DNA of 64,000 nt from Amia ocellicauda (Eukaryota > Chordata > Actinopteri > Amiiformes > Amiidae): positions 9,407,357 through 9,471,356 of the forward strand of contig NC_089863.1 in assembly GCF_036373705.1 (NCBI RefSeq), in the 5' to 3' direction. The translations under genes were made by a program, and so were the position numbers. Below, in pieces: positions 1-64,000 of the stretch. The stretch's first letter is position 1; the number at the start of each line of letters is the position of its first letter. Under the pieces are notes generated by a model that did no database searches, was not told the DNA's origin, and worked only from the letters and a program-made list of their open reading frames with translations.

Positions 1-187
1 ACTTAATCTGCCAAACAGGAAGTTAGAGACTTGGAGGGTGATGTGTGAGGAGACACTCTGGGACAGAGGGAGTCGGCCTCAGCTGTGTGGGTTAATATAT
101 ACAGGATGTGTTGCATTGTGGGTCTGTCTGTCTGTCTGACTGAGAAAGACATCAGGGATTATAATGCATTTGCAACACCTGTGTCTC
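1..187. other. Intergenic, no gene seen
   Basis: No coding signal or recognisable repeat family apart from a short GTCT run near 125-140. It borders the truncated end of the Tc1 remnant. Confidence 0.5.
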
Positions 188-503
188 TCAAACAATGGTG
201 ACAGTAGAGTACACAGTGGTCGTATCCTTTGTCTCCTGCTCAGCTCTGGGTGTCCAGCAGAGCAGAGCTGCAGTTTTGGAGATGTTCTGACCCAGTAGTC
301 TAGCCATCACAATGTGGCCCTTGTCAAAGTCGCTCAGATCCTTACGCTTGCCCATTTTTCCTGCTTCTAACACATCAACTTTGAGGACAAAATGTTCACT
401 TGCTGCTTAATATATCCCACCCACTGACAGGTGCCATGATAACGAGATTATCAGTGTTATTCACTTCACCGGTCAGTGGTCATAATGTTATGGCTGATCA
501 GTG
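188..503 (-). mobile_element. Tc1/mariner transposon remnant (one end plus transposase N-terminus)
   Basis: Read on the minus strand, the element tip starts at 503 next to a TA target (504-505) with the terminal repeat CACTGATCAGCCATAACATT, common in fish Tc1 elements. The 5' leader follows, then an ORF from 373 whose first residues include [19 protein letters not shown] and ISKTAALL, the start of the paired-like helix-turn-helix of Tc1 transposases. Similarity is lost after about residue 40: the ORF runs out of frame and the DDE domain and second terminal repeat are missing. This is a dead, truncated copy. Confidence 0.8.
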
Positions 504-689
504 TATTTTGCACCTGTATTGTAGTAAGAGCAGTGACTGTTTGTTAGTTAATTTACAGGTGAAGTATTTAACAGCCACCTGGACCTCTGCACCAGCAGTC
601 AGTCCCAGCAGCCTTCAGTGCCCCCCTTCCAAAAGGCCCCATCTCCAAAGGGCAGGGACTCAAGCTGTGGGAGTCCAGCGAGGAGAGGA

Positions 690-1733
690 CTGTGAGGAGA
701 AGCAGCACAGCAACAGCAAGAAGCCATGACGATCTCTTCGATTCCCGTCCTGCTCTCTCCGTCTTTTCCGCGTGCACACCTTGCTTCCCTAATCCCTCTA
801 ACCTCATCTCCCTGCCTCTCCCCTTCTCCTGCCATTCCGCTTCCAACAAAGACGACTTCATCTCCACCTTCGCCTCCCACCACTCCCTGGATTTCCTCAC
901 TCTCCCCGGACAACTCAACCACCCCTGCTGCCTTATCCTCTCTCTTTGTCCTGTCCCCCTCGTCTTAACGGGCAGGGAGAAGGAACAGGGCTCCTGCTCT
1001 CCCCTTCTCTCTTCTCTGTCCCCCCTTTCTCTTCTCCATGCAGTGGAACTCACCTCTCCCTCTCACCTCTTCTGGTTCTCTACTAACCACCTGGTCCACT
1101 CACCTCCTTCCTGGATGAAATTGACTTTCTTCTATCCTCCCTCCCCTCACTGTCCTCACCTACCATCCTCCTGGGAGACTTCAACATCCACCTCTCCAAC
1201 CCCTACCACTGTGCTGGATTTCTTCCTCTCCTTCACTTCTTTAACTTCTCTCTCTCCCCATCTCCCCCCACCCACAGGGCAGGCCGCCAGCTCGACCTCA
1301 TCTTCTCGAGAGGCTGCTCCCCTTCAACACTCTCTGTGACACCCATGGACTTCTCAGACCACCACTTCATCTCCTTCTCCCTTTCCCTCCCCTCCCTCCC
1401 CACTCCACCTACTCCCTCTGTCACCTTGCACTGTAATCTCCGCTCTGTCTACCCATCCACCCTTGCCTCCACTGCCCTCACCCTCTTACCTTCCATTGAC
1501 TGTTTTTCCCATCTATCTGTTAACTGTGCTACCTCCTCTTTGTTCTCCTCACTCACCTCCTCCCTCACTCTCTCTGTCCTCTCATGTCTCATCCTGTCTG
1601 TCCCTTCCCTCCTCAGCCTTGGATCTCTGCTGTTCTCCGCTCAATACTGAACAACTGAACAGTATTCTTGCATTTGTATTGCACTTATGTTGTAAATCAC
1701 CCTGGATAAGGGCGTCTGCCAAGAAATAAAAAT

Positions 1734-1797
<64 letters not shown>
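690..1797 (+). mobile_element. L2-type LINE remnant: endonuclease fragment joined to 3' tail
   Basis: The plus strand encodes degraded pieces of an apurinic-type endonuclease of L2-clade LINEs: LLGDFNIH near 1168-1190, LDLIFSRG near 1291-1314 and SDHHFISF near 1354-1377. These are the order and spacing of the catalytic blocks of that domain. Stop codons and frame changes break the ORF. It then passes straight into an L2-like 3' end (GCACTTATGTTGTAAATCAC, then CCTGGATAAGGGCGTCTGCC) and an (AAT)n tail at 1735-1797. The reverse transcriptase is absent, so the copy has a large internal deletion. A second copy of the same 3' tail is at 37440-37545. Confidence 0.75.
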
Positions 1798-2213
1798 GTG
1801 ATCCAGTTCGTACTAACAGCAGTGTTTCCAGAGACACATTTGTAAATTTAGAAAAGATACGAGACATTGATGCTTTTCTACGTATGATTTTTACTTTTCA
1901 AGTGAGCAAACTCACAGAGACAAATGAATACATTACATGATCATAATAAATGATAAATTAGTTAAAACAGTGATACTGATTCAATTGTGTCTGTTTAATT
2001 TTAATTTATTCCGTCAATATATCAAATGAGTCACACTAAGTTACAACTAAGGAGCAAATTACTTTTTTTGTATGTATTAATTAATAGCAGAGGCTAATAG
2101 AATTTCCGGTAACATTTCAAAACATGGTTACATGACAAAGCCTTATTAAAAGGTTAATAAGCTGTTAATACATGTATAGCAGTTTATATAAACATTATCA
2201 GTGCATTTATAAA

Positions 2214-2552
2214 TTAAAGGGGAACTCAACCGCAAATCCATATTTTCTCCGGTTATTCTATAAGTAGAAACACATTCTATGTAGTGAGTTTTTCATGCAC
2301 GTTTGGTATGGTGATGGGGCCATCAAACGTGCACAAAATATATATATTTTCTGATTTTCGTGACTTTTCTGATTTTCTCCATTGACTCCCGGCAAAGCAG
2401 CTCCAGAGTTAAAACCCTTGTGACGTCACGGCATATTTCTCAATCTCTGGTACATAGAATGAGCGGGACATGGAAAACTCACTCCACAGAATATGTTTCT
2501 ACTTATAAAACAACCTGAGAAAATATGGATTTTCGGTGGAGTTTCCCTTTAA
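2214..2552. mobile_element. MITE with long inverted repeats and TTAA target (T2/Kolobok type)
   Basis: The left end, TTAAAGGGGAACTCAACC at 2214, and the reverse complement of the right end, TTAAAGGGAAACTCCACC ending at 2552, start an imperfect inverted repeat of about 80 bp. Both arms include AAATCCATATTTTCTC and TAAGTAGAAACA. TTAA at both edges is the probable target duplication. The ends fit the TTAAAGGRR signature described for T2-family MITEs of Xenopus (Kolobok superfamily). There is no coding capacity in the roughly 180-bp centre. Confidence 0.8.
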
Positions 2553-4299
2553 TGTATAAAGGGGTTAATTGGCACTAAATAATTAATATACACATCCAAA
2601 AACTGCTTAGACATGTTTAATAACATATTAGCTGTGTAGTTATAACATATTAATTTAAAATGATCATTTTACCTTTATTTTGTCTACCTATCAGATATTG
2701 TGAGGAATTTCTTTTTAAAACATTCGTAATTGAATATACTGCCCAGTAATCCTATAATATCCAGAGCTGATTCATTTTGAAACATTATATGCAGGATATT
2801 TGTGGGTATGAATGCATGCTGCTGGGGTAGCAAGGTGGCATGATGCTGGGGTGGTAAGCAGTGTCTGTGAGGAACATTTTGAATAGTCCTATTACACAAG
2901 TAATTATGGTATGTTCTAAGTTCAGTTTTCTAATACTCCATTTATACGTGTAATTACAGTATGTTCAGTTTCCTATGCTATACACTTGCGCAGTGTTGTT
3001 GTTGTGGTTGTTTTGAGGGAGAGACAAAGCGGTTACTGTGTTGAGAACGAGTAATATGTGGAAACAATTAATTGCGACTCGCAAGGAAGGACTTTGGCTC
3101 CGTCACCTTTTTTTATCGCCAGTATGCGCCCCTACGATAGATGGCGCCCAAGGTGACCGCCTTATCCGCCTGTGCCAGGAGCATGCGCTGTGTGCAAGTT
3201 TCCCTTCTTAGCGGATCATTTATGTATTTAATCCACCCACTGTGCAGTGTACAAACCCCATACACTGGATGCGTTGCTTTGCAAGTTAGGCAACCATATA
3301 TGCCTGTAACAACATTCCATAAATATAATCCAGACCTCGAAATATACTTTATCCATTCGTGTAAATATGTATAATTGCAATATGTTTACGCTACAGCCGC
3401 TTTGACAGCAGTGTCATTCTATGCAGTGTTCGTCTCTTAAAAGTCGCCTTCACTCCATATAGAGAGATATGCATGAATTATTGAAAACCTGAACTTCGGT
3501 TACAAAATGCAAAAAACAAAATACACATGAAATCCGTGGTGAGTGTGTGACATTACGTGCTTCTGGGGAACAGATACACTGTAAGAAGGTACACTTACAT
3601 GGATTTCTAGGCGGCATCTGGATGTGAGTGGCAACAGTAAATGCTCAACTCGAGAGCTGCTGTTACACTGATATATTTTAACAACAATATGTATGTTAAC
3701 CTAATATAAACAGATACTGGCCGGCATTACATTTGTCCTTCTGTTGGATATACCTGTTTGGAATAAGCTGTTTCTCATTTTAAAATTGAAAGGAACACGG
3801 ACCACTTTTTCTGTTACGTGTACAATTTTAAACTATTGCCAATAGAAACATCTCCCTTATACAGGATATAGGCTGAATACACATAATGTTGTGAGTACGA
3901 GTGAGGTCTAATATTTACTCCATGACCACTACTGTCTCGAAAGAGCTGGTAGAAGGAAACATGTTTAAGACATAAAACAGTTTTCAGAGCAACGAGCAAA
4001 AGCAAAGCCGAAAACAACTAAGTAGTGAATTAAACAAATCATGAACAAATACGTAAAACACATGATCTTAGCGAACCCTGACACATTGCTTAACAAAACA
4101 TAATATAAAATTACATTCAATATAAACATTTTCTCTCTGTGCACGAATAGGCAACATTTTTTTTTCTCTCCTCCGTGCCTAAATGGTTTATTTACTGAAA
4201 TGTTCACTCACTTTATTATAGATCATGTCAAATGTATACAGGTCTATATTTGATTTTGTTGTATTTATGTTTTTTTATTTTGCTGTATGTTTGTTGTAT
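2553..4299. other. Intergenic, AT-rich, no gene recognised
   Basis: Only short ORFs without family resemblance occur. No tandem repeat or transposon end was recognised. Confidence 0.5.
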
Positions 4300-4388
4300 G
4301 TTTACCAGTCTGTAAAGCTCTCTGTGGCTACCCTGCGAAGGGCGCTATACAAATAAAAATTGATTGATTGATTGATTGATTGATTGAT
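4300..4388 (+). mobile_element. Retroelement 3' tail with (ATTG)n
   Basis: The stretch reads CTGTAAAGCTCTCTGTGGCT, then ACCCTGCGAAGGGCGCTATA, then CAAATAAAAATTG followed by (ATTG)n. A near-identical tail is at 45685-45760, so it is the 3' end of a dispersed non-LTR retroelement or SINE ending in a tetranucleotide tail. The family is not assigned. Confidence 0.65.
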
Positions 4389-5539
4389 GTAATTTGTTGC
4401 CCGCACTGCGCACCTGTACTGTAGTTACTGCAGCAATGAGCAGTTATTTCCACTGAACACAGAGCCGCGGAGACTGTGAATAAACCCGGAGCTGCGCCTG
4501 CGCAAACCTGTGCTGAACCGGCTTTCTTTACACGTTCTAGCGCCAAAATGAAAAACAATGCATTTGTTGAAATCGACAAATTACCGGCATTTTGCCTCTT
4601 AAGATGTTGCGAATTGTCGTGCCATAATGAAAAGCAATACACACGTTATTAATCAATACCAGCTAATTGTTGTGTCTTATCCCTGCGTCACTGTTGTGTT
4701 TTACACTCAAGAGTGCCTGCTACTTCAGACAATGACATATTCTACTTTTCAGTGCATTTCAACAGTACATTTAAGGGGAACCTCCTTGCAGCGCTTTCAA
4801 ATGAAGCTGTGAACATTGTTGACAGCATCAAACATGTTTATAATGATTATTATTCATACTTATGACAGTTTAAAGCTGTATAGGTCAATGTAAACAAGTT
4901 GCATTGATATCGTATCTGTCGGCATTTAGTCGGACATGATCCACCTCGCCGACCATACTGGTGTCCAACCATGCCAACCATATGCCGACGTCGACGTCAT
5001 GTGCTATCTGGGTCTAACAAAACATGTCCAGTGGCGTAGTGTTGTAGTAGCATATTACGTGCATATTTCTTCTTATGAAAACTTTGTTTGAAATACATGT
5101 ACAAAGATTACAGCACCAGACCAAACTTACACATGAGTATGCCATGCACTTCATCTGATTTCTGATGTTGAGCATGTGAACCCTAACTCTACTGTGTTAT
5201 ACATGTGAGTAACAGCAGAACTCAGCTGAAGTGCATGGCATATCCATGTGTTCATCCTGTGGTATTCATATAGTAATTCCTGAGGAATCACACCACCTTA
5301 AAGTTTTACCATTAAATTATACATGTTTTCATGTTAAGAAATGGATGTGTGTTACGTTTGTATTAGCTTTCAAGCCACTTCTGCCACATTAGGTCCCCTA
5401 TATTTTTCAGAACAAATATCAATGCCAATATCAATCTCCAGTCTAACCATTGTGAACATTAAGAGCCTGATTTTCCACTAAGGACAAATTGCCCACATAC
5501 ATGTACTATTTGCACACAGTAGAAAATACAGGCCTAGAT
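4389..5539. other. Intergenic, no gene recognised
   Basis: AT-rich single-copy-looking DNA with no convincing exon or repeat. Confidence 0.45.
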
Positions 5540-5974
5540 GTTTACAATGTTAAGGCTGATATTGAAATCCTAGTAAACTTTCAGTTTACCATTAACTACA
5601 GGTGACTAGACATGTGATTACTTAAGGTTTACACACTACACTGTACCCAAACATAAAGTTTACATTTTGTAAACCTGATTACCTGTAAACCTGATTTACA
5701 AACGAGAGGAGGCCATTCGACCCATCGTGCTTGTTAAAATGTTTACAACTCGCCAAAGGTGATGTATACATTTGTGAACCTGAAGTTTACACCTTACATT
5801 ACTCTGTAAACTTTGTGCGAAACATAACATTTACAGAATGTAAACCTGCTGTACAAATAGTGAGCTGTTAGGTAAGCAGATCTTTGTTAACACAGTGTAA
5901 ACTTAATGAACTTAATTTACAAAGCAGTTTACACACTGTGTACATTTAGCAACCTTGTAGGTCAGTGAGTTTAC
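5540..5974. promoter_or_regulatory. Cluster of 14 GTAAAC/GTTTAC motifs (possible forkhead-site cluster)
   Basis: GTAAAC or its complement starts at 5540, 5573, 5584, 5627, 5658, 5669, 5685, 5741, 5785, 5806, 5840, 5897, 5927 and 5969. Chance expectation for a 6-mer on both strands is about one per 2 kb. GTAAACA is the core forkhead-factor site. The spacing is irregular, so it is not a plain tandem repeat. A fragment at about 5699-5740 resembles the tail of the CR1-like element at 42230-42280, so part of this stretch is transposon-derived. A regulatory role is inference only. Confidence 0.35.
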
Positions 5975-6117
5975 AAAGAGTTTGCAGGTTTTGTATATCT
6001 TTAATTTCATGCTGTGCTGGACACCAAGACTGGACAGACTCCATAAGAGCAACAATATGATCCTTTACACAGCGTACATGAGAACTGTACTGACCTGGAG
6101 ATCACTGCTGTCAGCTG

Positions 6118-6173
<56 letters not shown>

Positions 6174-6236
6174 CAGTGCAGTCACTCTGGTCAGTGACAC
6201 ACAGAGACAGTGGCAGAGCTGACAGTGTTTTATAAC

Positions 6237-6303
<67 letters not shown>
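6118..6303. repeat. Microsatellites (GA)n and (AAT)n
   Basis: A GA run at about 6118-6170 and an AAT run at about 6238-6303, separated by about 70 bp. Confidence 0.9.
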
Positions 6304-6304
<1 letters not shown>

Positions 6305-7189
6305 CCCCATGTCTCTCAGTTTCAACACTTTAGCACATGGGGTGGTGGGTGTTTCTTAAAAGGAATCACTGGTTTGTGTTGTTATCAGTCATCTATTAAT
6401 CTCCATGAAAGATCTGTTCCAAGGAAGGCAGGCCTGTGACCGAGCACTTTCGCAAGAGTTCAGCCCAGCAGGCCTCAGCTCTCTGCTGCCCCTCGAGCGC
6501 TGGGGGCTCCCAATGTACAGAGGGGGTTTGGGGACCTGTATACGAGCAGGTGTCATTCAGTGTCTTTAAGCTGTGTATCAGGAGCATGTGATGCTGGAGC
6601 TCCAGTCCAGGTGCAGCTGTTTCACATGGCGGTCGAGCAGCATGGCCGTCTCTGTGTCTCATTTGAATCAGCAGAGACTAGATCCAGCTCGCATGGTATT
6701 TTACAGGTGTTATTCTGGTTCTTCCTGGTCTCATGACACAGTTACAGCTGCGCACGCAACAGCTGTGATATTAGAGCCGAGCTGTCTGTGCCGAGGGAGA
6801 GATGGGCAGCTTCTCTGCGTCTGAAACCATTTTGTTTAGCTGATTCTTCAGCCACACCATCCTAGACTCTGCTCGGCAAGTTTGTCTTGACTGTGCTTCA
6901 GAAGGCCACTCCTCTAGCCTGGGGGACACTGGCATTGTACTCGATCACTTAGGCAGCATCTTCTTATTAAAGATGAAAGGTTTGCGGTCGTGAGTTTGAT
7001 ACTGACCAGGACAGGCCTGTAGGGCCACAACCTCTCTGCATATTCTGTACATTTCATAAATGTTTCATTGTTTGACATTAGTCCTTGAGCCTGTGGTTAG
7101 AATACCTTCTAATCTTCTAATTTAGTTTACTCTCACACACACTTTCACACACACTCAGATACATACACACACACAGTCGGTTTTGTCTT
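6304..7189. other. Intergenic between microsatellites and the cdh24 3' end
   Basis: No coding signal was recognised. Short CA-rich stretches occur near 7130-7175. Confidence 0.4.
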
Positions 7190-8306
7190 TAAAATGTTTC
7201 CTCTTTATTCAAATTTACAAAAAAATAAAATAAATTCATTTTGTGAATCGATTGCCAGGTGAGAAATTACAGTTCAGCATCCAGACACAAGCTGAACAAA
7301 CAGGCCAAGACACAGCCCAGTCCAGCACAGTCATTTCAGACATTGCAGAGACACAGTCCAGTCCAGCTTAGTCCAGCTCAGTCCAGTCCAGTGCAGTCCA
7401 AGCCAGCCCAGTCCAGTCACATTGTGGAGAAACACAGACCAGTCCAGTCCAGTCTGGGCCAGTCACACAGTGCTGAGAAACAGTCCCGTCCAGTCCAGTC
7501 TAGTCCAGTCCAGTCTGAGCCAGTCACACAGTGCTGAGACACAGTCCAGTCCAGCCCAGTCCAGTCACACAGTGATAAGAAATGGGTGAATAATTGTGAT
7601 AATATTTGTATTTTTAAATTATACTGAATGAGATTCACATTGATAAGCAGTCAATTAAACATTATTATTATTAGTATCATTATTATTATTTTTATTTATA
7701 ATATAAAACTTTCCTCCTAGCGAAAGGAGGTTGACCCATTAACGGCTGATGGGTAATGTTCACACGTCACGATCAAAAAAAAAGTGCTGCCAGTTATCGA
7801 TGCAGTGTATGTACAGTGAACCGGCAAGGTCTCTGACTCTTTAACTAACTGCAGTGGGGTGACGCCGCTGGGGGGGCACAGTTCATTAACAAGCCTCTTA
7901 CTAGGGCTAAGGACTCTCCCTTTCTCTCTTTTTCCCCTCCCTTTTTTTCTCTCTACCTCCCTCCTTCTCTTTCTCTCTCTCTCGCTCTCCCTCCCTTGTT
8001 CTCTCTCTCTCCCTTGTTTTCTCTGTCACTCTCGCTCTCTCCCTCCCTTTCTCTCTCTCTCTGCCTCCATCCCTTGCTCTCTTTCCCTCCCTCCCTACCT
8101 TTCTCTCCCTCTCCCTCTCTCTGTCTCTTCCCCTCTCTCAATCTCTCTGTGTGTCTGTCTGTCAGTACACTTATTGCTTTAAAGTAGGTCAGTAATTCTC
8201 TCACTTCCGCTTTTGACTCACTCCCTCTATTATTCTCTTTCATTGTCTCTCACTCCATCTGTCTCCATCTCTTACCCTCCCTCCCTCTCTCTCTCCTACT
8301 CCTTTT
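7190..8306 (-). other. cdh24: Probable cdh24 3' untranslated region
   Basis: Lies directly downstream of the cdh24 stop codon. A minus-strand AATAAA occurs at 7204-7209 and would end the transcript near 7190. The stretch contains a (CCAGT)n minisatellite at about 7310-7570 and pyrimidine-rich plus-strand sequence at 7910-8160. Extent is inferred from the polyadenylation signal only. Confidence 0.5.
7310..7570. repeat. CCAGT minisatellite
   Basis: Imperfect tandem CCAGT units, with longer repeats containing CAGTCACACAGTG. They give only meaningless repetitive ORFs. Confidence 0.85.
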
Positions 8307-9347
8307 TCACTCCTTCTCTTTTTTCTCCTCTGCTGTCCTGACCTCCTTCTCCTCCCCGTCCTCTCCCCCCTTCCCCTGGTCCCCCTCGGCCTCACCCTCT
8401 TTCTCCTTTTCTCTCTCCGTCTGCCCCCTGCCCTCCCTTTCTCCCTCTGCCACCCCCTCTCCCTTCCTCTCTGCCTCCCCCTCCCCCTCTCCTTCTCTCT
8501 TTCTCTCCCTCTCTCCCTCCATCCCTGTCAGCAGCTCAACCAGTCTCTGAAACTTGTGCCCCCAGTCCTCCAGCTCCCCGCCTTCTCCTCCTCCTCTCTC
8601 TCCTCCCTCTCTCTCCCCTTCCTGCTCCCCCTCGCTGCCCAGGGAGCTGAGAGACCCCGCCCTCGAGCCCTGACCTTCGAACCCGTAGATCTGCACCGAG
8701 TCATATGGTGGCTGGGAGGGGTCAGCGGTCACCTGGGCCAGCCGCAGCCTCAGGAACTCGCCCACCCTGAATGAGAGAGAGACGCCGCCCTCTCTCTCTG
8801 CATCCCTGCCCCCTCCTCCTCTGTCCCACCCCCAGGCCACCGCCCCCTGCGGCCCCAGGGTGGCGGTCCTGCTCTGCCCTGGGTGGGGTAAGAGCTGGGG
8901 CAGAATGTCCCTTCGCCCCCATCCGTAGCCCCGGTCCAGAGCCTCCCGCCAGTCCGCCAGGAAAGTAGTCCCCTCAGGAAACAGGCAAGGTGTCCCGGTC
9001 AGAGAGATCCCTCCGCCCCCGGCTCCGCAACAGCCCACTGCCGTCGTCACGGCGACCTCCCCCACGCCCCCCCACTCCGGCTCGGGGAACGGCCCGTGAC
9101 AGGGGCGGGGGGGCAGGGGGGAGGAGGAGGAGGAGGAAGAGGAGAGGAGGAGGAGAGCGGGGTTGGGGTGCCAGGGAGGGGGCCGGGAGGGCAGCGTCGC
9201 GGAAGGGTCGCCCCCCGAGAGGAGGTCAGGGTGAGGAGGTGGAGGCGGAGGTGGAGGTGGGGGAGCGGCGCTGGTGCTGGGCTGGGAGGTTCCAGATTGA
9301 GATCTGGAGGGACTGGACCCAGATTGGACCTGACTGTAGTTCTGGTT

Positions 9348-9386
<39 letters not shown>

Positions 9387-12300
9387 GTGGGGGGTTAATA
9401 TAGACACAGTCATTGTTCTCTGTGGCTTACTGAGTGTGGGGAGAGGGACAGACAGGCACTGTGTCTCACCCAGTTCTGACCCGGCTCAGAGGCTCTGGCC
9501 CGGCTCTGGCTCTGGTCATGGTTCCAGTCCCACTCTGCCTTCCCGGCTGCTGCAGTGCCGTGGGGCTGATTCTGGTCGGTCACCTTCCCCTGTGGTTCTG
9601 GACCGCCGTCATTGCAGGCCCGGACTGGTTCTGCACCGGACGGATTCTGGAAGACCAGGCAGGAGTCCATCTGCAGGGGGTACAGGTGCCCTGGCGGGGG
9701 GGGGCCGCGGGCCAGTCTCGGTGCCGGCAAGGTGTGGCTGCTGTAGGGAAGGAAGCGACCATACACAGATCCGGGCCGGGCCCAGAGCGCCGGGCTCTGC
9801 TTCAGGGTCTGGCTGTGCTGCGGGTATCGACCGTCCACTGTGCGGTACCTGAGACACAGAGCAAGTCAGTCAGTCAGTGTGTCAGTCAGTCAGTCAGTGT
9901 GTCAGTCAGTCAGTCAGTGTGTCAGTCAGTCAGTCAGTGTGTCAGTCAGTCAGTGTATCAGTCAGTCAGTCAGTCAGTGTATCAGTCAGTCAGTCAGTGT
10001 GTCAGTCAGTCAGTCAGTCAGTCAGTGTGTCAGTCAGTCAGTCGGTGTGTCAGTCAGTCAGTGTGTCAGTCAGTCAGTCAGTGTATCAGTCAGTCAGTGT
10101 GTCAGTCAGTCAGTCAGTCAGTCAGTCAGTCAGTGTGTCAGTCAGTCAGTCAGTGTATCAGTCAGTCAGTGTATCAGTCAGTCAGTCAGTGTGTCAGTCA
10201 GTCAGTCAGTCAGTCAGTGTGTCAGTGTGTCAGTCAGTCAGTCAGTCAGTGTGTCAGTCAGTCAGTCAGTCAGTGTATCAGTCAGTCAGTCAGTGTGTCA
10301 GTCAGTCAGTCAGTCAGTCAGTGTGTCAGTCAGTCAGTCGGTGTGTCAGTCAGTCAGTCAGTCAGTCAGTCAGTGTGTCAGTCAGTCAGTCAGTCAGTCA
10401 GTCAGTGTGTCAGTCAGTCAGTCAGTGTATCAGTCAGTCAGTCAGTCAGTGTATCAGTCAGTCAGTGTGTCAGTCAGTCAGTCGGTGTGTCAGTCAGTCA
10501 GTCAGTCAGTCAGTCAGTCAGTGTGTCAGTCAGTCAGTCAGTCAGTGTGTCAGTCAGTCAGTCGGTGTGTCAGTCAGTCAGTGTGTCAGTCAGTCAGTGT
10601 GTCAGTCAGTCAGTCGGTGTGTCAGTCAGTCAGTCAGTCAGTCAGTCAGTCAGTCAGTGTGTCAGTCAGTCAGTCAGTCAGTCAGTCAGTGTGTCAGTCA
10701 GTCAGTCAGTGTATCAGTCAGTCAGTCAGTCAGTGTATCAGTCAGTCAGTGTGTCAGTCAGTCAGTCGGTGTGTCAGTCAGTCAGTCAGTGTGTCAGTCA
10801 GTCAGTCAGTGTATCAGTCAGTCAGTCAGTCAGTGTATCAGTCAGTCAGTGTGTCAGTCAGTCAGTCGGTGTGTCAGTCAGTCAGTCAGTCAGTCAGTCA
10901 GTCAGTGTGTCAGTCAGTCAGTCAGTCAGTGTGTCAGTCAGTCAGTCGGTGTGTCAGTCAGTCAGTCAGTCAGTCAGTCAGTCAGTCAGTGTGTCAGTCA
11001 GTCAGTCAGTCAGTCAGTCAGTGTATCAGTCAGTCAGTGTGTCAGTCAGTCAGTCGGTGTGTCAGTCAGTCAGTCAGTCAGTCAGTCAGTCAGTGTGTCA
11101 GTCAGTGTGTCAGTCAGTGTGTCAGTCAGTCAGTCAGTCAGTCAGTCAGTCAGTCAGTCAGTCGGTGTGTCAGTCAGTCAGTCAGTCAGTCAGTGTGTCA
11201 GTCAGTGTGTCAGTCAGTGTGTCAGTCAGTCAGTCAGTCAGTCAGTCAGTCAGTCAGTCAGTCAGTGTGTCAGTCAGTCAGTCAGTCAGTGTATCAGTCA
11301 GTCAGTCAGTCAGTCAGTGTGTCAGTCAGTCAGTCAGTCAGTCAGTCAGTCGTGTGTCAGTCAGTCAGTCAGTCGTGTGTCAGTCAGTGTGTCAGTCAGT
11401 CAGTCAGTCACTCAGTGTGTCAGTGTCTCACCAGCCAGTGTGTGGGTGTGTGTTGGTGTGGGGGCCGGCGTGTGCATGGGGGCGGGGGGGGTGCTGCAGG
11501 GCGGCCATGTCGAAGGCAGCGGTGTCCTCCTCGCCCCCCCCCTCATCGTCATAGCTGATGATGTTCTCGCGCACGTCCTCCTCCTCCCCCCCAGACAGGC
11601 CATCACGCTTCTGCCCCCGCAGGGACACAGACAGAGCGCACACTGCTGAGAGAAGGTGGGGGGCAATGGAGGTTAATACAATTATTCTATAACACTACAA
11701 TACAATACTGACTGACTGACTCCCCCCCCCCCCTCTCTCCCTCTCTCTCTCTCCCTCTCCTGTCCCCCAGGGTCATACCCAGCAGCGTGGCGATGCAGGC
11801 CAGTATAGCCAGCAGGGCGGCGGTACTGAGTCCAGCAGAGGGGGAGGAGGAGGGCAGGGGCAGGCAGGCCGTCTGTCCGTCCAGCTGTCCCCCACGGCTC
11901 CGCCCCCGGCCCCGCCCTACGCCCCCAATGCAGGGACACACAGACACAGTGACCGTCCCGGTGGTGGCCAGCTCGGGGGTCCCCTTGTCTCGCAGCACCA
12001 CGGGGACACGCAAGGACTGGGAGGGGGGCAGTGAGGACAGCGGGGACAGCAGCACCAGAGTGGCCATTGCACCTGAGGGAGAGAGGGGGAGGAGAGAGAG
12101 AGAGAGAGGAAGATTAGCATTAGTAGCAGTAGTAGCAGTAGTAATTGCAGTAGAGTGCAGTAGAGTGCAGTACAGTGCAATACCTCCAGTCTCTCTCACA
12201 CTGAAGTTCAGGGCCATGCTGGACTCGGCTGCAATGCTGAACTGCACCTGAGAGCCATTCCACCCGGAGTCCCTGTCTACTGCCCTCAGCATCTGGACAA

Positions 12301-14235
12301 CCTGAGAGAGAGGGAGAGAGGGAGAGGGGGATTAATACAGAGCCTAAAATAGACCACAGAGAGAGTGTCAGTGTCTTAGTCGATGTGTCAATGTCTCTGT
12401 CAGTGTGTCAATGTCTCAGTCAGTGTCTCAGTCAGTGTCTCTGTGTCTTAGTCGATGTGTCAATGTCTCAGTAAGTGTCTCAGTAAATGTCTCAGTCAGT
12501 GTGTCAGTGTCTCAGTCAGTGTGTCAATGTCTCAGTCAGTGTCTCAGTCAGTGTCTCAGTAAATGTCTCAGTCAGTGTGTCAGTGTCTCAGTCAGTGTCT
12601 CAGTGTCTCAGTCAGTGTCTCAGTGTCTCAGTCAGTGTCTCAGTCAGTGTCTCAGTAAATGTCTCAGTCAGTGTGTCAGTGTCTCAGTCAGTGTCTCAGT
12701 GTCTCAGTCAGTGTCTCAGTCAGTGTCTCAGTAAATGTCTCAGTCAGTGTGTCAGTGTCTCAGTCAGTGTGTCAATGTCTCAGTCAGTGTCTCAGTGTCT
12801 CAGTCAGTGTGTCAATGTCTCAGTAAGTGTCTCAGTCAGTGTCTCAGTAAATGTCTCAGTCAGTGTGTCAGTGTCTCAGTCAGTGTGTCAATGTCTCAGT
12901 CAGTGTGTCAGTGTCTCAGTCAGTGTGTCAATGTCTCAGTCAGTGTCTCAGTCAGTGTCTCAGTAAATGTCTCAGTCAGTGTGTCAGTGTCTCAGTCAGT
13001 GTCTCAGTGTCTCAGTCAGTGTCTCAGTCAGTGTCTCAGTAAATGTCTCAGTCAGTGTGTCAGTGTCTCAGTCAGTGTCTCAGTGTCTCAGTCAGTGTGT
13101 CAGTGTCTCAGTCAGTGTGTCAATGTCTCAGTCAGTGTCTCAGTCAGTGTCTCAGTAAGTGTCTCAGTCAGTGTGTCAGTGTCTCAGTCAGTGTCTCAGT
13201 GTCTCAGTCAGTGTGTCAGTGTGTGATGCTGACCTCCCCAGGCTGGGCAGAGTCACAGAGGGCGGTGCTGTACTCAGTCTCCAGCTCGGGGGGATTGTCG
13301 TTGACGTCCAGTGTCTCTATGGCAACCAGGACACGGGACATCTGAGAGGGGCTGTCTGTCACCGAGACAACACCACGACATAAATGACAACAATAAGAAT
13401 AAGAACAATAACAATGATGATGATGATAATAATAATACTGTACTGTAACTGCTATTCCTCTCAGCAGCTATAACGATATTTCTCTCGGTTGCCATGGCAG
13501 CATCTTTTTACCGGTTGCTATGAACAATACTCTCCATCACTTTCTAATGGTTGCTATAACGACAGTGCCATACCTCTCTCAGTTGCTATGACAGTGATGT
13601 TGTGCCACTCCTCCGCCTCGCGGTCCAGCTCGGCTGCAGTGGTGATGACCCCGCTGTCAGCGTCGATCCGGAACAGAATCTCGGGGTCAGACTGGGGGTC
13701 AATGGAGTACCTGAGAGAAATAGGGGGAGAGGGCGAGTCGGTTATTGATTACAGCAGGGCACTGATTGGGGTGCATGTAATGACGAGTGATTGATTACTG
13801 ATTATTGGTAACTGCTCCTTGATTCATTATTACTGATGACTGATTATTCCTCATTGATTACGAATTGTTGATTGTTGATTACTGTTTATGCTTTATATTT
13901 TATACAGATTATTGATTATTGATGACTGCCGAGTGATTGTTGATCACTGATGATCGGTGCCTAGAGTCTGCAGTACCTTATCCGACTGGGTCTGGCAGAG
14001 TCGGGGTCAGTGGCGCTGACCCGGCCAGGAGAGGCAGGCGGGGGCGTGTTCTCGGGCAGCGCCAGGCGGTACCGGGCCCGGGAGAAGCGGGGCGGCTCGG
14101 GGGCGTCCAGAACCAGCACTCGCACGCTGGCCCGGTCCTTGAAGGGCCCACGGCGCAGGTACAGAGGGTCAACCCAGGAGTTCAGAACTTCGACCCAGAA
14201 GGAGTACGAGCTGCGAGACTCATAATCCAGCTCCT

Positions 14236-14290
<55 letters not shown>

Positions 14291-14339
14291 TTAATGTGTA
14301 TCTCAGTGTTAGTGACAGACACTCCCTCCCTCTCTCCCT

Positions 14340-14387
<48 letters not shown>

Positions 14388-17300
14388 GTGATGGGAACAG
14401 CTGATCGCATCACTGGAACACACGGCACACCTCCGTCTCGCTCCCTCGCTCTGCCTCTCTGTGTTGCTCTGTCACTCTGTCATTTCCACTGAGATCAAAC
14501 ACACATCAACACCACCACCCCCCCTCACAGCACAGTGTTATAATACAGCTGGCCCTCCTCCAAGGAATTTAATACTTTGTGGGATTAATAGGGATACGCG
14601 AAATCTCCCGTAATTACTTAGATATATCGATTTCTTGATCCACTCATGAATAGAAAATCCCACCTATATTCTACATGAATTAAACATGTGAAATCATAAA
14701 CATAATGACATTCACATACAATACCCTGCACCTGCATTATGATGTGACTGCGTTTTACTGTATCACTCAAAGTGACAAGAATACAGAGACTGTACAGCAC
14801 CGCGAGTAACACGGTCACAGCGTCCGCAAGACTGAGGGAGAGGAAGATCAGAGGGGGAGAAAGGGAGTGAAAGATGAGAGGGGGAGACGTGGCAGAGCTG
14901 CAGAGATGGAGATTGCTTGTGAGGTTCGAGAGCGAACATGCGGCAGCATGTTGGGTGAGCCGCGCATATTTGAATTTTCCGCTCCCGGAATTGGATAATT
15001 TGGTCGCATTTCATCTTGAGCGTATAACCGAATCTGCGCTGGAAGATCACAGATTGGAGGAGAGTTTACTGTAATGTATATAATTCAGTGTGTCAGTCAG
15101 TCAGTCAGTGTGTCAGTCAGCTAGTCAGCTAACTCCAAAATCTCTCTCTCTCTCTCTCTCACTCGGGTCAGGGTGATGACAGCCTCCTCTTGGTTCAGTC
15201 CGGTGATGTTGAACGGGCCGCCCCCCTCGCCCTCGGCGATGACGTATTCCAGGCGGGCGTTGTCCCCAATGTCAGCATCAGTTGCCGAGAGACGGCCAAT
15301 CTCTGCCCCCGGCCTGGCCAGCTCTGATACTGAGAATGACCACACACCTGAGAGAGAGAGACAGAGAGGAAAAGAGAGAGAGAGAGTGTTATTATGGAGT
15401 TAATATAGAGAGACTAACTGACTGTCTGCCTGGACACTATGGCATTTGACCACTGCACTGAGAGAGAGAGACAGAGACAGAGAGGGAGACAGAGAGAGGG
15501 AGAGACAGACAAGGGGGAGACAGAGAGAGGTAGGAAAGGAGAGGGAGACAGAGAGGGAGGGACAGAGACAGAGAGAGGTAGGTACAGAGAGGGAGACAGA
15601 GCGGGAGGGACAGAAAGGGAGACAGCAAGAGGAAGGGACAGAGACAGAGAGAGAGGGACAGAGAGAGGGAGACAGAGAGAGGTAGGGCCAGAGGGAGACA
15701 GAGAGAGGGAGGGACAGAGAGAGAGGTTGACAGAGAAAGGTAGGGACAGAGAGGGAGGGACAGAGAGGGAGGGAGAGAGGGGTGCAGGGAGATGCCTGGT
15801 GTAGCTGAGAGCGATTTCTCCAGCACTGATTTTACTGCCTATCCAAGCAGAAAGGACTGAACTTTAGATGAAATATTAATAAAGAGAGAGAGGGGGAGAG
15901 AGAGAGAGAGAGAGAGAGAAATAGGAAAGTATTAAACGCTAGTATGTCCAGTGTTCCATGAATAATAATAATAATAGTTATTAACATTATAATTATAATT
16001 ATAATTATTATTATAATAACAGCCATGGTATATGTTATTTACAGTTGTTTATTACTGGTCAGAGACGTGGAGGGAGGGAGGGAGGGGTAAACAGCCACAG
16101 GGCTTTACGGAGAGAGAGAGAGAGCGAGGGAAGGAACAAGGGATAAACAGAGAGACGGAGAAAAAAATAAGTGACAGAGAGAGAGAGATTCAGTTGAGCC
16201 TCAGGACAATATTAGAGACAGGGAGGACAGGAGAGAGGAAGGAAGGAAGGAAGAGAGAGAGGGGGAGAAGAGAGGGAGAAGAGAGGGAGGGATGGGCACC
16301 AAGGGGAAGCAAGAAAGGCAGCAGGGAGGGAGGAAGACAGTGGGGAATACTGCTGTCACTTCTTTCTGAGACACTCGTTTAACAGCATATTTTGCTCTCC
16401 CTCGCTTCCTCTTGCACACTCTCTCTGATTCTCTCCCCATTCTGTTATCTCTCTCTCTCTCAGGGCAGATTAAGCATCCTCTATCAGTCCCCTTCTCTCC
16501 TCTCTCTGTTTCTCTCAGAGGACACGATGCCCCCCTCCCTCTGTTTCTCCCTCTATATTCCCTGTACCTCTCTGACAGGCACTTTTTCTCTCACACACAC
16601 GTGCACGTAGACACACTAACACACTCTCACTCACGAACACACAACACACAACACACACACCCACACCACTGCACTGACTCTGAGTGAAGCGTGGGGGATT
16701 GTCGTTGACGTCACTCAGGGACACTGTGACCGTGGTTGTCCCTGACAGCCCCCCCAGGTGCCCCCCCATGTCCTTGGCCTGCAGAACGAGCAGATAGCGG
16801 TCCTGTGTCTCCCGATCCATGCTGGGCACTGCAGTCCGCACCACTCCTGTGGGAGAAAGAGAGAGAGAGGGAGAGGGAGAGAGGTTAGAATAGACAGACA
16901 AGGAGGGAAGGACAGACACACAGTCAGTCAGTGTGTCAGTCAGTCAGTGTCTCAGTGTGCCAGTCAGTCAGTCAGTGTGCCTGTCAGTGTCTCAGTGTGC
17001 CAGTCAGTCAGTCAGTGTGCCTGTCAGTGTGCCTGTCAGTCAGTGTGGCAGTCAGTCAGTGTGTCTGTCAGTGTCTCAGTGTGCCAGTCAGTCAGTGTGT
17101 CAGTCAGTCAGTGTCTCAGTGTGCCAGTCAGTCAGTCAGTCAGTGTGTCATCAGTGTGTCAGTCAATCAGTGTCTCAGTGTGCCAGTCAGTCAGTCAGTG
17201 TGTCATCAGTGTGTCAGTCAGTCAGTCAGTGTGCCTGTCAGTGTCTCAGTGTGCCAGTCAGTCAGTCAGTGTGCCTGTCAGTGTGCCTGTCAGTCAGTGT

Positions 17301-20300
17301 GGCAGTCAGTCAGTGTGTCTGTCAGTGTCTCAGTCAATCAGTGTCTCAGTGTGCCAGTCAGTCAGTCAGTGTGCCTGTCAGTCAGTCTGTCTGTCAGTGT
17401 GGCAGTCAGTGTGCCTGTCAGTCAGTGTGCCAGTCAGTCAGTCAGTCAGTGTGCCTGTCAGTCAGTCTGTCTGTCAGTGTGGCAGTCAGTGTGCCTGTCA
17501 GTCAGTGTGCCAGTCAGTCAGTCAGTCAGTGTGTCATCAGTGTGTCAGTCAATCAGTGTCTCAGTGTGCCAGTCAGTCAGTCAGTGTTCCTGTCAGTCAG
17601 TCTGTCTGTCAGTGTGGCAGTCAGTGTGCCTGTCAGTCAGTGTGCCAGTCAGTCAGTCAGTCAGTGTGTCATCAGTGTGTCAGTCAATCAGTGTCTCAGT
17701 GTGCCAGTCAGTCAGTCTGTCTGTCAGTGTGGCAGTCAGTGTGCCTGTCAGTCAGTGTGGCAGTCAGTCAGTGTGTCTGTCAGTGTGTCAGTCAGTGCAT
17801 CAGTGAGGCTAAACAGGGATGGAGGGATGGACAAACCGGTCTGCGGGTCAACAGAGAAGTATGGCTGGCCCTGCAGCAGGGTGTAGACGAGCCGTGCGCT
17901 GTTCCCATAAGCCGGGTCATCAGCGTCCGTTGCAGTCACCTGGATTATAGATGTACCTGAGAGAGAGAGAGGAGAGAGAGGGAGAGAGAGTTATTATGGA
18001 TTTTATCGACGGAAATACTGACTGACTGACTGTCTCTCTCTCACTCTTCTGTCCGCATCTCATTTCTTCCTCCCTCTCTCTACCTCCCTCCCTCCCTCTC
18101 TCTCTCTGTCAGCTTTGTCTGCGGTATCACAGCCCTAGTCTAGAGGAAGATGTTTATCTGATTACTCTCATGAATTAGTCAGAACGGCAACATTTAGCCT
18201 AAAAACACAGGAATTCCAGGAACCAAAGGGAAAATGTTGAGGTTAAAAAATAAATGAAAAAAAACTACATTTCCCATGGGGCACTGCCTGTCAGCTCGGC
18301 TGGGCAGGGGATTGTGGGAGCAGCTGTTGCGGCTTCTGACATCAAAGTGTTGACGAAGAGAGGCAAAGAGGGACATGGGGAGGGAGGGAGGGAGGGAGCG
18401 AGAAAGAGGGACACCAAACGAAATATTTAGATACACAGTGATTCATATTTATAATCTCTTTTTTTGCAGTACCCACAGTTGCCACCATGCAGGATGGTGG
18501 TGCTGGAGAGCCCAGTTTTAGATACAGAGAGAGAGGAGCACAGACAGACAGACAGACACAGGCAGACAGACACACAGACACACAGGCAGGCAGACACACA
18601 GACAGACAGAGGGCTCAGCATGAGCAGCAGCATTCTCAATAGCAGTGCTGATCTTCCACAAAGAGCACAACGCAGCACCAGAGCCAGAGCGGCCTCCTGC
18701 CCAGCCACAGCCACACCCCACTGGACAGGGACTGACCACTGAACCCTGACACACCCTACTGGACAGGCACTGACCACTGACCACTGAACCCAACCACACC
18801 TTGCTGGACAGGCACTGACCACTGACTACAGCCACACTGTGCTGGACAGGCACTGACCACTGACACAGCCATACTGTGCTGGACAGGTACTGACCACTGA
18901 CACAGCCACACCTTGCTGGACAGGTACTGACCACTGACACAGCCACACTGTGCTGGACAGGTACTGACCACTGACACAGCCACACCTTGCTGGACAGGCA
19001 CTGACCACTGACCACTGACCCCAACCACACCCTACTGGACAGGCACTGACCACTGACCCGAACCACACCTTGCTGGACAGGCACTGACCACTGACACAGC
19101 CACACTGTGCTGGACAGGTACTGACCACTGACCACTGAACCCAACCACACCTTGCTGGACAGGCACTGACCACTGACTACAGCCACACTGTGCTGGACAG
19201 GTACTGACCACTGACCCGAACCACACCTTGCTGGACAGGCACTGACCACTGACACAGCCACACTGTGCTGGACAGGTACTGACCACTGACCACTGAACCC
19301 AACCACACCTTGCTGGACAGGCACTGACCACTGACTACAGCCACATTGTGCTGGACAGGTACTGACCACTGACCACTGAACCCAACCACACCTTGCTGGA
19401 CAGGCACTGACCACTGACTACAGCCACACTGTGCTGGACAGGCACTGACCACTGACACAGCCACACTGTGCTGGACAGGTACTGACCACTGACACAGCCA
19501 CACCTTGCTGGACAGGTACTGACCACTGACACAGCCACACTGTGCTGGACAGGTACTGACCACTGACACAGCCACACCTTGCTGGACAGGCACTGACCAC
19601 TGACCACTGACCCCAACCACACCCTACTGGACAGGCACTGACCACTGACCCGAACCACACCTTGCTGGACAAGCACTGACCACTGACACAGCCACACTGT
19701 GCTGGACAGGTACTGACCACTGACACAGCCACACCTTGCTGGACAGGCACTGACCACTGACACAGCCACACCTTGCTGGACAGGCACTGACCGCTGACTA
19801 CAGCCACACCTTGCCTGACAGGCACTAAGCACAGACACCTTGCTGGACAGGCACGGACCACTGAGCACTGAGCACAGACCAGAGACAGACCCTGCTGTAA
19901 AGACACTGACCACTGACCACAGATACATCTTGCTGGACAGGAACTAACCACTGACAAAGCCACACCTTGCTGGACATGACACTATGTCTACTGTGCGTAC
20001 AATAATGTTAGCACTGGACGGGCCTGGCAATGCTTTGGCAACACTGATACCAATAAAGCTTTTGGAAATTTGAATCTGACACAGACAGACACAGACACAG
20101 ACACAGGTACAGACACACACACAGACACAGACACAGACACATAAAGATAGACAGGGACAGAGACAAGCCTAAAGAGATAGCCCTTTCCCTGCATTACCAA
20201 TGTTGGCCATCTCGGGGACGGTGGCGCTGTAGGGCCCATCGGGGAAGACCGGCGCGTTGTCGTTGATGTCCTGCACGCGCACAACGAAGGTCGAGGCGGG

Positions 20301-20759
20301 CTCCAGGGCACGGCCGGTCTGCCTGTCCGTGGCTGTGGCAACCAACCGGTACTCCCCTTTCTCCTCGCGGTCCAGCGGCTTGGTCAGGTGGATGTTGCCC
20401 GAGCGCTCGTCAATCACAAACACAGAGCCCGCCCCCTCCCCACCCAGCACGTAGCGCGTCCGCCCGTCCCCCCGGTCCATGTCGGTGTGCAGCTGAGAGA
20501 GAGAGAGGGGGAGAGGAAGAGAGGGAGAGAGACAGAGTTTTGACGACTTATTGACACTCAGTATCTGTTATACAGTGCAATATGTAGTAACTCTGTAGCA
20601 CTGAGAAGCATTTGTCTCAATGAATACAGCACCTCCGCCCCCCCATAATTCTGTGCGGAGACGTGTTTGAATTTCATCTCCATAGGGGACTGATAGTGAA
20701 ATGGTATTTAATCACTCTCTCGCTCTTTCTCTCGCTCTCCTTCTCCAGCTATCTCTCCT

Positions 20760-20800
<41 letters not shown>

Positions 20801-22272
20801 ATTACGGGAGCATTAAGGGAATTTCATTTTCCAGCAGTAAAATAATGACATCTTTTTCTCTCTCCCCCTCTCTTTTCCTCCCTCTCCCTCACTCTCTCGC
20901 TCGCTCTCTCCAGCTCAACGATTTTTGGTGAGAGAAAAAAGGGAGCAAAATCCATAAAAACAACATGAATGGAAAAATGATTATAAATTATTACAGATGA
21001 TTCTCCCAGTTCCCTCATTCCCTCATCTCTTTCTCCCCCGCTCCCACTCCTCCGTCTCCTGCGCTCTGGGCCAGTGTGCTGGTGCTTCATCCTGTCAGTG
21101 CCTCTTACCCTGCCGATGAGGACGGGTTCTGGGCCGGTGTATTCCTCAATCACAAAGAACTGGTTCCAGATCCAGCTCCTTCGGTTCCTGGAGCGCGACG
21201 GGCCCCGTCCCCCCACTGAGATAGGCTCCGCCTCCTGGAACAGCAGACCCGGTCCACCCCCCGGCCTGGACTCCAGCGTGACCCCAGTACTGTGCTGGTG
21301 GGCCAATGTCTGGGCAGGCAGCTTGGGAAGGGGCTGGGGGCGAAGCCTAATGAAGTGGCCTGGGCTGCTGTCGAACTGGACTTGGCTGTCCCCGGAATCC
21401 GGAATCACTGCGCTTCTGTTCCCTGGCACAGTGTGAACGGCCCCGTCAGGACCTGGTGCGAGATTCTCAAAGCTGTCGGTCTGAACACTCACAGGGAAAT
21501 CCAGAGTCAGACCTGTGCGGCCCAACGTGGTAGGCACGCGACGGTATGGGTGAGGGTCCGGCCTCACCGTGACACCCTCCCCTCCGCCACGGCCCCCCTC
21601 AGGATGGATAGTCCTGGACTGCAGAGTGGCCGTACTGCCTCCCTGCTGGCCTGCGCTTGGCTCTGCCTGCGTCTGCCTGAGTCCTGAACCCACAGCAACC
21701 TCTGCCCGGTGTGGCGCTGCACGGTGGCCTGAGGATGCGGACCGGCTGGCATTGGCCTCAGTGTTGGTAACAAGGGAATCTGGAGTCACTCCATTTCCCT
21801 GGGCTGCCACAGTGGGAATGGTTCCCTCTGGCCTCAGTCTGTTTCCCCTCCTCCTCCCCCCCTTTCCATCCCTCTCTATCTCCTTCACTCTCTCTTTCTC
21901 CCTCTCCCCTTCACTCTCCTTCTCTTCCTCACCCTCTCTCTCCATCTCTGTCAGACCCAGTTCTGTCAGTGCTGTCAGTGTGTGTGGTTCAGGGTCCACT
22001 GGTCCTGGTGTGACTGAACCCACCCATCCGATTCCACTGCTCTGTCCAGAACCAGAACCAGGATCAGGACTGGCCCCAGGACTTGAATCTCTGTGATGCC
22101 CTTTCCTGGGCTGTCTGTCGGACTCTGCGCTTTTCTGGCCTAGGCCAGCATCCCATTGGCTGAGCAGGCTCCCCTTCCCTCCTGCGATTGGTGCATCGGA
22201 TCCCGCTCCTCCTGTAGGTCCCACCCACCAGCAGCAGCACAGGACCAACGAGTGCAGAGTTGCGGCCTTCAT
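8307..22272 (-). CDS. cdh24: Cadherin-24-like type II classical cadherin, enlarged form
   Basis: Calcium-dependent cell-cell adhesion receptor of the plasma membrane, binding catenins inside the cell. Coding exons in transcript order: 22272-21109, 20492-20198, 17956-17837, 16846-16679, 15347-15163, 14233-13977, 13710-13574, 13355-13234, 12301-12184, 12072-11779, 11645-11432, 9848-9470, 9347-8307. All junctions are GT-AG (one acceptor is TAG), phases agree, and the sum is 4494 nt (1497 aa). Visible parts: signal peptide; long prodomain; furin-like RNRR before mature SWIWNQFF with the two type II tryptophans (residues 367, 369); five EC repeats with DINDN and DVNDN calcium motifs; transmembrane segment about 936-962; juxtamembrane [18 protein letters not shown]; catenin-binding [13 protein letters not shown] near 1364. 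Exon sizes 120, 168, 137 and 118 nt are typical of type II cadherins. Human CDH24 is about 800 aa. The excess is in the prodomain and cytoplasmic region. Family assignment is firm; the exact paralogue rests on sequence and the psmb5/psmb11 neighbours. Confidence 0.9.
9865..11420. repeat. GTCA tetranucleotide satellite filling a cdh24 intron
   Basis: About 1.55 kb of CAGT/GTCA units with GTGTCAGT and GTATCAGT variants. It occupies almost the whole intron between the exons ending at 11432 and starting at 9848. The plus-strand ORFs here (poly SVSQSV) are translation of a 4-bp repeat in any frame and are not genes. Confidence 0.95.
12360..13225. repeat. CAGT/GTCTCAGT satellite filling a cdh24 intron
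   Basis: Tandem GTCTCAGTCAGT-type units, with a longer internal periodicity marked by recurring GTCTCAGTAAAT, between the exons at 13234 and 12301. Confidence 0.95.
14234..14384. repeat. (GA)n and (CT)n microsatellites next to a cdh24 acceptor
   Basis: A GA run at about 14240-14284 forms the polypyrimidine tract of the exon starting at 14233 on the minus strand. A CT run follows at about 14330-14384. Confidence 0.85.
15455..15780. repeat. GACAGAGAGGGA-type purine-rich low-complexity tract
   Basis: Irregular repeats of GACAGAGA, GGGAGACAGA and GGGAGGGACAGA within the cdh24 intron between exons at 16679 and 15347. ORFs on either strand are low-complexity artefacts. Confidence 0.85.
16920..17800. 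repeat. CAGT/GTGCCAGT satellite filling a cdh24 intron
   Basis: Tandem units with GTGTGCCAGTCAGT, GTGTGGCAGTCAGT and GTGTGTCATCAGTG variants. It fills most of the intron between exons at 17837 and 16846. Confidence 0.95.
18715..19985. repeat. About 37-bp minisatellite in a cdh24 intron
   Basis: More than 30 units built on GCTGGACAGGCACTGACCAC then TGACACAGCCACACCTT, with shorter and longer variants. It ends beside a retroelement-like 3' tail at 20005-20065. The minus-strand ORFs ([12 protein letters not shown] repeats) reflect the repeat only. Confidence 0.93.
20005..20065 (+). mobile_element. Retroelement-like 3' tail
   Basis: Contains ATGCTTTGGCAACACTGATA then CCAATAAAGCTTTTGG, the widespread fish LINE tail pattern. 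Related tails lie at about 37560-37620, 37735-37840 and, on the opposite strand, 47235-47310. Confidence 0.5.
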
Positions 22273-22526
22273 GACTCCACGATTGGCTGCAGCCCGGGCA
22301 ATTGTTTATGATTGGCGTGTGGGCGGGGCTGGGGTTGCGAGTGCTCTCCTGTCTGTGTTGCTCCCTCCTTCATTCTCTCCCCTCTTTGTTCCATTCCATC
22401 TCCTCTTACTGCTCTCTCTCTTTCTCTCTGTCCTTCCTTCACTGTGTGGCAGGACCTGTTTCCATGCCTCTCTCTTATTCTCTTTCTCTAGCTCTCTCTC
22501 AGTTATATTTTTCCATGTTGAAGAAT
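22273..22526 (-). other. cdh24: cdh24 5' UTR part of the first coding exon
   Basis: On the minus strand a strong acceptor (ATTTTTTCTTACAG) ends at 22527, so this exon probably starts at 22526, about 250 nt before the ATG at 22272. A short upstream ATG lies just after the acceptor and meets a stop within a few codons. Confidence 0.5.
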
Positions 22527-22926
22527 CTGTAAGAAAAAATAGAGAGTTTAAGTGAGTGTAGGGAGAGGGGGAGCAAGAAAAAAGAGAGGAAAGGAGCAGA
22601 GGAAAGGAGGAATAGAGGAGAGGAGGCAAGGAGGCGAGGAGGGGAGGAAGGGAGAGGAGGAGAGGCAGGAAGGAGGAGAGGAGTAGTGAGCCAGTTAGGA
22701 ATGTTGAGCAGGGCTGCGAGTCACCAGATGTGGAAAATCGTTAATTCATTAAATAAAATATAAAGGTATTAATTAGGGAATGTCACAGTGGAATGACTTA
22801 ATTAGGGCTGCGAACGTGTCGTCTGCTGCCTCCTGTACCGGCTCTAACGACCCGCGCACTCGTTAGGGCTGCCAGCGAGCACTAATTACCCATCCCCACC
22901 AGAGAGAGGGAGAGAGCTGTGGAGTA

Positions 22927-22963
<37 letters not shown>

Positions 22964-23805
22964 CCCTTGCTCCTCCTCACTATCTTTCTAATCTTTTCTA
23001 ATCTTATCCGCCCAGGGAAAAGTGAGAATTAGTTTCTCGCTCTCCCATCAATCTTGCTCCTTCTCTCCTTCTCTCTCTCTCTCAGTGCAGTGTTCATGTC
23101 AGTCACTCAGCCAGTCAGTGTATCAGTCAATCAGTTAGTGTATCAGTCAATCAGTTAGTGTATCAGTCACTCAGTATATCAGTCACTCAGTCAGTCAGTC
23201 AGTGTGGCAGTCAGTCAGTGTGTCAGTCAGTCACTCAGTCAGTCAGTCAGTGTGTCAGTCAGTGTGTCAGTCACTCAGTCAGTCAGTCAGTCAGTCAGTC
23301 AGTCCGTGTGTCCTTCAGTCAGTTAGTCATTCAGTCTGCCAACCAGTTAGTCAGTGTGTCAGTCAGTCAGTCAATGTATTGTGTCTGTATTTACCCCCCT
23401 GTCTGTCGGTCTCTCTCTCTCTCACTGTGTCTCTTTATGCTTACACTAAATCTGTTAAAAAGAGACAGAGCGAAAGGGGGGGTGATGGGCAGAGTGAGGG
23501 GGGGAGAGGGAGAAAGAGAGAGTGAGAAACAGATTAAGATAAAAGCAAGAAATTACATTAATGCAGAGATAGATAGAGAGGGGGAGATGTAGAGATTAAG
23601 AGCAGAGGGAACTGAGGGAGGGAGGGTGAGAGAGGGAGCCCACCAAGACACAGCCAGTTAAATGGAGAGAGGGATGAGTGGAGAGATTGCTGGGGGATAA
23701 GAGATAATCCTCCCATCAGAGAATAGGAGGAGGGATAGGGAGAGTGGGGTGGAAAGAGAGAGAGGGAGGGAGAGGGGGCAGAAGAGGTAGAGGAAGAGGG
23801 AGAGT

Positions 23806-23995
23806 TAGTAGAGACAAACTCACTGCACACTACAGTACATTAGCACTGCACTGAAAGAGAGAGAGAGAGAGGTGGGGGTCAATACACAGTGCTGTCGTTC
23901 TCGGTGACCCATTTCTCTCCTGAACACAGAGTATAAACTGTGAATGTAATCTCAATACAGTGTGATCACAATATTGACACTGAGACACCAACTGA
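23806..23995 (-). repeat. Dispersed repeat sharing a 61-bp satellite monomer and a 110-bp unit
   Basis: 23806-23860 is a single monomer of the 30-33.7 kb satellite in reverse orientation (ACTACAGTACATTAGCACTG, then CACTGAAAGAGAG). 23870-23995 matches 54568-54690 near an nrl exon, with shared blocks GTGACCCATTTCTCTCCTGA and CAATACAGTGTGATCA. Confidence 0.75.
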
Positions 23996-24798
23996 GTGAC
24001 ACACTGTGCTGAATGTAAGAGGGTGAGAGAGAGAGGAAAATGGAGAGTGAGAAAGTGAGAGATGGAAAGAGAGACAGACAGAGGAGGAGAGAGGGTCTCA
24101 GAGCGATGGGAGTTTGCAGAAGTTTTCTTTCTTCTTCTAAAAACCAATTTAAAGACAAAAACCAGAAGCTCCTCTTCAGTGCTCTGTGTAAATAGTTTAG
24201 CTTTTGTTGAAATCACTCCAGTAATTAACCAGGGTCGCTAGGGGACTGACGAGGCGTCGCCGGGGAGCACAGGCAGAGGCGGGGGGGGGGGGGCTGTCTT
24301 AATTACAGTTTATTGTTCATTTCCCATTGCGTTTTAATTAAAGTGTAACGGAAGTAAATGTAATAGTTCATGTGACAGACTCCCTGTGTATTAATAATGG
24401 AGGAGAGAGGGCTGCAGCTTAAAGTATAATTTAAATTACAAACATAAAATAACATGAAATGGAATGAGAGAAGAGAGGGAGCGAGAGGGAGAGGAAGAGA
24501 TGAATTTTCTGTACCCCATGTCTCTCTCCCTCTCTGCCTTTCTCTCCATCTCCAGCAGTGCAAACTCTCCATCTCCCTCTCCCTCTCACTCACTCACACA
24601 CTTTCTCTCCCTCCGCCTCTCTCCACCCTTTCTCTCTCCTTGTCCAACACTTCACACACTTTCTTTCCTTCCGTCTCCAGCACACTCTCTCTCTATCTGT
24701 CAGCCTTCTTCACACACTTCTGTTTTCATTTATTATTCATCCCTTGTTCAGATAGTGCATTACTATTTAATTATTGTTAGTTTCCATTATTACTGCTA

Positions 24799-24841
<43 letters not shown>

Positions 24842-25748
24842 TCATTACTGAGGGGAGGGAGAGAGGGAGGGGGAGGGAGAGGGGGACAGAGAGGGAGAGT
24901 GAGGGAAAGTAAGACAGGGAGAGGGCGAAGGAGAGGGAGAAGGGAGGGAAGGACTGAGAATGAGGGAGCGGAGAACGGAGGTTGGAAGAGGGTACAGAGA
25001 CAGAGGGACAGAGAGATAGATAGGGAGGAAGCACAGGATTGCAGTGAGAGACACAATCTGTAATTGGAAATCTCTGTGGTTATCACATTGATGCACTGAT
25101 AATAACACACACACTCAAATACACACACACATCACATACACACACACACGCACTCACACACACACTCACTGACACACACACACACACACACACACTCACA
25201 CGCAGACTCACTCACACACACACACTCGCCCACTCAAATACACAAACACACACACTCATGCAGTCATACACACACACCCATTCACTTATAAAAGCCTGTG
25301 AACTAACAGTGTTTGAAGAGACAACCAAAGAGAGCGAGACACAGAGACAGAAAGAGAGCAGGAAAGAGGGACGGAGAGATGAAGAAGATGTAGAGAGGGA
25401 GAGAGGGAGAAAGAGAGGGAGTTATGTAAGAGACAGGAGTCATGGTTGCAGTCTGAGCTTTAATGATTGAGTTTACGAAGAAGTTAATAACACATCATTG
25501 GAGAAAGAGAGAGAGGGATGAGGGGAGAGAGGGAGAAAGAGAGAGAGTGAAAACTGTGTGTGTAAAGTACGCACACTCTGCGACTGACACACAGTGTAGT
25601 CAGACAGCCAGGCTGTGTGCTGCCGTGCGCAGTGTAGGGGCATGGTGTCGCCCTCGCTGCCCCCCCAGCTCCAGTCAGCCCAATCATCTGGAATCCCCAC
25701 ATCCTTCTCCTTACACTGAATCAGTGTTCAACAAACACTATAAATACA

Positions 25749-25794
<46 letters not shown>

Positions 25795-26229
25795 TCAATT
25801 ACCGGACTGGACTGCTGCAGACTCACTGACCAGACTGGACTGGACTGGACTGCTGCAGAGTCACTGACTGGACTGGACTGGGAAACTGCTGGAGAGTCAT
25901 GGACTGGACTGGATTGCTGTAGAGTCACTGACTGGACTGGATTAATGCAGACTAACTGACTGGACTGGACTGGACTAATGCAGAGCTACTGACTGGGCTT
26001 TACTTGACTGCACCACTGCAGAATAATGGACCAGACTGAACTGGACTGCTGAAGAGTCACTGACTGGACTGGACTAAGTGCGCTGACATCTGCATTAAAA
26101 ACTCCCATATTAAGAGGTAGTTTATTGCATATATGAATCAGTATTATTGCCCCAGAATGATTTACAGAATACAGAACTGGAGCTGAACACAGCAAACAAG
26201 AATAGAGTACTGACAGATTATTAATTCTA

Positions 26230-26268
<39 letters not shown>

Positions 26269-26279
26269 TAAAAAATATA

Positions 26280-26330
<51 letters not shown>

Positions 26331-26722
26331 CACACAGACACACAGACAGACACAGAAACAGGCAGACAGATTGACAGGCAGACAGACATGTTGTAAACAG
26401 GCGCTCTCCAAGTACTGGAACTCCGGCGCTTCCCCGACAGCAACAAACCATCTAATTCCTATAGCAACGAGCGATTGCTACAAGTAGAGAAAAACTAAGA
26501 CATAGTCACACACTGACACACACGGCTGCACAGACACTGAGACACACACAGTGATACACACGGCTGCACAGACACTGACACACACACACACACACACACA
26601 CCCACAAACATCGATACACACTGATGCACAGACAATGACACACACTGATGCTCAGACACCGAGACACACACACACGTAGACATACACAGATTGGCAAACC
26701 TTCTCAAATAAACCTTCTCTTG

Positions 26723-26819
<97 letters not shown>

Positions 26820-26821
<2 letters not shown>

Positions 26822-27005
26822 GCAAGTCTACGCGCCGCCGTCTCTGCATCGGTATTTCATTTCTCCTGCCACCGTCGCCCCCCGACCGTTATCCGACGCG
26901 CAGCCCACAAACCCCCCAGAGCGCCGCCGAAAATTCGTGCTGAAGAAACATCTTACCTCGGGCTGCTGAGGGAGAGGACGCTGGCAGCCCCTGTCGCCCT
27001 CGGTC
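26820..27005 (-). promoter_or_regulatory. cdh24: CpG-rich stretch with candidate cdh24 noncoding first exon
   Basis: A CpG-rich island between simple repeats. On the minus strand it has a good donor, AGCAGCCCGAG then GTAAGATG, so an untranslated exon could end at 26957 and splice to the acceptor at 22527. There is no direct evidence of transcription. Confidence 0.35.
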
Positions 27006-27203
27006 TGTCTGCTGCCTGCCTATCTGTGTGTCAGTGTCTCTTTCTTCCCCCTTTCTACCGTATCTCTCTATTTGTCTTCTCTCTTTGTGGCTCTCCCCTT
27101 TTCTGGCTGGCTTTGTCTTTGTCTATTTCTCTCTCATGCTTTCTTTCTCTCTCTCTGGCTGAGACTGAACGGAACACTGACAGCGGAGACGATGTTATAT
27201 CTG

Positions 27204-27252
<49 letters not shown>

Positions 27253-27304
27253 ATAAACCGAGACTGTCTTCAAATCTCACATCACGTACAACTAACATTC
27301 TCCC

Positions 27305-27341
<37 letters not shown>

Positions 27342-27546
27342 TCTCTTTGTAAGTGCATTTCTTTAATGTGTCACTGGCTAACCGACACACACCCGTATCT
27401 CCGCAGCTGTACTTACTAAAATGATTATTATAATTATTATTGTTGTTGTTGATGATGATGTTTTAGACCATTCTCTTATAATTGTGTGTACTGGAAATCC
27501 ACCTGTCTGTGTGTAAATTGTTACCATTGTTGTAAATTTCTGTACA

Positions 27547-27622
<76 letters not shown>

Positions 27623-28319
27623 TTCACTCACGCAGTCACTCTCTCACACACTCACACATTCTCTTTCATACATACATACAAACACACATTCACAGAAACT
27701 CTCTCTCTTCTTTTGCGTGACTAAATTAGGAGAATTGACAGACTGATCACACACTGAGCACAATAACACACCACATTACCCCCTTCATCCTCTCCATCTC
27801 TCTATCTATCTCTATTCTTCCATCCCCCCTTTCCCATAGCTCTCTGTGTATCCCTCCCTCCCTCTCACCATCCTTCTCTTTCTCCTTCCCTTTGGACTTT
27901 TCCTGTAGCTCCCTCTCTCTCTCTCCCTCCAGCTCCCTCTCTCTATCCCTGTCTCAGTGTATTAGCAGTGTGCTGGTCAGTAACAGAGCCAGTCTTGTGC
28001 CCCTGGCAATGTCATTCTGACTCTGCGTGTGTGTGTGTGAGGGTGTGTGAGTGTGTGAGTATGTGTGTGTTGGGTGCATTGGGGGGAGCCCTGTGTGGGA
28101 GTGACTGTATGTTGTGTGAGAACTTGTGTGTGTGAGGGTGCGTGAGTGAGTGTGTGTGTATGCGTGTTTGTGACTGTGAGTTTGTGTAAGTGTGTGTGTG
28201 TGTGTGTGTGTCTGTGTGTGTGTGTGTGTGTCTTCGTCAGAGTGTGTAAGTGAGTGAGGTGTGTTGGGGGGAGTGCTGTACAGACACATACTGTTTACTG
28301 TTGTGTATCTTATGACAGT

Positions 28320-29880
28320 ATCTATATACACCTGGAGTACACACACTGTACTGTAGATATACACCTGGAGTACACACTGTACTGTATATATACACCTGTA
28401 CTACACACACTGTACTGTATATATACACCTGGAGTCCACACACTGTACTGTATATATACACACCTGGGGTACACACACTGTACTGTATATATACACCTGG
28501 AGTACACACACTGTACTGTAAATATACACCTGGAGTACACACTGTACTGTACATATGCACCTGGAGTCCACACACTGTACTGTATATATACACCTGTACT
28601 ACACACACTGTACTGTATATATACACCTGGAGTCCACACACTGTACTGCATATATACACCTGGAGTCCACACACTGTACTGTACATATACACCTGGAGTA
28701 CACACTGTACTGTATATATACACCTGGAGTACACACACTGTACTGTATATATACACCTGGAGTACACACACTGTACTGTATATATACACCTGGAGTACAC
28801 ACACTGTACTGTATATATACACCTGGAGTCCACACACTGTACTGTACATATACACCTGGAGTCCACACACTGTACTGTATATATACACCTGGAGTCCACA
28901 CACTGTACTGTATATATACACCTGGAGAACACACACTGTACTGTAGATATACACCTGGAGTCCACACACTGTACTGTATATATACACCTGGAGTACACAC
29001 ACTGTACTGTATATATACACCTGGACTACACACACTGTACTGTATATATACACCTGGAGTACACACACTGTACTGTACATATACACCTGGAGTACACACT
29101 GTACTGTATATATACACCTGGAGTACACACACCATACTGTATATATAAACCTGGAGAACACACTGTACTGTATATATACACCTGGAGTCCACACACTGTA
29201 CTGTATATATACACCTGGAGTACACACACTGTACTGTACATATACACCTGTACTACACACACTGTACTGTATATATAAACCTGGAGAACACACTGTATTG
29301 TATATATACACCTGGAGTCCACACACTGTACTGTAGATATACACCTGGAGTACACACACTGTACTGTATATATACACCTGGAGTACACACACCATACTGT
29401 ATATATAAACCTGGAGAACACACTGTACTGTACATATACACCTGGAGTACACATACCGTACTGTATATATACACCTGGAGTACACACTGTACTGTATATA
29501 TACACCTGGAGTACACACACCATACTGTATATATAAACCTGGAGAACACACTGTACTGTATATATACACCTGGAGTACACACACTGTACTGTATATATAC
29601 ACCTGGAGTACACACACTGTACTGTACATATACACCTGTACTACACACACTGTACTGTATATATAAACCTGGAGAACACACTGTATTGTATATATACACC
29701 TGGAGTACACACACTGTACTGTATATATACACCTGGAGTACACACTGTACTGTACATATACACCTGTACTACACACACTGTACTGTATGTATACACCTGG
29801 AGTACACACACTATACTGTATATATACACCTGGAGAACACACTGTACTGTATATATACACCTGGAGTATACACTAGACTA
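28320..29880 (+). repeat. 33-bp minisatellite
   Basis: About 45-48 units of TATATACACCTGGAGTACAC then ACACTGTACTGTA, with variants (GTACTACA, GTCCACAC, AACACACTG). The same unit in inverse orientation forms the array at 63510-64000. ORFs on both strands (YIYSTVC and IHLEYTHC repeats) are artefacts. Confidence 0.95.
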
Positions 29881-30084
29881 TACAGTGTGTGTATAGACCC
29901 ACACATCGCAACAAGTGCACTCCATCCTCTTCTCTCTCTCTTCCTCACAGTACCCAGTACCAGATGGCTGACCCATCTGTTCTTTCTTTTCCTCCCTCTC
30001 GCTCTGTCTCACTCCATCCTTCTGTCTCAGTTCTTGAAAGCACTCATCTAAATCCTTCTAAAATTATCTTTTCTCTCTCGCTCC

Positions 30085-33000
30085 CTCTCTCTCTCAGGGC
30101 AGTGTTAATGTACTGTAATGTCCAGTCAGTCAACGCTCAGATCAACTCCCTGGCCTCGCTCTCCTTCTCACTCTTGGATTGTCTCTCCATCCCTCTCAGG
30201 GCAATATTAATGCACTATACTGTCAGGTCAGTCAATCACTCACTCTTTTTTATTCACAACCCCTTCCCCTTCAGTGCAGTGTTAATGTGCTTTAGTGTTC
30301 AGTCAGTGTGTCTGTATTAACCCTCTCTCTCAGTGCAGTGTTAATGTGCTGTAGTGTTCAGTCAGTGTCTGTATTAACCCTCTCTCTCTCAGTGCAGTGT
30401 TAATGTGCTGTAGTGTTCAGTCAGTCAGTGTCTGTATTAACCCTCTCTCTCTCAGTGCAGTGTTAATGTGCTGTAGTGTCCAGTCAGTGTCTGTATTAAC
30501 CCTCTCTCTCTCAGTGCAGTGTTAATGTGCTGTAGTGTTCAGTCAGTCAGTGTGTCTGTATTAACCCTCTCTCTCTCAGTGCAGTGTTAATGTGCTGTAG
30601 TGTTCAGTGTGTCTGTATTAACCCTCTCTCTCTCAGTGCAGTGTTAATGTGCTGTAGTGTTCAGTCAGTGTGTCTGTATTAACCCTCTCTCTCTCAGTGC
30701 AGTGTTAATGTGCTGTAGTGTTCAGTGTGTCTGTATTAACCCTCTCTCTCAGTGCAGTGTTAATGTGCTGTAGTGTCCAGTCAGTGTGTCTGTATTAACC
30801 CTCTCTCTCTCAGTGCAGTGTTAATGTGCTGTAGTGTTCAGTCAGTCAGTGTCTGTATTAACCCTCTCTCTCAGTGCAGTATTAATGTGCTGTAGTGTTC
30901 AGTCAGTGTGTCTGTATTAACCCTCTCTCTCAGTGCAGTGTTAATGTGCTGTAGTGTTCAGTCAGTGTGTCTGTATTAACCCTCTCTCTCTCAGTGCAGT
31001 GTTAATGTGCTGTAGTGTTCAGTCAGTGTGTCTGTATTAACCCTCTCTCTCTCAGTGCAGTGTTAATGTGCTGTAGTGTTCAGTCAGTCAGTGTGTCTGT
31101 ATTAACCCTCTCTCTCAGTGCAGTGTTAATGTGCTGTAGTGTTCAGTCAGTGTGTCTGTATTAACCCTCTCTCTCTCAGTGCAGTGTTAATGTGCTGTAG
31201 TGTTCAGTCAGTCAGTGTCTGTATTAACCCTCTCTCTCTCAGTGCAGTGTTAATGTGCTGTAGTGTCCAGTCAGTCAGTGTGTCTGTATTAACCCTCTCT
31301 CTCTCAGTGCAGTGTTAATGTGCTGTAGTGTTCAGTCAGTGTCTGTATTAACCCTCTCTCTCTCAGTGCAGTGTTAATGTGCTGTAGTGTTCAGTGTGTC
31401 TGTATTAACCCTCTCTCTCTCAGTGCAGTGTTAATGTGCTGTAGTGTTCAGTCAGTGTGTCTGTATTAACCCTCTCTCTCTCAGTGCAGTGTTAATGTGC
31501 TGTAGTGTTCAGTCAGTGTGTCTGTATTAACCCTCTCTCTCTCAGTGCAGTGTTAATGTGCTGTAGTGTTCAGTGTCTGTATTAACCCTCTCTCTCTCAG
31601 TGCAGTGTTAATGTGCTGTAGTGTCCAGTCAGTGTGTCTGTATTAACCCTCTCTCTCTCAGTGCAGTGTTAATGTGCTGTAGTGTTCAGTCAGTGTGTCT
31701 GTATTAACCCTCTCTCTCAGTGCAGTGTTAATGTGCTGTAGTGTTCAGTCAGTGTGTCTGTATTAACCCTCTCTCTCTCAGTGCAGTGTTAATGTGCTGT
31801 AGTGTTCAGTCAGCGTGTCTGTATTAACCCTCTCTCTCTCAGTGCAGTGTTAATGTGCTGTAGTGTTCAGTCAGTCAGTGTCTGTATTAACCCTCTCTCT
31901 CTCAGTGCAGTGTTAATGTGCTGTAGTGTTCAGTCAGTCAGTGTGTCTGTATTAACCCTCTCTCTCTCAGTGCAGTGTTAATGTGCTGTAGTGTTCAGTC
32001 AGTGTGTCTGTATTAACCCTCTCTCTCTCAGTGCAGTGTTAATGTGCTGTAGTGTTCAGTCAGTGTGTCTGTATTAACCCTCTCTCTCTCAGTGCAGTGT
32101 TAATGTGCTGTAGTGTTCAGTCAGTCAGTGTCTGTATTAACCCTCTCTCTCTCAGTGCAGTGTTAATGTGCTGTAGTGTTCAGTCAGTCAGTGTCTGTAT
32201 TAACCCTCACTCTCAGTGCAGTGTTAATGTGCTGTAGTGTTCAGTCAGTCAGTGTCTGTATTAACCCTCTCTCTCTCAGTGCAGTGTTAATGTGCTGTAG
32301 TGTTCAGTCAGTCAGTGTCTGTATTAACCCTCACTCTCAGTGCAGTGTTAATGTGCTGTAGTGTTCAGTCAGTCAGTGTCTGTATTAACCCTCTCTCTCT
32401 CAGTGCAGTGTTAATGTGCTGTAGTGTTCAGTCAGTGTGTCTGTATTAACCCTCTCTCTCTCAGTGCAGTGTTAATGTGCTGTAGTGTTCAGTCAGCGTG
32501 TCTGTATTAACCCTCTCTCTCAGTGCAGTGTTAATGTGCTGTAGTGTTCAGTCAGTGTGTCTGTATTAACCCTCTCTCTCTCAGTGCAGTGTTAATGTGC
32601 TGTAGTGTTCAGTCAGTCAGTGTCTGTATTAACCCTCTCTCTCTCAGTGCAGTGTTAATGTGCTGTAGTGTTCAGTCAGTGTGTCTGTATTAACCCTCTC
32701 TCTCTCAGTGCAGTGTTAATGTGCTGTAGTGTTCAGTGTGTCTGTATTAACCCTCTCTCTCTCAGTGCAGTGTTAATGTGCTGTAGTGTTCAGTCAGTCA
32801 GTGTGTCTGTATTAACCCTCTCTCTCTCAGTGCAGTGTTAATGTGCTGTAGTGTTCAGTCAGTGTGTCTGTATTAACCCTCTCTCTCTCAGTGCAGTGTT
32901 AATGTGCTGTAGTGTCCAGTCAGTCAGTGTGTCTGTATTAACCCTCTCTCTCTCAGTGCAGTGTTAATGTGCTGTAGTGTTCAGTCAGCGTGTCTGTATT

Positions 33001-33676
33001 AACCCTCTCTCTCAGTGCAGTGTTAATGTGCTGTAGTGTTCAGTCAGTGTCTGTATTAACCCTCTCTCTCAGTGCAGTGTTAATGTGCTGTAGTGTTCAG
33101 TGTGTCTGTATTAACCCTCTCTCTCTCAGTGCAGTGTTAATGTGCTGTAGTGTTCAGTCAGTGTGTCTGTATTAACCCTCTCTCTCTCAGTGCAGTGTTA
33201 ATGTGCTGTAGTGTTCAGTCAGTCAGTGTCTGTATTAACCCTCTCTCTCTCAGTGCAGTGTTAATGTGCTGTAGTGTTCAGTCAGTGTGTCTGTATTAAC
33301 CCTCTCTCTCTCAGTGCAGTGTTAATGTGCTGTAGTGTTCAGTGTGTCTGTATTAACCCTCTCTCTCTCAGTGCAGTGTTAATGTGCTGTAGTGTTCAGT
33401 CAGTCAGTGTCTGTATTAACCCTCTCTCTCAGTGCAGTGTTAATGTGCTGTAGTGTTCAGTGTGTCTGTATTAACCCTCTCTCTCTCAGTGCAGTGTTAA
33501 TGTGCTGTAGTGTTCAGTCAGTGTGTCTGTATTAACCCTCTCTCTCTCAGTGCAGTGTTAATGTGCTGTAGTGTTCAGTCAGTCAGTGTCTGTATTAACC
33601 CTCTCTCTCTCAGTGCAGTGTTAATGTGCTGTAGTGTTCAGTCAGTCAGTGTCTGTATTAACCCTCACTCTCAGTG
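30085..33676 (+). repeat. 61-bp satellite carrying a 3' splice-site-like module per unit
   Basis: About 59 head-to-tail units of CAGTGCAGTGTTAATGTGCT, GTAGTGTTCAGTCAGTGTGT, CTGTATTAACCCTCTCTCTCT. Unit length varies (about 57-65 bp) through the number of CAGT and CT repeats. Each unit contains TATTAAC, then (CT)n, then CAG. Single diverged monomers in reverse orientation occur at about 15400-15470, 23806-23860, 44490-44555 and 53232-53292. Confidence 0.95.
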
Positions 33677-33709
33677 CAACCTGAAGCCCAACCTCAGGCA
33701 GCACCACAG

Positions 33710-34493
33710 GGTCAATTGCAACAAACTTGCAGAGTTAGTACGAAGCTCTGTACTAAGTACCTTCTAGTACGGTACTACCTCGGGATCATCCCCAGCTGCG
33801 TACTAAAGTTAGTGCCCATTGCAACGACAAAAGAGGCGGAGCAAAGTAGGATTAAATTTGTCATTATGCTACCAAACTGGAAGTGAAGTCAGTGAAGAGG
33901 CCGGGCACAGATCTAGAATGACTAGATCCTATATGTATGGGGCATATAGAACATATAGAACATTAAAGTGATTGTTTGCAGCGTTTTTACAGAATGCCAG
34001 CAGTGACATGCTAATACGCATTGGCAAAGCAAATGGGTTTAAAATGCAAATGCAATTTAACAATAACAGTTGTTGCATTTCAATTCCTGCTGAGTAATAA
34101 TTCCTGTAAAGCTCTCAATACTCTATATTCCTCAGCGATTTCATAATATGTAATAAAACCTTTCAACCAACAATTTGTGTACTGGTTATTTTTATTTAGG
34201 TGTGGTGTCAAATGTATCCATGTACACCAGAGCATTTTCTGTTATTCATAAATTACATATACATTGTCAATGTCAAACACAATGTATTTTTTTTGTATTT
34301 CCTCCCCACATTTTGTTCCCCTTTGTACGGTACTACACATAGTTAGTCCGTAGCTGGAGTAGGACTAAGTTAGTACCGTACTTAGTCTCCTCTAGAGGGC
34401 AGCAGCAGTGATTTGGGGTTCACTGCAATGGAGATCTTTCTTAGTCCAGAGCTGCGTACTAACTACGCAGCTTTCAGTTCGTTGCAAGTGACC
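33710..34493. mobile_element. 784-bp nonautonomous DNA transposon with about 55-bp inverted repeats
   Basis: The left end GGTCAATTGCAACAAACT and the reverse complement of the right end, GGTCACTTGCAACGAACT, extend as imperfect inverted repeats through AGTTAGTACG and AGCTCTG/ACTAAG blocks. Further inside, TACGGTACTAC and GTACCGTAC motifs recur. Both sides are flanked by CACAG (33705-33709 and 34494-34498), a likely 5-bp target duplication. No transposase ORF is present. Superfamily not assigned. Confidence 0.75.
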
Positions 34494-34579
34494 CACAGTG
34501 TCCAACCAGGCTCACACCCTCATCGACAACAACACACACTCTCAAATGACAAAGCACACACACTCTCTTCAAGGCAAAA

Positions 34580-34862
34580 ATCAAACATCTTTTTATTGGT
34601 TTTGGAAAAAAGAAATCCCCACTGGTGCTGCAGGTCAGTGTCCGGCACGGATGGGGGCCGCGCTCACGGGGGGACAGAGACACAGAAGAAAACTGTGGCA
34701 ATAAGAATAATGTTTAAAATAATAATAATGAAAATATTATAATGCAGTGTGAAAGAGCACCCGCCACCAATAACAGCAGGGGAACTGCAGCTCACTGGAA
34801 TGAACAGCACAACATCAGTGTCTGATCATTCTGAGATAGTGCAAACTGTAACAGGTGTGTAA

Positions 34863-34936
<74 letters not shown>

Positions 34937-35122
34937 AAGGGGACAAAGTCACCGTGTGTGTACATGCTGCCCCCCATCCCTCTCCCTCTCCATCCCTCTC
35001 TTCCTGGTCGGTGTCTAAATGCTCTTCTCACCCCCGAATTTGTAGTGAAAAATGATCTCTCTCCTCCTCCCTACCCCCTTTCTCTCTCTGCCTCAGTCTA
35101 CCCCTCTCCCCTCGCCGGCTTT
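34580..35122 (-). other. psmb5: Probable psmb5 3' UTR with polyadenylation signal
   Basis: A minus-strand AATAAA lies at 34592-34597, about 525 nt after the psmb5 stop. The stretch contains a GA plus GACA microsatellite at about 34865-34935. Confidence 0.5.
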
Positions 35123-38527
<3,405 letters not shown>

Positions 38528-38800
38528 CTTTCAGTGAACCTTTCTACTTCCGCCGCTTTTAAAATCTCCCGAACAACAGCGAGGCCTCACCGCTGCCAGG
38601 AGGCGGGGCATTGACAGGAAATGCGTCATTGGCGTTGTGTTGAGGGCAAGGTGTGATCATTCCCTTATCACTACAGGGATCTATCATCTTTACTGAGGGC
38701 AACGTCATTGTCCGGCCTGAACTGACAGTTCGGCTTCACCCGCATGTATAAAAAGGGAAATCCTCCGCCATCTTGGTTGAGGGTAAGGGCAAGGGAATGA
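38528..38800. promoter_or_regulatory. psmb5 promoter region, with possible opposite-strand start
   Basis: GC-rich sequence upstream of the psmb5 ATG has an ETS-like site and a CCAAGATGGCGG (YY1-like, minus strand) at about 38769-38780. On the plus strand a TATAAAAAG at about 38747 precedes GCCATCTTGGTTGAGG and a donor-like GTAAGGGC, which could mark a divergent noncoding transcript. Motif reading only. Confidence 0.4.
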
Positions 38801-38847
38801 CAAGTTAAAAAGCTAGAGCACTTGGAAGTATATGTAAAAAGTCCGAG

Positions 38848-38850
<3 letters not shown>

Positions 38851-38893
<43 letters not shown>
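38851..38893. repeat. (ATT)n microsatellite between psmb5 and psmb11
   Basis: ATT run between the psmb5 promoter and the psmb11 stop codon. Confidence 0.9.
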
Positions 38894-38894
<1 letters not shown>

Positions 38895-38966
38895 ACAGTG
38901 AAGATTATTGAAATCTATAGAATATAACATCAGTCTAGTTAGTCTATCAGTCAGGCAGTCTGTGTA

Positions 38967-39451
38967 TCAGTCACTCCCTCTCTCTCCCTCTTCCTCTCTT
39001 TCTCTCTCTTTTTCTCTCTTCCTCTCTCTCCCCCAGCCCCACAGCCTCTCTCTCTCCCTGTAGTACTCCTCCCTCAGGTTCTCTCTTTCCCTGTGTCTCC
39101 AGCCCCGGGGGGTCAGCAGGTACAGGTCGACGTTGTTGCCCGAGTAGGCATCCCTGTGGGAGGAGTGGTACACTGCCCTCCGGGCCAGGCTGACCGCATC
39201 ACCAGGCCCCCTGATGGCCCCCTCCGGCCCCCCGAGGGTCCTGTCCAGTATGGAGAGGGCGTAGGGGGAGCCGGAGCCCACGGAGAAGAGCTCCCCCTTG
39301 AGGAGGTTGCCATCACTGCACACGTAGCACAGCGCCGGCCCTCCCCTCTTGCGTCTCCCTGTCTCTGTGGGTGGGGGGCTTCCTCTCTCCTCCTCCTCTG
39401 CCTCTCCACTAGTCCTCCTCATCTCCACCTTCCTTCCCTGCTCCTGCTCCC

Positions 39452-39482
<31 letters not shown>

Positions 39483-40202
39483 GTCCCCCTGGTCCCAGCC
39501 GCACAGAGTGAGCGCCACACACAGCTCAGTGCCCTTGAATGGCTGCAGCATGCGGCTCAGCATGCGAGCAGCAGCCCCTACTGGCAGCCTCTGACGCTGC
39601 ACCAGCCGGAACAGCGCCGCCTCGCGGGCCAGGATGCGCTTCCACAGCTGGCAGTCTGCCCCCGTTCCCGAGCCCGATGCCACCATGTGGGAGTGGATCG
39701 GTGCCATCTTCTGGGTCTCGGGGCAGGCCACCAGCCCCCCACAGCTGGAGCGCGTGTCCGCCGCCATCACCGCCCCCCCGGGGAAGGAGAAGGCCAGGGT
39801 GGTGGTGCCGTGGGAGAGGGAGAAGGGGAGAGGGAGGGAAGGGGAGGAAGGGAGGCAGTTGGGGAGGTAGTGGGGGCGGTGGGGAGCAGGGAAGGGAGGA
39901 GAGGAGGTGGAGGAGGAGGAGGGAGAGAGAGAATGATGCAGAGCTGTGCCCTGGCACACGGCCCTCAGAGCAGAAGGCTGCAGGAATTCAGGACAGGGCA
40001 CGTAGAGAAAGAGAGGACAGCCGCCCCCACCCCCTCCCACACCACCGCCGCCACCACCGCCACGACCGCCACGACCGAATCCCCCGTCTCCACCACCCAG
40101 CCACAGCGTGGTATGCTCCGTGGCCAAGGAGAGGGAGGCCGGGGTATTCCACCGTGGGTAGGTGGGGGTGTCCTTGAACCCACACACCTCTTGCAAAGCC
40201 AT
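38967..40202 (-). CDS. psmb11: Thymoproteasome subunit beta5t, intronless, with acidic insertion
   Basis: Catalytic beta5-type subunit of the thymic cortical proteasome, known in mammals to shape CD8 T-cell selection. Single exon, 411 aa (human PSMB11 is 300 aa and also intronless). I chose the ATG at 40202 because MALQEVCGF matches the start of vertebrate PSMB11; upstream reading through an (AAT)n repeat would add a false poly-Leu segment. The propeptide is 132 residues with a poly-Gly stretch at about 44-61. Autocleavage site HG-TTTLAF gives Thr1 at residue 133; Asp17 and Lys33 are present, followed by DTRSSCGGLVACP, GSGSPYALSILD and RDAYSGNNVDLY. An insertion at about 238-286 after LCGWD, with ten glutamates in a row and an RRKRG end, has no counterpart in psmb5. 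Position 45 of the mature chain is Gly. Tandem with psmb5. Confidence 0.93.
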
Positions 40203-40214
40203 TCCAGGTCTAGG

Positions 40215-40216
<2 letters not shown>

Positions 40217-40270
<54 letters not shown>
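40217..40270. repeat. (AAT)n microsatellite just upstream of the psmb11 ATG
   Basis: AAT run 15-70 nt upstream of the psmb11 start, in the likely 5' UTR or core promoter. On the minus strand it reads as poly-Leu, extending the ORF artificially. Confidence 0.9.
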
Positions 40271-40271
<1 letters not shown>

Positions 40272-40319
40272 AGCAATTGGTTTAATTAATGCAGCATAAC
40301 CTCGTTCAGTCACCAGTCA

Positions 40320-41680
40320 GGGTCCGAGCCAGAGCAGGTCCACAAGATCCCTCAATGACGACCACTTGGATTCCATGCCAACTAATTAATTGATTCAAGA
40401 AATTGAGATATTGATCCCAAGACTATCTGAGAGGACAGGGCACCGGCTGGGGTGTGCGGCTCTCCCTTTCTCTCTGTCTCCGTCTCTCTCCCTCTCTCTG
40501 TCTCTCCCTCTGTGTCTCTGTCTCTCTCTCCCTCTCGCTGTATGTGTATGTCTGTGGTTGAGGGTGAGTGGGAGCTTATATACAGCCAGGACAGCGTGAG
40601 CTTCACATTACCTCAGAATAGCCCTTCTCTCTCGGCGTCGGTACTCAGATACTGTTCAGTGAAGCGCCGCTGTAATTCTCTGACTCTGCGACATTCAATC
40701 CTTTGCTTTGTTTTCCACTCCCTTTTCCTCCCTTCAATTCTCTTTCACCCTGTCTGTAATTTCTCAGTTCCAATGTGGGCTAGTCAATGTGTCAGTCAGT
40801 CAGTCAGTGTATCAGTCAGTCAGAGTGTCAGTCAGTCAGTGTGTCAGACAGTCAGTGTATTTCCTCTCTTTCTCGTTTCTTGATTTTTCTCATCGTTTCT
40901 CTCTGTACCTCACGTCTCTCTGTTTCTGTCACCCCCCCTAACAGTCTCTTGATTACATCTGATCTGATAAACATACAGCACAACTCAATAATATTCATGA
41001 GTGCTTCATCAATATTTATAACCATGAAATATGCATATTCATAAGGGAATGGGGGGGCCTGTACAGGGCAGACCGGACCTTATCTTACATAATAAAGTGC
41101 ATAGTATATACATGATACATATATAAAACATACATAGGACACATACACAACACAGACACACACAACACAAACTACACACACACGACACAGGGGACAGAGA
41201 GAAAGAGAGAACAGACAACATACACACAGACTACACACACACACACACAACACAGATTACATGCCATGACAGACTACACACACAAAAATCACAGACTAAA
41301 CACACACAACACAGATTACACACACCCAACACAGACTCCACACATACACAACAGACTGCACACACACAAAACACAGACCCCCCCCTTCCTCTCCCTCTGT
41401 TTTCTCTCGGGCTGTCCTTTGTTCAGCGGCTCGTTTGAAGTGTGAAATTAAATCTTCATCAGGATCCTAATTAACCTCCGCTCAGCTCACAGCACAGCCC
41501 CACCTCCCTGCATCCCTCTTTCTTCTTCTCTCTTGCTCCCTCTCTCCCTCTATCTGTATCTCTCACCCCGTCAGTCTCCCTGTCCCCCTTTCTCTCTGTA
41601 CCCTGAGAGAGATGGAGAGATATGTGCTAAAATGAGAGGGAATGAATCCGACAGAATGATGATGAGAGAGAAAGAGAGAA

Positions 41681-41729
<49 letters not shown>

Positions 41730-41820
41730 ATGGAGAGGTAAGGTGAAAAGTGTGCCACTGAAACTCCCTGGGGAGGGGATTTGCAGCCTCTAGTGGAAGC
41801 TCATAGTACTGCACTCTAAA
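40320..41820. other. Intergenic between psmb11 and the CR1-like fragment
   Basis: No gene recognised. Contains a CT-rich tract 40460-40540, a short CAGT repeat 40785-40858, an ACACACA-rich stretch 41100-41380 and a GA run about 41665-41728. Confidence 0.5.
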
Positions 41821-41829
41821 CAAGTGTCA

Positions 41830-42290
41830 GACCATTCCTAGCTTCATCTAGTTAGAGCTCATCTGGATAATGTGTACAGTTCTGGAGAGGAATGGGAATG
41901 TCCTACTGAGAGACTGAGGAACTGAACCTTTTCACCCTGGAACAGAGGAGACTACGTGGGGACTTGATCCAAGTCTTCAAAATCATGAAGGACATCGACC
42001 ACATCAAACCAGAGGAGCTTTTCCAGATCAGCAGGGACACACGCACCTGGGGACACAAATGGAAATTGGGCTTCAAGGCATTCGAGACAGAAAACAGGAG
42101 ACACTTCTTCACACAGAGAGTCGTCACAATCTGGAACAAACTCCCCAGCGATGTGATAGAAGCTGAAAATTTGGGGACATTTAATAAAAGACTGGATAGG
42201 ATCCTTGGATCACTCAGTTATTAATGGACACCAAACGAGCACGATAGGTCGAATGGCCTCCTCTCGTCTGTAAACTTTCTTATGTTTTTA
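41830..42290 (+). mobile_element. CR1-like LINE fragment: reverse-transcriptase C-terminus and 3' tail
   Basis: The plus strand encodes LRGDLIQVFKIMKDIDHI, then SRDTRTWGHKWKL, then RRHFFTQRVVTIWNKLPSDV, the C-terminal part of CR1/Rex-type LINE reverse transcriptases. It stops at 42224 and passes into a tail with CCAAACGAGCACGATAGGTC, then GAATGGCCTCCTCTCG. A piece of the same tail in reverse orientation is near 5699-5740. Truncated at the 5' side. Confidence 0.75.
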
Positions 42291-42801
42291 TCTGTCTCTC
42301 TAATTAAAATTAACCATTGACAATTTTTCTAGGTGTGAGGTTTTTAAATTTCCCAACACCAATTTGTTCACACGCTTTATTCTGTACTGTGAGGGTCACA
42401 GGCACACGCACACCAGACTGACTTGGGGTTTAACCCAGTCTCTGTCTCCCATGTGTGGCGGGAAAGCAAAACTGCAGCATTCAACATCCCAGCACTCAGC
42501 CACCAACCACCAGCCACTCTGTCCTCTGACCACAGAAACCGGTGGATAGGTAGAGAGAGGCAATAAGAGACACATCCACATCACATTGGATACAAATATA
42601 TACAGTACTTATTTTATTTATAATGCTGACAATTATTTAGAGTGAGAGAGAGAGAGAAGAGAGACAGCACCCCCACAGGCACAGCAGGGGAACTGCAGTG
42701 CACTGACATCCTAATAATAATTATAATAATAATAATAATGATGATGATGATGATGGCAGTGGTGATGATGATGATGGAGTAGGAGTGAACGACTCCTCTG
42801 G

Positions 42802-44901
<2,100 letters not shown>

Positions 44902-45684
44902 TGTGGCAACACACAGAGCTCGGTTCTGTCGTGCAGGTCCCGGTCCGTCTCTGTGTGTGAGTGACTGTCCGGCGCTGCACAGTGCGTTAGAGAACAGGAA
45001 GCTCCGCCCCCTTCGGCTGTCCCCCGGCTGCATGACGTCACCATTGCAACAGATGGGTGGATTTAAAGTCTCTCTCTCTCTCTGTAATTATTTTCTTTCT
45101 GTCCTGCTGTCTCTGCCCTCTTTCTTCCTGTCCCTCAATTCAATTCAATATGCAGAGGTATTCAATATTAAAAAAAGCGGTTGTGATGTACACCCAGCTG
45201 TATGATCAGTTTAATGAGGTTATATTAAAGTATGAGTGTATTATAGTAAATCCTTGTTTAAATGCACGCACACAGGGAGTCTCCGACGGGACAGGCCCCC
45301 AAGGCCCGGACGTGACGCAGGGTGTCTTTAAAAAGCACAGCGAGGGCTTCAGGCGTTTGTGCTCAAAGCATTGAAACATGAGCCAGTAATACACTGCAAA
45401 CGAGTGCTGCAAACCTGTAGGGTTGAATTAAATATGCGAGAAAAGCCCGGGGAAAAGCAGCGTGTTTTGCATGTGGAGCACAGATTTGACAGGGATTTAA
45501 AGAGTCGCAATATCTAGTCTGCGTTTGAAACGGGCGCATGCGTACAAGAATAAACGGGGTCAGGTGCAAAATCTGTCCTCCCTCTAATTGATATCTGTAG
45601 GTCTCCTATTGAAACCGGTGCTGATGCCCTTCAGTTTAGTTTATATATTGATTATGGTTTATTTACTTATTTAGTTGTCTGTTT
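44902..45684. other. mdp1 upstream region, no gene recognised
   Basis: The first 150 bp is moderately CpG-rich and may hold the mdp1 promoter. No coding sequence was recognised in the rest. Confidence 0.4.
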
Positions 45685-45760
45685 ATCAATCTGTAAAGCG
45701 CTCTGTGGCTACCCTGCAAAGGGCGCTATACAAATTAAAATTGATTGATTAATTCATTAA
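45685..45760 (+). mobile_element. Retroelement 3' tail, second copy
   Basis: CTGTAAAGCGCTCTGTGGCT, ACCCTGCAAAGGGCGCTATA and CAAATTAAAATTGATTG closely match the tail at 4300-4388 in the same orientation. Confidence 0.65.
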
Positions 45761-45764
45761 TTAT

Positions 45765-46648
45765 ACCCCCTTGCCAGTTGTAAATACACATAAGTAGGTC
45801 ACTTGCAGTCTAATAAGTTAATTTGTGACACGGACATGGCATGTGCTGTGCTGTCACCATCTGTTACGAGATGTTGACACCGTGTAAAATTAATATTAAC
45901 AGCCGTCTATACAGTTACACGCCGGCCCTGTGTTGTAGTCACTTCCCTCCCTCCCCTACCAGACACGATATTAATAAAGTCCAATATTCTCTCCCTGTGT
46001 TTCTACTAATGTCCAGAGCTTATCCCTTTATGTAATAGCTGACAGACATGTGTCCTCCTTCTCTCACTCTGTCCATCTCTCTCTCTCTCTCTCTCTCCCC
46101 CACTCTCTGCAGCTCCCATTCCTGCCCCCCCATCTCTCTCTGTCTCCCTTGTCTGTCAGAAAGACCTGTAGTTTGTCCTCCTCCTCCATCTCTTGCTCTC
46201 TCACACACTCTCTCTGATGGTATAGAAATATGTGTAGGTTGTTGTTCCCCCTCTCCTCGACTCCCCTCCTGCCCTCCTCCTCTGCTCCTCTTCCTCCTGT
46301 CACCAATACCTCTGTTTCTCAGTCTCTCTCGTTTCCATAGTAATAGACACACTTCCCACTCAGTCTTGTTACTACCCCCCGCCCCCCCCCCCACACACAC
46401 ACCGACTCTCGCACACGCACTCGCACAGGCACACAAACGAACACATACACACTTACATACACATACAGACACACAATCTCTCTCTCACACACACACACAG
46501 AAACACACATGCATCAAACATGCATCAAACACACACTGACATGTGCACATATATACACACACATTGACACTACCAACTAGGTGGGAGAGAGAGAGGGAGC
46601 GAGGGAGAGAGGGAGAAGGAGTGGGAAAAAGAGAGAAGGAGAAGGAGT

Positions 46649-46690
<42 letters not shown>

Positions 46691-46987
46691 GAGAGGGAGA
46701 CTGTGAGAAATAAGTGACAAATAACTTCTCAGCTTCGCCAAAGCATATTTCTCTGAAACTTGTGAAAATAGCATGTTGCTCTCACTGTATATCAATCAGT
46801 CAGTCAGTGTCTCAGTCAGTCAGACAGTCAGTCAGTGTGTCAGTCAGTCAGTCAGTGTGTCAGTCAGTCAGTGTGTCAGTCAGTCAGTCAGTGTGTCAGT
46901 CAGTCTGTCAGTCAGTCTGTCAGTCAATGTGTGTGTCATTCAGTCAGTCAATCAGTCAGTCAGTCTCTGCAGATCTCCCCTCACCCC

Positions 46988-47040
<53 letters not shown>

Positions 47041-47374
47041 GGGGTGGTGTCAGCACAATGAGTCACCCTGTTTGTGTCTGAGAGTCACGACTTGAGAAAG
47101 ACACATTTCAGCACAGACCGAGGCAAACAGACAGACAGACTCACACAATGAGGAGAGACAGACAGACCGGATTCTCTTAGCTTCTCTCTAATCTCCTCTG
47201 TCTCTGTCTGTCTGTTGCCCTCTCTCTCAATTCAATTAAATTCAATTAAATAAAGCTTTATTGGCCTGACTAATTGAAAGCAGTGCTGCCAAAACATTGA
47301 CAGACATGTCCAGTGTTCAGGACCAGGGTGATGGGGACAATAAATACAGAAAATGTGCTTTTAGCATTCACAGA

Positions 47375-47417
<43 letters not shown>

Positions 47418-48250
47418 GCCTGTCACTTCCTCTCTCTCTGTCCCTCTGTCTCTCTGTCTCTGTCCCTCTCTCCCTCCCTCTTTTTCTCTCCCCCTCACTT
47501 TCTCTCTCTCTCTCTCCCCCTCTTTATTTTTCTGAGAATCGTGGGAGATAAAATCCCAGTGTCATAGGAATCCATAATCTTATCTCCTTGACAACAGTCA
47601 CCAGGCAACTGTCACCCTACTGCTTCGGCATTCCACCTGTCCTCATTTTCCTGTCCTCCTTTTCTTCCCTCCTTCCCTCTGCTTCTCTCCTCTTTCTGTG
47701 TTGGAATGTTAAGTTCACTGACTGGCTGACTGACACACTGACTGACTATCTGATTGACTGACACATTGACTGACACACTGACTGACTGACTGACACACTG
47801 ACTATCTGATTGACTGACACATTGACTGACACATTGACTGACACACTGACTGACTGACTGACACACTGACTGACTATCTGATTGACTGACACACTGACTG
47901 ACTGACTGACACATTAACTGACTGACTGATTGACTGACTGATTGACTCACACACTGACTGACTGACACACTGACTGACTGAATGACTGATTGACTGACTG
48001 ACACACTGACTGACTGACTGATTGACTGACACACTGACTGACTGACTGATTGACTGACACTCTGACTGACTGACTGACATACTGGTAACAATTTTTACAA
48101 TATGTCTCTCTAGTCACAGTGTACTAACATAGTAGGTAATCAGTAACTACATCCTAGTTACTCATAAGAACAGTGTAATTATGCATTTCTTAATACACAA
48201 TAACAACACAGACACAATAAACTGAGGGAGTCCGAGTTTTTCAGAATTTC
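45765..48250. other. Intergenic between mdp1 and rem2: microsatellites and short repeats
   Basis: No gene recognised. Contains CT-rich tracts 46075-46140, CA-rich 46390-46565, GA 46585-46700, CAGT repeat 46795-46970, CT 46990-47038, a reversed retroelement-like tail 47235-47310, CT 47378-47414, and a TGAC/ACTGACTG repeat 47715-48085. Confidence 0.6.
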
Positions 48251-48258
48251 AGAAGCAG

Positions 48259-48798
48259 TTTAATGAGCTGACAGGTGAGTGACAGAGCGCAGCACTGGAG
48301 GACTGGACCGCACTGTGGCCAGGATGCTGTGTCCACCACTGGCCGATACCTCCTCTCGCCCTCTCTCTCCCCTCTCTGTCTCTCTTTTTCTCTCCCCTCT
48401 CTCCCTCTCTCTCTCCCCTCTCTCCCTCACTCCCCTCTCTCCCTCCTTGTCATCTCTCTCTCTCCTTATTTACATAAAAAAAACACAAATGAGAGCGAGA
48501 GACAGAGAGGGAGAGATGGAGAAGAATGGAGGAGCACTGGCGAGTCTCAGATGGACAGCAGCGTCCCGTCCTGCAGGCGTCCAGTAAAGTGCATCAAATA
48601 CAAAACCATCTGATTCTCAAAGTCAGACGACACACACTCAGGGATATATACAGTAGGAGTGCCATAAATTAGGGTAGATTGTCTGTGTGGACCTCAAAGT
48701 GTCAGAAGGGTCTCTGGGTCTGTGTGAGACTCTGTGTGGATCTCTCGTCCCTCTCCCTTCCTCCCTCTCTTCCCCCTCTCCCTCTCTCCTCCCCTTTC
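48259..48798 (-). other. rem2: Probable rem2 3' UTR
   Basis: Downstream of the rem2 stop. A minus-strand ATTAAA occurs at 48259-48264. Extent inferred. Confidence 0.4.
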
Positions 48799-50265
48799 TC
48801 AAACAGAGCTCAGGTCGTGGCAGGAGCGAGACTTCTGTCGGCAGAAGCGGCCAGAGGAGGCGCTGTGGTGCCGCGGCAGCAGGCTGGACAGGAAGCGCCT
48901 GGCCCTGCTGGTCAGGCTCTTCCTCCGGCCCCCCAGCCCGGGCCCCGTACCCCCCTCCACCCCGCCACCGGCCGTGCCCCCTGCCCCGCCCCCGGCCCCA
49001 GGTCGCCGTGGAGTCCAGCCCCGGGCGCAGCGCACGGCCCCCTGCAGGAGCTCGGTGACGCGGTGGTCCAGCGAGGCAGAGAGCTCCACGTACTGACAGT
49101 CAAAGAGCGCGGCACTGGACTGGGCCTCTGAGGGAGAGAGGGAGAGAGGGGTGTTAAAATACTGACTGACTGACTGACTGACTGACTGGGAGACACACTG
49201 ATTGACTGACTGACTGACTGACACATTGATTGACACACTGTTGGACACTAACTGACTGACTGACTGACACACTGTTTGACCGCCTGACTGTGTGTCTCAC
49301 CGTGGCCGCTGACTTCTCGTGACCTGACGAGGTCGCTCTTGTTGCCAGCGAGGATGATGGGTGTGTTGGGGTGTGACTCGCGGAGCTGCAGGCGGAGCTG
49401 GGCCGTGCGGTGGAAGCTTCGGCGATCTGTGACCGAGAACACGAGAACACACACGTCCACACGCAACAGAGACAGGTCCTACATGCAAAAGGGAAAGAGA
49501 GAGAAGTTAGTACACACTGACTGACACACACTGACTGACTGACTGACTGAGAGATGAAGAGGGATAATATGAGTGAGAAAATGCAGTGACAGGGAGAGAG
49601 AGGGATAGATTGACAGAGTGATAGAGAGAGTGTGAGAGGGGCAGAGCTCAGTGTGTCTACCTGTCTCCAGTTGTCATAGATGATGACGGTAACCTCCTCC
49701 TCGTCCATCATCACTGTGCTGACCATGCCATCCTCTGCAATTAAGCAATTAATCAATTAAGCAATTAAACAATCAACTAATAAAAGTATATTTAGTCCCA
49801 TTCAATATAGTACACACATACACACAAAGACACATACAGACATACAGACACACACACTCAGACACAATCAGTACCTGCAATGTTATCTGAGTCCACAGAC
49901 GCAGTTCTGTCGTTTCCCCCGCAGAGGGCGGTAGTGAGAGACGATTTTCCCACCCCGTTCTGCCCCAGCAGGGCGATCCGGACCGGCCCATCTGTGTTCC
50001 GGTCCAGGGTGGGCTGACAGTCTTCTCCTGCCGCCCCCTCTTGCTTCTCCTTTTCCTGCTCTCTCTCCCCCACTTTGGCCTCAGATGCCGGGGGAGTGAT
50101 GGTGTCTTCCAAGGCAGGGCTGACGCTGATTGGTGGTGGGGAGGGACCAGCGACATCCAGCGTCCAATCGCTGTCTTCAGACACAGCCTCCTCCCGCCTC
50201 AGCTGGTGCTTGATTGGCAGGGGAGTGCTACCTCGGCGTAGAGGGGGGGCGCTCGAGAGAGTCAT
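48799..50265 (-). CDS. rem2: RGK-family small GTPase REM2
   Basis: Ras-like RGK GTPase; family members bind calcium-channel beta subunits and reduce voltage-gated calcium current. Coding exons in transcript order: 50265-49875, 49734-49661, 49478-49301, 49127-48799; the sum is 972 nt (323 aa; human REM2 is 340 aa). N-terminal RRGSTPLPIKHQLRR resembles the REM2 14-3-3-type segment. P-loop GQNGVGKS is at 101-108. Switch II is YDNWRQ (150-155) in place of the Ras DxxG, as in RGK proteins (DxWE). NKSD is at 201-204 and ELSAS at 229-233. The basic C-terminus ends KSRSCHDLSSV, the diagnostic RGK tail, with no CAAX box. About 11 residues after switch II are missing relative to human. The ATG follows an acceptor at 50272, so a noncoding first exon is expected. 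REM1 and GEM are less likely from the N-terminus and synteny. Confidence 0.88.
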
Positions 50266-50429
50266 TGTGCACTGAGACAGAGTGAGATAGAGAGAGAGAA
50301 AGAGGAAGGGGGTCAATACACAAACACTGACTTAACTCATTCATTGACATGGTACAGAGACAGGGTGAACAAGTGAGTGAGATATAGGGTGAGAGAGAGG
50401 GGTAGGGTTGAGAGAGAGAGAGAGAGAGA

Positions 50430-51003
50430 GAGACACAGGGACCAGTACAGGCTCATTGACCACAGCCCGGCCCTTCCACTTGAGAGAGGCGGACACAGAG
50501 CTGCATTTCCTGCTGTCCTGCCCTCAATACAAACCCATCAGGGAGACCTGCTTCCCACAGTTTACAAATTAAATCCCAACATTCAGTCTCCTGCCCAATT
50601 CCTGCTGGGAGAGGAGGGTACTGCTACCATATCAACTCAGAATGTGTCCACCTGCCACAGTGTGAGGACACCGGCCTGAGGGACAATGTGTGATACCAGC
50701 CTGAGGGACAGTGTGTGGACACCAACCTGAGGGACAGTGTGTGATACCAACCTGAGGGACAATGCATGGACACTGACCTGAGGGACAGTGTGTGGACACC
50801 GACCTGAGGGACAGTGTGTGGACACTGTGATTTGGGGAGGGAGGGAAGGAACTACTGTTTGTGTTCAATTATTCAATTGTCAGATTGTATTAATTGTTAG
50901 CATAATAACACTATGATTACTATCAAATCAATGTAAAAGCTTTGGGAAAACACACCTGGTCCTGCCATTAAAGCACATTAGAGTTAAACTGAACTGAATT
51001 GAA
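50430..51003 (+). mobile_element. LINE fragment: ORF2 C-terminus, internal VNTR and 3' tail
   Basis: The plus strand encodes ADTELHFLLSCPQYKPIR, like the Cys/His knuckle end of some fish non-LTR ORF2 proteins (compare the minus-strand fragment at 62514-62840). A 25-30 bp VNTR of CTGAGGGACAGTGTGTGGAC follows at about 50670-50825, then a tail with AAAGCTTTGGGAAAACACAC and ATTAAAGCACATTAG. It lies in the first rem2 intron, antisense to the gene. Confidence 0.6.
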
Positions 51004-51234
51004 AGAGAGAGAGGGAGGGAGAGAAGCTGGGGATGAGGGTGAGTGGGAGAGAGGGTGAAAGAGGGAGAGAGAGAGAAAAAGAGAGAGAGAAAGAGAAGGG
51101 GGTGTGGATGAAGGGAGGGAGGCATGTTGTTACATACAGACACCGTGACTGTGACAGTAAGGCAGCCCTGAGACAGATGGAGGGAGTTCAATTACACTGA
51201 TTAGAAGCACATTATTAATTAATTATAGCTCCCA

Positions 51235-51427
51235 TTGTGTGTGTTAGAGACAGAGAGAGGGAGAGAGAGAGAGAGAGAGAGAGAGTCTGTACTTTAATAC
51301 ATTTTATAAAGCATTGTGATTTATTTGTATGCATTTATTTTCCATACATATATGTAATATCCAATCGCTTTGACAGCACAAATTTGTTTGTCTTACCAAT
51401 AAAGATCAATGGAAAAATTGAACTGAG

Positions 51428-51480
<53 letters not shown>

Positions 51481-51549
51481 GATATAGAGAGAGATTTTTT
51501 GATCTTTTGAGTTTGATTTTCGGATGTCTAATACAGACGTACAGTAACA

Positions 51550-51600
<51 letters not shown>

Positions 51601-51726
51601 TACTACTCCAGTGAGTTGCAGTTCCACACAGAGTGAGGGGGTGGGGTCACTAGTAATAATAATACAAATAATTATATTGATTATAATAATCAACATTATA
51701 ACAACATCAATAACAACAACAACAAC

Positions 51727-51776
<50 letters not shown>

Positions 51777-51800
51777 TAATAATAATAATACTGCTATTGA
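51235..51800. repeat. Microsatellite cluster: GA, GATA, ATT, AAT
   Basis: GA about 51250-51285, GATA about 51427-51485, ATT about 51548-51599, AAC/AAT about 51712-51790. The poly-Ile and SIYL ORFs are artefacts. Confidence 0.9.
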
Positions 51801-51993
51801 CATATTTAAAGAGACTCAGAGAGAGAGACAGAGAGAGGAGAGCCCTGTGTTGTTGACATCGGCACTTCACTGGTTTTCATCAGCCCACTTAATGACAATT
51901 AGAATCAATTAACCACTAAATTAATTACACTCTCACTGCACATTCACACACTCACACACTCTCACACAAACTCACACTCACAGATCACTTACC

Positions 51994-52070
51994 GCTCTGT
52001 CGCTGCAGCCGACGCGTCACGATGTAATTGTGTAATAGAAATTGACTGAAATAAACGGCTTCGTCTTCGA
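51994..52070 (-). promoter_or_regulatory. rem2: Candidate rem2 noncoding first exon
   Basis: On the minus strand a CpG-containing stretch (GTGACGCGTCGGCTGCAGCG) leads to CAGAGCG and a near-consensus donor GTAAGTGATC at about 51983-51992. This would splice to the acceptor just before 50271. Upstream limit unknown. Confidence 0.45.
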
Positions 52071-52262
52071 TCACCCGCTGTGTACTGAATTCCCTCTCTC
52101 CCTCTCTCTCTCTCCCTCTCCCTCTCTCTCTCCGTCTCTCACTCCTCCTCTCTCCCTGTCTACTTCTCTCCCTGTCTGTCTGTCAGTCAGTATCTGTGTG
52201 GGTGTCTGTCAGTGCTGGAGTGTTGAGCGATGAGTCGTTTTGTAGTAACTGGAAATATGCTT

Positions 52263-52327
<65 letters not shown>

Positions 52328-52420
52328 GCCAATCCAATCCTAATTTAAATCTCCTTTACTGGCATGACGAGAGTACCTCCTGAGCAGTGCCAGCTACATA
52401 ATATACCAGATACCCCCCGC

Positions 52421-52494
<74 letters not shown>

Positions 52495-53340
52495 GTAACA
52501 TAATTCTCTCGACTCACCTGATACACGACAGAGAGCTTATATCCACTTCTGGTTCTCTCACCCTCCCTACCTCCCCCTCGTTCTCTCCTTCCCTCTCTCT
52601 CCCTCTCTCTCTCTGCATTATGAGTCATACAATGCGGACACCCAACCCAACAATATGCCACTACTTCTACCTCTAATATTATTATGACTTTTAATATTAT
52701 TATTATTATTAATTATTACTATCGAACAACATGGTTATATTGTTGCGTTTCAGAGGAATCGAGCGAGCGCCGCCAAATGAATAATCAATAGTAGCTATCG
52801 GTCAATCAAGGTGTCGGGCACTTGCAGTTGCCGGTCGCCGCCAGTGGGGGGAGCCAGCAGGATGTCATAGCGATGCAGTGGCTACACAGTTTCTGGGCAA
52901 CATCCGGGTCCTGCCGCCACTGACTTTATCAGCTGGAGTGGATTCAGCCCTGTTCATGGAGAACTACAGTGTGTGTGTGTGTGTGTGTGTGTGCTCATGA
53001 GTGTGTGGGTCACTCTGTGTCTCTCTGACCAGCTGACAACTAGGGGTTATTATGACCCTAATCTCCCCTTTATACTGCCAGAGAGGGAGAGGGGGGCAGG
53101 GAGCCAGAGAGAGCGAGAGCAGGAGGGGGGGGGCAGAGAGAGAGTGAGGTCATACTGGCCTGGATTCGCTGAAAGAGAGAGAGAAAGAGAAAGAGCGCTG
53201 GGGTCAAATAGCATTTCTATAGAGAGAGAAAGAAAGAGAGGGTTAAAACAGACACACTGACTGGACACTACAGCACATGAACACTGCACTGAGAGAGAGA
53301 GGGAGAAAGAGGGGGGGGGAGAGAGAGAGAGATGCACTTC
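52071..53340. other. Intergenic between nrl and rem2
   Basis: No gene recognised. CT runs at about 52265-52327 and 52425-52490, ATT-rich 52675-52720, GT run 52970-52992, and a single reversed satellite monomer at 53232-53292. Confidence 0.55.
53232..53292 (-). repeat. Single dispersed monomer of the 61-bp satellite
   Basis: GGGTTAAAACAGACACACTG, ACTGGACACTACAGCACATG, AACACTGCACTGAGAGAG aligns over the full length with the reverse complement of the unit at 30085-33676. Confidence 0.8.
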
Positions 53341-53344
53341 AGCT

Positions 53345-53844
53345 TTGCAAAATATTTTTTTATTCTGTTTCTGAACCCACTACAACTATACAAAAACATC
53401 AACAACAAAAACATAATAGTAATAATAATGATAAGTATCCAGGCTACAAAACCAATGCAGGAATAAACACACCATTTAAATAAATAAATAAATAATGATA
53501 AACAGACAGACAGACAGACTGAGGGTGGGTTGGGGACAGACAGACAGACAGCCACCTGGGCTGTGTAGGAAGGGCTGTTTCCTCTGCGTTTTCACAGTGA
53601 TGTCACAATTATGTCACGCTGATGTCACGCTGATGTCACGCTGATCAGCCGCCCTGGCTCCCCTTCACACGCTCCTTCACTGATTCTGTCATCGTCTTTC
53701 TGTCCTGATTGCAAGACGATCTCACGATCCCCCGCCCCCCCCATCCCTGATTCTGTGCTGATTCCAGTCTTCTGATATATCAGTTTCTCTCTTTGTGTCT
53801 CTTGTACCCCTGCTGCCGTCACACACTCCAGCTCCCACTATTCC
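53345..53844 (-). other. nrl: Probable nrl 3' UTR with polyadenylation signal
   Basis: A minus-strand AATAAA lies at 53359-53364, about 480 nt after the nrl stop. A triplet of GATGTCACGCT-like repeats sits at about 53598-53645. Confidence 0.5.
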
Positions 53845-55446
53845 TCATAGGAAGTAGTCCGGGGGGGAAGGGGCGCGGTTGCTGTGGGTGACGGGGCGCT
53901 CGTTAGTGGAGATCAGTTTGTCGTAACGAGCCTTGTAGGCGTCTCTCTCCCTCAGCACCCGCGACAGCTCACACTGCAACTGCTCCAGCTGAGAGAGAGA
54001 TGGGTTAGTACACACTGGCTGACTAACACACTCACTGACTGACGGACACACTGACTGACTGACACACTCACTGACTGATTGACACACTGACTGTTACACT
54101 GACTGACTGACACACTGACTGATTGACACACTGACTGACTGTCCCTGTGTTTCTCAAATGCAGTGTTAGTATAGCAATACTGTCATGTTAAGTTGAGTTG
54201 ATGTTGTGTTGATGTTGTTTGCTGTGTTAATATTGTGTTGTTGTATTGTTGTGTTGATGTTGCGCCGATGTTGTCTTGATGTTGTGTTGTGTACCTGTTG
54301 TGCCAGCAGGCTCTTCTCGGACTCCAGGACGTGTCTCTGCTGGACGCGCTTGTGGCGGCAGGACTGCGCGTAGCCTCGGTTCTTCAGGGTGCGTCGGCGC
54401 TGTTTGAGGCGCAGCACCTCCTCCCGGCCCACCCCCCGCAGTACCCGGTTCAGCTCCCGCACTGACAGAGCCACCAGCTGCTCGTCAGAGAACTCCCCCT
54501 GCACCCCCCCACACTGTGAGAGAGAGAGGGAGGGAGGAAGAGAGAGAGAGAGAGGGAGGGAGAAGGAGAGAGGAGGATTAATACAGACACAATGTTGTGA
54601 TTGCTCTCTGTGACCCATTTCTCTCCTGAACACAGATTATAATCTGGGAGTTTAATATCAATACAGTGTGATCAAAATATTAACACTGACTGAGTGACTG
54701 TGTGTGTGAGTGTGTGAGTGTGCAGTTGTGCGTGCCCCTGGCACGTGAGTGTGTGTGTGTGTGTGTCTCATCGTTGTGCAGCTCTGACTGAGTGACAGTG
54801 ACAGTGAGAGGGATTATGCTCTGCAATAATAGAAATTATAATCTCTCTCTCTCTCTCTCTCCGTCCCTGACTGACTGTGTCCCAAACTGCCGCAGTACAG
54901 CTCAGCAGACCCTCTACTCTCTCTTTCTCTCTTTCCATCTCTCAGTCTCTCTGCCCTCCCTTCTTTCTCCCCCTCTCCTGTCTCTCCCTCTGTACCTGGC
55001 TGTAGCAGAGCTGCTGTTGATGATGATGGTGGTGATGATGAAGATGATGAAGGTGATGATGATGATTACTGAGGGGGCTGGGGGGGCCCTCGGCGGTCGC
55101 CCCGAGGGACAGTAGGCTGCTGCTGTTGCTGTGGTGATGCAGAGGCAGGGGGGAGGAGAGCAGGAAAGGGGTGGAGGAGGTGGAGGAGGAGGAGGAGGAA
55201 GAGGAGGAGGAAGAGGAGGCAGAGGGAGGCTGCTGCAGCGGGGGCGAGGTGAGGAAGAGGAGGGGCCGATGACACTGCTCCGATCTGTCCAGCCCCCCTC
55301 CCGCGCTGGACACTGGACCCCCCCCAGCACCAACGCAGCTGGAGTCTGGGGTCAACAGAGAGAACTGAGGGAGAGAGAGAGAGAGAAAGAGAGAGAGAGG
55401 GTTAATACAAACATAGAGACACACAGACAGGCACACACTATCACTG

Positions 55447-55491
<45 letters not shown>

Positions 55492-56029
55492 GTACCTGGG
55501 AGGTGACTGCAGCCACAGAGGCGGCCGAATTCAAGATGGCCTCCACCGCGTCCTCACACCCCACACATGCTCCTCCCCCTGTACCCCCGGCTCCTCCCCC
55601 TCCCGTCTCTGCCCCCAGCTGCTGCTGCAGAGCGGCCAACCACAGCAGCTCCTCCAGGGTGGGCGTGGCCGGAGCTGGGGTGCTGGTGTTGTAGTGAGTA
55701 TGAGAGAGAGGGAGCGAGAGAGAGGAGGAAGAGCAGGAGGATTGAGGGAGAGTAGAGGGATAGGGAATGTGGTTGGGGCTGGGGGAGGAAGGGAGGGAGG
55801 AGGGAGGGCTGGAGTCGAGGCTGGAGGGCGGGACGGGGGTGGGGCGGCGGGCGCAGGGTGGCGGAGGGGAGGAGGCGGGTGGGACGGAGGGCGGTACGGC
55901 GATGCTGGTCATCCCGGTGTTGGGCTCAGGTTTGACCTCGAACTTGAGCAGGTCGAAGTCGTTGAGGTACTCCAGTGCCAGGGGGCTGGGCGGGAGGGGG
56001 AGGGAGGGCAGGGAAGGGTCTGACATCAT
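53845..56029 (-). CDS. nrl: Neural retina leucine zipper, Maf-family bZIP transcription factor
   Basis: Nuclear transcription factor; NRL drives rod photoreceptor fate in mammals. Coding exons in transcript order: 56029-55496, 55364-54996, 54513-54295, 53988-53845; all phase 0, sum 1266 nt (421 aa; human NRL is 237 aa). The N-terminus has the Maf minimal transactivation block [20 protein letters not shown], then P/S-rich sequence and [16 protein letters not shown]. Exon 2 is low complexity with poly-Ser and two His clusters, recalling large Mafs. Exon 3 has the extended homology region ([12 protein letters not shown]), basic region [18 protein letters not shown] and the start of the zipper. 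Exon 4 completes it ([20 protein letters not shown]) and ends PSPPDYFL. The zipper is split by an intron. The start is uncertain: MM at 56029 is the first ATG in frame, but CTCCCTCGATGATGTCAG there could also act as an acceptor. Confidence 0.9.
54568..54690 (-). repeat. Dispersed repeat close to the nrl exon 3 acceptor
   Basis: Shares GTGACCCATTTCTCTCCTGA, ACACAGATTATAATCTGGGA and CAATACAGTGTGATCA-type blocks with 23870-23995 in the same orientation. In the nrl sense direction it ends with TATTAAT and a CT-rich tract leading to the exon 3 acceptor. Confidence 0.7.
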
Positions 56030-56157
56030 CGAGGGAGGGGGAGGGGAGTGTGATTGCGTCTGTCTCTCTCACTCTGTGTTTCTCTGTGTCCCTCCCTGTC
56101 CCTCCTGTATCTGTGTCTCTCTCCCTTTCTGTGTCACTGTGTCTGTGTCTCTCTTTT

Positions 56158-56220
<63 letters not shown>

Positions 56221-56820
56221 GTCTGTGATAAAGTCTACTCCTGAGTCTGGGAATTGCTCAGTAAATCCAATAGGTTTTCTTAGGTGTCAGTGACAGTGGG
56301 GATGGCTGAATAGCAGGGATGGAAAAATAATAAAACGACAAAAAGTCCCCTCAAATAAAGAAAACAATGAATTCCCCAAACTGGGAATGTTTCCTATGTG
56401 TGGTGTTTTCTAGTCAGGAAACAGAGGGATTATCTCTGAGCATAGTCACTAGCAACAGGGAGAAACAAAGAGAGGGAGAGAAAGAGAGAGAGAGAGGAAA
56501 GCAAAAAAAGGAAGAGAAGGAGAGAGGGAGGGAGAAAGAGGGTTAGAGAGAGAGGAGAGAGAGTTAATATACCCTTGCCAATCTGTATCAATTTACACAT
56601 CGTTATAATATTATTACAACAAAAACAACAACAATAATAATATGAATTTAAATAATAATATACACAAGCCCAGGGTCAAATACACTGATACACAGTTTAA
56701 CGCTGCTAAAACTACATTATCAGCCTCTCTATCTTTATTGTGCGACACTGACACGTGATGACTAAATCCACAGGATCTGCTTCGCGGAATGTATTTGAAC
56801 AAGAAATAAATCACCAGTCA
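56030..56820. other. nrl upstream intron or 5' flank
   Basis: CT-rich tract 56040-56220 (plus strand), a GA-rich stretch 56460-56560 and AT-rich sequence. No coding exon. Confidence 0.45.
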
Positions 56821-56825
56821 TTTAC

Positions 56826-56972
56826 CGGCCCGTCTGTCTGCGCTGTAGCCAGGCGTGCCGTACAGGTGTGCCGTACCTGTTGTCCCGTTGTCCTTGGCAC
56901 TCTCTGTGTCCCGGGTCGGTCAGGTGCTGCACAACTCGGAGGTCCGGACGGTCACTCTCTCTGACCCTGTAT

Positions 56973-57016
<44 letters not shown>

Positions 57017-57530
57017 CGTGCAGCACTCTTCTCCGCTGTCTGCCCCTCTCGCTGCACCTCTCACTGCTGTCACTCACTGCCCGTATCTCTCTCACCATCT
57101 ATCCCCCTGTCTCTCCCCCTCTCTGTCTCTCACTCACGCACACTGGATAGCACTGAGCTCCGGGGTGTCAGTCAGTCAGTCAGACAGACAGTCAGGCAGT
57201 AGAGATAGTTTCACATTCAGCTCAACTTCAGTCCCTCCATCCCAGTTTCGCACACTCCTGGTGCATGCATATTTCTCCTTGAACCTGTCTGTCTGTCTGT
57301 CTGTCAGTCCGCCCTGCAGCCTGTCTGTGTCTGTCTGCCTGTCTGTCTCTCCCAGGTATCGGCCGACTATCGCCTCGGTATCGCACACTGACCTGACCGC
57401 ACACTCCTGCACTGCCTCTAATCTAGGGGGCTCCCACAGTGACGTCACCCGACGGCTCTTTAACTGCGCCGACCAATCACGGCGCGGTGGGGGGGCGTGT
57501 CTCACCTGGCTGCCGTCACACGGATGATGG
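56826..57530 (-). promoter_or_regulatory. nrl: Candidate nrl first exon and promoter
   Basis: On the minus strand a donor-like GTAAAT lies at 56820-56825 after CGGGCCG, so a noncoding exon may end at 56826. Farther upstream, at about 57438-57482, are a palindromic CRE-like TGACGTCA and a CCAAT box (GACCAATCACGG) in a CpG-rich stretch. CREB-type input has been reported for the mouse Nrl promoter. Placement is by motif only. Confidence 0.4.
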
Positions 57531-57554
57531 CAACAACTTTGAACTGAAACTGAG

Positions 57555-57606
<52 letters not shown>

Positions 57607-57610
57607 GTTG
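57555..57610. repeat. (ATT)n microsatellite
   Basis: ATT run just upstream of the candidate nrl promoter. Confidence 0.9.
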
Positions 57611-57799
57611 TAATAGTAGAAATAGCAATTCATATTAATAATTATTCATATTATTATTAGTAGTAGTGGAATTATAATTAGTATTCGTAATAGAAGTATT
57701 GGTATTATTGTGACAAGAAGCATTTTTTGATGATTTGAGACCGTGGTGCTCTCCTGACCTCTGCTGGCTATTTGTTGTTACTGCAGGCTGAATACCACA

Positions 57800-59690
57800 G
57801 TCTCATTGTCTTTGTGTGTCTCTCTGTGTCTGTGTGTGTCTCAGTGTGTCTGTGTTGGTCTCTCTGTGTCTGTCTCGGTGTGTCTGTGTTTGTCTCTGTG
57901 TCTGTCTCAGTGTGTCTGTGTTTGTCTCTGCGTGTGTCTCAGTGTGTCTGTGTTTGTCTCTGCGTGTGTCTCAGTGTGTCTGTGTTGGTCTCTCTGTGTC
58001 TGTCTCGGTGTGTCTGTGTTTGTCTCTGTGTCTGTCTCAGTGTGTCTGTGTTTGTCTCTGCGTGTGTCTCAGTGTGTCTGTGTTGGTCTCTCTGTCTGTC
58101 TCGGTGTGTCTGTGTTTGTCTCTGCGTGTGTCTCGGTGTGTCTGTGTTTGTCTCTGCGTGTGTCTCAGTGTGTCTGTGTTGGTCTCTCTGTGTCTGTCTC
58201 GGTGTGTCTGTGTTTGTCTCTGTGTCTGTGTTTGTCTCTGCGTGTGTCTCAGTGTGTCTGTGTTGGTCTCTCTGTCTGTCTCGGTGTGTCTGTGTTTGTC
58301 TCTGTGTCTGTCTCAGTGTGTCTGTGTTTGTCTCTGCGTGTGTCTCAGTGTGTCTGTGTTGGTCTCTCTGTGTCTGTCTCGGTGTGTCTGTGTTTGTCTC
58401 TGTGTCTGTCTCGGTGTGTCTGTGTTTGTCTCTGCGTGTGTCTCAGTGTGTCTGTGTTGGTCTCTCTGTCTGTCTCGGTGTGTCTGTGTTTGTCTCTGTG
58501 TCTGTCTCAGTGTGTCTGTGTTTGTCTCTGCGTGTGTCTCAGTGTGTCTGTGTTGGTCTCTCTGTCTGTCTCGGTGTGTCTGTGTTTGTCTCTGCGTGTG
58601 TCTCAGTGTGTCTGTGTTTGTCTCTGCGTGTGTCTCAGTGTGTCTGTGTTTGTCTCTGCGTGTGTCTCAGTGTGTCTGTGTTGGTCTCTGTGTCTGTCTC
58701 GGTGTGTCTGTGTTTGTCTCTGCGTGTGTCTCAGTGTGTCTGTGTTGGTCTCTCTGTGTCTGTCTCGGTGTGTCTGTGTTTGTCTCTGTGTCTGTCTCGG
58801 TGTGTCTGTGTTGGTCTCTCTGTGTCTCAGTGTGTCTCAGCGTGTCTGTGTTTGTCTCTGAGTGTGACTCAGTGTGTCTGTGTTGGTCTCTCTGTGTCTC
58901 AGTGTGTCTCAGTGTGTCTGTGTTTGTCTCTGCGTGTGTCTCAGTGTGTCTGTGTTGGTCTCTCTGTGTCTCAGTGTGTCTCAGTGTGTCTGTGTTTGTC
59001 TCTGCGTGTGTCTCAATGTCTGTATGTTTGTCTATGTGTGTGTGTCTGTGTTTGTCTCAGCGTGTCTGTGTTTGTCTCTGAGTGTGACTCAGTGTGTCTG
59101 TGTTGGTCTCTCTGTGTCTCAGTGTGTCTCAGTGTGTCTGTGTTTGTCTCTGCGTGTGTCTCAATGTCTGTATGTTTGTCTATGTGTGTGTGTCTGTGTT
59201 TGTCTCAGCGTGTCTGTGTTTGTCTCTGAGTGTGACTCAGTGTGTCTGTGTTGGTCTCTCTGTGTCTCAGTGTGTCTCAGTGTGTCTGTGTTTGTCTCTG
59301 CGTGTGTCTCAATGTCTGTATGTTTGTCTATGTGTGTGTGTCTGTGTTTGTCTCAGCGTGTCTGTGTTTGTCTCTGAGTGTGACTCAGTGTGTCTGTGTT
59401 GGTCTCTCTGTGTCTCAGTGTGTCTCAGTGTGTCTGTGTTTGTCTCTGCGTGTGTCTCAGTGTGTCTGTGTTGGTCTCTCTGTGTCTCAGTGTGTCTCAG
59501 TGTGTCTGTGTTTGTCTCTGCGTGTGTCTCAATGTCTGTATGTTTGTCTATGTGTGTGTGTCTGTGTTTGTCTCAGCGTGTCTGTGTTTGTCTCTGAGTG
59601 TGACTCAGTGTGTGTGTGTGTGTGGGTCGGTGTTTGTCTCAGTGTGTCTGTATTTGTCTCTATGTCTGTCTGTGTTTGTCTGTGTTTGGC
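57800..59690. repeat. GTGTCTGT satellite with 148-bp higher-order units
   Basis: About 1.9 kb of TGTGTCTGTGTTTGTCTCTG-type units. In the right half, the marker CAATGTCTGTATGTTTGTCT recurs at 59014, 59162, 59310 and 59530, a 148-bp period with one longer step. The long VCLCLSLCLS ORFs are artefacts. Confidence 0.95.
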
Positions 59691-59944
59691 TGCATTAATC
59701 AGTATTAATCAGATTTAGCCTCAGTTTCGGTATAATTGAGGGCTTAATTGCTGTTTTAATTGGCTTAAGTTGAGGAATGCGGAGTGGGCAGTATTTGTGT
59801 GTGTGTGAGGCGGGGCAGTGACTCCTTCTTTAAGCCCTTGTCTCTCTCTCTGCTAATTATGTCTTTTCAGTGTTAATTACATTGTCTCAGAGCGGATCAG
59901 AGAGATAATGTACTGTGTCTAAACTCTTAAATGTTCACAGATTA
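59691..59944. other. AT-rich spacer between two satellites
   Basis: Several TTAAT/TAATT motifs (for example TTAATTGGCTTAAG). No gene. Could be a distal nrl element, but nothing in the sequence proves it. Confidence 0.3.
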
Positions 59945-60403
59945 GATTTTAAATACACAGACTTACTAACTGACTGACTAACTGACCGATACACTGACTG
60001 ACTGACATACTGACTGACACAGTGACTGATACACTGACTGACACACTGACTGATACACTGACTGACACAGTGACTGATACACTGACTGACACAGTGACTG
60101 ATACACTGACTGACACACTGACTGATACACTGACTGATACACTGACTGACATACCGACTGACTGACTAACTGACAGACTGATTGACTGACTGAAAGACTG
60201 ACTGGCTGATTGACTGACTGACTGACTGACACACTGACTGATACACTGACTGACTGACTGACACACTGACTGATACACTGACTGACTGACTAACTGACAG
60301 ACTGATTGACTGACTGATTGACTGACACACTGACTGACAGACACACTGACTGACTGACTAACTGACAGACTGACAGACAGACTGACAGGATAACTAGCTG
60401 ACA

Positions 60404-60435
<32 letters not shown>

Positions 60436-61225
60436 AACTAACTTACTGACAGACAGACTGACTAACTGACAGACTGATTGACTGACTGATTGACTGACAC
60501 ACTGACTGACAGACTGAGTGGCTGACTGACTGACAGACTGACTAACTAACTAACTGACAGACAGACTGACCGATAGACTAATTGATTGACTGATACACTG
60601 ACTGATTGACTGACAGACTAACTAGCTGACAGACTGACTGTCTGACTGACAGACTAACTAGCTGACTGACTAACTAACTAACTGACAGACAGACTGACTA
60701 ACTGACAGACTGATTGACTGACTGATTGACTGACACACTGACTGACAGACTGAGTGGCTGACTGACTGACAGACTGACTAACTAACTAACTGACAGACAG
60801 ACTGACCGATAGACTAATTGATTGACTGATACACTGACTGATTGACTGACAGACTAACTAGCTGACAGACTGACTGTCTGACTGACAGACTAACTAGCTG
60901 ACTGACTAACTAACTAACTGACAGACAGACTGACTAACTGACAGACTGATTGACTGACTGATTGACTGACACACTGACTGACAGACTGAGTGGCTGACTG
61001 ACTGACAGACTGACTAACTAACTAACTGACAGACAGACTGACTGATAGACTAATTGATTGACTGATACACTGACTGATTGACTGACAGACTAACTAGCTG
61101 ACAGACTGACTGTCTGACTGACAGACTAACTAGCTGACAGACTGACTGTCTGACTGACAGACTGACTGACTGACTGACCGATACACTAATTGATTGAATG
61201 ATACACTGACTGACTGATACACTGT
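59945..61225. repeat. ACTG/GACT satellite with 236-bp higher-order repeat
   Basis: Tetranucleotide-based array. From about 60330 it is organised as higher-order units: the marker GACTGAGTGGCTGACTGACT recurs near 60513, 60749 and 60985, exactly 236 bp apart (59 x 4). Confidence 0.95.
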
Positions 61226-62510
61226 ACAAACTTGAAAAGAGAGAGAAAGATGAAGGGAGAAGGAGATGGAGAGGCAGAGAAAGAGAGGGAGGAGAGAGGG
61301 AGGGAGGTAGAGCTGGACAGTGGGGATTTAATATGACAGTTTAAGTGACAGATTACTTCAATTATATCAGTAAGAAGGGATTAGACCCACACACGGGGGG
61401 GCAGTGTGTTGTTTGTTCAGGGCTCAGGGTTCAGGTATGTGACAGGATGGGGTGGGGGGGCAGTCTGTGGCTGTCTGGACAGACTGACACTCACACTAAC
61501 CCCTGGACTGATATAGACACAGAAATGTAATAAAGTGAAGTACAGTGCAGTATAGTATAGTATATTACAGTATAGTATAGGATAGTATATAATAGTACAG
61601 TGCAGTATAACACATTGAAGTACAGTATAATACAGTGCAGTATAACGCAGTATGGTTTAATACAGTGCAGTATAGTATAGTATGATACAGTGCAGTGTAT
61701 TATATTTTAGGGCTGTATTTGATTTTAAACAGTCCAATCAGATGATCAGTGTGATTAGAATGAAGGAACCAGGGCCACTTGAGCAACAAGAGGAGAGGAG
61801 AGGAAGAGAAGGGGAGGAGAGAGGAGAGTGAAGAGGAGAGGAGAGGAGAGGAAGAGGGAAGAGATACAAATCAGTAATCGTTATCCAGACATCATGCAGC
61901 CAACTATTCGCCAACGCTCAGCCGACCCCTAGCCCCTGGCTGCCCCCACAGTGAGTGCGTGGGTCGGGGGGGGGATCTCCAGGCTGGCTGTGATTAGAGT
62001 TCAGAGCGGCTGATCTGGGCTCAGATTATCACACAGCCTGGGTGACACCCCATCTGTAATATAGACTGCAGCATTAACCCAGGGGGGGACATTACCCCAT
62101 TAGGGACACAGAGAGAGTCTAAGGAGTGTAGTGAGGCTGGGTGACAGGGAGACAGAAGATAGAGGGATGGAGGGATGGGGGACAGAGGGATAGAGGGATG
62201 GGGGGATTAGAGGGTCGATATTTTGGCTCAACTCCCAGACTGAAAGATGACACTAAACCTGTTAAATCCCTCCCCACACACCCCCCCCAGGAATAATCCA
62301 CACCAGCACCACACTCCTCTTTAATCTCATCCCTCCATCATTAGCACACTGCCGTGCACAACAACACAACACACAGCTGAATGTTGAACACACTGTCGCG
62401 CGCACACACACACACTGACTCACACACACACACACACACACTGACGTGCACACTGACGCACACACACTGATTCACACACACGCACACTGACACACTGACT
62501 GGTGCTGCAC
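61226..62510. other. Intergenic, no gene recognised
   Basis: Contains a degenerate AGTACAGTGCAGTATAGTAT repeat at 61535-61710, GA-rich 61790-61865 and CA-rich 62400-62480. Confidence 0.5.
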
Positions 62511-62513
62511 TCC

Positions 62514-62840
62514 TTAAAGTTGCCAGTTGGTGGCAGCATTGCCCAGTTTGTTTGGTATTGTGGTTAACACAGACAGACACTCTGGATCAGAGTGCGTTTC
62601 AGTGGTCAGGGAGTGTTCTGTGTTGTGCAGAAGAACGTGCATCTCTGTGTCCACCTCTCCTGTCTCACAGTGACCACAGAGCCGGTCCTCTCTGGGCAGC
62701 CAGGTCTGCCTGTGTCGTCCTGTTTCTCTGCCCAGGCTGTGGTCACTGAGCCTGTAATTGGTCAGGATCTGTCTCTGCTTTTTGTCTCTGACAGTGAAGA
62801 CATACTCGGCAGGTGGACTCTGTTTAGGGCCCGATGGCAA
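62514..62840 (-). mobile_element. LINE ORF2 C-terminal fragment
   Basis: Minus-strand ORF with ILTNYRLSDHSLGRETGRHR, then WLPREDRLCGHCETGEVDTE, then MHVLLHN. This Cys-x2-Cys...His pattern resembles the C-terminal knuckle of fish non-LTR reverse transcriptases, with the last Cys replaced by Asn. Related to the fragment at 50430. Degenerate. Confidence 0.55.
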
Positions 62841-63505
62841 TCCAGTTTGATTTGGGATTTAGTTTCTTTGTCCCAGTCTTCCAGAGAGGAGCTCTTGGTT
62901 TGCTTTATAGTTTGGTTGACTGATCTGTGGCCAGAGAGCAGTGCTGGCCTGAAGCTGGTTAGTCCTGTAGGCCTAATTCAGCTCTGCATGCAGTATTAGC
63001 AACTGCACCTGCACCCCACTCTCTCTCCCCCTGTCTCTCTCTCTTTCTCTATCTCTCTCTCGCTCCTTTGTTAATGGTGTCTATTTGCCTGCAGTGTGCT
63101 GATGAAGTGCTCCCATTACTAACTAACTGCTGATCAATTAAAGAACAATTAAGAACAGGATTCTTTTTCATCCGTTAAGAACTCTAATTGAATACCAGAT
63201 GCAGGCAGCAGGCAGGGAAGGAGGGAGAGCGAGAGAGAGAGAGAAGACAAAGGAAGGGAAGAGAGTTAGGGAGAGAGAGAGAAGGAGGGAGGGCAGGACA
63301 CTGTGTAGGTTTGTGTAAAGATATCAATACATCCCCTGCCCCCCTCCCTCTCAGTCTTCTATTATTAGTGTTTTCGTTACTTAGCAACACAACCAGATTG
63401 GAACCACAACATTCTATTAGATTTCCTGGAAGATACAGATATGTACAGAGAGATACATATTCAATACCGAGCCAGAGTGTGTATGTATACAGCAAAATAT
63501 GGTAT
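62841..63505. other. Intergenic, no gene recognised
   Basis: CT-rich near 63020-63065 and GA-rich near 63215-63295. No coding signal. Confidence 0.45.
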
Positions 63506-63509
63506 AGTG

Positions 63510-64000
63510 TGTGTCCTGCAGGTGTATGTACAGTACAGTGTGTGTAATCCAGGTGTATATATACAGTACAGTGTGTGTAGTACAGATGTATATATACAGT
63601 ACAGTGTGTTCTCCAGGTGTATATATACAGTACAGTGTGTGTACTCCAGGTGTATATATACAATACAGTGTACTCCAGGTGTATATATACAGTACAGTGT
63701 GTGTAGTACAGGTGTATATATACAGTACAGTGTGTGTACTCCAGGTGTATATATACAGTACAGTGTGTGTACTCCAGGTGTATATATACAGTACAGTGTG
63801 TGTACTCCAGGTGTATATATACAGTACTGTGTGTACTCCTGGTGTATATCTACAGTACAGTGTGTACTCCAGGTGTATATATACAGTACAGTGTGTGTAG
63901 TCCAGGTGTATATATACAGTACAGTGTGTGTACTCCAGGTGTATATATACAGTACAGTGTGTGTAGTACAGGTGTATATATACAGTACAGTGTGTGTACT
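63510..64000 (-). repeat. 33-bp minisatellite, inverted copy, runs off the window
   Basis: Units of GTGTACTCCAGGTGTATATA, TACAGTACAGTGT are the reverse complement of the 28320-29880 unit, including the same GTAGTACAG and TTCTCCAG variants. The array continues past the window edge. Confidence 0.95.

Follow-up and report, generated by a model that had tools for sequence, protein, structure and literature searches.

The stretch of DNA analysed here (the window) covers 64,000 nt of the Amia ocellicauda genome (contig NC_089863.1, positions 9,407,357 to 9,471,356, forward strand) and includes the genes cdh24, mdp1, rem2 and nrl. All 22 acceptors annotated in the window lie on the minus strand, and a tandem satellite array runs antisense to the annotated minus-strand genes. 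Five single copies of the satellite lie outside the array, two of which end at real acceptors. The features, numbered from the first base of the window, are as follows:

15347-15349, minus strand: AG-exon junction of the cdh24 acceptor, with 15347 the first exon base
15390-15470, minus strand: single monomer immediately 5' of the cdh24 acceptor, placed by alignment and HMM
23073-23395, plus strand: copy with its CAGT segment expanded to a minisatellite of ~276 bp, ending TGTGTCTGTATTTACC
23795-23863, minus strand: single monomer of the GTACTG form, 85.5% identity
30085-30270, plus strand: two longer, diverged edge units of the array, each starting after a pyrimidine-AG
30271-33672, plus strand: satellite array of 56-57 units, 55-65 bp each, from TRF, anchors and core matches
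44479-44481, minus strand: AG-exon junction of the mdp1 acceptor, with 44479 the first exon base
44494-44559, minus strand: single monomer immediately 5' of the mdp1 acceptor, placed by alignment and HMM
53235-53303, minus strand: single monomer, 95.7% identical over 69 bp to an array unit, then a CT tract and CTATAG

TRF assigned the array a period of 61 and 56 copies over 30271-33672, and 56 TATTAACC anchors and 57 core matches were counted in it; the array described in an earlier note on this DNA is thus real, with 56-57 units in place of the "about 59" given there. Unit lengths vary by 2-bp steps, and the order within a unit is TGCAGTGTTAATGTGCTGTAGTGT..(CAGT)..GTGTCTG-TATTAAC-(CT)n-CAG, so that the unit sequences bear out the statement that each carries TATTAAC, a CT tract and CAG. 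These correspond to the branch-point motif, pyrimidine tract and AG of a putative 3' splice site, in its order and spacing. A GTRAGT-like donor is absent from the consensus unit, as judged by reading, and after an upstream AG of that unit a stop follows within 8-43 nt in all three phases. The copies read are flanked on both sides by (CT)n(C/T)AG or similar, indistinguishable from a target-site duplication, and no terminal inverted repeats were noticed in them by eye. At gathering thresholds the window had 0 matches to Rfam families, viral contigs searched with one 27-nt pattern and plasmids given one near search yielded no match, and no exon was recognised at the right end of the array.

The joined cdh24 exons match Cadherin-8 over query 1-63 (the query had one wrong residue) and the joined mdp1 exons match MDP1 (E 1.3e-15). 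That these families are matched across the junctions shows, at the level of sequence, that both are real introns, of whatever age. The two intronic monomers that the earlier note had placed at about 15400-15470 and 44490-44555 are genuine satellite copies; the remaining three single copies are additions to its list, and no exon was recognised after the monomers at 53235-53303 and 23795-23863.

The same note had pointed to twelve acceptors in the window as carrying the motifs of the unit, and all twelve motifs are present: TATTAAC at acceptors 9347, 11645, 15347 and 55364, TATTAAT at 12301 and 54513, TACTAAC at 49478 and 53988, and looser branch-point forms at 35406, 44181, 50271 and 49127. As copies of the unit only 15347 held up, the other 11 of the 12 being without robust extended homology by an HMM built solely from copies outside the window. 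Across all 22 acceptors, robust matches occur at two, 15347 and 44479 (22 bits each), and marginal scores at rem2 49127 (15.1 bits) and nrl 55364 (13.2 bits), with a reversed maximum of 11.9. Matches of at least 8 bits, found at 8 of the 22 acceptors, mean little because the whole reversed window holds 54 of them and the real window 69.

Outside the array, a 24-nt core (up to 6 mismatches) matched four times in the window, with zero matches for reversed and 12 shuffled patterns, and a 17-nt core (up to 3 mismatches) matched five times, with zero in controls; its match at 35935 was rejected as a copy, being inside another tandem array. A 16-nt branch-point context (up to 3 mismatches) gave nine matches in the window, against one reversed and 0-2 shuffled. 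The 130 nt lying 5' of each of the 22 acceptors were also aligned locally, with 830 minus-strand and 923 plus-strand stretches as controls. Branch-point context scores of at least 20 were reached at 6/22 acceptors (15/830 minus and 6/923 plus controls), core scores of at least 22 at 2/22 (6/830 and 4/923) and linker scores of at least 20 at 14/22 (98/830 and 135/923); linker scores of at least 24 were reached at just 4/22 (42/830 and 112/923) because CAGT minisatellites score high. Full monomers lie at 2/19 acceptors and at 2/127 other pyrimidine-AG sites (Fisher p = 0.08), a weak enrichment in the window alone. The 9 nt 5' of a strong branch-point motif at 10 acceptors resemble the unit (mean 6.1) more than those at control heptamers (3.9, n=286, p=1e-5) or at controls followed by a pyrimidine tract (4.1, n=25, p=0.0035), in a comparison where 8 of the 22 acceptors were without a qualifying motif, 3 of the other 14 were without a strong one, one full monomer was removed (11 to 10) and mdp1 44479 was scored on a different motif. 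TG-richness near branch points might be an alternative cause of this resemblance.

Genome-wide (988 Mb), the exact degenerate core has 1223+1049 = 2,272 matches, and 1344+1143 = 2,487 at up to 3 mismatches, each with 0 in the reversed control. Among the matches listed, arrays lie on C8, C18 and C20 and single copies on C1 and C7; tandem arrays and single copies both occur in gene-rich DNA, as in a euchromatic satellite. Groups of at least five matches in the profile search (34 real, 5 reversed) are unusable for counting arrays, since CAGT microsatellites group too, and from the small groups (194 real, 74 reversed) solely high-scoring matches were used, the reversed maximum being 7.1 bits. A 31-nt core is identical in 543 (85%) of the 639 units of 22 arrays, and three common variants are found in 22, 21 and 21 of these arrays, as would be expected for recent exchange. 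Private variants, confined to one array, make up 69 of the 92 distinct ones, and each array has therefore also diverged alone. Within the stretches read, subfamilies are chromosome-specific: C20 composite units carry GTGCTG, mostly GTGTTC, and TGTATTAAC, C18/C8 composite units carry GTACTG, GTGTCC and TGTACTGTATTAAC, and C1 has core-only arrays. Homology between unrelated introns extends over about 45 nt on the 5' side of the branch point; copies were read on C1, C7, C8, C18 and C20.

What follows the arrays was read at 37 right edges, the arrays being the strongest matches and no random sample. A homology-confirmed exon follows at nine (TINF2_N, SH3, Nop10p, crystallin, Tim10, LIM, METTL3, Nop10p on C8, and NFAT), and for LIM and METTL3 joining the exons after the last unit yields a continuous protein across the junction. 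Another 13 edges adjoin an exon-like open frame, judged by eye without control from open frames, weak domain matches or presumed gene names. At 14 edges no exon was recognised and one array lies antisense at a donor; acceptor placement is therefore not a rule. At L022, a 3,765-nt intron consists of 62 units from a GTCAG donor, joined directly to unit 1, to a CAG-exon junction that is in frame; at L013, L025 and L026 the donor is external to the array. Array introns measure 0.7-3.8 kb and are built of complete acceptor modules, with 66 units the largest run in the arrays read. Among exact-core single copies on C1, C7 and C18, 4/7 stand before an exon or exon-like frame (Ras 2.6e-16, Ank 4e-4), as do 11/17 single matches from C20 regions and the window; the 17 come from 20 single-copy matches of at least 11.9 bits, omitting window acceptors 15399 and 44438 and a CAGT minisatellite at 17764 (plus). 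Loose core matches that by eye were not clear copies were also omitted from counts (among them L013@5269, L014@6625, L014@6902, L014@7142, L021@6717, L025-@5450 and L026-@3991). The proposal that the module occurs at intron 3' ends is thereby extended to a range of genes, and in sense copies at the intron ends of several of them the last unit's 3' half is shown, as far as sequence can show it, to be the host acceptor region.

A likely origin of the unit is suggested by a 31/35-bp minisatellite without the splice half, which has 13,300 exact matches genome-wide, those listed being on C1. Four of six edges read of these core-only arrays on C1 are near exon-like sequence (COP9 subunit 7, TNFR, enolase and one open frame), and at L090 the core unit continues directly into TGTATTAATCCCTCTC...CAG. 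The 61-70-bp unit looks like this minisatellite core joined to an intron 3' end with its branch point, pyrimidine tract and CAG, and the idea that an intron end was amplified into a satellite finds support in that form.

The reading that best accommodates these observations, with a probability of roughly two in three, is that of a euchromatic satellite of intron ends. Its unit would have acquired an acceptor and would spread within regions through exchange of DNA, with host introns remaining open to splicing. Gene conversion, ectopic recombination or circles that reintegrate might carry out the exchange, with priming from the (CT)nCAG common to units and many acceptors. Insertion there would flank the copy with (CT)nCAG and place a new acceptor beside the exon; the intron would stay spliceable and the insertion would, we propose, therefore be tolerated. 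Direct (CT)nCAG repeats could then favour tandem growth, with the last AG probably used through exon definition and the upstream AGs serving as decoys. A bolder version, which we hold tentatively and at slightly less than even odds, is that of a selfish satellite whose unit is a self-sufficient acceptor: it would copy onto the AG-exon border, replace the host acceptor and, hidden from selection, colonise intron ends regionally, so that in genes such as those of mettl3, tinf2, nop10, nfat and LIM type roughly 8 to 62 acceptors would compete ahead of a single exon.

An unlikely alternative to the spreading satellite is vertical origin, in which an old monomer at many intron ends was amplified in place and homogenised by gene conversion per chromosome, with little or no movement between introns. 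Two nop10 paralogues (C8 L076 and C20 L028) have an array in front of the same exon, made in each case of the unit typical of that chromosome, and at exon-like acceptors in C20 regions diverged single copies are common, both as vertical origin would have it. However, when introns of separate genes along one chromosome are compared, their units resemble each other far more closely than single copies resemble them. Vertical inheritance could not have given unrelated genes the same 45 nt, so some movement is needed. Movement through RNA, with spliced or lariat intron tails containing the unit reverse-copied or reverse-spliced into intron ends in introner fashion, seems quite improbable. It could explain the sense orientation, the exact AG-exon joining in part of the arrays and the variable left edges; yet near-identical units lie, among those listed, within regions of single chromosomes, chromosome-specific subfamilies are not predicted by a trans-acting RNA intermediate, and core-only arrays without a splice site are also near intron ends. 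Convergence on splice consensus plus microsatellite drift, the null of the earlier note, may be kept for the 11 of 12 listed acceptors without robust extended homology, but as a general account it is very improbable, and for monomers and arrays the ~45 nt of homology and the zero counts of core patterns in reversed controls refute it.

A search of the literature by title and abstract start found no description of such a satellite, subscription papers being mostly outside its scope. Satellites and introns have mostly been studied separately, and here a satellite appears to supply the acceptors of host introns. Runs of up to 66 near-identical acceptors are a ready test of how the spliceosome chooses among equals, and the satellite's own sequence could account for why its spread through genes is tolerated. 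The copies thus offer natural material on splice-site choice by cells and on the spread of satellite DNA through genes. Zhuo et al. in 2007 reportedly proposed that human introns derive from tandem arrays.

Among known systems, introners come to mind as repeats with splicing signals in many introns; introners create new introns (PMC9860276), whereas the Amia unit is without a donor, no new intron is shown, and near-identical units are regional. The suggestion of an introner-like module is therefore not supported, and the satellite may instead represent a vertebrate counterpart that reuses existing introns. TCAST elements of Tribolium likewise accompany euchromatic genes as satellite-like copies, with splice-site content absent from their description in the available portion of the paper (PMC3411249). 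The Drosophila 1.688-X satellite is similar in its short euchromatic arrays, introns included, and its enrichment on a particular chromosome; in the sections of that report to hand, neither a splice site in the unit nor acceptor placement is described (PMC7214746), and the Amia arrays differ in being clustered, among those listed, in a few megabases, with a good part of them abutting exons. The Drosophila Y-loop genes kl-3, kl-5 and ks-1 also have introns made largely of satellite DNA, but these are megabase introns of simple repeats (PMC7214746), whereas the Amia introns are kilobase-scale runs of acceptor modules.

The array claimed at 30085-33676, every unit of which carries a heptamer resembling a branch point, a CT tract and a CAG, is present by Tandem Repeats Finder, by anchors and by cores (conserved unit segments used as search patterns). 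Its unit reads TGCAGTGTTAATGTGCTGTAGTGTTCAGTCAGTGTGTCTG-TATTAAC-CCTCTCTCTCTCAG; 56 TATTAACC anchors and 57 cores were counted, and unit size varies between 55 and 65 bp in 2-bp increments, due to length changes in CT and CAGT. The array lies on the plus strand and the window genes on the minus, with 22 acceptors annotated in cdh24, psmb5, mdp1, rem2 and nrl; these names are presumed, following the earlier note, and mdp1 and a cadherin were checked by homology. Single copies (lone monomers outside arrays) were located by BLAST and mismatch scans. In the window scan, two core patterns gave no matches when reversed or in 12 shuffled versions, and one of five matches to a 17-nt core (35935) falls within another array.

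Features of the window
30085-30270, plus: two diverged, longer units at the 5' edge of the array
30271-33672, plus: satellite array, period 61, 56 copies (Tandem Repeats Finder)
23073-23395, plus: single copy, CAGT part expanded
15470-15390, minus: single copy, ending at cdh24 acceptor 15347
23863-23795, minus: single copy
44559-44494, minus: single copy, ending at mdp1 acceptor 44479
53303-53235, minus: single copy
191-406, minus: open frame, presumably a Tc1-type transposase N-terminus
41910-42221, plus: open frame, which we take to be a non-LTR retrotransposon C-terminus

Other tandem arrays in the window lie at 28323-29873, 35933-36631 and 18721-19976 (periods about 33, 57 and 37 bp). Long minisatellites of CAGT/GTGTC type, in or near introns at 9864-11443, 12365-13222, 16921-17805, 42821-43900 and 47612-48094, look like the expanded middle of the satellite unit.

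Across the 988-Mb assembly (385 contigs), a 27-nt core with at most three mismatches gave 1344 + 1143 matches and an exact core that left two positions free 1223 + 1049, the reversed control giving 0 in each case. Chromosome placements come from the roughly 100 matches listed per search, apparently ordered by mismatch and contig. Among the matches listed, the exact core occurs on C1 (three single copies), C7 (two single copies), C8 (arrays in two locations) and C18 (two single copies besides arrays) and, by the apparent listing order, on none of C2-C6 or C9-C17; other searches also found the core on C20, where the window spans 9,407,357-9,471,356, and on C333. Arrays on C20 lie at 9.0-10.2 Mb, with one more at 2.65 Mb, among the matches listed. 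An array query matches nearly the whole length of C333, an unplaced 8.6-kb contig, which suggests that the assembly places arrays incompletely.

The surroundings of the arrays were read in 20 C20 regions with strong array matches, five further C20 edges, five C18 stretches and 14 more stretches from C1, C7, C8 and C18; 37 right edges were read, from arrays chosen by match strength with three or more units in view. A homology-supported exon follows nine of the 37: TINF2_N (2e-13), SH3 (4.7e-12), Nop10p (1.1e-14), crystallin (2.7e-12), Tim10 (2.2e-11), a second Nop10p on C8 (3.2e-15), NFAT (2.6e-22), and a LIM domain (8.7e-8) and METTL3 (1.4e-44), both of which read across the junction of the joined exons. 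Extra sequence separates the last unit from the exon in three of these (Tim10, C8 Nop10p and NFAT). After another 13 of the 37 comes an open frame that looks like an exon, a visual judgement for which no control was used; some of the 13 have weak domain matches (RanBP zinc ribbon 0.0039, acyltransferase 0.014, C-type lectin 0.016) or presumed names. No exon was recognised at 14 right edges, including that of the window array, and one of the 37 arrays is antisense, starting at a donor of what we take to be METTL3.

An intron of 3,765 nt in fetched stretch L022 amounts to 62 units, its GTCAG donor joining the first directly; further array-bearing introns measure 698, roughly 930 and roughly 2,020 nt. 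Nop10-like paralogues on C20 (L028) and C8 (L076) have arrays before the same exon, each of its own chromosome's unit variant. In a mettl3-type gene on C20 (L025 and L026), sense arrays precede each of two exons, and an antisense array starts at a donor; the gene's last exons were confirmed by homology, and its first are presumed.

Seven exact cores stand alone on C1, C7 and C18, and four of them also precede an exon or exon-like frame:
L069: single core, then open frame
L072: single core, then ankyrin exon (4e-4)
L073: single core, then Ras exon (2.6e-16), with degenerate units in between
L081, minus: single core, then open frame

No exon or exon-like frame was found after those of L070, L071 and L081 plus. 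In the C20 regions and the window, 20 single-copy matches scored at least 11.9 bits, and 17 were read; the two acceptors of the window at which copies end, together with a CAGT minisatellite, were set aside. Exon-like frames follow 11 of the 17, including CIDE-N (1.1e-7), TPR (3e-4) and MT-A70 (4.7e-11); the other six, two of them in the window, are not followed by one.

Scored by an HMM whose training copies all came from outside the window, the four minus-strand window copies reach 47.7, 35.0, 22.0 and 22.0 bits and the plus-strand copy at 23073-23395 reaches 13.5, against a reversed maximum of 11.9. Both acceptors at which copies end are genuine: the exons joined at mdp1 44479 match MDP1 across the junction (E 1.3e-15), and those joined at cdh24 15347 match Cadherin-8 over query 1-63. 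The remaining window acceptors score marginally or no better than noise (69 real vs 54 reversed matches at 8 bits or more). Of the similar arrangements proposed before local exons, that at cdh24 15347 is therefore a real copy, and 11 of the 12 listed acceptors are not demonstrable ones. Enrichment of full monomers at acceptors was likewise not significant within the window (2/19 vs 2/127 pyrimidine-AG sites, p = 0.08), both positive non-acceptor sites adjoining one and the same monomer. At 10 acceptors, the 9 nt 5' of the branch point resemble the unit (mean 6.1) more than those of 286 control heptamers (3.9, p = 1e-5) or of 25 heptamers followed by pyrimidines (4.1, p = 0.0035), a comparison that controls for the branch point itself. 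Counts taken across stretches of 130 nt agree with it; the resemblance may come from TG-richness close to branch points. An intron inside the nrl bZIP region (53988-54300) has CAGT repeats, a TACTAAC motif and a CT tract at its end; since human NRL presumably has no intron there, this may be a gained one.

An identical 31-nt core is found in 543 of 639 units from 22 arrays, and three full-length variants are present in 22, 21 and 21 of these arrays; of the 92 variants, 69 are each confined to a single array. Units read on C18 and C8 differ by changes that they share (GTACTG, GTGTCC and an extra TGTACTG before TATTAAC), and because some diverged C20 single copies have this C18-like form, it is probably the older. 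Five C1 stretches carry a shorter unit of 31/35 bp, CAGTGTTAATGTRCTGTAGTGTCCAGTCAGT(CAGT), which lacks the splice half. Its 35-mer has 6662 + 6638 exact genome matches (13,300 in total; neighbours can overlap) against 0 for the control, and the first 100 matches, those listed, all lie on C1 from 60.59 Mb onward. This core-only satellite was read at C1:60.6-62.9 Mb (L083-L093). Four of the six right edges read there end near an exon and two have none nearby; at three of the four the exon matched COP9 subunit 7 (2.9e-6), enolase (5.4e-14) or TNFR (1.8e-5, below Pfam's cut-off). At the fourth, which has an open frame, the core runs straight into TGTATTAATCCCTCTC...CAG. These edges suggest that the composite unit arose when the core minisatellite took in an adjacent intron end.

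The earlier note raised the question of whether an intron end became a satellite or a module invaded intron ends. The sequences show the unit's anatomy, positions and subfamilies; the route of spread we infer. The unit could have been carried by local exchange of DNA with (CT)nCAG as the guide, insertion at AG|exon would regenerate the acceptor, and tandem growth would proceed between flanking (CT)nCAG repeats, with splicing expected to select the last AG. If an upstream AG in the consensus unit were used, a stop would follow 18, 43 or 8 nt later, depending on the phase, so wrong AG choice should, as predicted from the consensus, lead to truncation or degradation of the product. For intron retention, decoy exons are already a known theme in the portion of the literature consulted.

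Among the papers listed in our literature search, none describes a satellite with a splice acceptor as its unit. In the part of the source consulted, the nearest in kind include 1.688-X, a chromosome-biased euchromatic satellite, and Y-loop introns, which are filled with satellite (PMC7214746). Introners make whole introns, whereas the unit of the intron-end satellite contains no donor; repeated splicing signals are what the two have in common (PMC9860276).
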